Shown: piece by piece, positions 1 to 34,189 of the stretch
Position numbering within the stretch: the first letter of the stretch is position 1
Layout of the letters: each line of letters starts with the position of its first letter
NCBI GenBank assembly: GCA_002746155.1
Contig: NVWF01000018.1
Location: 37,238-71,426 of the forward strand
From: Gammaproteobacteria bacterium
GTDB lineage: Bacteria > Pseudomonadota > Gammaproteobacteria > Enterobacterales > GCA-2746155
Length of the DNA stretch: 34,189 nt
Direction of reading: 5' to 3'
Program-made: the position numbers and the translations under genes
The notes under the pieces: generated by a model
Databases searched by the model: none
Seen by the model: only the letters and a program-made list of their open reading frames with translations
Told to the model about the DNA's origin: nothing

Positions 1-261
1 GCATTTTATTCACTCCAAAATAACAATTGTACATTATAACGTACAATACCGTGCCTGTCACTGCATCTTCACAAGACAAAAATACATGATATCGTGAGTA
101 GATTATGAATTAGTGATGATTGATCGAGGCTTAGATTTTCCTCCAGCTGATCAAGCCTAAGTATTGATAAATACTCCTTATAACATTAGTGCTAAAGGAT
201 AAAAAATAAATAATATAAGGGATGCCTCATTGGTTGATACACTGTTCAAAGAACTCAAACG
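1..261. other. Non-coding left edge, no gene seen
   Basis: No convincing reading frame was found on either strand of this AT-rich stretch, and no RNA gene is recognisable. The only structure I can see is the short palindrome at 26-47, listed separately. Coding-like sequence begins near 262 as a broken TPR remnant. Both a regulatory region for a gene to the left and decayed coding DNA are possible. Confidence 0.5.
26..47. repeat. Perfect 7-bp inverted repeat, possible operator
   Basis: ATTGTAC at 26-32 and GTACAAT at 41-47 are exact reverse complements separated by 8 bases. This spacing suits a dimeric regulator site. No U-tract follows, so it is not a terminator. No intact downstream gene on the + strand could be its target, so its role is unknown and chance is possible in such AT-rich DNA. 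Confidence 0.3.
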
Positions 262-854
262 GGTGAACAGGCTTTAAACTATGCCAATCAGGCGTTGATT
301 ATATCCCCAATCTATTACATCGCCTAAGACGCCAAACTAAATCAAATCTAGCTCGGCTTGGTGTGTATTTATTATTTCAGCAAAAAGTCTATGATGAAGC
401 AGAAGCATTGCTATTAGAATTAGCCCCTGGAACCGACAAACTAATCAAGGCTCCGGAGCCCGTAACTTTTAAAGCACTAGGCAATTCTGGTGTGATTAGC
501 CAGTTAGTCACAGTTTATCGTGCTCAAGGTAAAAACCAACTAGCGGATCAACTGGCTAGCAGACTAAAGCTGATTGACCAAGAAGATCTAGTAGAAAACG
601 CATTTAACTTTGAAGTTCAAAATGACTTGGTACTTGCAGAAGTTAAGGCAGCACAACAGCATTATGATCAAGCAATGAATTATTTACAATCAGCCATCGA
701 CAAGGGTTTTTTACTTAATTGGCGGGTTTTAATTGCCTATAATCCTGTCTTTACAGCATTGCATAAGGACCCACGCTATATCGCCCTGATCAATCAACTT
801 GAAACCGAAGCATTGCGTCAAAAGGCACTGCAACAAGTTGTTGATCAGAGATAA
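262..854 (+). pseudogene. Frameshifted 3' remnant of a TPR-repeat protein
   Basis: From 363 a GTG-initiated frame gives 163 residues of helical, TPR-like sequence with an A/L/Y pattern. It ends in the kind of segment (a PVF..L..DPRY..L pattern) seen at the C-terminus of TPR proteins, including winged-helix/TPR regulators. This frame is open only back to 267 and has no good Shine-Dalgarno. Just upstream, in another frame (265-324), the translation GEQALNYANQALIISP is also TPR-like and runs into a TAA at 325. The TPR signal therefore switches frame between about 300 and 350, and no N-terminal domain is present. I read this as a 5'-truncated, frameshifted pseudogene. An intact short gene starting at 363 is the less likely alternative. 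It converges on the DUF442 gene at 878. Confidence 0.55.
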
Positions 855-877
855 ATCACCCTCGCATCAAAAGCAGT

Positions 878-1423
878 TTATTTAATGGTTGCTAGTACCG
901 CTTCTGTCTTCTTGCGTAAACTTTTCATGCCAGCATTAAGCCCTTCAACAATAGCTTGCTCATGGGTTTTGCCATCAACCGCAGCAGCTTTTATTGCAAA
1001 CAAAGCTCCAACTCGATTACTGCTTCCACAGTGGACTAGCGTTGTACCTTGCATTGTCTTTAATATCTCATCAAGCTTCTTTGCATTTTCAATAGACACA
1101 CTTGAAGCGTCTGAGATTTCTAAAGAAACATAATTAAAGCCCATTTTCTTGGCTTCTTCAGATTCGTTATAATTATTCGACTCACCTAGCCCTCTCAAGT
1201 TAATAATATTAGTTACACCTTGAGCCTTAAGTGCTTTTAAATCTTCTAAGGAGGGTTGCCCGCCTGTGATAATCTTTTCATAGGGCTGTGCAGCATTTTT
1301 CATTGATAGATCCTTAAGATTAACCGTCTTATCACCAGAGGCGTAGAGGGCTGTTGAGGTTATCAATATCAAACTAAGTAATATTTTTGTCATAGATATC
1401 ATTGTAACAATTTGCTTTTTCAT
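878..1423 (-). CDS. Exported DUF442-family phosphatase (DSP/PTP-like)
   Basis: This 181-residue protein begins with a Sec signal peptide (hydrophobic about 11-26, likely cleavage after the ALYAS region), so it should act in the periplasm. The mature part has the landmarks of the DUF442/Blh-type dual-specificity phosphatase-like family. These are a GGQP segment (54-57), INLRG (74-78), a candidate general acid Asp105 and the catalytic loop HCGSSNRVG with Cys132 and Arg137 (a Cys-X4-Arg loop as in this family, not the classical Cys-X5-Arg). The expected chemistry is phosphomonoester hydrolysis through a cysteinyl-phosphate, but the substrate is unknown. The start is supported by an AAGGAAG Shine-Dalgarno upstream. 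It is transcribed divergently from the TetR-RND operon and shares its 170-bp control region. Family call firm, activity inferred. Confidence 0.8.
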   Translation of the reverse strand: MKKQIVTMISMTKILLSLILITSTALYASGDKTVNLKDLSMKNAAQPYEKIITGGQPSLEDLKALKAQGVTNIINLRGLGESNNYNESEEAKKMGFNYVSLEISDASSVSIENAKKLDEILKTMQGTTLVHCGSSNRVGALFAIKAAAVDGKTHEQAIVEGLNAGMKSLRKKTEAVLATIK

Positions 1424-1476
1424 TCATTTCTTCCTTTAAATATTTTAGTAGCTAGTGTCAGGATAACATTAGAAAG

Positions 1477-1501
1477 CAACTGTTTATACTGAAAACAGTT
1501 G
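1477..1501. promoter_or_regulatory. 25-bp palindrome, likely TetR operator
   Basis: CAACTGTTT (1477-1485) and AAACAGTTG (1493-1501) form perfect 9-bp arms around a 7-bp spacer. The element lies between the divergent phosphatase and TetR genes and overlaps the predicted -35 of the TetR operon. Size, symmetry and placement fit an autoregulatory TetR-dimer operator. With divergent genes on both sides it cannot be a terminator. Confidence 0.7.
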
Positions 1502-1527
1502 ATTTTTAGTGTGTTTTGCTATTTAAT
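1499..1527 (+). promoter_or_regulatory. Predicted sigma70 promoter of the TetR-RND operon
   Basis: A TTGATT -35 (1499-1504) and a TTTAAT -10 (1522-1527) are separated by 17 bp. They match the consensus at four and five of six positions. Transcription would start near 1534, about 60 nt before the TetR start codon. The palindrome overlaps the -35, so a bound repressor would occlude RNA polymerase. Prediction from sequence only. Confidence 0.5.
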
Positions 1528-1593
1528 TAATCATTCGATTAGATAAATAATGATGACGTGTTAAATCACCACCAACTATGGAAGGTAAAGCAG

Positions 1594-2253
1594 ATGGTTA
1601 AATATGTGCAACGAGGGCGTCCTATCGATGAGCATAAACAATCTCAACAGAAACAGAAGTTATTAGACGCGGCTCAAATATTATTGGCGAAAAAATCCTT
1701 TGGTAGTCTAACTATCAGAGAACTTGCTGACACTGCAAAGGTTAATTCAGCCATGATCAGTTACTATTTCAACAACAAGGAAGGTTTGTTTATTGCTTTA
1801 ATCGACGAAATGTCGAACAAGTTATTTGATAATCTTCAGCTCGTCTCTCGAGCAGAAAATCCTATTCACTCTTTTATCACAATGATGATTAAGATGCTGA
1901 GCTCCAACAAAAGTTTTGCTCGTCTTATCCAAGATGAAGTACTGAGTAATGAGAGTGATTTCAAAACTATTTTTATTGAACGATTTCCAAAAAAAATGGC
2001 AAAATTACTACCCCAACTTATCATCAACAATACGAATATAACCGAGACTAAGAAAGCACAGTATGCTGCTTTTTCGTTAATGATGATGATCATTACTCCT
2101 TTTACCCATGAGGCTGTTCGTCAGGATGCTTGGGGAATTAGTGACCAAGAAATAAAAAGTCCCTTATGGATTAACCATCTTTATGGCTTATTTATAAACG
2201 GATGCAATGATTCTATAAATAATGCAAACCCCCTACCTAGTGAGACAAGCTAA
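1594..2253 (+). CDS. TetR/AcrR-family transcriptional regulator of the RND pump
   Basis: The protein is about 219 residues from ATG 1594, which has GAAGG eight bases upstream. A GTG at 1558 would add 12 residues but has no such site. The N-terminus has the basic RGRP segment typical of TetR proteins. The helix-turn-helix follows at about 38-62 (SLTIRELADTAKVNSAMI, then SYYFNNKEGLF), with the YYxFxxKEGL signature of the DNA-recognition region. The C-terminal helical domain would bind an unknown ligand. The stop codon overlaps the start of the adaptor gene (TAATG, one shared base), indicating translational coupling. It most likely represses its own operon through the 1477-1501 palindrome and is released by a pump substrate. 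Confidence 0.9.
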   Translation: MVKYVQRGRPIDEHKQSQQKQKLLDAAQILLAKKSFGSLTIRELADTAKVNSAMISYYFNNKEGLFIALIDEMSNKLFDNLQLVSRAENPIHSFITMMIKMLSSNKSFARLIQDEVLSNESDFKTIFIERFPKKMAKLLPQLIINNTNITETKKAQYAAFSLMMMIITPFTHEAVRQDAWGISDQEIKSPLWINHLYGLFINGCNDSINNANPLPSETS

Positions 2254-3626
2254 TGCTAGAGTTTAAACAATTTTTAAAAACCAAAAAGGCACTACCTATT
2301 TTGGCTGCAAGTGGTTTCATCCTAATGATGTTGATCATAAAACTACAACCTTCGCTGGACCATAATATCACTGAGCGTCCTAGCATCGCTGTGAACTATA
2401 TTGAGCTTAAAGAACAGCAACTTAAACCTGAAATTATTGGCTATGGCACAGTAAAGCCTGACCTAGGACTGCAAGCTAAAGCAGAAGTAACCGGTAGAAT
2501 CACCTATATCAATCCTGATTTAAAAAAGGGTGAAATTTTTCCTAAAGACACACTGCTATTACAAATAGACGATAAGGATTATAAGTTACAACTCAAGCAA
2601 GCTGAAGCCGACTTAATTGCTACCGAAGCTAAATTAAAAGAAATGGAAATCAATATTGAGAACAATAAATTAGATCTTTCGATCGCTGGTGAAAAATTGA
2701 ACGTTCGAGAAAAAGAGTATGCACGCCTTGTTAAACTTAGAAAAAACGGTTCTGTTTCCCAATCAACACTTGAAAAGGAAAAACAAAATTTATTGCAACA
2801 AAAGCAGGAAATGCAACAACTTAAGAACAAGCAAACAACTCTACCTTCACAACTTGAGGTGGTAAAGGCACAACTTGAAATATCCAAAGCCAAATTACAA
2901 AAGAGCCTTCGTGATTTAGAAAGAACCTCCATTTACCTAAAGTTTAACGGTCGAATTAATGATGTATTTACAGAGTTAGATCAATTTGTGGCTACGGGAA
3001 CTCCCTTGTTTAACGCCTTTGGTCTTGAAAAAATTATTATTAACGCCCAGTTTCCCGTTGATCAATTTAGGCTGTTTGCTAAAAGTTTTAATGATAAATC
3101 TCTCCAGACTACCAAGGCCGATTCTGTACTGAATATGACCGACCTACTACAATCCTTTGGTCTAACTGCTGTGGTTGAAGTAGCTGGAAGTGGTTTTAAC
3201 AATTGGACTGCCAAGGTTGAACGCTTTAGCGATAGCCTTGATCCACTTAGCCGCACCGTTGGAGTAATTGTCAGCGTTGAGGACAGTTATAAACACATTA
3301 ACCCCGGTAGTAGTCCACCACTTCTTGAAGGCATGTACATGAAGGTTTATTTAAAGGGAGCTGCGATTAGGACCGTTGCGCTACCGAGATATTCCCTCCA
3401 TCAAAATCAAGTTTATCTGATCACAAATGACAATAAACTAAAACGTCTTACTCTCAATAATATTCAATATCAAGGCAGTTTAGTTTTAATCGATAATCTA
3501 CTTAAAACCGGTGACAGGATCATCACCTCAGATGTTTTCCCTGCTGTTAATGGCATGGATGTAACTCCACTGCTTGATGAGATTACAACTAATCAGATGA
3601 ATGAATGGTTGGGGGCTCAACAATGA
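2253..3626 (+). CDS. RND efflux periplasmic adaptor (HlyD/MFP family)
   Basis: This 457-residue membrane fusion protein should link the inner-membrane RND pump to an outer-membrane channel. An N-terminal membrane anchor spans about 13-30. A lipoyl/barrel-sandwich half motif around 75-110 includes an AEVTGRITYI segment. A long Lys/Glu/Gln-rich alpha-hairpin runs from about 110 to 225, with the second lipoyl half and beta-barrel after it (DRTSIYLKFNGRINDVF-like pattern near 225-245). The C-terminal 120 residues resemble the membrane-proximal domain. It begins inside the TetR stop (TAATG), and its own stop overlaps the pump start (ATGA), so the three genes form one translationally coupled unit. 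Family call strong; the transported compound cannot be predicted. Confidence 0.9.
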   Translation: MLEFKQFLKTKKALPILAASGFILMMLIIKLQPSLDHNITERPSIAVNYIELKEQQLKPEIIGYGTVKPDLGLQAKAEVTGRITYINPDLKKGEIFPKDTLLLQIDDKDYKLQLKQAEADLIATEAKLKEMEINIENNKLDLSIAGEKLNVREKEYARLVKLRKNGSVSQSTLEKEKQNLLQQKQEMQQLKNKQTTLPSQLEVVKAQLEISKAKLQKSLRDLERTSIYLKFNGRINDVFTELDQFVATGTPLFNAFGLEKIIINAQFPVDQFRLFAKSFNDKSLQTTKADSVLNMTDLLQSFGLTAVVEVAGSGFNNWTAKVERFSDSLDPLSRTVGVIVSVEDSYKHINPGSSPPLLEGMYMKVYLKGAAIRTVALPRYSLHQNQVYLITNDNKLKRLTLNNIQYQGSLVLIDNLLKTGDRIITSDVFPAVNGMDVTPLLDEITTNQMNEWLGAQQ

Positions 3627-6600
3627 TCCGTTTCTTTGCAGCCCATCCAACTGCCGGTAATCTATTGATGTTGCTACTGATGGTCATTGGAATGATTACC
3701 CTACCCCAAATTAGACGAGAAACCTTTCCCGAAGTAAAGGCCTACTCAGCTGAAATACGAGTACCTTATCCGGGAGCATCTCCTGCGGATGTTGAGCAGG
3801 GTATTTGCCTAGTACTAGAAGATGCGCTTGACGGCATTAGTTTTGTGGAAGAAAAAATATGTCAGGCTCGACAAAACCTCGGACTTATGACGATCAAGAT
3901 GTATGAACAGGGTGATTTCAGTAAGTTTATGGATGATGTTAACAGCGCTGTTGACGGAATTAACGATTTTCCAAGGGAAGCTGAGCTCGCTATAGTTTCA
4001 GAAATTGGACGCACTCAAAATGTAATCTCAATTGCTCTAACTGCCGATATCCCAAGATCCGAACTAAAAGATTTGGCCCTAGAGCTCAAGCAAGTTCTAC
4101 TACAAGATCCCAATATTCCTCTGGTTGAAATCAAAGGCTTCTCAGAACGTCAATTACTCATTGAAGTTCCCAATCATAATCTTCGTCGCTATGGATTAAG
4201 TTTACAAGAGCTTGCAACCCTTGTTGGCAAACAGGACATTGATTTACCTGTGGGTTCCATAGAAACCAATTTTCGAGAAACTCAACTGCGTTTTACCGAT
4301 GAACGTCGTAGTGCTGCTGAGCTAGCACAAATTGTTATTTTGACGGGGCAAAACGGCAACGAAGTACGTCTAGGCGACATAGCACAAATTAAAGATACCT
4401 TTGAATTTGCCGAGGACAAGATAATCTTCAACGGTAAACCAGCTGCTCTACTGCAAATTAATAAAAACTCCACGGATGATAGCTTAAGAGTACTTGAGGC
4501 AGTGGAAAAAAAAGTTGCAATAGAACAGGCAAAATATCCTCAGGGTATCGATCTAGTTCTAACCCAAGATGCCACTAGTATTGTTAAGGATCGCATTAGT
4601 ATGTTGCTAACCAATGCTTGGCAGGGATTAATTCTAGTGTTTGCTGTCATGTGGCTGTTCTTCACTTTTCGTTTTGCCTTTTGGGTGGTAATGGGATTGC
4701 CAGTTTCTTTTCTAGCTAGTTTATTCTTTCTGGGGAAAATGGGTATTTCTATCAATATGTTTTCTATGGTGGCGCTGCTTTTATCCCTCGGAATATTAAT
4801 GGACGATGCCATAGTGATTGCTGAATCCATTGGTAGTCAAATCAAGAAAGGCTTATCCCCCCTTAAGGCTTCTATTGTCGGTACAAAAATTGTTGCCCGC
4901 GGTGTTTTGTCTTCCTTTTTAACAACACTCTGTATCTTTGTGGGTTTGATATTTATAGAAGGAAGTTTGGGTCAGGTTCTCAAGGTTATTCCCATCGTTT
5001 TATTAACCGTAATCACCGTATCTTTAGTTGAAGCCTTTCTTATTTTACCTCACCACTTAAATCATTCATTAATTCATGCGGGGAAACAAAAGCCCTCACA
5101 ATTTAGAATTAATTTTGAATTTAAATTTGAACTCTTCAGAGTAAAAGTCTTGGAACTAGTGGAAACACTTATTAGCATTCGTTATGCCTTTATCGGAGGA
5201 GTCATCGCTTTGTTTTTCTTTACCTTAAGTATGTTTGGCTCAGGTATTCTGAAGTTTTCCGCTTTTCCGAATATCGAAGGCGATATGATCCAGGCAAGAA
5301 TTCTAATGCCATCAGGAACCCCGCTTGTACAAACAGAAATTGTGGTGCAAGAACTACTTGCTGCTCTTGATAAAACTGAGCAAGAATTACAACAGGATGA
5401 AGATAAAAAACTGGTCAAAGCAATTACGGTAAGCTTTAATGAGAATTTGGACGCCCATGAATTTGGTCCACATTTGGCTACCATAACTATTGATCTCTTG
5501 ACTGCACAGAGACGAAATACCAAGCTACAACGCTTTGTTGACCTATGGCGCAATAACGTAGGAACTCTACCCCAAGCCCAAGCAATATCCTTTAAAGAAC
5601 CTAAGGTCGGCCCCAGTGGGCAAGCCATCGAGATTCGATTACTTGGTAAAAATTTAGAGCAACTTTCTGAAGCTTCTTACGATTTACAAAATTGGTTAGC
5701 GGGCTATCAAGGTGTGGAGAATGTATATGATGATCTCAGACCGGGAAAATTAGAATTTTCAATCCGCTTAAAGGATGGAGCACTTAGTTTAGGTCTCGAT
5801 GCTCAAGCTATAGCAGGGCAAATGAGAGCAGCTTTTCAGGGCATCAAAATACATGAAACCAATGTGAATCTTGAAACCTTTGAGGTAACGGTAAAGCTAG
5901 ATGAAGAATCAAGAAATAGTTTTAGCGATTTCGATACCTTTCCGATTATTCATCCACAAACTAAAGCTGTAATACCACTTTCAAGTGTTGCGACTATTGA
6001 ACCTACTCGCGGTTTCTCACGCATCAGTCGAGTCAATAACAAACGTACTGTTACCATTTATGGAGACATTGATGTGGATAAGAATAATACTAAACAATTA
6101 TTGGCTGATCTTGAAAAAAACTGGATTCCACTATTTCATGCTAAATATCCTGAGCTTGATTATAGCTTTGAAGGTGAAATTAAAAATGCTGGTACCACCC
6201 AACAATCCATGATGAAAGCCTTTATTGTTGGCTTGTTTGGCGTTTTTATCCTGCTGTCTTTCCAATTTGAAAGTTACGTTGAGCCCATTGTTGTTCTCAT
6301 CGCTATACCCATGGCTCTCATGGGAGTCATATGGGGCCACTTATTAATGGGTTTGCAATTTACCATGCCCTCCATGATGGGGTTTGTTTCCCTAGCAGGT
6401 ATTGTAGTCAATGACTCTATCTTATTAGTGGAGTTTGTAAAAAAGCGCGTAGCCGAAGGGTTATCCGTTCACGATGCTGCTGCCAAGGCAAGCTTTGATC
6501 GCTTCCGCGCTGTTTTACTAACTTCAGTGACCACTATTGCAGGCATGACACCCTTATTGTTTGAATCAAGCTTGCAAGCTCAAATTTTGATACCCTTAGC

Positions 6601-6757
6601 CACAAGCATTGTATTTGGCATAGCAACCTCAACCCTACTAGTGCTATTTGTGGTACCCTGCCTATATTGTATACTTGAGGACTTTGGTCTGGCCAAGGCT
6701 AAAGTTCTAACAGCACAGCATTCAGACGATCAACTTATCAATGAAACATCAAACTAA
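3623..6757 (+). CDS. RND-family multidrug efflux pump (AcrB-like permease)
   Basis: The inner-membrane proton-driven pump is about 1044 residues from ATG 3623, the usual length for the AcrB/HAE-like family. I prefer this start to an in-frame ATG at 3605 because it overlaps the adaptor stop as ATGA, follows a GGGGG stretch and gives the typical MIRFFAAHPTAGNLL beginning. Expected architecture is visible: TM1, a large periplasmic loop, a TM2-TM6 block, a second loop and a TM8-TM12 block. TM4 carries the adjacent aspartates of the proton relay in GILMDDAIVIAES (Asp394-Asp395), and TM10 has the matching GIVVNDSILLVEF. No outer-membrane channel gene is nearby, so a TolC-type protein must be encoded elsewhere. 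Substrate unknown. Confidence 0.93.
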   Translation: MIRFFAAHPTAGNLLMLLLMVIGMITLPQIRRETFPEVKAYSAEIRVPYPGASPADVEQGICLVLEDALDGISFVEEKICQARQNLGLMTIKMYEQGDFSKFMDDVNSAVDGINDFPREAELAIVSEIGRTQNVISIALTADIPRSELKDLALELKQVLLQDPNIPLVEIKGFSERQLLIEVPNHNLRRYGLSLQELATLVGKQDIDLPVGSIETNFRETQLRFTDERRSAAELAQIVILTGQNGNEVRLGDIAQIKDTFEFAEDKIIFNGKPAALLQINKNSTDDSLRVLEAVEKKVAIEQAKYPQGIDLVLTQDATSIVKDRISMLLTNAWQGLILVFAVMWLFFTFRFAFWVVMGLPVSFLASLFFLGKMGISINMFSMVALLLSLGILMDDAIVIAESIGSQIKKGLSPLKASIVGTKIVARGVLSSFLTTLCIFVGLIFIEGSLGQVLKVIPIVLLTVITVSLVEAFLILPHHLNHSLIHAGKQKPSQFRINFEFKFELFRVKVLELVETLISIRYAFIGGVIALFFFTLSMFGSGILKFSAFPNIEGDMIQARILMPSGTPLVQTEIVVQELLAALDKTEQELQQDEDKKLVKAITVSFNENLDAHEFGPHLATITIDLLTAQRRNTKLQRFVDLWRNNVGTLPQAQAISFKEPKVGPSGQAIEIRLLGKNLEQLSEASYDLQNWLAGYQGVENVYDDLRPGKLEFSIRLKDGALSLGLDAQAIAGQMRAAFQGIKIHETNVNLETFEVTVKLDEESRNSFSDFDTFPIIHPQTKAVIPLSSVATIEPTRGFSRISRVNNKRTVTIYGDIDVDKNNTKQLLADLEKNWIPLFHAKYPELDYSFEGEIKNAGTTQQSMMKAFIVGLFGVFILLSFQFESYVEPIVVLIAIPMALMGVIWGHLLMGLQFTMPSMMGFVSLAGIVVNDSILLVEFVKKRVAEGLSVHDAAAKASFDRFRAVLLTSVTTIAGMTPLLFESSLQAQILIPLATSIVFGIATSTLLVLFVVPCLYCILEDFGLAKAKVLTAQHSDDQLINETSN

Positions 6758-6771
6758 AAATAGGACGAACT

Positions 6772-7209
6772 ATGAAACACCTAATAAAAATCGGATTAAT
6801 TTTTCTTACTGGAATATTTTTCACTTCAGCAACTTTATCGTCTGAAAAAGAAACGCCTTCTCCGACAGATTTAAAATCAATCATGCAGGGAATGTTGAGT
6901 GACACTAAAGATATTACCGAGGGTATTTTCATTGATAATTTTGAAATGATTGAAAAAGCTGCCAATAACATAGCCATGCATCCTGAAATACCCCCGGTTG
7001 CAAAATTAAAATTGATAAAGGCATTTGGCCCAAAAATGCAAGAATTTAAAGCCAATGATATGAAAGTACATCAAGCAGCTGTTGAGATAGGTAAAGCTGC
7101 TCAATTAAAGGACATGGATGTGATCATCACTCAATTTCATGTGCTTATTGATGGCTGTGGGTCCTGTCATGGAAAGTTTAAAAAAACTGTGCAAGAAATT
7201 CTTAAATAA
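6772..7209 (+). CDS. Cytochrome c'/c556-like monoheme protein
   Basis: This 145-residue exported protein has a signal peptide (hydrophobic about 6-22) and a helical body. A single heme-binding motif, CGSCH, sits at 129-133 close to the C-terminus. A four-helix protein with C-terminal CXXCH is the hallmark of the cytochrome c'/c556 family. Met38 or Met41, in the first helix, would be the candidate axial ligand for a c556-type protein. Its gene starts 14 nt after the RND pump stop, so it is probably the last gene of that operon. Suggested roles in the family include electron transfer and binding of small gases; which applies here is unknown. The link between this heme protein and the pump is unusual. 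Confidence 0.8.
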   Translation: MKHLIKIGLIFLTGIFFTSATLSSEKETPSPTDLKSIMQGMLSDTKDITEGIFIDNFEMIEKAANNIAMHPEIPPVAKLKLIKAFGPKMQEFKANDMKVHQAAVEIGKAAQLKDMDVIITQFHVLIDGCGSCHGKFKKTVQEILK

Positions 7210-7248
7210 ATATCCACTACAAGACAGGAAAGCACCCTACTCTTAAAA

Positions 7249-8040
7249 CTAATTTGTCACAGGTGAATCATTTAACTGAACCTCAAGACTTTCAATTCGT
7301 TTAAGCAACTTTCTAACAGTGGCATTTAATTCGGTAAAGTTACTTGCCATAACAATTTGTTGTTTGTCATCCGCTAAGGACTTTGACTGTAAGGATGATA
7401 AAGAGCTTTGAATTTTTGTCAGTTGAGTCTTAATATTTTGGGAAGCTTGCATTTGTTCAGTTAACACACCGAGGCTAAATTCTGTTTCAGTTTGCTGTTG
7501 ATTCACTGACTTTAACAGGCTTGAATTTGCACTGGCTTTTTTCGTTTGATTAGCTAGTTTAGCAGTTTGTGTTTTTATCTTAGTGTTCAAAGTAGCTATA
7601 TCAGCTTGATTTCTTCGCCAAGCTGATGCCCATAACTTGTCCATTTGAACCCAAAGATCCTCGGTTCTCTGGGTTAGTTTTTCTAACCTAACCTTCATGG
7701 CGCCGGCAGACTCGCCCATTTCTTCACCTGTAACCGATAACTGCTTTTCCAACTCCAAAATTCTCAGTTCTGAGACTTTTATTACAGCTTGGGTTTTTTG
7801 ATTGTTTTGATAAAGCCACCAGCTACCAACACCGACTACCGCTGTGAGAAGAAGCACAACTAACGTTACAAAAACATTACCATTTGACCCCTTAGGTTGT
7901 TCAGTGGTCTGATAACTTCTCTCACTAGTAGGTACTTTACCCGATGTAGGAGGAGATGAAGTTCGAGTACTTTTAAACGCTTCCACCTGATCTCGGTCAG
8001 GGGCCATGCTGGGTAAATCATTACTAAATTTATTAGCCAA
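7249..8040 (-). CDS. Single-pass membrane protein with periplasmic coiled coil, unknown
   Basis: I do not recognise a family. The 263-residue protein has a hydrophilic, Ser/Pro/Thr-rich N-terminal tail of about 50 residues. One transmembrane helix lies near 56-77 (VFVTLVVLLLTAVVGVGSWW). The remaining length is rich in Gln, Lys, Leu and Ser with heptad-like spacing, suggesting long coiled coils. The topology resembles HemX-like or polymer-length-control-type inner-membrane proteins, but no specific motif supports either. The start is TTG at 8040, chosen because AGGA lies about eight bases upstream; the next ATG lacks such a site. It stands alone, converging on the cytochrome gene, with a 233-bp gap on its upstream side. 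Confidence 0.6.
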   Translation of the reverse strand: MANKFSNDLPSMAPDRDQVEAFKSTRTSSPPTSGKVPTSERSYQTTEQPKGSNGNVFVTLVVLLLTAVVGVGSWWLYQNNQKTQAVIKVSELRILELEKQLSVTGEEMGESAGAMKVRLEKLTQRTEDLWVQMDKLWASAWRRNQADIATLNTKIKTQTAKLANQTKKASANSSLLKSVNQQQTETEFSLGVLTEQMQASQNIKTQLTKIQSSLSSLQSKSLADDKQQIVMASNFTELNATVRKLLKRIESLEVQLNDSPVTN

Positions 8041-8273
8041 AATACAGTCCTATAAAAATGTTACAAGCTTAATTATCATCAACTCAATTATACACAGTTG
8101 AAGGATAACTGCACAGAATACGGCCATAGTACCCAAAAGTGATATAGATAATTCTTCTGAGATTGTGATATTAATTATATTCTAACCTTAATACACTCGA
8201 AAAAAAGCTCTAAGCAAGTTTGCTATGCGAGTAATGAATTTGATAGAAAAGCGAAACAAAATGAAAAATCAGA
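8041..8273. other. 233-bp intergenic spacer
   Basis: This gap separates two same-strand (-) genes. It should hold the promoter of the coiled-coil protein and the 3' end of the reductase transcript. I see no rho-independent terminator with a U-tract and no open frame of interest. An imperfect CAACT...AGTTG symmetry at 8080-8100 was considered and set aside. Confidence 0.4.
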
Positions 8274-9056
8274 CTAGTGTTCCACAAAAGCTCGTTCAAC
8301 CACATAATCACCCTGAACACCCTTTTTACGGCTTTCTTCAAAACCGAGCATATCAAGTATTTTACCGGTTTCCTTGAGCATCGATGGGCTACCACACATC
8401 ATAACTCGATCAAGTTTAGGATCAAGTTTAGGTAAATCTAGATCAATACATAATTTACCCGTCTTAAGTAAATCTGTTATGCGACCTTGATTCTGGTAGC
8501 GCTCCCGTGTGACACAGGGATAATAAATCAATTGTTCTGATATTATGTCCCCAAGATACTCATGATTCGCCAAATCTTCAGTCAACATCTTATGATAAGC
8601 CACTTCATTGACGAACCTTACACCATGAAATAAAACTACCTTTTCAAAGCGCTCATAGGTTTCAGGATCCTTAATAATACTCAAGAAAGGCGCAAGGCCA
8701 GTTCCTGTTCCGATTAAGAATAAGTTACGACCTCCTCTTAAATCATCTATAACCAACGTTCCCGTTGGCTTAGAACCAATTAACACATCATCACCTTTTT
8801 TTAAGTGTTGAAGCTTAGAGGTCAAGGGACCCTTTTGAACTTTAATGCTAAAGAACTCTAAATGCTCTTCATGATTAGCACTAGCAATGCTGTAAGCTCG
8901 CATCAAGGGTTTACCTGTCTCCTGCTCTAGACCTATCATGATAAATTCACCATTTCTAAAACGCAGACTTTGACTTCGGGTAGTTTTAAAGGAGAACAGA
9001 GTATCATTCCAATGAATGATATCGATGACCTTTTCAGTATTCAATTTACGACTCAT
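8274..9056 (-). CDS. fpr: Ferredoxin/flavodoxin-NADP+ reductase
   Basis: This 260-residue soluble FAD enzyme moves electrons between NADPH and ferredoxin or flavodoxin in the cytoplasm. The family's motifs appear in order. RAYSIAS (53-59) contacts FAD, and KVQKGPLTS (72-80) is the second flavin-contacting stretch. GTGTGLAPF (116-124) lies in the NADP-binding domain, followed by VMMCGSPSML near 217-226. The ending YVVERAFVEH resembles the aromatic-containing C-terminus of the bacterial subclass related to E. coli Fpr and Azotobacter/Pseudomonas FprA. Length is normal. The Shine-Dalgarno is weak. It diverges from the UspE-like gene, and the shared spacer contains a perfect FNR-type box, suggesting control by oxygen status. 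Confidence 0.92.
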   Translation of the reverse strand: MSRKLNTEKVIDIIHWNDTLFSFKTTRSQSLRFRNGEFIMIGLEQETGKPLMRAYSIASANHEEHLEFFSIKVQKGPLTSKLQHLKKGDDVLIGSKPTGTLVIDDLRGGRNLFLIGTGTGLAPFLSIIKDPETYERFEKVVLFHGVRFVNEVAYHKMLTEDLANHEYLGDIISEQLIYYPCVTRERYQNQGRITDLLKTGKLCIDLDLPKLDPKLDRVMMCGSPSMLKETGKILDMLGFEESRKKGVQGDYVVERAFVEH

Positions 9057-9086
9057 AATTTATTTTCTAAACCTGTATAAACCGAT

Positions 9087-9126
9087 ATTCTATTGTTGCT
9101 TAGTTAGTTTTATTGATCTCAATCAA
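9087..9126 (-). promoter_or_regulatory. Predicted FNR-dependent promoter of fpr
   Basis: On the - strand, TAGAAT (9092 to 9087) matches the -10 consensus at five of six positions. Its centre lies 30 bp from the centre of the FNR-type box at 9113-9126, close to class II activator geometry. The position 17 bp upstream (CAATAA) is a poor -35, consistent with activator dependence. Activation and repression cannot be separated by inspection. Confidence 0.35.
9113..9126. promoter_or_regulatory. Perfect FNR/Anr box (TTGAT-N4-ATCAA)
   Basis: TTGATCTCAATCAA matches the consensus for FNR/Anr-type oxygen-responsive regulators at every defined base. It lies in the spacer between fpr and the UspE-like gene, 57 bp from the fpr start codon. 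UspE-like genes are known Anr/FNR-linked genes in several Gammaproteobacteria, which agrees with this placement. A second palindrome, TGATTAATCA (9131-9140), sits just beside it. Confidence 0.75.
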
Positions 9127-9155
9127 ATAATGATTAATCAATTATCAGATATGAT
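9113..9155 (+). promoter_or_regulatory. Predicted class II FNR-activated promoter of uspE-like gene
   Basis: TATGAT at 9150-9155 matches the -10 consensus at five of six positions. A transcription start near 9161-9162 would place the centre of the FNR box at about -42, the classical class II position. No good -35 lies 17 bp upstream of the -10, as expected for an activator-dependent promoter. The leader would be about 86 nt. Confidence 0.5.
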
Positions 9156-9247
9156 GCTTTACTAGGTCGTGAATCCTACAGTAATGCTATTGTTATGAAA
9201 AGATACCTAGCTTTAATTATTTTAAGTTTTTGCCTACGGAGAAAGAA

Positions 9248-10123
9248 ATGAAGAAGATACTAGTCATTGCGGACAAGGATAATGGCCAACAACTCGCTTT
9301 TCAACATGGACTTGAAATTGCAGAAAACACTGCGGCTGTGATTGAATTTGTAGGCTTTGTCCATGCAGCAGGTGTTGATAGCTCTGAATTGCTGACCGAT
9401 GAAGAAAAGCGAAAAATCCGCAATAGCTATACCGAGGAGAAGCAATGTGAGATGGATGATTATTTAGCCTCCATCGACCTCAATGGAATCAATGTTAAGG
9501 TTGATGTGGTTTGGGAAAAGTCATTTGAACAGTGGGTTGTTGCTCGATGTCAGCAGAAATCCTTTGATCTGGTGTTTAAATCAGGCAATCGGTCAGAATC
9601 TTTTCTCTATACCCCCTCTGATTGGCAGCTGATGCGCAGCTGTCCAGAACCCATAATGATAGTGGGAAATAATAATTGGAAGGATGGAGGTATTGTTCTA
9701 GCAGCGTTAGACTTGGGTTCCAATAGTGAAAAAAACCTTACACTAAACGAAAATATCATTCGCAATACATTAAAATTTTCTGAAGCCACCAACTCCACGG
9801 TTCATGCCTGTTATTCCCTATCTATTTCAAAAGCGCTTGCCCATCTAGATGATATTGATCCTCAGGCTTATGAGGCAGAAATGATGGAGAAGATTGATCC
9901 CATTATCCGAAAAATTATTGATGATGCAGGTCTTGATAGAAGCCGTTTACACCTAGTAGCTGGTAACCCTGCTTCAGAGATTTGTCGAATTAGTAAAGAG
10001 ATAGAAGCTGATGTGGTTGTTCTTGGAAATAAATCTAGTCGTAGTGTGCGAGGTAGATTAATGGGTACCACAGCAGAAAATGTTTTACATGAGATTTCAG
10101 CGGATGTTATGGTGGTAAAATAG
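9248..10123 (+). CDS. Tandem universal stress protein (UspE-like)
   Basis: From ATG 9248 the protein is 291 residues, twice a single Usp domain. GGAG lies six bases upstream of this ATG; a TTG at 9230 is in frame but less likely. The first domain (about 1-140) starts with MKKILVIADKD and lacks a clear nucleotide-binding glycine motif. The second (about 145-291) ends with GNKSSRSVRGRLMGTTAENV, which fits the G-x2-x(9)-G-S/T pattern of ATP-binding Usp domains, and terminates in ADVMVVK. The asymmetry resembles UspE, where one domain is degenerate. Such proteins support survival under growth arrest or oxygen limitation. The upstream FNR-type box suggests induction at low oxygen. Product call strong; UspE orthology probable, not proven. 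Confidence 0.87.
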   Translation: MKKILVIADKDNGQQLAFQHGLEIAENTAAVIEFVGFVHAAGVDSSELLTDEEKRKIRNSYTEEKQCEMDDYLASIDLNGINVKVDVVWEKSFEQWVVARCQQKSFDLVFKSGNRSESFLYTPSDWQLMRSCPEPIMIVGNNNWKDGGIVLAALDLGSNSEKNLTLNENIIRNTLKFSEATNSTVHACYSLSISKALAHLDDIDPQAYEAEMMEKIDPIIRKIIDDAGLDRSRLHLVAGNPASEICRISKEIEADVVVLGNKSSRSVRGRLMGTTAENVLHEISADVMVVK

Positions 10124-10140
10124 TGGTCATAAAATAAGGC

Positions 10141-11394
10141 TTAAAAAATTAAATGTCTGACAATAGGCAAATATTTTTCAAATGAACCGGTATTAAATGC
10201 AACCACTTTATCACCCGATTTTATAAGCCCTCGTTCAATGGCAGGTGTGAGAGCAGCTATAGTTGCAGCTCCTTCTGGGCAAATCCAAATACCATAGTCA
10301 TTATATATTTCTGTTAAATTTTGGCCGATTGACTGCTCATCTACGGCTATTGCCATACCACCACTTTGCCTGATGATATCAAGCACTTTAAAGTGACCAA
10401 CCCCTCCTGGTACGTTTAACCCGACTGCAAGAGTCTCTCCTGCCTCAACAACTGTCGAATCCGCTTCACCTTTATCATAAGCCGTTACAACAGGGGCGGT
10501 ATTTTCAGCTTGAACTGAAATCACTTTTGGTCGCCTAGAATCAATTAACCCCAAAGCTTGCATCTCATCAAATGCCTTCCACATGCCTAAAATTCCTGTT
10601 CCTCCACCTGTGGGATAAAGGATTACATCGGGTAAAACCCAAGCATCTGTTATTCCATCACTAGGTTCAGCCAACTCGAAACCTAAGGTCTTCTTGCCAT
10701 CAATCCGCCAACCTGGCTCTTGGAAAGTCGCCATATTAAAATAGCCCTGAGGCAGGTACTTTTCCTTCATTAAAGCAGCCGCTTCTCTAATGGTTCCTTG
10801 AACTAATTCAATGGTGACATCATCACGCATTTTCGCGAGTGCCGAGACTCTACCTAAGATAGGCATAGGGGTATCATCTGGCATGATCACCACCGCTTCC
10901 ATGCCCGCTTTCATGGCATACTCAGCCAAGGAATCCCCTGCGTTACCTTGAGTTGGAACAACAACTCTAGTGACTGCAAAGTGTTTAGCCATGGATATTG
11001 CCATGGTCATGCCACGATCTTTAAAACTGCCAGTGGGATTCGCCCCCCAACCAGCATGGGGTTGACCTTCATCTTTTAAAAACAAAGAAAAATTATGTTT
11101 TTTAGCTAGGGAGTGAGACTGTAAATGAATCTCTGGAGTATGGCCTTCGCCGAGGGAAACGATATTTGTTTTATCCTGCTGATCGTTTATATCAAGACCA
11201 AGCAGGGATCCAAATCGCCAGAGTGATTTTATCTCAGGGCGATACCAAGAAAAATTGGGCTTTTCAGCTTTGATACGTTCAATATCAATAATCAATTCTA
11301 AAGGTCTAGAGTCCAAAGGACATAAATTAATTAGTTGATCCGCAGGATATTCAGTTGCACAGGCCGTACATCTAAGATTTTTGACATAACTCAT
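10141..11394 (-). CDS. Threonine synthase-like PLP enzyme
   Basis: This 417-residue fold-type II PLP enzyme would form threonine from O-phosphohomoserine if it is a true threonine synthase. Visible marks are the GSFKDRGM motif with the Schiff-base Lys125, a QGNAGDSLAEYA stretch near 149-160 and the phosphate-binding GGGTG loop at 263-267. An N-terminal zinc-ribbon-like segment has Cys9, Cys12 and Cys25, but Asp28 replaces the expected fourth Cys. The N-terminal ribbon marks the plant/archaeal-like class rather than the E. coli ThrC class. No hom or thrB gene is adjacent, so it may instead be a paralogue acting on a related phosphorylated or hydroxylated amino acid. It converges on the usp gene with only 17 nt between them. 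Confidence 0.85.
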   Translation of the reverse strand: MSYVKNLRCTACATEYPADQLINLCPLDSRPLELIIDIERIKAEKPNFSWYRPEIKSLWRFGSLLGLDINDQQDKTNIVSLGEGHTPEIHLQSHSLAKKHNFSLFLKDEGQPHAGWGANPTGSFKDRGMTMAISMAKHFAVTRVVVPTQGNAGDSLAEYAMKAGMEAVVIMPDDTPMPILGRVSALAKMRDDVTIELVQGTIREAAALMKEKYLPQGYFNMATFQEPGWRIDGKKTLGFELAEPSDGITDAWVLPDVILYPTGGGTGILGMWKAFDEMQALGLIDSRRPKVISVQAENTAPVVTAYDKGEADSTVVEAGETLAVGLNVPGGVGHFKVLDIIRQSGGMAIAVDEQSIGQNLTEIYNDYGIWICPEGAATIAALTPAIERGLIKSGDKVVAFNTGSFEKYLPIVRHLIF

Positions 11395-11487
11395 AGCTAA
11401 AGAATTCCTCAGATGTTTTACAAGATTTTATCTTAGAATATTAACATGAATGTATATCAGCTACTCTTAATATTTAATAGGAAGTTA

Positions 11488-12450
11488 TTAAGGTTGTACT
11501 AAATCTGACGAATAAAACATTTTACCGTTTCCATCAACAATAATTGCGGAAATATTCGGTAAGGATTCAACTAGTTCGAGGCCTTTTTGAACGCCAAGAA
11601 CAAAAACACTGGTTGAAAGTGCATCGGCAAAAGTGCTGTTATCAGCGAGAATAGTCACACTTTGAATGCTAGTGACAGACTGACCCGTTGTGGGGTTAAT
11701 AATATGATGATATCGCTTACCATCTTCGATAAAAAATCGTTGATAATCTCCCGAGGTTGAAACTGCTGTATCAGCTAGGGGGAGAATTGAAAGGAGTTTC
11801 GACTTAGCCCTAGGATGTTCAATGCCTATTCGCCACATCTTTCCACCGTTATTGCCTAACACATAGGTATCACCACCTGCTGTCACAGATGCTTCGGTTA
11901 CACCAAATGATTTTAAGATTGCTATGCTGTTATCAACGGCTAAGCCTTTAGCAATGCCCCCTAAGTCAATTTTCACTCCAACTTTTTTATAAAAAATCGA
12001 GAGGTTTTGTTCATCTAAAATAATTGACTGATAGTTGATCAAGGCTAACTTTTCAGCTAATTGTTTGGCAGAAGGTTTTTTCTTAAGTCGATAGTCATAT
12101 AAATAACCAACACTTGAAAAAGTTATATCAAAGGAGCCTTTTGTCATTTTTGAAATGAAAAGTGAATGTTTAATTAAGCCAAACAATTCCTTTGATATTA
12201 CTACCGGGTGAGTAGCCGCATTATCATTAATTTTTGTTAACAAGGATGTTTTTTTAAAGGGACTCATAGTCCCATCAATGCGATGCATTTCATTGACTAC
12301 AGCTTGTTTTGCTAACTCAGCCTTATGGGGATCTGCGAGAAAAAATCTTAAGGTGATCTCTGTTCCCATAACTGGAAATCGATGGTCTATCCAGTCTGCA
12401 CTAAGTGTTGTGGCTTGAAGCAGAATGCAAATGATGAAGCATTTTTTCAT
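11488..12450 (-). CDS. apbE: ApbE-type FAD:protein FMN transferase
   Basis: This 320-residue enzyme attaches FMN to a Thr or Ser of a target flavoprotein outside the cytoplasm, using FAD and Mg2+. A signal peptide (about 1-18) precedes the family motifs: PVMGTEITL (26-34), DLGGIAKG (162-169), TAGGDTYVLG (190-199), STSGDYQRFF (231-240), HIINPTTG (249-256) and the metal-binding ADALSTSVFVLG (275-286). All are intact, so activity is likely. It lies 27 nt downstream of the TonB-like gene of the ExbBD/TPR cluster and is probably cotranscribed. Its usual partners (Nqr, Rnf or an FMN-binding-domain protein) are not in this window, and I saw no clear flavinylation motif in the neighbours. Confidence 0.92.
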   Translation of the reverse strand: MKKCFIICILLQATTLSADWIDHRFPVMGTEITLRFFLADPHKAELAKQAVVNEMHRIDGTMSPFKKTSLLTKINDNAATHPVVISKELFGLIKHSLFISKMTKGSFDITFSSVGYLYDYRLKKKPSAKQLAEKLALINYQSIILDEQNLSIFYKKVGVKIDLGGIAKGLAVDNSIAILKSFGVTEASVTAGGDTYVLGNNGGKMWRIGIEHPRAKSKLLSILPLADTAVSTSGDYQRFFIEDGKRYHHIINPTTGQSVTSIQSVTILADNSTFADALSTSVFVLGVQKGLELVESLPNISAIIVDGNGKMFYSSDLVQP

Positions 12451-12477
12451 AGTAGAAATCTTTGAATGACAATAAAC

Positions 12478-13425
12478 TTAAGAAGGAATAAAACTGATTC
12501 GATAATTATCTTTCCAACTCGCTACATCCATGGCTGTGAAACGAATTGATCGGATTTTGGCTAGCAGTTTCCTCTCAAGTGTTGGATTATTTAATTCAGA
12601 AGATACTATGGATACTTCAGAAACACTACCATCGGCAAGAATTACAATCTTAAAAATGACTTCTCCTTGCATACTCGGCGTTTTTCTTAGTGCACGATTA
12701 TACAAACTAAAGAAGGAGTTTTTATTTTGATCCATGAACTTTTCAATATTTTCTGCAGACCTTTCCGCTAAGCCGCCACCATCACCTGAGCGAGACTGCT
12801 TTATTTTTGCCGCTGAGAGATTACTTGATACTTGACGACTACCTCCTCCTTCAAGCCCCGCACCGCCCATGTTAGTACTAGCTTTAGCAAGAGTTACCCC
12901 GCCACTGCTTTTTACAGCCGTATTAACAATCATGTCACGGGTAACTGTTTTAGCCTTGCCTACATCAGCTGAACTGTTACTTGAATTGGCAATTTTCTTG
13001 CTAGTATCAGCATCTCTAAGATCAGCAAAAACATCAAACACTGCTAAATTTTGTTTGGCTTTTTCTATCGCGTCTTCTCGATTACCCTTAGGCTTAACTT
13101 TAACAATTTCTTTCTCTTTCGGCTTTTCTTTTACTTTTTCTTTAATCTCAGGCTCTTTTTTAACGGGTTCTTCTTTCTTTTCTACCTCAACAATTTCTGG
13201 AGGAGGTGGAGTAACTATTTTACGTTTTTGCTCAAGAACTAGTTTAACAAAACGTTCTGGTATTTCAGCTCGAGTGTGAGGAGATTTTTCTTTCAAGATG
13301 GCAGAAGTAACTAGCCAAGAAAATATAATGGTAAGCAAAATTAAAACAGTAAGAATAAATCGATAATTTCTTTCGTTAGTTTGATCGTCATCCCAAGGAA
13401 GTTGATTATCCATCATCACACTCAT
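12478..13425 (-). CDS. AgmX/PglI-type TonB-like energy transducer
   Basis: The 315-residue protein has one N-terminal transmembrane helix (about 21-44). A Lys/Glu/Pro-rich periplasmic spacer follows at about 70-115, with a PPPPE run and many KEK/KPK steps, then a Ser/Gly-rich linker to about 225. The compact C-terminal domain reads like TonB or AgmX/PglI (GEVIFKIVILADGSVSEVSI, near 256-275). The order of TM anchor, rigid linker and C-terminal domain fits a transducer energised by ExbB/ExbD. Its start overlaps the stop of the second ExbD gene as ATGA. The C-terminal domain resembles those of the Myxococcus gliding proteins GltG and GltJ. No FHA or zinc-ribbon domain is seen at the N-terminus. 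Partner in the outer envelope unknown. Confidence 0.82.
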   Translation of the reverse strand: MSVMMDNQLPWDDDQTNERNYRFILTVLILLTIIFSWLVTSAILKEKSPHTRAEIPERFVKLVLEQKRKIVTPPPPEIVEVEKKEEPVKKEPEIKEKVKEKPKEKEIVKVKPKGNREDAIEKAKQNLAVFDVFADLRDADTSKKIANSSNSSADVGKAKTVTRDMIVNTAVKSSGGVTLAKASTNMGGAGLEGGGSRQVSSNLSAAKIKQSRSGDGGGLAERSAENIEKFMDQNKNSFFSLYNRALRKTPSMQGEVIFKIVILADGSVSEVSIVSSELNNPTLERKLLAKIRSIRFTAMDVASWKDNYRISFIPS

Positions 13426-13928
13426 TTGGCATTCTCCACCGTTTTTTTGCTCACAGCCAAAGAAATCTTTTTAAAGGGAGTTTCTGCTAGGGTTTGCATA
13501 ATACGTTTCAACAGGCGATAAGGAACTTCTTTATCGGCAAGAATGGTTATCTCCGTTCCCTCATCACTCGTTACCTTCTCTTGATCCCACACTTGAGAAG
13601 CATGTTGTAACAGACTCGCCTTTAGACTATCTATCACTCTAAGATCGGTACTAAGCACAGTCTCTACATCTGCAACTTTTTTACCTTGAACAATAATATC
13701 AGTCGCACTTACCATGATAATCAAGCTGTCTTTAGGCACTTCTTCTGCTATGGATTCAGGTAATTTTATCGATTTTGAGTTGGGTAGTTGATGGTCACCT
13801 GAAGAATTAAACAGTAAGAAAAACACCAAAATGGTAAAAATATCCATCAGTGAAACTAGGCTTATAGTCGCAGAGCTCGTTTTTTTATGGCGTCGCTCCA
13901 TTCTTGCTGCTTTAAGGGATCTTTTCAT
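13422..13928 (-). CDS. ExbD/TolR-family protein 2 (Asp retained)
   Basis: The 168-residue protein has a basic cytoplasmic N-terminus and a single transmembrane helix at about 22-42 (SLVSLMDIFTILVFFLLF). The periplasmic domain follows (about 60-165). The transmembrane Asp29 aligns with the proton-carrying Asp25 of E. coli ExbD, so this subunit should be competent for proton coupling. It starts within the stop of the preceding ExbD-like gene (TAATG) and overlaps the transducer gene by ATGA, so production of the three is probably coupled. It is longer than TolR/ExbD of E. coli (about 140 residues) because the periplasmic part is larger. Part of the proton-channel trio with the ExbB-like protein at 14519-15286. 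Confidence 0.88.
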   Translation of the reverse strand: MKRSLKAARMERRHKKTSSATISLVSLMDIFTILVFFLLFNSSGDHQLPNSKSIKLPESIAEEVPKDSLIIMVSATDIIVQGKKVADVETVLSTDLRVIDSLKASLLQHASQVWDQEKVTSDEGTEITILADKEVPYRLLKRIMQTLAETPFKKISLAVSKKTVENAK

Positions 13929-14509
13929 TATTTCCCTCCAGAGCTTGGGGTATCGGGATCAGCTGGTGCTGAACCAATAGAAACATCAGGAAATAGCTCA
14001 CTAGGTAAGTCATCACTTCCAGGGTCTGGTAGTACTAATCTGACAGCATCCATAGCCTGAATAATAAAGTCATAGCTAGTATCAGGTTCAGCTAAGATGG
14101 TAATAGTTGTAGCATCTGCAGCAGAGGCTTTAATGATTTGAAGTTTTTTATTCAACTCGACAAAGGGAGAATAAGCGGTTTGCTCACTGGTAGTTGAGAC
14201 TTCGGTTTGCTCTTGGCTTAGCTCTTTGCTAAGAAGGGGGAATTCAGATATCACGCCACTATTTCTCTCTGCCAAGACTAATTTTGTCTTGCGCAGTATC
14301 ACCTCCAGTTGCATGGGTGGCTTTTCGTCCTTAAGTTGCTCGTTTGATGCTGCACCGGGCAAATTCAGGTTAAGAACCGTTACCTGTGAAAATACTGCAG
14401 TAATCAATAAAAAAGGGATCAATACCACCATCAAATTCATGAAGGCTGTCACATCCAGATCAGCATGAACTTGTTTTTTCTTCCGGTTTCGTTTGCTTTT
14501 ATTAAACAT
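13928..14509 (-). CDS. ExbD/TolR-family protein 1 (Asn in place of key Asp)
   Basis: The 193-residue protein has a very basic N-terminus (KSKRNRKKK), a transmembrane helix at about 23-42 and a periplasmic domain. The segment DLDVTAFMNLMVVLIPFLLI aligns without gaps to DINVTPFIDVMLVLLIIFMV of E. coli ExbD. The position of the essential Asp25 is Asn25 here (codon 14435-14437, AAT). The companion ExbD protein keeps Asp. The subunit may therefore be structural or regulatory within an ExbD heterodimer, or part of a channel with one protonatable site. The C-terminus is Pro/Asp/Ser-rich and probably flexible. It follows the ExbB-like gene after 9 nt. Family clear; the consequence of the substitution is inference. 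Confidence 0.85.
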   Translation of the reverse strand: MFNKSKRNRKKKQVHADLDVTAFMNLMVVLIPFLLITAVFSQVTVLNLNLPGAASNEQLKDEKPPMQLEVILRKTKLVLAERNSGVISEFPLLSKELSQEQTEVSTTSEQTAYSPFVELNKKLQIIKASAADATTITILAEPDTSYDFIIQAMDAVRLVLPDPGSDDLPSELFPDVSIGSAPADPDTPSSGGK

Positions 14510-14518
14510 GTTAAAAGT

Positions 14519-15286
14519 CTAGGAGCTTTGTGGGGTTCTAGGTATTGAAGGCTTGGTCTGCTTGGCCTGCCTTTTTGCCACTTTTATTTGATGCTTACGT
14601 AATAGGTTAATAAATTTTACAGAGACCATTTCCAAACTATCGACAATCTCAGTTGTTTTTGTTTGCAAATAACTAAACGATAATAGCAGTGGTATAGCAG
14701 CCATCAGACCAAAGGCTGTAGTGTTCATTGCAACTGAAATACTGGCTGAAAGTAGATTAGCTTTTTCAGAAGGATCCACATTTGCAACGGCAGTAAAGGC
14801 ACTGATAAGCCCCATAATAGTTCCAAGTAATCCGAGAAGTGTTGCTATGTTCGCAAAAGTCGCTAAGTAAGGAGTACGTTTTTCAAGTTTAGGCATAACT
14901 TCCATCAAGCCTTCTTCCATGGCTAGTTCGACGTCATCGTGACGTTTGCCATGACTACTTTGATCAATTCCATAAGCAAGTATGCGACCAATCTCAGCAT
15001 TTGATTCTTGAGTAACTTGTTGAGCTCGAGCAAAGTCACCTGATGTTAAGAAAGGTAATATCTCGTTCCAGACACGTTTGTTTTTGTGCTTTACACTGGT
15101 TAGAAATATCATTCTTTCGATGGTTATGGCTAACCCAAATATGAAAACCATCAAGATGATATACATAAAGGTTCCCCCTTCTTGCATAAAACGCACAATC
15201 ACTTCCCATGAGCTTTCTTCAATGATGGCTGTTGCGGTTATATCGGCGACCTCGTTTGCGGCTGCCTGAAGAGTTTGGTACATCAT
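14519..15286 (-). CDS. MotA/TolQ/ExbB proton-channel family protein
   Basis: The 255-residue inner-membrane protein has three predicted helices, at about 36-58, 140-165 and 185-208, with a large cytoplasmic loop between the first two. The TM2 segment TLLGLLGTIMGLISAF and the TM3 segment VAMNTTAFGLMAAIPLLL keep the threonines that line the proton path in E. coli ExbB (Thr148 and Thr181 equivalents). A channel that couples the proton gradient to movement is therefore expected, together with the two ExbD-like proteins encoded next. A good AGAGG Shine-Dalgarno precedes the ATG pair at 15286. It resembles AglR of Myxococcus as well as TolQ/ExbB. Absence of TolA, TolB and Pal nearby argues against a Tol system. 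Confidence 0.9.
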   Translation of the reverse strand: MMYQTLQAAANEVADITATAIIEESSWEVIVRFMQEGGTFMYIILMVFIFGLAITIERMIFLTSVKHKNKRVWNEILPFLTSGDFARAQQVTQESNAEIGRILAYGIDQSSHGKRHDDVELAMEEGLMEVMPKLEKRTPYLATFANIATLLGLLGTIMGLISAFTAVANVDPSEKANLLSASISVAMNTTAFGLMAAIPLLLSFSYLQTKTTEIVDSLEMVSVKFINLLRKHQIKVAKRQAKQTKPSIPRTPQSS

Positions 15287-15333
15287 AGTTTGACCTCTAG
15301 CTTAATTATGTAACTTATTTGTTATATCAAGTA

Positions 15334-15363
15334 TTTATCAACCAAATTATAGGGATTGATAAA
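15334..15363. repeat. 8-bp inverted repeat before the ExbB-like gene
   Basis: TTTATCAA (15334-15341) and TTGATAAA (15356-15363) are exact reverse complements separated by 14 bases. They lie in the 92-bp gap between the 115-residue protein gene and the ExbB-like gene, the largest gap in the cluster apart from its ends. It may be an operator for an internal promoter or an RNA hairpin separating expression of the two halves. No U-tract is present. Confidence 0.3.
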
Positions 15364-15378
15364 CATCCTTTCTGATTA

Positions 15379-15726
15379 CTAGTTCGCATTCTGCAGAGTC
15401 TGTCGCTGATTGCGAGTTTTTAAGAATAGCTTAACATCTCGTCTATAAGCGTCTGGATCTAACAAGCTTAAGTTAGGTTGCCAAACTGGAATAATTTCAG
15501 GCGATTTACCTTCCATAAGCGGGTCTCGCCAGGGAACAATGGTTAGTGAGCGGGGAGACTCTTTATTTCCGGTAACACTCATACCTAACAGTCTTGTGGA
15601 ACTTGAAGTGGTTTTTTCCACTTCTTTAGCTGATTTTTTTGCAATTGCTTGCTGCTGTGCAAAACTGCTTAAGGTAAAGAGCATGGTACCTAGGATAAGC
15701 GTAATCTTTAATCTAGTCCAGTTCAT
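15379..15726 (-). CDS. Small exported protein of the ExbBD/TPR cluster, unknown
   Basis: This 115-residue protein has a Sec signal peptide (about 1-23, cleavage near SFAQQQA) and a short hydrophilic body with no cysteine or recognisable domain. A Pro/Trp-containing segment (SLTIVPWRDPLMEGKSPEI, near 60-78) stands out and may be an interaction motif. The gene starts inside the stop codon of the preceding TPR lipoprotein gene (TAATG) and is followed by the ExbB-like gene. It should be a periplasmic partner of the complex. I do not recognise a family. Confidence 0.65.
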   Translation of the reverse strand: MNWTRLKITLILGTMLFTLSSFAQQQAIAKKSAKEVEKTTSSSTRLLGMSVTGNKESPRSLTIVPWRDPLMEGKSPEIIPVWQPNLSLLDPDAYRRDVKLFLKTRNQRQTLQNAN

Positions 15727-16379
15727 TAGTTCGACTCCTTATTCAACTTTGCAATTCTGCGTTTTATGTCAGCTAACCAATTAGCAAGTCTTTTATCCTG
15801 CTTCTCTTCAGCAGTTAATTGTTTCTGGTATTGCAGATAATACTTTTGAGCCTCGGGTAAATTGTGTAAATAGAGATCTTGTAGTATAGCCATATTTGCT
15901 AGAACGGAAAGCTGTGTAGAATTTTTACTAAGCGCAGAAAGATAAAGTGTCTCCGCTTCCCTAAAAAGCCCTTTGGTTCTTTTTTCCGTGGCCATTAAAT
16001 TAAGCATTCTTGCCGATAGCACTTGTTCCTTATCTGCAGCTATATACACCAGCTGCATTTCTTCAGACTTGGAATTATCAAGATACAGCCTCATCAAATT
16101 AAAATAAGCAGCTTCCATCTTTGGTTCTATAATAATAGCTTGATTTAATAAGTTTGCAGCCTTCTCACTGTCATTTTGTAGATATTTATTGGCTTGATTA
16201 AACAAATCAATCGCCTTACTCGACCAGTTTACCACTTCCTTAGAAGGTGTTTGTACAGCTTCTAAGGGTAGTTGTTCTGAGCTGGGCGGTGTATCTTGCT
16301 GATCTAGAAAACTTGAACAGGCTGTGAGTGTCACAACTAGCATCAGAATTAAAAACTTACGGAGTAGTTGCATAATCAT
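15726..16379 (-). CDS. TPR-repeat lipoprotein
   Basis: The 217-residue protein begins with a lipoprotein signal ending in LTAC (Cys21), so it should be anchored to a membrane facing the periplasm. No Asp follows the Cys (CSS), consistent with sorting to the outer membrane. The body (about 50-205) is helical with TPR-like A/L/Y spacing, for example near 62-82 and 135-160. Its ATG overlaps the end of the large TPR lipoprotein gene by 23 bases (17 if the second ATG, at 16373, is used). Size and lipobox recall PilF/GltE-type TPR lipoproteins, which help assemble envelope machines. Within this cluster a scaffold role is likely, though not shown. Confidence 0.78.
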   Translation of the reverse strand: MIMQLLRKFLILMLVVTLTACSSFLDQQDTPPSSEQLPLEAVQTPSKEVVNWSSKAIDLFNQANKYLQNDSEKAANLLNQAIIIEPKMEAAYFNLMRLYLDNSKSEEMQLVYIAADKEQVLSARMLNLMATEKRTKGLFREAETLYLSALSKNSTQLSVLANMAILQDLYLHNLPEAQKYYLQYQKQLTAEEKQDKRLANWLADIKRRIAKLNKESN

Positions 16380-19278
16380 CCATAACCTCCGGTTTTATAT
16401 ATCTTGCTGGCATTAATATTTCCAATTGGGCAAAGCTCTCTCGTATCCACTTATCCCACACCCCTTGAGTCGTTAAACTGACATTAGCTTCAAAAGCTTC
16501 TATAGCTTGATCCTCAATGGGGAAAACTCTTTCTTCTAGTAATGTATCGTACTCCTCAAGTTCTATATCACTCATGCCCTTAGGTCGCTCTGAGTTAAAA
16601 ATTGCCTTGGCTAATAGGGCATAAGATTCTCCCATCTTATGTCCAGCTTGGGTGGACAGTGGCTGAAGACGATAGTCGAGTACTTTAGAAAATCCTTTGA
16701 GAGTAGCCTTAAGTTTAGCCCTTTTGTTAGTCAGAGAACGCCTTAGAGGTTGGGTGAGTTTAATCACCTTATAAGCATCAAAAATATCATTCGATAGGCT
16801 AACTTGAGCTTGGCCTGCCAAGGTTCTTGCTCTGATATCTGATAGTTTATTGCTATCAACGGTAGCAATAATTTTTCGTCGCCAAAAATCCTGTTTCCAT
16901 TTGATTTTTTGTTCACCATAAATAGTAATCAGATTATTTCTAGCCTCAAGTGATAAATCAAAAGGCTTAGGGTAGGCTTTTATATATCTCTTCCATAGTG
17001 CAACCGCTGTATCTTGAGCATTTTTATCGGACAATTTCATCCAACTTACCCCGGCTTGCCAAGTGGCTGTTCGAGAAAGCTCTAGATCATCACTAGACCG
17101 GGCAACCTGTTCATATTGCTTGGCAGCTCCCCGCCAATCGCCTAAGGCCTCAAAGGCAACAATAAGCTTAGCAGGTATACTTTTTGTCAAATTATTTGTC
17201 GGATAACGCTTAGCAAATTGCTCTAATACCCTGATGGCTTTCCCATAGGATTTAATCTCTAACAATAAACTTGCCGCATCAAATTCAGCATTTAATCTAA
17301 TTTTTGAATTCGGCTCCACCACTGCAAGTCTCAAGTATTGATCGATAGCCTGTTGAAATTTCTGCTGTTCTTTAAACATTTCTGCTTGTTTGTATATTGA
17401 TTGGGCACGTCGTTCATGGAAAATCTGCATTTTAGCTTTTGGATATTGATCAAGTTTGAAGATCAAGGTAAAGGCCTGTTCAGCTTTTTTGTAATGTTGT
17501 AAATCAAATTCACCATTGGCGATCACTTCCCGAGCACGCTTTAGATTTGCAGCTGTGGCCCATTGAGTTGACTTCATGATCTGAGCTTGGGCAACGGCTT
17601 CAATAGTCAATCCAGCAGCTAATTGCAGTTCGATGGTCAGAGCTAATACTTCTGGTACCCTCTTGGCATTTTTAAATACACTGGTATAGATTAGGCCCGC
17701 TTCAATGAGCTGATGCCTTGCCGCAAACATAACCGTCTTGGACTGTTCACTTGGGGTGTCTTTAGAAGCCGTTTCAAGTTCAGCATAAAGCTTTTGTCGC
17801 CCTAAGATAATTCTAAAGGCCGCTTCTTCTTTTCGATCATTAGATAAATTATTTTGTTCATAGGCCAAGATAGTATATTGAGAAATTGAGCCAAGGTTGT
17901 CTCCAGCATCATAGAGGGTTTCAGCTAATAGCCAGCGCTTATCCGTAACGTTAGGATGTTCACTAAAGCTCTTTAAGAATACTCTATACCACTTAGCTGC
18001 AGCTAAATAGTCCGCTACTTTTTTGCTTTCCTGGGCTTGGGCATGGTGAAAGTTAATCACATCATCGAGATTTTTATAGAGCCATTTAGAAACTTCAGTA
18101 GAGCGTTGGTATCCTGTCTTTGTCCAATAATCAGCAGCTGTTTGATATTTTTCAACAAAGGTTTCCTTTGCCTGTAAAACTAAATCTACAAAACCCGACA
18201 TGGAAAGTACATCAATACCCTTGTGATCAAACTTTGGAGCATCAGGATGCTCTGGGTTCGATTTAACAAAAGCAAAGTATGTATTTGCAGTATCTTGAAA
18301 TCGCTGCTGTTGCATATAAAGGCTTGCTAAGGATAAATAGAGTTCTGCCTCGAAGGGTTTATGTCCGTGTACTGAAAAATACTCTGCTAAACTTTCTGCT
18401 CCCTCCAAGTAAGATAAGCTTAAGGCTGTTACTCGGTAAGTCTCATTGATTAAATTTTTATTAGCACTGGTTACTTTTTCAGGGGAAACATAAATTATAT
18501 TTAATAATGCACCAAAGTCCTCTACTGCAAGATCATAGTTTTGTTTTTTAAATTGAGTCCAGCCACGCTTAAAAAGAGAGGTATTGTAGAAGCTATTAAG
18601 CTGACCCTTGGCCGGATCATTTTTATGAGTTAATACTTGAGAATACAGTTCTAGCGCAGTTGTGTAATTCTTCGCACTATAGGCATTTTCAGCCATACGA
18701 AATCTTGCTTCGATAACCTCAAAATCATCACCTTTTAACTGGGCCAGTTCAGCCAAAATATGTTGAGCGGATGATGGTTCACCATCTAACTCTAATATTC
18801 TTGCCAGCTGATATTGTATTTTTGATGACTCAATATTATCCCCATAATTATCGAGTAATGATTGATAATATTGGGCAGCAAGTTTCAAGTGCTCCTTCAT
18901 TAGAGTGGGGTCATTTTCAACCATTAAATTTTCAGCGATCATGGATTCTATTTCAGCCAAGCGTTGCAATGATTCAGCTTTTAACAAAGAAGACTCAGTT
19001 GTATCCAGCAGGATCAAATAACTCTCTTTTGCCTGCTCAAGAGATGCAGTGGGAATCTTCGTTGAAGGCAAATGAACCGGCTCAATAACCAATGACTCTA
19101 GGCTGGGCTCATTAATTACTGGTGGGCCTTCTGGCTCTGATGTTAAAAAAGGTATGGATAAAGAAAAACTGCAACCACTGAGCATTATTAGCATGAAAGA
19201 TATGAACAACAACCTTATCTTACAAGACAAGATTGTAATGCTTTGCTGGATAAGTGTATAGGATGCCAATTTAGTCAT
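16357..19278 (-). CDS. Large TPR-repeat lipoprotein (973 aa)
   Basis: The N-terminus has a hydrophobic stretch (about 22-33) followed by the lipobox LSGC (Cys36). The long n-region before it suggests that a start downstream of 19278 may be used. Most of the length is TPR-like helices, with recognisable repeats around 170-260, 425-480, 610-660 and 680-760. Sequences such as AAQYYQSLLDNYGD and AIRVLEQFAKRYPTNN resemble the YbgF/BamD/YfgL-associated TPR type. It should lie in the periplasm attached to the outer membrane (residue +2 is Ser) and act as a scaffold. The first bases overlap the end of the upstream TPR gene by 8 nt. Similar in style to the large TPR components of the Myxococcus Glt complex; exact equivalence not established. 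Confidence 0.8.
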   Translation of the reverse strand: MTKLASYTLIQQSITILSCKIRLLFISFMLIMLSGCSFSLSIPFLTSEPEGPPVINEPSLESLVIEPVHLPSTKIPTASLEQAKESYLILLDTTESSLLKAESLQRLAEIESMIAENLMVENDPTLMKEHLKLAAQYYQSLLDNYGDNIESSKIQYQLARILELDGEPSSAQHILAELAQLKGDDFEVIEARFRMAENAYSAKNYTTALELYSQVLTHKNDPAKGQLNSFYNTSLFKRGWTQFKKQNYDLAVEDFGALLNIIYVSPEKVTSANKNLINETYRVTALSLSYLEGAESLAEYFSVHGHKPFEAELYLSLASLYMQQQRFQDTANTYFAFVKSNPEHPDAPKFDHKGIDVLSMSGFVDLVLQAKETFVEKYQTAADYWTKTGYQRSTEVSKWLYKNLDDVINFHHAQAQESKKVADYLAAAKWYRVFLKSFSEHPNVTDKRWLLAETLYDAGDNLGSISQYTILAYEQNNLSNDRKEEAAFRIILGRQKLYAELETASKDTPSEQSKTVMFAARHQLIEAGLIYTSVFKNAKRVPEVLALTIELQLAAGLTIEAVAQAQIMKSTQWATAANLKRAREVIANGEFDLQHYKKAEQAFTLIFKLDQYPKAKMQIFHERRAQSIYKQAEMFKEQQKFQQAIDQYLRLAVVEPNSKIRLNAEFDAASLLLEIKSYGKAIRVLEQFAKRYPTNNLTKSIPAKLIVAFEALGDWRGAAKQYEQVARSSDDLELSRTATWQAGVSWMKLSDKNAQDTAVALWKRYIKAYPKPFDLSLEARNNLITIYGEQKIKWKQDFWRRKIIATVDSNKLSDIRARTLAGQAQVSLSNDIFDAYKVIKLTQPLRRSLTNKRAKLKATLKGFSKVLDYRLQPLSTQAGHKMGESYALLAKAIFNSERPKGMSDIELEEYDTLLEERVFPIEDQAIEAFEANVSLTTQGVWDKWIRESFAQLEILMPARYIKPEVMDDYATTP

Positions 19279-21166
19279 CGTTTAATGACTCCTGAATGGC
19301 TTTAAATCTTAGTCTAGCTAGGGCTAAATTAGCCTGTTCTGCAAGACTATTTAAAGCTATCTGGCGTTGACCTACAAACTTTAAAAACTCATCAGACATG
19401 GCCACTTCAAGTTCTTGTTGAAGTATAACCACCTGTGCCACTAAATCATCACCCCTTTTCAGTAATTCATCAATTCTTAACAAGTCTGATGTTGATGATT
19501 TTCGAGGTTTATTGGCGAGTACTTTTAAGGTTTTTAATCGTTCTGATAACTCAATTAATGTTTGCTTTAATTTTCCGAGTCCGGCTTTTGCAGCGGAAGT
19601 ATTTTCATCTCTTTCACGATGAAAGTTCCACTGGGCAACACCTTGAAGTCGTCGGATTTTTTCGATTTTTTCATCACTGACTTCATCAGGAATATTTTTT
19701 GAAATAGTCCTTAGATTTTGTAATTTTAACCAGTGAACAAAATTTTCCTGTGAGAGGAATTTCTCAGCAATTGGTTTGATTTTTTGCTGCTCAAATTCTA
19801 TCTTAAGCTTGTCATGGGTTTGGTAAAGTTTTTGACTTGGATTGTCTTGTAGTTTTTGATTGACCAAGGTTGATTTCTGCACATACCTCTGATCATTCTC
19901 TTTTAATACTAATGATATGGTGGGTAAGATAGACAAACTCTTTTTTAATTTTTCTTCAAATAATGAAAGTTCACGCCACTCTTGTAAGAAAGTATAAAAG
20001 CGTGGATTAGCAATAAGCATACGTTTAAAGTCCTCTGGAAAAGCTTGGCTTTCACTTGAGAAATTTTCAGATAAACTTAACAATACTCTCCAACTGTGTT
20101 CTTGCAACATAGTGTCTAATTGCTTAAGTGCTGTTGCCTGAGATATCACCGCTTTTTCGTAGCCCTTTACTGCTAAGGATAAATCACCTAATTTTTGATG
20201 GGCATAGGGAACAGCAAGCCAGGCTTCTTGAACGGTGGGATCAAATAATGCAGCTTTGTTTGCTAATCGATTCCAATAGGTTAAGGCCTTATCAAATTCG
20301 TCAGTTTGGCCATAGGTCCATCCTAAAAGCAATAAGGCGTCATTAGATACTAGTCCATCTAAACGAATATTAATGAAAAATTCCCTAGCCTTAAGTGAGA
20401 GGTTTAAATTAATCGCATCAAGCCCCAAAGCTAACTTAGCCTGATCGACTAAAGCATATTGCTCTTGATCAACAGGTTCAATATTGCTTATTTTAGTTAA
20501 TAATAATCGGCCATTGTTCTGGGCAGCTTGATCGGCTAATTTGAGTAATGATAAGCCCTGATTATAATTAGCATAGAGTTGTAGATTGCTCTTATTATCA
20601 ATATTTTCTAACTGTCTTGCCGCTTCTATAAATCGTCCTTCAATAAATAAAAGTTGGGCATTCATCATTTTCTTTCGTACTAATTCATTGCCCGTTAAGT
20701 GCTGCTCATCAACCTTTTCTAACCAAAATCTAGAAGAGCTTAAATCTTGAGATTGAAAATAAACTCTTGCCATTATAAGCGCCAGTCTTGAATTTAATTT
20801 CTGATTAAGATTTTGATGTCCAATTTGTTCCAGCCGATTTTGTGCCTCTGCAGCTAATCCAAAATCTAATAATAAACCAGCAGCGAGAAGATCTGCCTGT
20901 GGCTGATGGGGCCGAAGTTTATTTCTGCTCTCTCTGGCGTACAAGCGGATCAGGGCCTCCATTTTGTCGCCACTGAAATAATAAAAAAGAACCTCACCCC
21001 AGGCGAGACTGGAGACAATGTCCAATTGAATTGATTTTACTTTGAGTTGATCTGACTTATTTTCTATATCTTGTTGAGACAAAAAGGTCGAGGAAGAGCC
21101 CACCATTAGAGTAAACAATAAAACTTGAACTTTAATCAGCTTTTTATTCAACATAAAAGACAACAC
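19271..21166 (-). CDS. Exported TPR-repeat protein (about 630 aa)
   Basis: A hydrophobic signal segment near the N-terminus (KVQVLLFTLMVGSSSTFL) precedes a long helical protein. TPR-like repeats are visible up to about residue 350 (for example LGLDAINLNLSLKAREFFIN and ALTYWNRLANKAALFDPTV). The C-terminal 280 residues are charged, with coiled-coil character (KLKIEFEQQKIKPIAEKFL). Several start codons lie close together: TTG 21169, GTG 21166, TTG 21163 and ATG 21154. GTG 21166 has AGG at 5 nt and is my choice, with low certainty. It follows the 177-residue gene after a short gap and overlaps the next gene by 8 nt. A periplasmic scaffold is the likeliest role; no enzyme motif is present. Confidence 0.75.
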   Translation of the reverse strand: MLSFMLNKKLIKVQVLLFTLMVGSSSTFLSQQDIENKSDQLKVKSIQLDIVSSLAWGEVLFYYFSGDKMEALIRLYARESRNKLRPHQPQADLLAAGLLLDFGLAAEAQNRLEQIGHQNLNQKLNSRLALIMARVYFQSQDLSSSRFWLEKVDEQHLTGNELVRKKMMNAQLLFIEGRFIEAARQLENIDNKSNLQLYANYNQGLSLLKLADQAAQNNGRLLLTKISNIEPVDQEQYALVDQAKLALGLDAINLNLSLKAREFFINIRLDGLVSNDALLLLGWTYGQTDEFDKALTYWNRLANKAALFDPTVQEAWLAVPYAHQKLGDLSLAVKGYEKAVISQATALKQLDTMLQEHSWRVLLSLSENFSSESQAFPEDFKRMLIANPRFYTFLQEWRELSLFEEKLKKSLSILPTISLVLKENDQRYVQKSTLVNQKLQDNPSQKLYQTHDKLKIEFEQQKIKPIAEKFLSQENFVHWLKLQNLRTISKNIPDEVSDEKIEKIRRLQGVAQWNFHRERDENTSAAKAGLGKLKQTLIELSERLKTLKVLANKPRKSSTSDLLRIDELLKRGDDLVAQVVILQQELEVAMSDEFLKFVGQRQIALNSLAEQANLALARLRFKAIQESLNDD

Positions 21167-21178
21167 CAATACCTATTC

Positions 21179-21712
21179 TTAATTCCAGGCTTTAATTTTG
21201 AATTTAGGTTGTTGAGTTGCAGCATCATCGACTATTTGGATTTCAAAGGATTTCTCTACATCTTTTTTATCAAACTTTAAACTAACTGCTCTTTTATAGG
21301 GACGCCCTTTTGTACCAATACCAGTAAAAAAGGCTACTAACTCGTGCTCACCTGAAGCAATATTGCCCTGATAAATAGGATGAATAGCCCCCCTTTTTAA
21401 CGCTTCAATATCCTTTACCGTATAGAGGAATGAGCTAATTGGTTTACCATCGAGTTTTAGTTTTACACTCTCTAATTTAAAAAAGCGGCCTAAATCGAGA
21501 GAGACATACAGGGCTAAACGTGTTGAGGCGGGATGTAGGAGATCTTCTTCAAGTAGAAATAAATCACGATTGAGTTCTATCACTTGGGCTTTAATGTCAT
21601 TTGAGCGTTGCGCTAACCCCCCATCTTCACCTTTAGCAGGGCTGGGATCTGCGGCGAGCATAGGATTTAAAGTAAATATAACTAATACTAGGCTCAAAAT
21701 TAAATGTTTCAC
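21179..21712 (-). CDS. Periplasmic protein, first gene of the ExbBD/TPR cluster
   Basis: The 177-residue protein starts at a GTG with GGGAG seven bases upstream and has a clean signal peptide (cleavage near MLAADP, residue 20). The mature part has a helical stretch (about 33-60), then a beta-rich domain with paired hydrophobic strands (RLALYVSLDLGRFFKLESVK, GEHELVAFFTGIG, SFEIQIVD). It looks like an immunoglobulin-like or carbohydrate-module-type sandwich. No catalytic motif is evident and I do not recognise a family with certainty. As the promoter-proximal gene it is probably a structural periplasmic or outer-envelope part of the machine. Upstream lies a 106-bp gap that should contain the operon promoter; I could not pick a convincing -10/-35 pair there. 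Confidence 0.7.
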   Translation of the reverse strand: MKHLILSLVLVIFTLNPMLAADPSPAKGEDGGLAQRSNDIKAQVIELNRDLFLLEEDLLHPASTRLALYVSLDLGRFFKLESVKLKLDGKPISSFLYTVKDIEALKRGAIHPIYQGNIASGEHELVAFFTGIGTKGRPYKRAVSLKFDKKDVEKSFEIQIVDDAATQQPKFKIKAWN

Positions 21713-21818
21713 AAATTACTCCCTGTATAAATCGTCAGTTTTAATAATAGATGGTTGAAGAGCAATAGCATAGCCTACCTTATACTAACAAAATGATGCC
21801 TAGATCACAGTATTCCTA

Positions 21819-24293
21819 TTATTCAATATTACCTGTCAAAACCACCCTTGACTTAGCATCTTTCAGAATATCCTCACGCTTAAAAAGAATCGGTCGCCAT
21901 TGTTTTTTGGCAAACAAGCTTGTTTGATCATTATAATATTCTGATGATGGGTCACCAGATTCACCATAAGTTAAAAATGCTTCAGCAACAGGCCCATCAT
22001 CGGTGTAACTTAAGCTTAGTAGGAAACTTGCTCCATAGGTAATCACGTAGCCTTTATCCGTTAGATTATTACTGCCCTCAATTTTTTCACCTCTGACTTG
22101 CTCTGCTTGAGCTTCATAGATACGCTGACTAACAATATTTGCAATCCCCTCTGCTTCTCCGCCACCATGAAGAGCAATCTTCTTATTACCACGGTAAGCA
22201 AACTGGGCATCGGCAAGACTGGCGTCAAGTTTTAGCTCAGCCTTGTCAAGATTCGAAACAGCTTGAGCCAAATGTAAAAGTGCAGTATTTTTATCGGCTA
22301 AACCACTGGGAGTGTTAACGGGATCATTAGCATCAAAAGCTACCTCGAATAGCTTACCTTTTTTGAGGGTTTCTGAGAACTCATAAAGAGTAATCCACTC
22401 ACGAAATAAAACGGCTCCCTTACTCTCTAGGTTTAATCGTTTATCATATTCTTTTAGCACCTTACAGGCTTGAGTTAAGTCAACCTTTAGCATGTCAAGC
22501 ATAACAGCTTGCTCACTCGTACAGGCAAGTACCAGCTCATCTACCAGCAATTCTGCACTCAAACTACGATTTGAAAATAGTGCCTGTTGAATTTCCTTCA
22601 AAGAAAACTTTCCATCCTCTCCTGAAGGCCCATTTTCACTGAGATCAGAGACGAGCATTGCGTTTATACGGGTTCGTAAAGTCCGAGCAGAATTAACGCG
22701 TCCATAAAGTGGACTAAAGCCCGTTAAGGGTTGTTCTACATTTGTTAGCCAGTAACTATCATTGGCATTGAAAATATAGTCAGACCGTTCAAGTTGTGGT
22801 TTTTCACTAAAGGGTACTACCCCGGTTAATCTTGAATCCTTGTGGGATTGCCATTCAAATCGACTATCACTTCCATCGAGTAGAATAAGTCCACTTTTAT
22901 TATAAAATGCCTTGGTTAATGGGTCGCTTTCCGTGCGCTCGCGCCAAAGTTCAATTGCCTGCTCACTGAGGCGTCCCACGGTTGAGCCATCCATGTAGAC
23001 AGCTCGACCATCTTTACTTGTCGCCATGGTATTAGCCCAAGGCATGGCGTTCCATTTATTATGAGCTTCTTTAAGAGCATCCATATCAGATGCCAAGTTC
23101 ATAGCCTTGAACTGGGACAATGAATTTTGATTCTGGAAGTTAGCATCGCGCATAGTTAGTGCTAAGTTATCTGACCATTTAGCTCCAGGTAAGTTTACCA
23201 GAGGCCCATAGTGACTAAACCAAACAGTATGCACCTGTGAGGTACCATCTTTTAAAGGTACCATGACTTTTTTTGCGCGCATTTTTCTTGGCTTATCATC
23301 ATAATAATAGCTAGTTGGATCTCCAGGTACTAGTTTAAGCGTATAAAAAACCACTCGTTTACTTTTGGAAACCGTAAGGGTCCAACCAACATTTTCATTA
23401 AAGCCAATGGCAACACCCGGGGTACCAATTAAATGGGCACCGTAGATATCAAGTTTACCTGGAATAGTAAGATGCTTTTCCCAAAATCGGTTAGTACCTG
23501 TCCAAGGGTAATGTGGATTGCCGAGTAATAATCCGCGGCCATTTTCGGTTCTATCTTTACCAAAAGCCCAGCCATTTGATCCTAAATATTTTGAGTTTAA
23601 CGTATCAATTTCGTCTTCTAAGGTCTGTTGATTAATACTTTCTTGTAGAGTACTTTTTTGCTGGGTACCTTCTTGTAGAGTAGTAAGTGCTGCAACTTCA
23701 AGTTGATTAATTTTTGGAGGTTTTGCGCTTACAATCATGCCAGTCATACGTGGTGCAGATTGGGCCACAACTTGAAAGCGAGAAAATACTTCGGCGGCCG
23801 TTATTTCTTTTACCCAAGCTGCTCCCTTACACCAAGATGTGATGTTGTCCCGCCCGGTATCTCTGATGTACTTGTTATAACCCGCTGTATATCCCTTAAT
23901 CCATTGCTGATTTTCTTCAGATTGAGCCTTAAGTTCTGTTTCGGCCCGATTAGGAATATCCAAGGCACGAATAACAATGTCACTTAATAAATGTTTTTTA
24001 TCGTCACCCTCTCCATGATATTTAGTTCGTTCACCTCGTGCTACTACAATGGAGTGGGCAATATTACAGACATGATCCTCGGCTGCGGCAAAACCTTCTC
24101 CAAAACCCAAGCTGCCAAAATCATCCGCTGTTATATGTGGAATGCCATAACTGGTCCGAACTATCTCAGCCTTGTACTGAAGCGCAGCTTCAGTCTTCTC
24201 CTGTTGTAGGTGATCCGGGCCCTGTTGATTACAAGAGGCCAGTAGCCCTAAGCTTAAGACAATAGATAAACTAAGCATTTTTTTATTCTGCAC
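21819..24293 (-). CDS. Penicillin/AHL acylase-family lipoprotein (Ntn hydrolase)
   Basis: The enzyme is about 824 residues and cleaves amide-linked acyl groups. The family includes penicillin, aculeacin and acyl-homoserine-lactone acylases. It is made as a precursor that cuts itself before a nucleophilic Ser. Here that is Ser241 (longer-start numbering) in LGSNGWAFG, followed by GNPHYPW with the conserved His. The alpha part (about 40-200) contains RTSYGIPHITADDFGSLGFG. The N-terminus is a lipoprotein signal (LASC, Cys23), so it is membrane-anchored, which is less usual for the family. GTG 24293 has GGAG seven bases upstream and is preferred to TTG 24299; ATG 24278 is a further option. It follows the same strand as the ExbBD cluster but lies upstream and is probably separate. 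Substrate not predictable. Confidence 0.88.
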   Translation of the reverse strand: MQNKKMLSLSIVLSLGLLASCNQQGPDHLQQEKTEAALQYKAEIVRTSYGIPHITADDFGSLGFGEGFAAAEDHVCNIAHSIVVARGERTKYHGEGDDKKHLLSDIVIRALDIPNRAETELKAQSEENQQWIKGYTAGYNKYIRDTGRDNITSWCKGAAWVKEITAAEVFSRFQVVAQSAPRMTGMIVSAKPPKINQLEVAALTTLQEGTQQKSTLQESINQQTLEDEIDTLNSKYLGSNGWAFGKDRTENGRGLLLGNPHYPWTGTNRFWEKHLTIPGKLDIYGAHLIGTPGVAIGFNENVGWTLTVSKSKRVVFYTLKLVPGDPTSYYYDDKPRKMRAKKVMVPLKDGTSQVHTVWFSHYGPLVNLPGAKWSDNLALTMRDANFQNQNSLSQFKAMNLASDMDALKEAHNKWNAMPWANTMATSKDGRAVYMDGSTVGRLSEQAIELWRERTESDPLTKAFYNKSGLILLDGSDSRFEWQSHKDSRLTGVVPFSEKPQLERSDYIFNANDSYWLTNVEQPLTGFSPLYGRVNSARTLRTRINAMLVSDLSENGPSGEDGKFSLKEIQQALFSNRSLSAELLVDELVLACTSEQAVMLDMLKVDLTQACKVLKEYDKRLNLESKGAVLFREWITLYEFSETLKKGKLFEVAFDANDPVNTPSGLADKNTALLHLAQAVSNLDKAELKLDASLADAQFAYRGNKKIALHGGGEAEGIANIVSQRIYEAQAEQVRGEKIEGSNNLTDKGYVITYGASFLLSLSYTDDGPVAEAFLTYGESGDPSSEYYNDQTSLFAKKQWRPILFKREDILKDAKSRVVLTGNIE

Positions 24294-24299
24294 AGCCAA

Positions 24300-24538
24300 A
24301 CTCCAAGTTTCACAAAGAAAGTCTGATAATAATGGCTTTACATAAAAAAATCGAGTAATGAATTGTTTTCCATAGAAATTGTTCTTTGTCTAAGGGTTAA
24401 CTTTATTAATCACCATGATCGAGCTAAACTAGGACTCACAAAAATTGCTATACTAAGAACAAAGCATCATTTGATACTATAGCTCTACAACTTACATACT
24501 TAGTTAATAAACTATTTACCAACCATAAGAGGTTTTAT
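24300..24538. other. Divergent spacer between acylase and M36 protease
   Basis: This 239-bp AT-rich gap must hold promoters for both flanking genes. I see no clear palindrome, FNR box or convincing sigma70 pair. AGAGG sits just ahead of the protease ATG and is its ribosome-binding site. Confidence 0.4.
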
Positions 24539-27500
24539 ATGTTTTTAAGGAATAAAATCAATAAGCTAGCCCTATCAATCACCGTTGCCCTTACAGCATC
24601 TGTGATAATGGCTTCTAGTGAGGTTGAAAATATTGATCTTTCTCAGAATCAACCTGTATCTAACCGATATTCGAAACAAATAGCTCAAGAACAGTTGTTA
24701 TCTCAAGTTAAGCCTGTCTCACAAAATATTAAAAATAATCTAAGTAAGGCTCTTGGTGTGACAACTTTCAGTTGGAAAAATCCACTGAGTCCTGCCTTTA
24801 AAGTTCAAAACACCTATTTTGCTACAGGCTCAGGAAATGGGAAAAATAATCAAATATCACAGGCCAGTGATTTTTATCTAGAACAAAGTGCTTTTCAACA
24901 TGGTTTAAACAAGTCATCCATAAAACAGGCGTTATTAAAATCCGTGAGCAATCAAGGTAAGGGTGCAATAATTACAAGGTATCATCAGCAAGTTTCTGGT
25001 ATCGATGTGTTCAACCGGGAAATTAACCTGATGATGAACCAACAACTAGAGCATATTGCCACTTCTGGATATTTTTCTGATGCTAAAATCGATCCCCTTA
25101 CCTCCAATTTTGTTTTGAATTCTGCTGAAGCTATTCAGATAGCTTTTCAAGATGTGGGTGGAAGTGTCAATCTAAATGAGCTCAGAGCTGGCGACAAGGC
25201 TGGTGTGTTCAATACATTTAGCTCAGTACAGATTAAGTCTGGTTCTACATTAGCACTAGAAGATAATACCCGTATCAAACAAGTTTATTTTCCACTCACT
25301 GATAAATTAGAACCTGCTTTTTATACAGAAATAATTGCTTCAGACCCCAATTCAACATCTGCTTTGGCTTTTAGTTATGTCATATCAGCAATTGATGGAA
25401 AAATATTATTCCGCAATAATCTTATAAGCAATGATACCAAAACCTATCGTGTTTTTGCTGACCCTAGTGGTGTCAATAAACCAATGGATGGTCCAACAGG
25501 TAATGACCTAACACCCAATCCAACCGGTGCAGCTGGAGCAGTAACTGAAATTTTTCAAACCCCTAGTTTAATTACCCTTGATAACGGCCCCATTAGTACC
25601 AATGACCCTTGGCTAGTTGGCACAGATGAAACCAATGGTAACAATGTTGATGCTTATGTTGATATTTCTGCACCTGACGGATTTGGTGGTGCAGGTGATG
25701 CAAGAGCAACTACCACGAGTACTGATACTTTTGACTATACCCATGATTATGATCTTAATTCTATTACCACCGAAGCTCGAAACGCTGCTGTGGTGAATCT
25801 ATTTTATGTGAATAATTTTTTGCACGATTGGTTTTATGATAATGGTTTTGATGAAGCAGCTGGAAATGCCCAAGTAGATAACTACAGTCGAGGGGGAATA
25901 GCAGGTGACCCCTTATTGGCTGAAGGGCAAGATTTTGATGGCTTTGATAATGCTAATATGCGAACCCCCTCAGATGGCGGCTCACCTGTTATGCAAATGT
26001 TTTTGTTCAGGCAAGGAGACGCTAGTAGTAGTTTGTCAGTAACTGGCCTTGGCACTTTTACAACCACTAACGCCAATTTTGGTCCAGTTAATTTTAATAC
26101 TACTGCTGATTTGGTACAACTTATCGATGATCCTTTATCTTCAGATCCTAATGATGCTTGTGAAGCAATAACCAATACCACTGAGCTGAATGGAAATATT
26201 GCGGTGATTAATCGTGGTGAATGTACCTTTGTTGCAAAAGTAAAGTTAGCCCAAGATGCTGGTTCCGTTGGTGTTCTAATGATCAACAATGTACTTGGAA
26301 ATGATACCATTGTAATGGGTGGTGAAGACGCAAGTATTACCATTGCAAGTCTAATGGTTGGTAATGATGATGGCACAAGCATTATCACGGCTATGGAATC
26401 AGGTGGTGGCCTCTTGTCGGCAACACTTCAAAATTCTCAATCATTTCGCGATGGCACTCTTGATAATGGCATCATAGCCCATGAGTGGGGACATTACCTA
26501 TCAAATCGTCTAGTCGGTAATTCTAATGGGCTTAACAATGCCCAAGGCAGGGGTATGGGTGAAGGTTGGAGTGATTTTATTGCCCAGATGATGATATTAC
26601 GCGAGAGTGATAGAAGCATTGTAGGTAATGAAAATTTTGAAGGAGCTTATGCTCCAGCTGGCTACTACGTAGGTGCCAGTTATTATTATGGTTTCCGTCG
26701 TGCGCCCTACAGCACTGATATGAATAAAAATGCCTTAACCTTTAGACATATCGAAGATGGCGTTGCTCTACCAACGACACATACTGTTCGAGGTGATGCC
26801 TCAGGTGCCAATAACTCACAGGTACATAACACCGGAGAAATTTGGGCCAATGCACTGTGGGAAGTGTATGTTAGTCTACTCAATCGCCCTGGTTTAACAT
26901 TTACCGAGGCTGAAGATAGAATGAAAAATTATCTTGTTGCTGGAATGAAAATGACGCCAGTTTCTCCTACTTTTATAGAGGCTCGTGATGGTATTTTAGC
27001 TGCTGCTGCAGCGAATGATGCAACAGATTTCGGGCTTATTTTTGCAGCCTTTGCAAAAAGAGGAATGGGAATAAATGCCGTGGCACCCGATCGATGGTAC
27101 GCAGGGAATGCAGGTGTTGTAGAAGATTTTAACTCAGCTCAAAATTCATTTATCGTTGTTACAAAATTACTAAACACTGGCGTTACTGATAGTGATGGAG
27201 ATAATGCACTTGATGTTGGTGACACTGGCAGCTACAGCATTACCATTGAAAATAAAGGCTCAAATGCTTTAAATGGTGTGACAGCCCAAATCACTTCAGT
27301 CGCTGATATTAGCTTTAGTAATAATGGCGTTTTAAGCTTCTCTGATCTTGCTTCTTTTGGTGATACGGCGACTGCCTCAGTGGATATTACGCTTAATAGT
27401 GCAGGAACTGCTGAAGATATAACACTCATAGTGTCTTTCCCAGTTCCAATGAATGCCCCCACTGGTCTAGAACTACCAGTGGATTTTCAAGAATCCTTCA

Positions 27501-28561
27501 AAGCTAATTTCGATTTAACAAAAACACGTACCGATGATGATGTTGAAATATCAGAATTATCAAATAGCGATTTTGTTCGCACTTCGTCAAACAGTACCTT
27601 TGTACCTTTTACCATAGCCTCGGTTTCAGATTTATCACTGGACTTAAGCAATACAACACAAGTTTGGTGGGGGGTAGATAATACTAGCGAAGGAACAACT
27701 GCGCTTGAATTACCTGAAGTAGAAGTGGCTGCTAGTGGTGATTTTGTGCTTAGTTTTTATCACTTTTACAGTTTTGAAGTGAGCGAAGTCGAAGAAGAAG
27801 ATGTATTTTGGGATGGTGGTGTTATTGAGGTCAGTATCGACGGTGGTGCCTATCAAGATGTTACAGCTTTAGGTGGTATCATGTCATCACCTTATAGTCA
27901 GACATTATCTGCTGGTGCTGTCCAAGTGGGTGGTAGACAGGGGTTTGGTGGCCTAGGTGGTGATGAAACTATCACCATAACCTTTGCTGATGGCACATTA
28001 AATGGAAGTGTTGCGCAATTTAGATTCCTCATAGGAACGGATCAATCTGTTGGTGGTTTTGGTTGGCTAATAGACGATATTAGCTTTACTAACATAGTAG
28101 GAAATGCCTTCAGTGGTTTTGTAGCAGATGGTTTCACTCCTTCTAATATTGCTCCAACGGTAACGGTTACAGATTTAACCACCGTTACTTCAGGGAACCA
28201 AGTAAACATTACAGCCACAGGAGACGATGATGATAATGATACCCTTACTTATCTTTGGTCTCAGGTAAGTGGCCCTGGAAGCGCCATTGACATTTCGGGT
28301 TCAAATACCTCAACAACCTTGTCTTTCACCGCTCCAACAGTTTCAGTAACTAGCTCCTACGTCTTTCAGGTAGTCGTTAACGATGGCACTGTTGACAGCA
28401 CTGCGGCCGAGACAAGTGTCGTGGTAAATCCCACTCCTGCACCTCCTCCAACACAGCCACCACCTCAGTCTGGCGGTGGTGGTGGTAGTAATGGTGCTTG
28501 GATTCTAGGTTTATTATCCATTCTCTTGGTTAGACAAAGACGATTACAGAAGATTAAGTAA
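24539..28561 (+). CDS. Secreted M36 (fungalysin-like) metalloprotease with GlyGly-CTERM
   Basis: This 1340-residue secreted zinc endopeptidase carries a signal peptide (about 8-27) and an FTP/propeptide region (about 60-300). The catalytic domain holds HEWGH (648-652), with Glu675 in GEGWSDF as third zinc ligand. A PA domain (about 515-620, INRGECTFVAKVKLAQDAG) is inserted before HEXXH. Further regions are a DUF11-like beta region (about 880-980), a beta-sandwich with GGFGWLIDDISF (about 1170-1185) and a PKD-like domain (about 1205-1300). A Pro-rich linker leads to SGGGGGSNGAWILGLLSILL and a basic tail. That tail is a GlyGly-CTERM sorting signal, normally cut by rhombosortase after type II secretion. 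The gene is monocistronic, with a strong terminator behind it. Likely for extracellular protein degradation. Confidence 0.9.
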   Translation: MFLRNKINKLALSITVALTASVIMASSEVENIDLSQNQPVSNRYSKQIAQEQLLSQVKPVSQNIKNNLSKALGVTTFSWKNPLSPAFKVQNTYFATGSGNGKNNQISQASDFYLEQSAFQHGLNKSSIKQALLKSVSNQGKGAIITRYHQQVSGIDVFNREINLMMNQQLEHIATSGYFSDAKIDPLTSNFVLNSAEAIQIAFQDVGGSVNLNELRAGDKAGVFNTFSSVQIKSGSTLALEDNTRIKQVYFPLTDKLEPAFYTEIIASDPNSTSALAFSYVISAIDGKILFRNNLISNDTKTYRVFADPSGVNKPMDGPTGNDLTPNPTGAAGAVTEIFQTPSLITLDNGPISTNDPWLVGTDETNGNNVDAYVDISAPDGFGGAGDARATTTSTDTFDYTHDYDLNSITTEARNAAVVNLFYVNNFLHDWFYDNGFDEAAGNAQVDNYSRGGIAGDPLLAEGQDFDGFDNANMRTPSDGGSPVMQMFLFRQGDASSSLSVTGLGTFTTTNANFGPVNFNTTADLVQLIDDPLSSDPNDACEAITNTTELNGNIAVINRGECTFVAKVKLAQDAGSVGVLMINNVLGNDTIVMGGEDASITIASLMVGNDDGTSIITAMESGGGLLSATLQNSQSFRDGTLDNGIIAHEWGHYLSNRLVGNSNGLNNAQGRGMGEGWSDFIAQMMILRESDRSIVGNENFEGAYAPAGYYVGASYYYGFRRAPYSTDMNKNALTFRHIEDGVALPTTHTVRGDASGANNSQVHNTGEIWANALWEVYVSLLNRPGLTFTEAEDRMKNYLVAGMKMTPVSPTFIEARDGILAAAAANDATDFGLIFAAFAKRGMGINAVAPDRWYAGNAGVVEDFNSAQNSFIVVTKLLNTGVTDSDGDNALDVGDTGSYSITIENKGSNALNGVTAQITSVADISFSNNGVLSFSDLASFGDTATASVDITLNSAGTAEDITLIVSFPVPMNAPTGLELPVDFQESFKANFDLTKTRTDDDVEISELSNSDFVRTSSNSTFVPFTIASVSDLSLDLSNTTQVWWGVDNTSEGTTALELPEVEVAASGDFVLSFYHFYSFEVSEVEEEDVFWDGGVIEVSIDGGAYQDVTALGGIMSSPYSQTLSAGAVQVGGRQGFGGLGGDETITITFADGTLNGSVAQFRFLIGTDQSVGGFGWLIDDISFTNIVGNAFSGFVADGFTPSNIAPTVTVTDLTTVTSGNQVNITATGDDDDNDTLTYLWSQVSGPGSAIDISGSNTSTTLSFTAPTVSVTSSYVFQVVVNDGTVDSTAAETSVVVNPTPAPPPTQPPPQSGGGGGSNGAWILGLLSILLVRQRRLQKIK

Positions 28562-28577
28562 CTAGTCGACAACAACA

Positions 28578-28610
28578 AAATGGCTGTCATCTGACAGCCA
28601 TTTAACTTTT
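28578..28610 (+). terminator. Rho-independent terminator after the M36 protease
   Basis: AAATGGCTGTCA (28578-28589) pairs with TGACAGCCATTT (28592-28603), giving an 11-12 bp stem with a 2-4 nt loop. AACTTTTTC follows directly. It starts 17 nt after the protease stop and separates that gene from the lipoprotein gene at 28637. Confidence 0.85.
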
Positions 28611-28636
28611 TCTATAATAATTAGTGAGTGTGAAGT

Positions 28637-29050
28637 ATGAAATTTAATACTATTCAAAAATTGTTGTTATTGCTTACAGCCAGTTTTATGTTAATGGCCT
28701 GTAATAATCAACAACAAACCCGTACTAACGGTAATTTGAACTCAGAAGCAACATCACCACTAAGCAAACTAACCCTAAAGGATTTATCAGACAAAACACT
28801 AATGAATATCTCAGATACAAGTATTCTTGATGAGTTTTATGTCAATTGGAGATACAAAACTGAGGTCAACTTTATAAAAATACCCGATCTACCCTATCAA
28901 TTAGAACTAGTCATTAATAATAAAACACAAATTTGGTTATATGATGGTCACTCCTCAGTCACAAATTCTGCTAAAGGTTCTAGTGCCTACTACCAATTAA
29001 AATCAACAGCATTATTAAGTAAGTTTATTAACAAGCATTCATTTAAATAA
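28637..29050 (+). CDS. Small lipoprotein, unknown function
   Basis: The 137-residue protein has a lipoprotein signal peptide ending in LMAC (Cys22), followed by NNQQQ. Asn at +2 suggests outer-membrane sorting. The mature part contains a compact region near 55-135 with alternating strands (FYVNWRYKTEVNFIKIP, YQLELVINNKTQIWLYDG). A Ser-rich loop follows. No known domain was recognised. It lies between a strong terminator and the PilZ gene, with an 80-bp gap to the latter, so it is probably a single-gene unit. Confidence 0.7.
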   Translation: MKFNTIQKLLLLLTASFMLMACNNQQQTRTNGNLNSEATSPLSKLTLKDLSDKTLMNISDTSILDEFYVNWRYKTEVNFIKIPDLPYQLELVINNKTQIWLYDGHSSVTNSAKGSSAYYQLKSTALLSKFINKHSFK

Positions 29051-29129
29051 CTAGTCCAATTACGGTTTATGTCCTATATTAGTAGAAATAAAGTTACTTA
29101 TTAGTATTTGCCATGATGAGGAATAATAA

Positions 29130-29786
29130 ATGTCTAAGGACATTCGTTTAAGTGCTGAAATAGGCACAGATATGACCATTGAGCTACCCAGTCTAAAAAG
29201 TCGCATTAAATTACAGCTAATCGGTCTATTAAAGGATGAATACTTAATTTTTCACCTGCCGAAAAAAATTCAAAACCTGACCTCTTCAGATGATTTTTCC
29301 TCTGGAATTGAGATTAATATCCGAAGTATTTCGCGGGGTTCAGTATTTGGATTTCATGCTTTGATTCTAAGCAAACACTCCATGGCGGAGTCTGTATTAT
29401 TTGTGTCTTACCCTAAGACAATTCAAAAACAAGTTATAAGAAAAAGTCTTCGAGTAAAATGTTTGTTACCTGCACAGTTATCTACCGAAGGAGCAAGTCT
29501 TTCTGGGACTGTGGCTGACATAAGTCGAGGTGGTTGCCATTTTCAGGCTAAAAAAGAATTCTTCACCCTTGAGCAGGTTAAATCAATTCAAGTTGGCAAA
29601 GAAATGAATTTCTTTCTATCTCTACCGGGCATTGATGGTGAAAAAAAGGTCGAGGTGATAATCATCAATATTGCTTTGGACCACGCAAAAGTTGAAATCG
29701 GTTTAGCCTTTAATAATATTGGGCAGGATTTATTAAAATTAATTGATGATATTATTGCCATGAGCTTTGATATATCCCCTCTCTAG
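29130..29786 (+). CDS. PilZ-domain c-di-GMP receptor (YcgR-like)
   Basis: The 218-residue cytoplasmic protein has an N-terminal YcgR-type beta domain (about 10-95) and a C-terminal PilZ domain (about 98-215). The c-di-GMP contact motifs are both intact: RKSLR (104-108, the RxxxR motif) and DISRGG (130-135, the DxSxxG motif). Binding of c-di-GMP is therefore likely. YcgR relatives act on flagellar motors, but no flagellar gene is in the window, so the target is open. GAGGA upstream of the ATG supports the start. The gene lies 78 nt before a receiver-CheC protein and a diguanylate cyclase on the same strand. All three probably belong to one signalling unit. Confidence 0.88.
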   Translation: MSKDIRLSAEIGTDMTIELPSLKSRIKLQLIGLLKDEYLIFHLPKKIQNLTSSDDFSSGIEINIRSISRGSVFGFHALILSKHSMAESVLFVSYPKTIQKQVIRKSLRVKCLLPAQLSTEGASLSGTVADISRGGCHFQAKKEFFTLEQVKSIQVGKEMNFFLSLPGIDGEKKVEVIIINIALDHAKVEIGLAFNNIGQDLLKLIDDIIAMSFDISPL

Positions 29787-29864
29787 GCTACTATGACTAC
29801 TAGAGATAGTTGAAAAACTATTTAGATGAATGTAATAATCAACTGAGAAATGTGAATTGTAAAA

Positions 29865-30923
29865 ATGCCTGCTTCTTTAATAATCTGTGATGACTCAAAT
29901 TTAGCTAGGAAACAGCTGGCAAGATCCTTACCTGACAATTTTGATATGGAAATACATTTTGCTGCTAATGGAATTGAGGCTGTTGATGCTTTACGTAAGG
30001 GTCTCGGCGATATCATGTTTCTAGATTTAAACATGCCAGAGATGGATGGCTATGAAGTTCTTCAGGCTATTAGAGATGAAGATCTCAATTCAATGGTTAT
30101 TGTTGTATCCGGCGATATACAGCCCGAAGCCAGAAAAAGAGTTAAGGCTCTAGGTGCCGTAGAATTCATAAAAAAACCCATTGATATTGAACGCCTACAG
30201 GAAGTCATGTTGGACTATGGTCTGGTTGATGAGATTATCAAACAACCCGCTCAATCTAAGGCAACGAGTAAACCTAAACAAAAATCCGCAACAAAACAAA
30301 TATCATCTGCACTTCAAGATAAAAATTTCCATGTTAACTTTCTTGATTGTTACCAGGAAATTACCAATGTTGGTATGGGTCAAGCCGCCGATCTCTTAGC
30401 AAAAATGCTTGGAGTATTTGTCTCACTTCCTGTTCCTAATGTAAACATTATTGAAGTCAGCGAGATCCATATGGCGCTAACCCTAGCCGATGACGAAAAA
30501 GCTTCCGCTGTCTGTCAAGGCTTTATTGGCAGAGGTATAGCGGGTGAAGCCATTCTCATTTTCAATGATGCAGGCATCGAATGTATTGCTAAATTAATGG
30601 ATCACAAGGGTGAAATTGATGACTGTATCGAACGTGAACTTGTTATGGATATCTCAAATATTTTGATTGGAGCCTGCCTTAATGGAATTGGTAAGCAATT
30701 GAATATTAATTTCTCCCAAGGTCATCCCTTGATACTCGGACAACATAAAAGGGTATCTAGCATGATCAAGGCCAATACTAATCGCTGGAAAAAAACCTTA
30801 GCAATTGAGGTAAACTACACCATCTCAAATGCTGATATTACCTGTGACCTTTTATTGTTATTTACCGAAGATTCTCTCGAAACCTTAAACTCTCTCGTTA
30901 GCTATTTACTGGATGATGAATGA
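29865..30923 (+). CDS. Response regulator fused to CheC-like phosphatase
   Basis: The 352-residue protein joins a receiver domain (about 3-120) to a CheC/CheX-type phosphatase domain (about 155-350) through a Lys/Gln/Ser linker. Receiver residues are complete: Asp9-Asp10 acidic pair, Asp54 phosphoacceptor, Ser82 and Lys103 (KKP). In the CheC part the first active helix reads D161-CYQ-E165-IT-N168, fitting the D/S-x3-E-x2-N phosphatase signature. A second, variant copy (ELVMDISN) has Asp in place of Glu. This could be a self-limiting switch or a dephosphorylase for other receivers. The stop overlaps the start of the diguanylate cyclase gene by 11 nt. Domain calls firm; the target phosphoprotein is unknown. 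Confidence 0.85.
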   Translation: MPASLIICDDSNLARKQLARSLPDNFDMEIHFAANGIEAVDALRKGLGDIMFLDLNMPEMDGYEVLQAIRDEDLNSMVIVVSGDIQPEARKRVKALGAVEFIKKPIDIERLQEVMLDYGLVDEIIKQPAQSKATSKPKQKSATKQISSALQDKNFHVNFLDCYQEITNVGMGQAADLLAKMLGVFVSLPVPNVNIIEVSEIHMALTLADDEKASAVCQGFIGRGIAGEAILIFNDAGIECIAKLMDHKGEIDDCIERELVMDISNILIGACLNGIGKQLNINFSQGHPLILGQHKRVSSMIKANTNRWKKTLAIEVNYTISNADITCDLLLLFTEDSLETLNSLVSYLLDDE

Positions 30924-31893
30924 TATGAACGATACCTCAGTGGATATGACTGAATTTCATTGGTTGATGGACATGGTCCAATCCATAGACGTGGGTTTAA
31001 TTGTAATGGACAGGGATCACAAGATAACTGTCTGGAATACCTTCATGGAAAACCACAGCGACAAGTCATCCAACTTTGTTCGCTCGAAAGTTCTATTTGA
31101 TTTATTTCCTGATACGCCCTTGGATTGGATCAGAACAAAAATAGACAGTGTTTTTAAATTAGAAAACCGAGCCTTTAGTACCTGGGAACAAAGACCTTAT
31201 TTATTAGAATTCAGCAATTATCATCCAATAACGGGTAGCTGTACTTATATGTACCAAAACATTTCGATCATACCCCTGAGATCCACAAAAGGTTCGGTTG
31301 ATCATGTATGCCTTATTATTTATGACGTAACCAATATAGCTAGTCAGCGCAAAGAATTACACAGCGCTAACAGGCAGCTCGAAGAATTATCCCGCACTGA
31401 TGCCCTTACTCAATTGAATAATAGGGGTTATTGGGAAAAATGTTTACAACTTGAATACCGGCGATTTCAACGTGATCATGTTCCAAAAACACTTATCATT
31501 TTAGATATCGACCACTTTAAAGCTATTAATGATACTTATGGTCATCCTGCAGGCGACCTAATAATTCAGGAAGTCGCTAACTCCCTAAGGTCTAACCAAC
31601 GAGACACGGATATATCAGGACGCTATGGTGGAGAGGAATATGTTATTATCTTGGGCAATGTTACGGAAAAAAGTGCTCGTATTTTTTCTGAAAGGTTACG
31701 CACCAACATAGAAAAATTAGTTGTGAATTATACCGATGTTGAATTATCAGTCACGGTGAGCTTGGGTCTAGCGGAACTGACAGAAGATTGCACAGATCCT
31801 AAAGATTGGTTATCAAGAGCAGATAAGGCGCTATATGGTGCCAAGGAAACTGGTCGAAATAAAAGTGTTTTGTTTTCTTCTATGCCTAAGTAA
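30913..31893 (+). CDS. PAS-GGDEF diguanylate cyclase
   Basis: The 326-residue cytoplasmic protein has an N-terminal PAS-like sensor (about 15-142, starting at QSIDVGLIVMDRDHKITVWN), a short coiled linker (about 145-160) and a GGDEF domain (about 160-325). The active-site motif is GGEEY (239-243), a functional-type variant that keeps the two Gly and the acidic pair. The allosteric I-site RDTD (230-233) lies exactly five residues upstream, so c-di-GMP product inhibition is expected. LDIDHFKAIND supplies the metal-binding Asp region. The start is overlapped by the receiver-CheC gene, with alternatives ATG 30913, 30916 and 30925. With no transmembrane segment, the PAS input must be intracellular. 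It probably makes c-di-GMP sensed by the PilZ protein two genes upstream. Confidence 0.9.
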   Translation: MMNDMNDTSVDMTEFHWLMDMVQSIDVGLIVMDRDHKITVWNTFMENHSDKSSNFVRSKVLFDLFPDTPLDWIRTKIDSVFKLENRAFSTWEQRPYLLEFSNYHPITGSCTYMYQNISIIPLRSTKGSVDHVCLIIYDVTNIASQRKELHSANRQLEELSRTDALTQLNNRGYWEKCLQLEYRRFQRDHVPKTLIILDIDHFKAINDTYGHPAGDLIIQEVANSLRSNQRDTDISGRYGGEEYVIILGNVTEKSARIFSERLRTNIEKLVVNYTDVELSVTVSLGLAELTEDCTDPKDWLSRADKALYGAKETGRNKSVLFSSMPK

Positions 31894-31923
31894 ATAGTTA
31901 GGTAGATGGTTAAGTAGGTAGTT
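31888..31923. repeat. Three tandem 12-bp repeats between convergent stops
   Basis: Three units, AAGTAAATAGTT, AGGTAGATGGTT and AAGTAGGTAGTT, follow each other without gaps and differ at a few positions each. The first contains the stop codon of the diguanylate cyclase. The last runs into the stop codon of the opposing gene. No stem-loop is apparent. It looks like local slippage-type duplication rather than a CRISPR or mobile element. Confidence 0.6.
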
Positions 31924-32335
31924 AAGCAGCGTTAAATTTTTCAAGAAAATCCGTTTTAAGTAGATCACCATTAAAGCGTAATTCTTCAATTTCAATATCG
32001 ATAAAGGGTGTGGGATGACAGAGATAAACGTTTACTTCCTTAAGATAATTGACTTGAGGTTCTGAAGTTCCTGACAGGAGAACAGTTTCTTTCTGAGTAC
32101 GAATGGTAGCACTATCGATTATTTCCCAATGCTCACCATCACGATCTGTATATTCCAACACTAGAATGGATGGAAGTTGTTCAGTATTTTTAAGTTTTAA
32201 CCAAGCAGCAACTTCAAAACGAGGGTGTGGTGTACGATTAGATACCTCGACCTCATTTCGATTAAAGTGCATCAACAGTACATGATGCATACTTTCCTTA
32301 GGGCTCGGTACTTTATTACTATCCCAGTCCATCAT
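31922..32335 (-). CDS. Hypothetical cytoplasmic protein
   Basis: The 137-residue protein has no signal peptide or transmembrane segment and no cysteine cluster. It is predicted to be mostly beta strands, with hydrophobic/charged alternation (FEVAAWLKLKN, SILVLEYTDRDGEHWEI, VNYLKEVNVYLCHPTP). I do not recognise a family. The gene converges on the diguanylate cyclase gene with only 28 nt between stop codons, and follows the POT transporter gene on the same strand after a 146-bp gap. Two ATGs overlap at the start; the first is used here. Confidence 0.65.
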   Translation of the reverse strand: MMDWDSNKVPSPKESMHHVLLMHFNRNEVEVSNRTPHPRFEVAAWLKLKNTEQLPSILVLEYTDRDGEHWEIIDSATIRTQKETVLLSGTSEPQVNYLKEVNVYLCHPTPFIDIEIEELRFNGDLLKTDFLEKFNAA

Positions 32336-32481
32336 ATAACCTATTCAAATTTAACTTTAAAACACTATTAGCCACAATCACCTAATTTACAGTCATTATA
32401 GACCATATTCCCTGTCTTTTATGTGTTGAATATCACAACTTGCACAAGTCTAGACATCTTTTACCTGTAAATCAGAGATAA

Positions 32482-34002
32482 TTAAGCCGGTTTTGCAGCT
32501 GAATCTCCACCCGATATCACATCTTCGTTATCTTCAGGTAATGCTTCCCAGTATCTCGATTTTAAACCAAATAGCAGAATAATGATGCCAATGCCAATAC
32601 TGAATAGGCTGATCTGTATATACAGAGCAGGTATTTGATCTACATTATTCGGATCGTAATTACCTGCTAATAAGCCAGATATAATGCTACCAATTGAATA
32701 AGTCAGTACAAAAATACCCATCATTTGTCCTGCAAAACGCTTGGGAGACAATTTACTCACCGCACTAAGTGCCACGGGACTTAAGCATAATTCGCCCACC
32801 GTATGTAAAAAGTAAGTGGCGATTAACCAAGTTGGTGCTACCTTCAGACCTTGTGCTGCATATTGCGCGGCAAAAAACATAACGATAAAACCACTAGCCA
32901 TAATGATTAAACCTATCGCACATTTAATACCATAGGAAGGAGTTACAAGTCTTTGACCGAGCTTGATCCAAAGAGCAGCAAAAAATGGAGTCAGTAGGAT
33001 AATAAACATGGAGTTTGAGAATTGAAACCAAGCTATTGGTATTTCAAAAGAGCCTATTAAACGGTCAGTATAGTCTCTAGCAAATAAGTTCAGGGATGAA
33101 CCCGCCTGCTCAAAACCAGACCAGAAGAAAGCCGAAGCTAAACAAATTAATAACAAGGCCTGTAGACGTTTCTTTTCATTAGGAGTTAAGGAACCAAACC
33201 AATAAATAAAACCATAATAAACACCAAAAACAAGTGTAAAAACAATTGCAGCATTTTGCGCTAGGGCTAGTGGATTAATGGTAATCTTGCCCATGAATGT
33301 TAGGGCAGTAATCACAACAATAGTCGTCAACACTGCACCAATAACTAACCAACTCTTCTGTTGACCAGCAGCTGACATAGGTGATGCAGGTTCAGCGCCA
33401 ACACCCTTAAGATTAGGCATGGTGACCTTATACTGTATAAGTCCAAAGGCCATTCCAATGGCTGCTGCACCAAATGCCCAGTGCCAACCATAATTTTCCG
33501 AAAGGTAGCCAGTAATAAGATAACCAAAAAATGCACCTAGATTGATACCCATATAGTAAATAGCGTAGCCACTTTCGCGTCGGGTGTCTTTTTCGCTATA
33601 GAGCTGACCAACCATGGCGCTAATGTTAGGCTTTAATAAACCCGTGCCTAAGATAACCAATATTAAACCCACAAAAAAGGTGTTTTCATTGGGTATAGCT
33701 AGGACGATATGGCCCATCATTATGATGATACCGCCGTACCAAACTGCCTTCTGACCACCAATAAGGCGATCTGCTATCCAGCCACCCGGTAGCCCCATGA
33801 AATAAACACTACCTGTGTAAAGTCCGTAAATAGCGGTTGCAGATACTACGGTTAAGGATAGACCACCCTCTTGTAGGGTTGCCGTCATAAATAGTACAAG
33901 CAGTACCCGCATGCCGTAATAGCTCATTCGTTCCCACATTTCAGTGAAAAAGAGTGTCTTAAGACCTTCCGGATGAGCGGCAAAAAGTTCCATTTTGAAC
34001 AT
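32482..34002 (-). CDS. POT/PTR2 proton-coupled peptide transporter
   Basis: The 506-residue transporter imports di- and tripeptides with protons across the inner membrane. The start at 34002 is chosen because AGAAGGA lies about eight bases upstream and the protein then begins MFKMELFAAHPEGLKTLFF; the open frame runs 24 codons further without a good site. The POT signature ExxER-like sequence FFTEMWERMSYYGMRVLLVL follows, with the proton-coupling Glu and Arg of TM1. Many hydrophobic helices cover the rest. A PTR2 motif, GTGLLKPNISAMVGQLY, and the SPVALSAVSKLSP region are also conserved. The length is in the normal bacterial range for DtpA-like proteins. Substrate range beyond peptides cannot be read. 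It appears to be its own transcription unit. Confidence 0.9.
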   Translation of the reverse strand: MFKMELFAAHPEGLKTLFFTEMWERMSYYGMRVLLVLFMTATLQEGGLSLTVVSATAIYGLYTGSVYFMGLPGGWIADRLIGGQKAVWYGGIIIMMGHIVLAIPNENTFFVGLILVILGTGLLKPNISAMVGQLYSEKDTRRESGYAIYYMGINLGAFFGYLITGYLSENYGWHWAFGAAAIGMAFGLIQYKVTMPNLKGVGAEPASPMSAAGQQKSWLVIGAVLTTIVVITALTFMGKITINPLALAQNAAIVFTLVFGVYYGFIYWFGSLTPNEKKRLQALLLICLASAFFWSGFEQAGSSLNLFARDYTDRLIGSFEIPIAWFQFSNSMFIILLTPFFAALWIKLGQRLVTPSYGIKCAIGLIIMASGFIVMFFAAQYAAQGLKVAPTWLIATYFLHTVGELCLSPVALSAVSKLSPKRFAGQMMGIFVLTYSIGSIISGLLAGNYDPNNVDQIPALYIQISLFSIGIGIIILLFGLKSRYWEALPEDNEDVISGGDSAAKPA

Positions 34003-34189
34003 GTATTTATTCCTTCTGAAATATATTTTAATTATTATTATTAGTGTTATACCTTTGCTGATGCATAAAGGCAAGGTTGAGTGTCGCTTAGCAGCAATTC
34101 TCGATGAAAGAAGATTATTAACTCTAAATCCAGCATTCCTTATTTTTAAAAATTATTCAGTCATTTTCCAGCCTCTTTCATTTTTAATG
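34003..34189. other. Upstream region of the peptide transporter gene
   Basis: This AT-rich end of the window contains the transporter's Shine-Dalgarno (34011-34017) and presumably its promoter. I see no open frame, palindrome or RNA gene that I can support. Confidence 0.4.

Follow-up and report, generated by a model that had tools for sequence, protein, structure and literature searches.

In class II promoters of Escherichia coli, the FNR site lies near -41.5 (PMC3688515, Table 1). The promoters of narK, nirB and dmsA belong to this class (PMC3688515). They resemble the locus described here in having a perfect or near-perfect TTGATN4ATCAA box, a poor -35 and an orthologous FNR protein; they differ in the position of the best -10 hexamer, which often lies 21-22 bases from the box, as against 23 and 20 bases here. 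Two other systems offer partial likenesses. A single Crp/Fnr-family site with more than one output is described for Cmr of Mycobacterium tuberculosis (PMC5499769, abstract). In bidirectional promoters of E. coli, sigma-70 transcription runs both ways out of one short piece of DNA, and a CRP site placed at -40.5 is active in them (PMC12825309). The bidirectional promoters, however, use overlapping symmetric elements, whereas the two -10 elements at the present locus are 57 bp apart and flank a site for an activator. The locus lies in a stretch of 34,189 nt, called the window in what follows, for which an original prediction had proposed one FNR box between fpr and a UspE-like gene, near class II geometry on both sides, such that a single site could switch the two divergent genes.

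Both genes had been named rightly. The fpr gene (8274-9056, - strand) encodes a ferredoxin/flavodoxin--NADP(+) reductase of 260 aa that has FAD- and NAD-binding domains (PF00970 and PF00175) and matches the solved structures PDB 1a8p (1e-110) and 2qdx (1e-109) over its full length, as a reductase of this kind should; these matches place it with the Azotobacter/Pseudomonas type of Fpr. It scores below the cut-off of the enterobacterial Fpr equivalog, NF008178. The closest fpr orthologues are 83-86% identical, and Kangiellaceae MAGs contain the nearest named relatives of the gene. The divergent gene (9248-10123, + strand) encodes a tandem universal stress protein of 291 aa (Pfam PF00582, 2.5e-23), which is nearest to UspE (PDB 5cb0, 1.4e-29). 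Although the Pfam Usp family is matched, we call the protein UspE-like, since it scores 168 bits against the UspE equivalog NF008380, below the cut-off of 227. Its preferred start is the ATG at 9248, with a Shine-Dalgarno GGAG in front, over the TTG at 9230; the orthologues L096, L097 and L125-L128 start at an ATG matching 9248. Elsewhere in the window, the translations reveal a MotA/TolQ/ExbB-like gene, two ExbD/TolR-like genes and a TonB-like gene in a row (12478-15286, - strand), with apbE adjoining.

The predicted FNR box, TTGATCTCAATCAA (9113-9126, centre 9119.5), reads directly as TTGATN4ATCAA with no mismatch, correct to the base as first claimed, and is the only perfect copy in the window. 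With up to two mismatches allowed, the window contains 62 FNR-box-like sites, against 38 in shuffles (shuffle maximum, 49). The genome (3.52 Mb in 52 contigs, about 90% complete) encodes two Crp/Fnr-type regulators above the Pfam cut-off, one FNR and one CRP (the latter at L006). The FNR gene (L005:2193-1468) scores 316 bits against NF008365, where the cut-off is 228, and its product matches the solved FNR structures 5cvr/5e44 (3.6e-80), with the cysteines of CETCTISQLC, the second cluster cysteine and the ETVSRLF recognition helix all in register in the alignment. The cell thus has what a class II promoter calls for, an FNR protein with cluster cysteines and a matching recognition helix, and the prediction does not founder on the lack of an fnr/anr gene.

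Perfect boxes are in strong excess genome-wide, 34 compared to 3 for a reversed control pattern. Among the 33 examined in fetched regions, 25 are inside reading frames and 8 are intergenic; a stricter start-codon rule gives 9 intergenic boxes in these regions (window box not counted), the intergenic share being an estimate from the fetched regions. Because about 24-25 of the genome's 34 sit inside reading frames, perfect boxes that arose by chance are common, and perfection alone is weak evidence. The intergenic boxes precede hemN, genes for a NarK-family transporter and a NarX/NarQ-like kinase, moaA, a CBS-domain gene and PPK2. Since classic FNR targets are thus fronted by them, an intergenic perfect box in this genome is more probably real than accidental. 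In the spacer between hemN and a gene for an alginate-export-type porin, two perfect boxes lie 33 bp apart (L143:1563-1609; G000:C23:23562-23608), one for each gene, with a -10 at a gap of 21 in both cases.

On the UspE-like side, the candidate -10, TATGAT (9150-9155, + strand), is 23 bases from the box; on the fpr side, the candidate TAGAAT (9092-9087, - strand; ATTCTA at 9087-9092 on the + strand) is 20 bases away. These gaps correspond to the centre-to-centre distances of 33 and 30 bp given originally. Transcription would be predicted to start at about 9161-9162 (+) for the UspE-like gene and at about 9079-9080 (-) for fpr. The spacer is 73% A+T. The hexamers on the two sides of the box score 5.0 and 5.1, and first-order Markov sequences yield an equally good hexamer at gaps 20-23 in 4-6% of cases per side and on both sides in about 0.25%. 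Given so low a chance probability, the two hexamers may well be real promoters, the imperfect part being their fit to the FNR register. The claim that neither side has a good -35 holds: none was found at 16-18 bp from TATGAT, and between the two start codons there is no sigma-70 -35/-10 pair able to drive either gene. Both promoters therefore have the weak or absent -35 of FNR class II promoters. A search of the spacer for an alternative -35/-10 promoter for fpr found none, and at gaps of 21-22 the window offers only poor hexamers (GATATG and ATATGA; AGAATA and GAATAT).

The register was calibrated on the perfect boxes fetched from three genomes: the window's own, G001 from the same genus and, further removed, G255. 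A script scored the -10 hexamer at each distance from the box, on those sides that have a downstream gene, which gave 51 sides chosen regardless of spacing (window excluded). Another 14 promoters, those of UspE paralogues with one box per gene, were added by hand to make 65 sides; the 51 script-selected sides give the same result as the full set. A hexamer scoring at least 3 is found at a gap of 21 or 22 on 28 of the 65 sides, against 0-5 for other pairs of adjacent gaps. Within gaps 12-33, hexamers that score at least 5 number 11; every one of them is at 21 or 22, and none at 20 or 23. Natural E. coli sites from Table 1 of PMC3688515, scored in the same way, often have their best hexamer at the same gaps when their box is clear (21 for narK, nirB, ynfE and nikA; 22 for narG and focA). 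The spacing expected of a class II promoter, 21-22 bases with the site centred at about -41.5, is found on neither side in the window: by the clade's register each promoter is one base off, in opposite senses, and the layout of 20 + 14 + 23 equals an ideal 21 + 14 + 22 with the box moved by one base. To that extent the near class II geometry of the original prediction has to be corrected. A shift of one base is tolerable, since natural E. coli FNR sites are listed from -40.5 to -42.5 (PMC3688515, Table 1).

Among usp genes under FNR/Anr control, the clade's UspE-like paralogues and the fnr-uspE-ttcA clusters resemble the window in having a tandem Usp gene behind a box. UspE-like paralogues with boxes about 80-160 bases upstream occur in the same genome (L010, L012) and in relatives (L129, L130, L132-L135 and L137; more distantly L120-L122). 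In nearly all of these boxed paralogues the -10 is at a gap of 21-22. At L120 and L121, which come from distant members of the order, a UspE-like gene adjoins both fnr and ttcA in one cluster, with a one-mismatch box between fnr and usp. The window copy differs from these genes in being divergent from fpr, and its own orthologue group is boxless in six relatives.

Single boxes between divergent genes do occur in this genome, which speaks for the original prediction. The spacer between two divergent PPK2 (polyphosphate kinase 2) genes contains a single perfect FNR box (L152:4103-4116; G000:C27:70602-70615), with the -10 hexamers TATAAT and TAGAAT both at a gap of 22. It is like the window box in being one Crp/Fnr-family site between divergent genes, but differs in its exact 22/22 register, and makes the cleaner two-way FNR switch of the two. 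Four genomes have PPK2, and each of them has FNR boxes upstream of it (perfect in G000, G001 and G296, with one mismatch in G299); this recurrence shows the picture of a conserved FNR target in the clade. In G299:C14 (L291:2377-2458), PPK2 is the divergent neighbour of a UspE-like gene, and two near-perfect FNR boxes lie in the spacer that they share.

Conservation of the window box was sought at 109 fpr loci; GTDB genomes supplied 80 of them and a search of the order 29, with some genomes in both sets. None of the 109 has a Usp relative near fpr, which rules out a conserved fpr-usp arrangement, and none has a perfect FNR box at fpr. At two fpr loci (L019 and L020) a box with one mismatch occurs at -119, and hslVU lies on the opposite side; ordinary -35/-10 promoters precede most of the close fpr orthologues that lack a box. 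A box with at most one mismatch is likewise absent at the six closest UspE-like orthologues (L096, L097 and L125-L128; 59-65% identical), so that the box before orthologues that would mark a shared class II target is missing. These six genes sit elsewhere, commonly preceded by a response-regulator-like gene or a tRNA and followed by a kinase-like gene. In the genus-mate G001 (92% complete), fpr has no match at 1e-30 and the Usp matches are all distant, so that it offers no comparison within the genus. The check for a conserved box thus went against the original prediction. With neither the box nor the adjacency of fpr and usp in relatives, both appear to be specific to the window's genome, as far as can be seen.

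Several readings of the locus have to be weighed. A single FNR dimer might serve as class II activator of both genes, with one subunit per polymerase. Such a two-way switch would account for hexamers scoring 5.0 and 5.1 to the left and right of the box, which at gaps 20-23 chance gives in about 0.25% of cases, and for a layout that is ideal apart from the one-base shift, and the two PPK2 genes of the same genome share a true two-way box with gaps of 22/22. We nevertheless consider it doubtful, as both sides are one base off the register obeyed by all strong promoters of the clade, neither half is conserved, and with -10s only 57 bp apart two polymerases on one dimer would probably be crowded. 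The absence of conservation and the faulty register could also be taken to mean that the box arose by chance in a spacer that is 73% A+T, with both promoters FNR-independent, and about 24 of the genome's 34 perfect boxes do lie inside reading frames. That is unlikely, however, given that a divergent spacer with flanking -10s and no -35 has the anatomy of activator-dependent promoters and that the intergenic perfect boxes of this genome mark FNR-type genes.

A regulator placed one base off register may block rather than activate, so that FNR, or the CRP of the genome, could occlude polymerase at one promoter or at both. The genome has a CRP orthologue (L006), and TTTGATCTCAATCAAA departs by one base per half from the CRP pattern TGTGAN6TCACA. 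For FNR, though, the half-sites are perfect, direct repression by FNR in E. coli takes place mostly at other positions (PMC3688515, Table 1), and no competing -35 promoter to repress was found; occlusion by either protein is most improbable. The reading that we favour, with middling confidence, takes the box for a real FNR site, specific to the lineage, that would assist a -35-less promoter, mainly that of the UspE-like gene, with fpr secondary.

According to the favoured reading, the box would have arisen or come into place in this lineage as fpr and the UspE-like gene became divergent neighbours. At low oxygen, [4Fe-4S]-FNR dimers would bind the box at 9113-9126, and bound FNR would bring sigma-70 RNA polymerase to a class II-like promoter that lacks a -35, chiefly the one of the UspE-like gene. 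Activation of this gene would probably be weaker than at the standard FNR promoters of the genome, because its -10 is one base further away than usual. The boxed UspE-like paralogues, with their gaps of 21-22, make the UspE-like side the likelier half of FNR control, and an FNR-assisted promoter for this gene appears to be the best-supported half of the proposal. Any effect on fpr would be secondary, either weak activation from a -10 that is one base too near or, alternatively, competition of two polymerases for the same FNR dimer. The case for fpr comes from the lack of another promoter and from a hexamer one base too near, and an FNR output at fpr is uncertain; we found no literature on direct FNR control of fpr. 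It is possible that one site switches both genes with the fpr half weaker, and the PPK2-PPK2 box, with its gaps of 22/22, shows that one dimer serving two genes is feasible in principle. We infer binding of FNR at the window box, as well as activation and its direction, from the arrangement of these elements.

A bolder view would have one off-register dimer drive both -35-less promoters, as a recent, lineage-specific acquisition in which the spacing is not yet refined. This seems unlikely; if true, a single off-register dimer would couple NADPH/ferredoxin chemistry to a stress protein. The window box is probably a slightly off-register FNR site of a well-known, ordinary kind. If real, it would add to the FNR targets of an uncultured gammaproteobacterium related to Kangiellaceae, and would exemplify how a site responsive to oxygen can be acquired after genes have been rearranged. 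Of greater use is the spacing rule of the clade, by which the -10 of a strong FNR promoter falls exactly 21 or 22 bases from the box; with it, candidate FNR sites can be graded from sequence alone.
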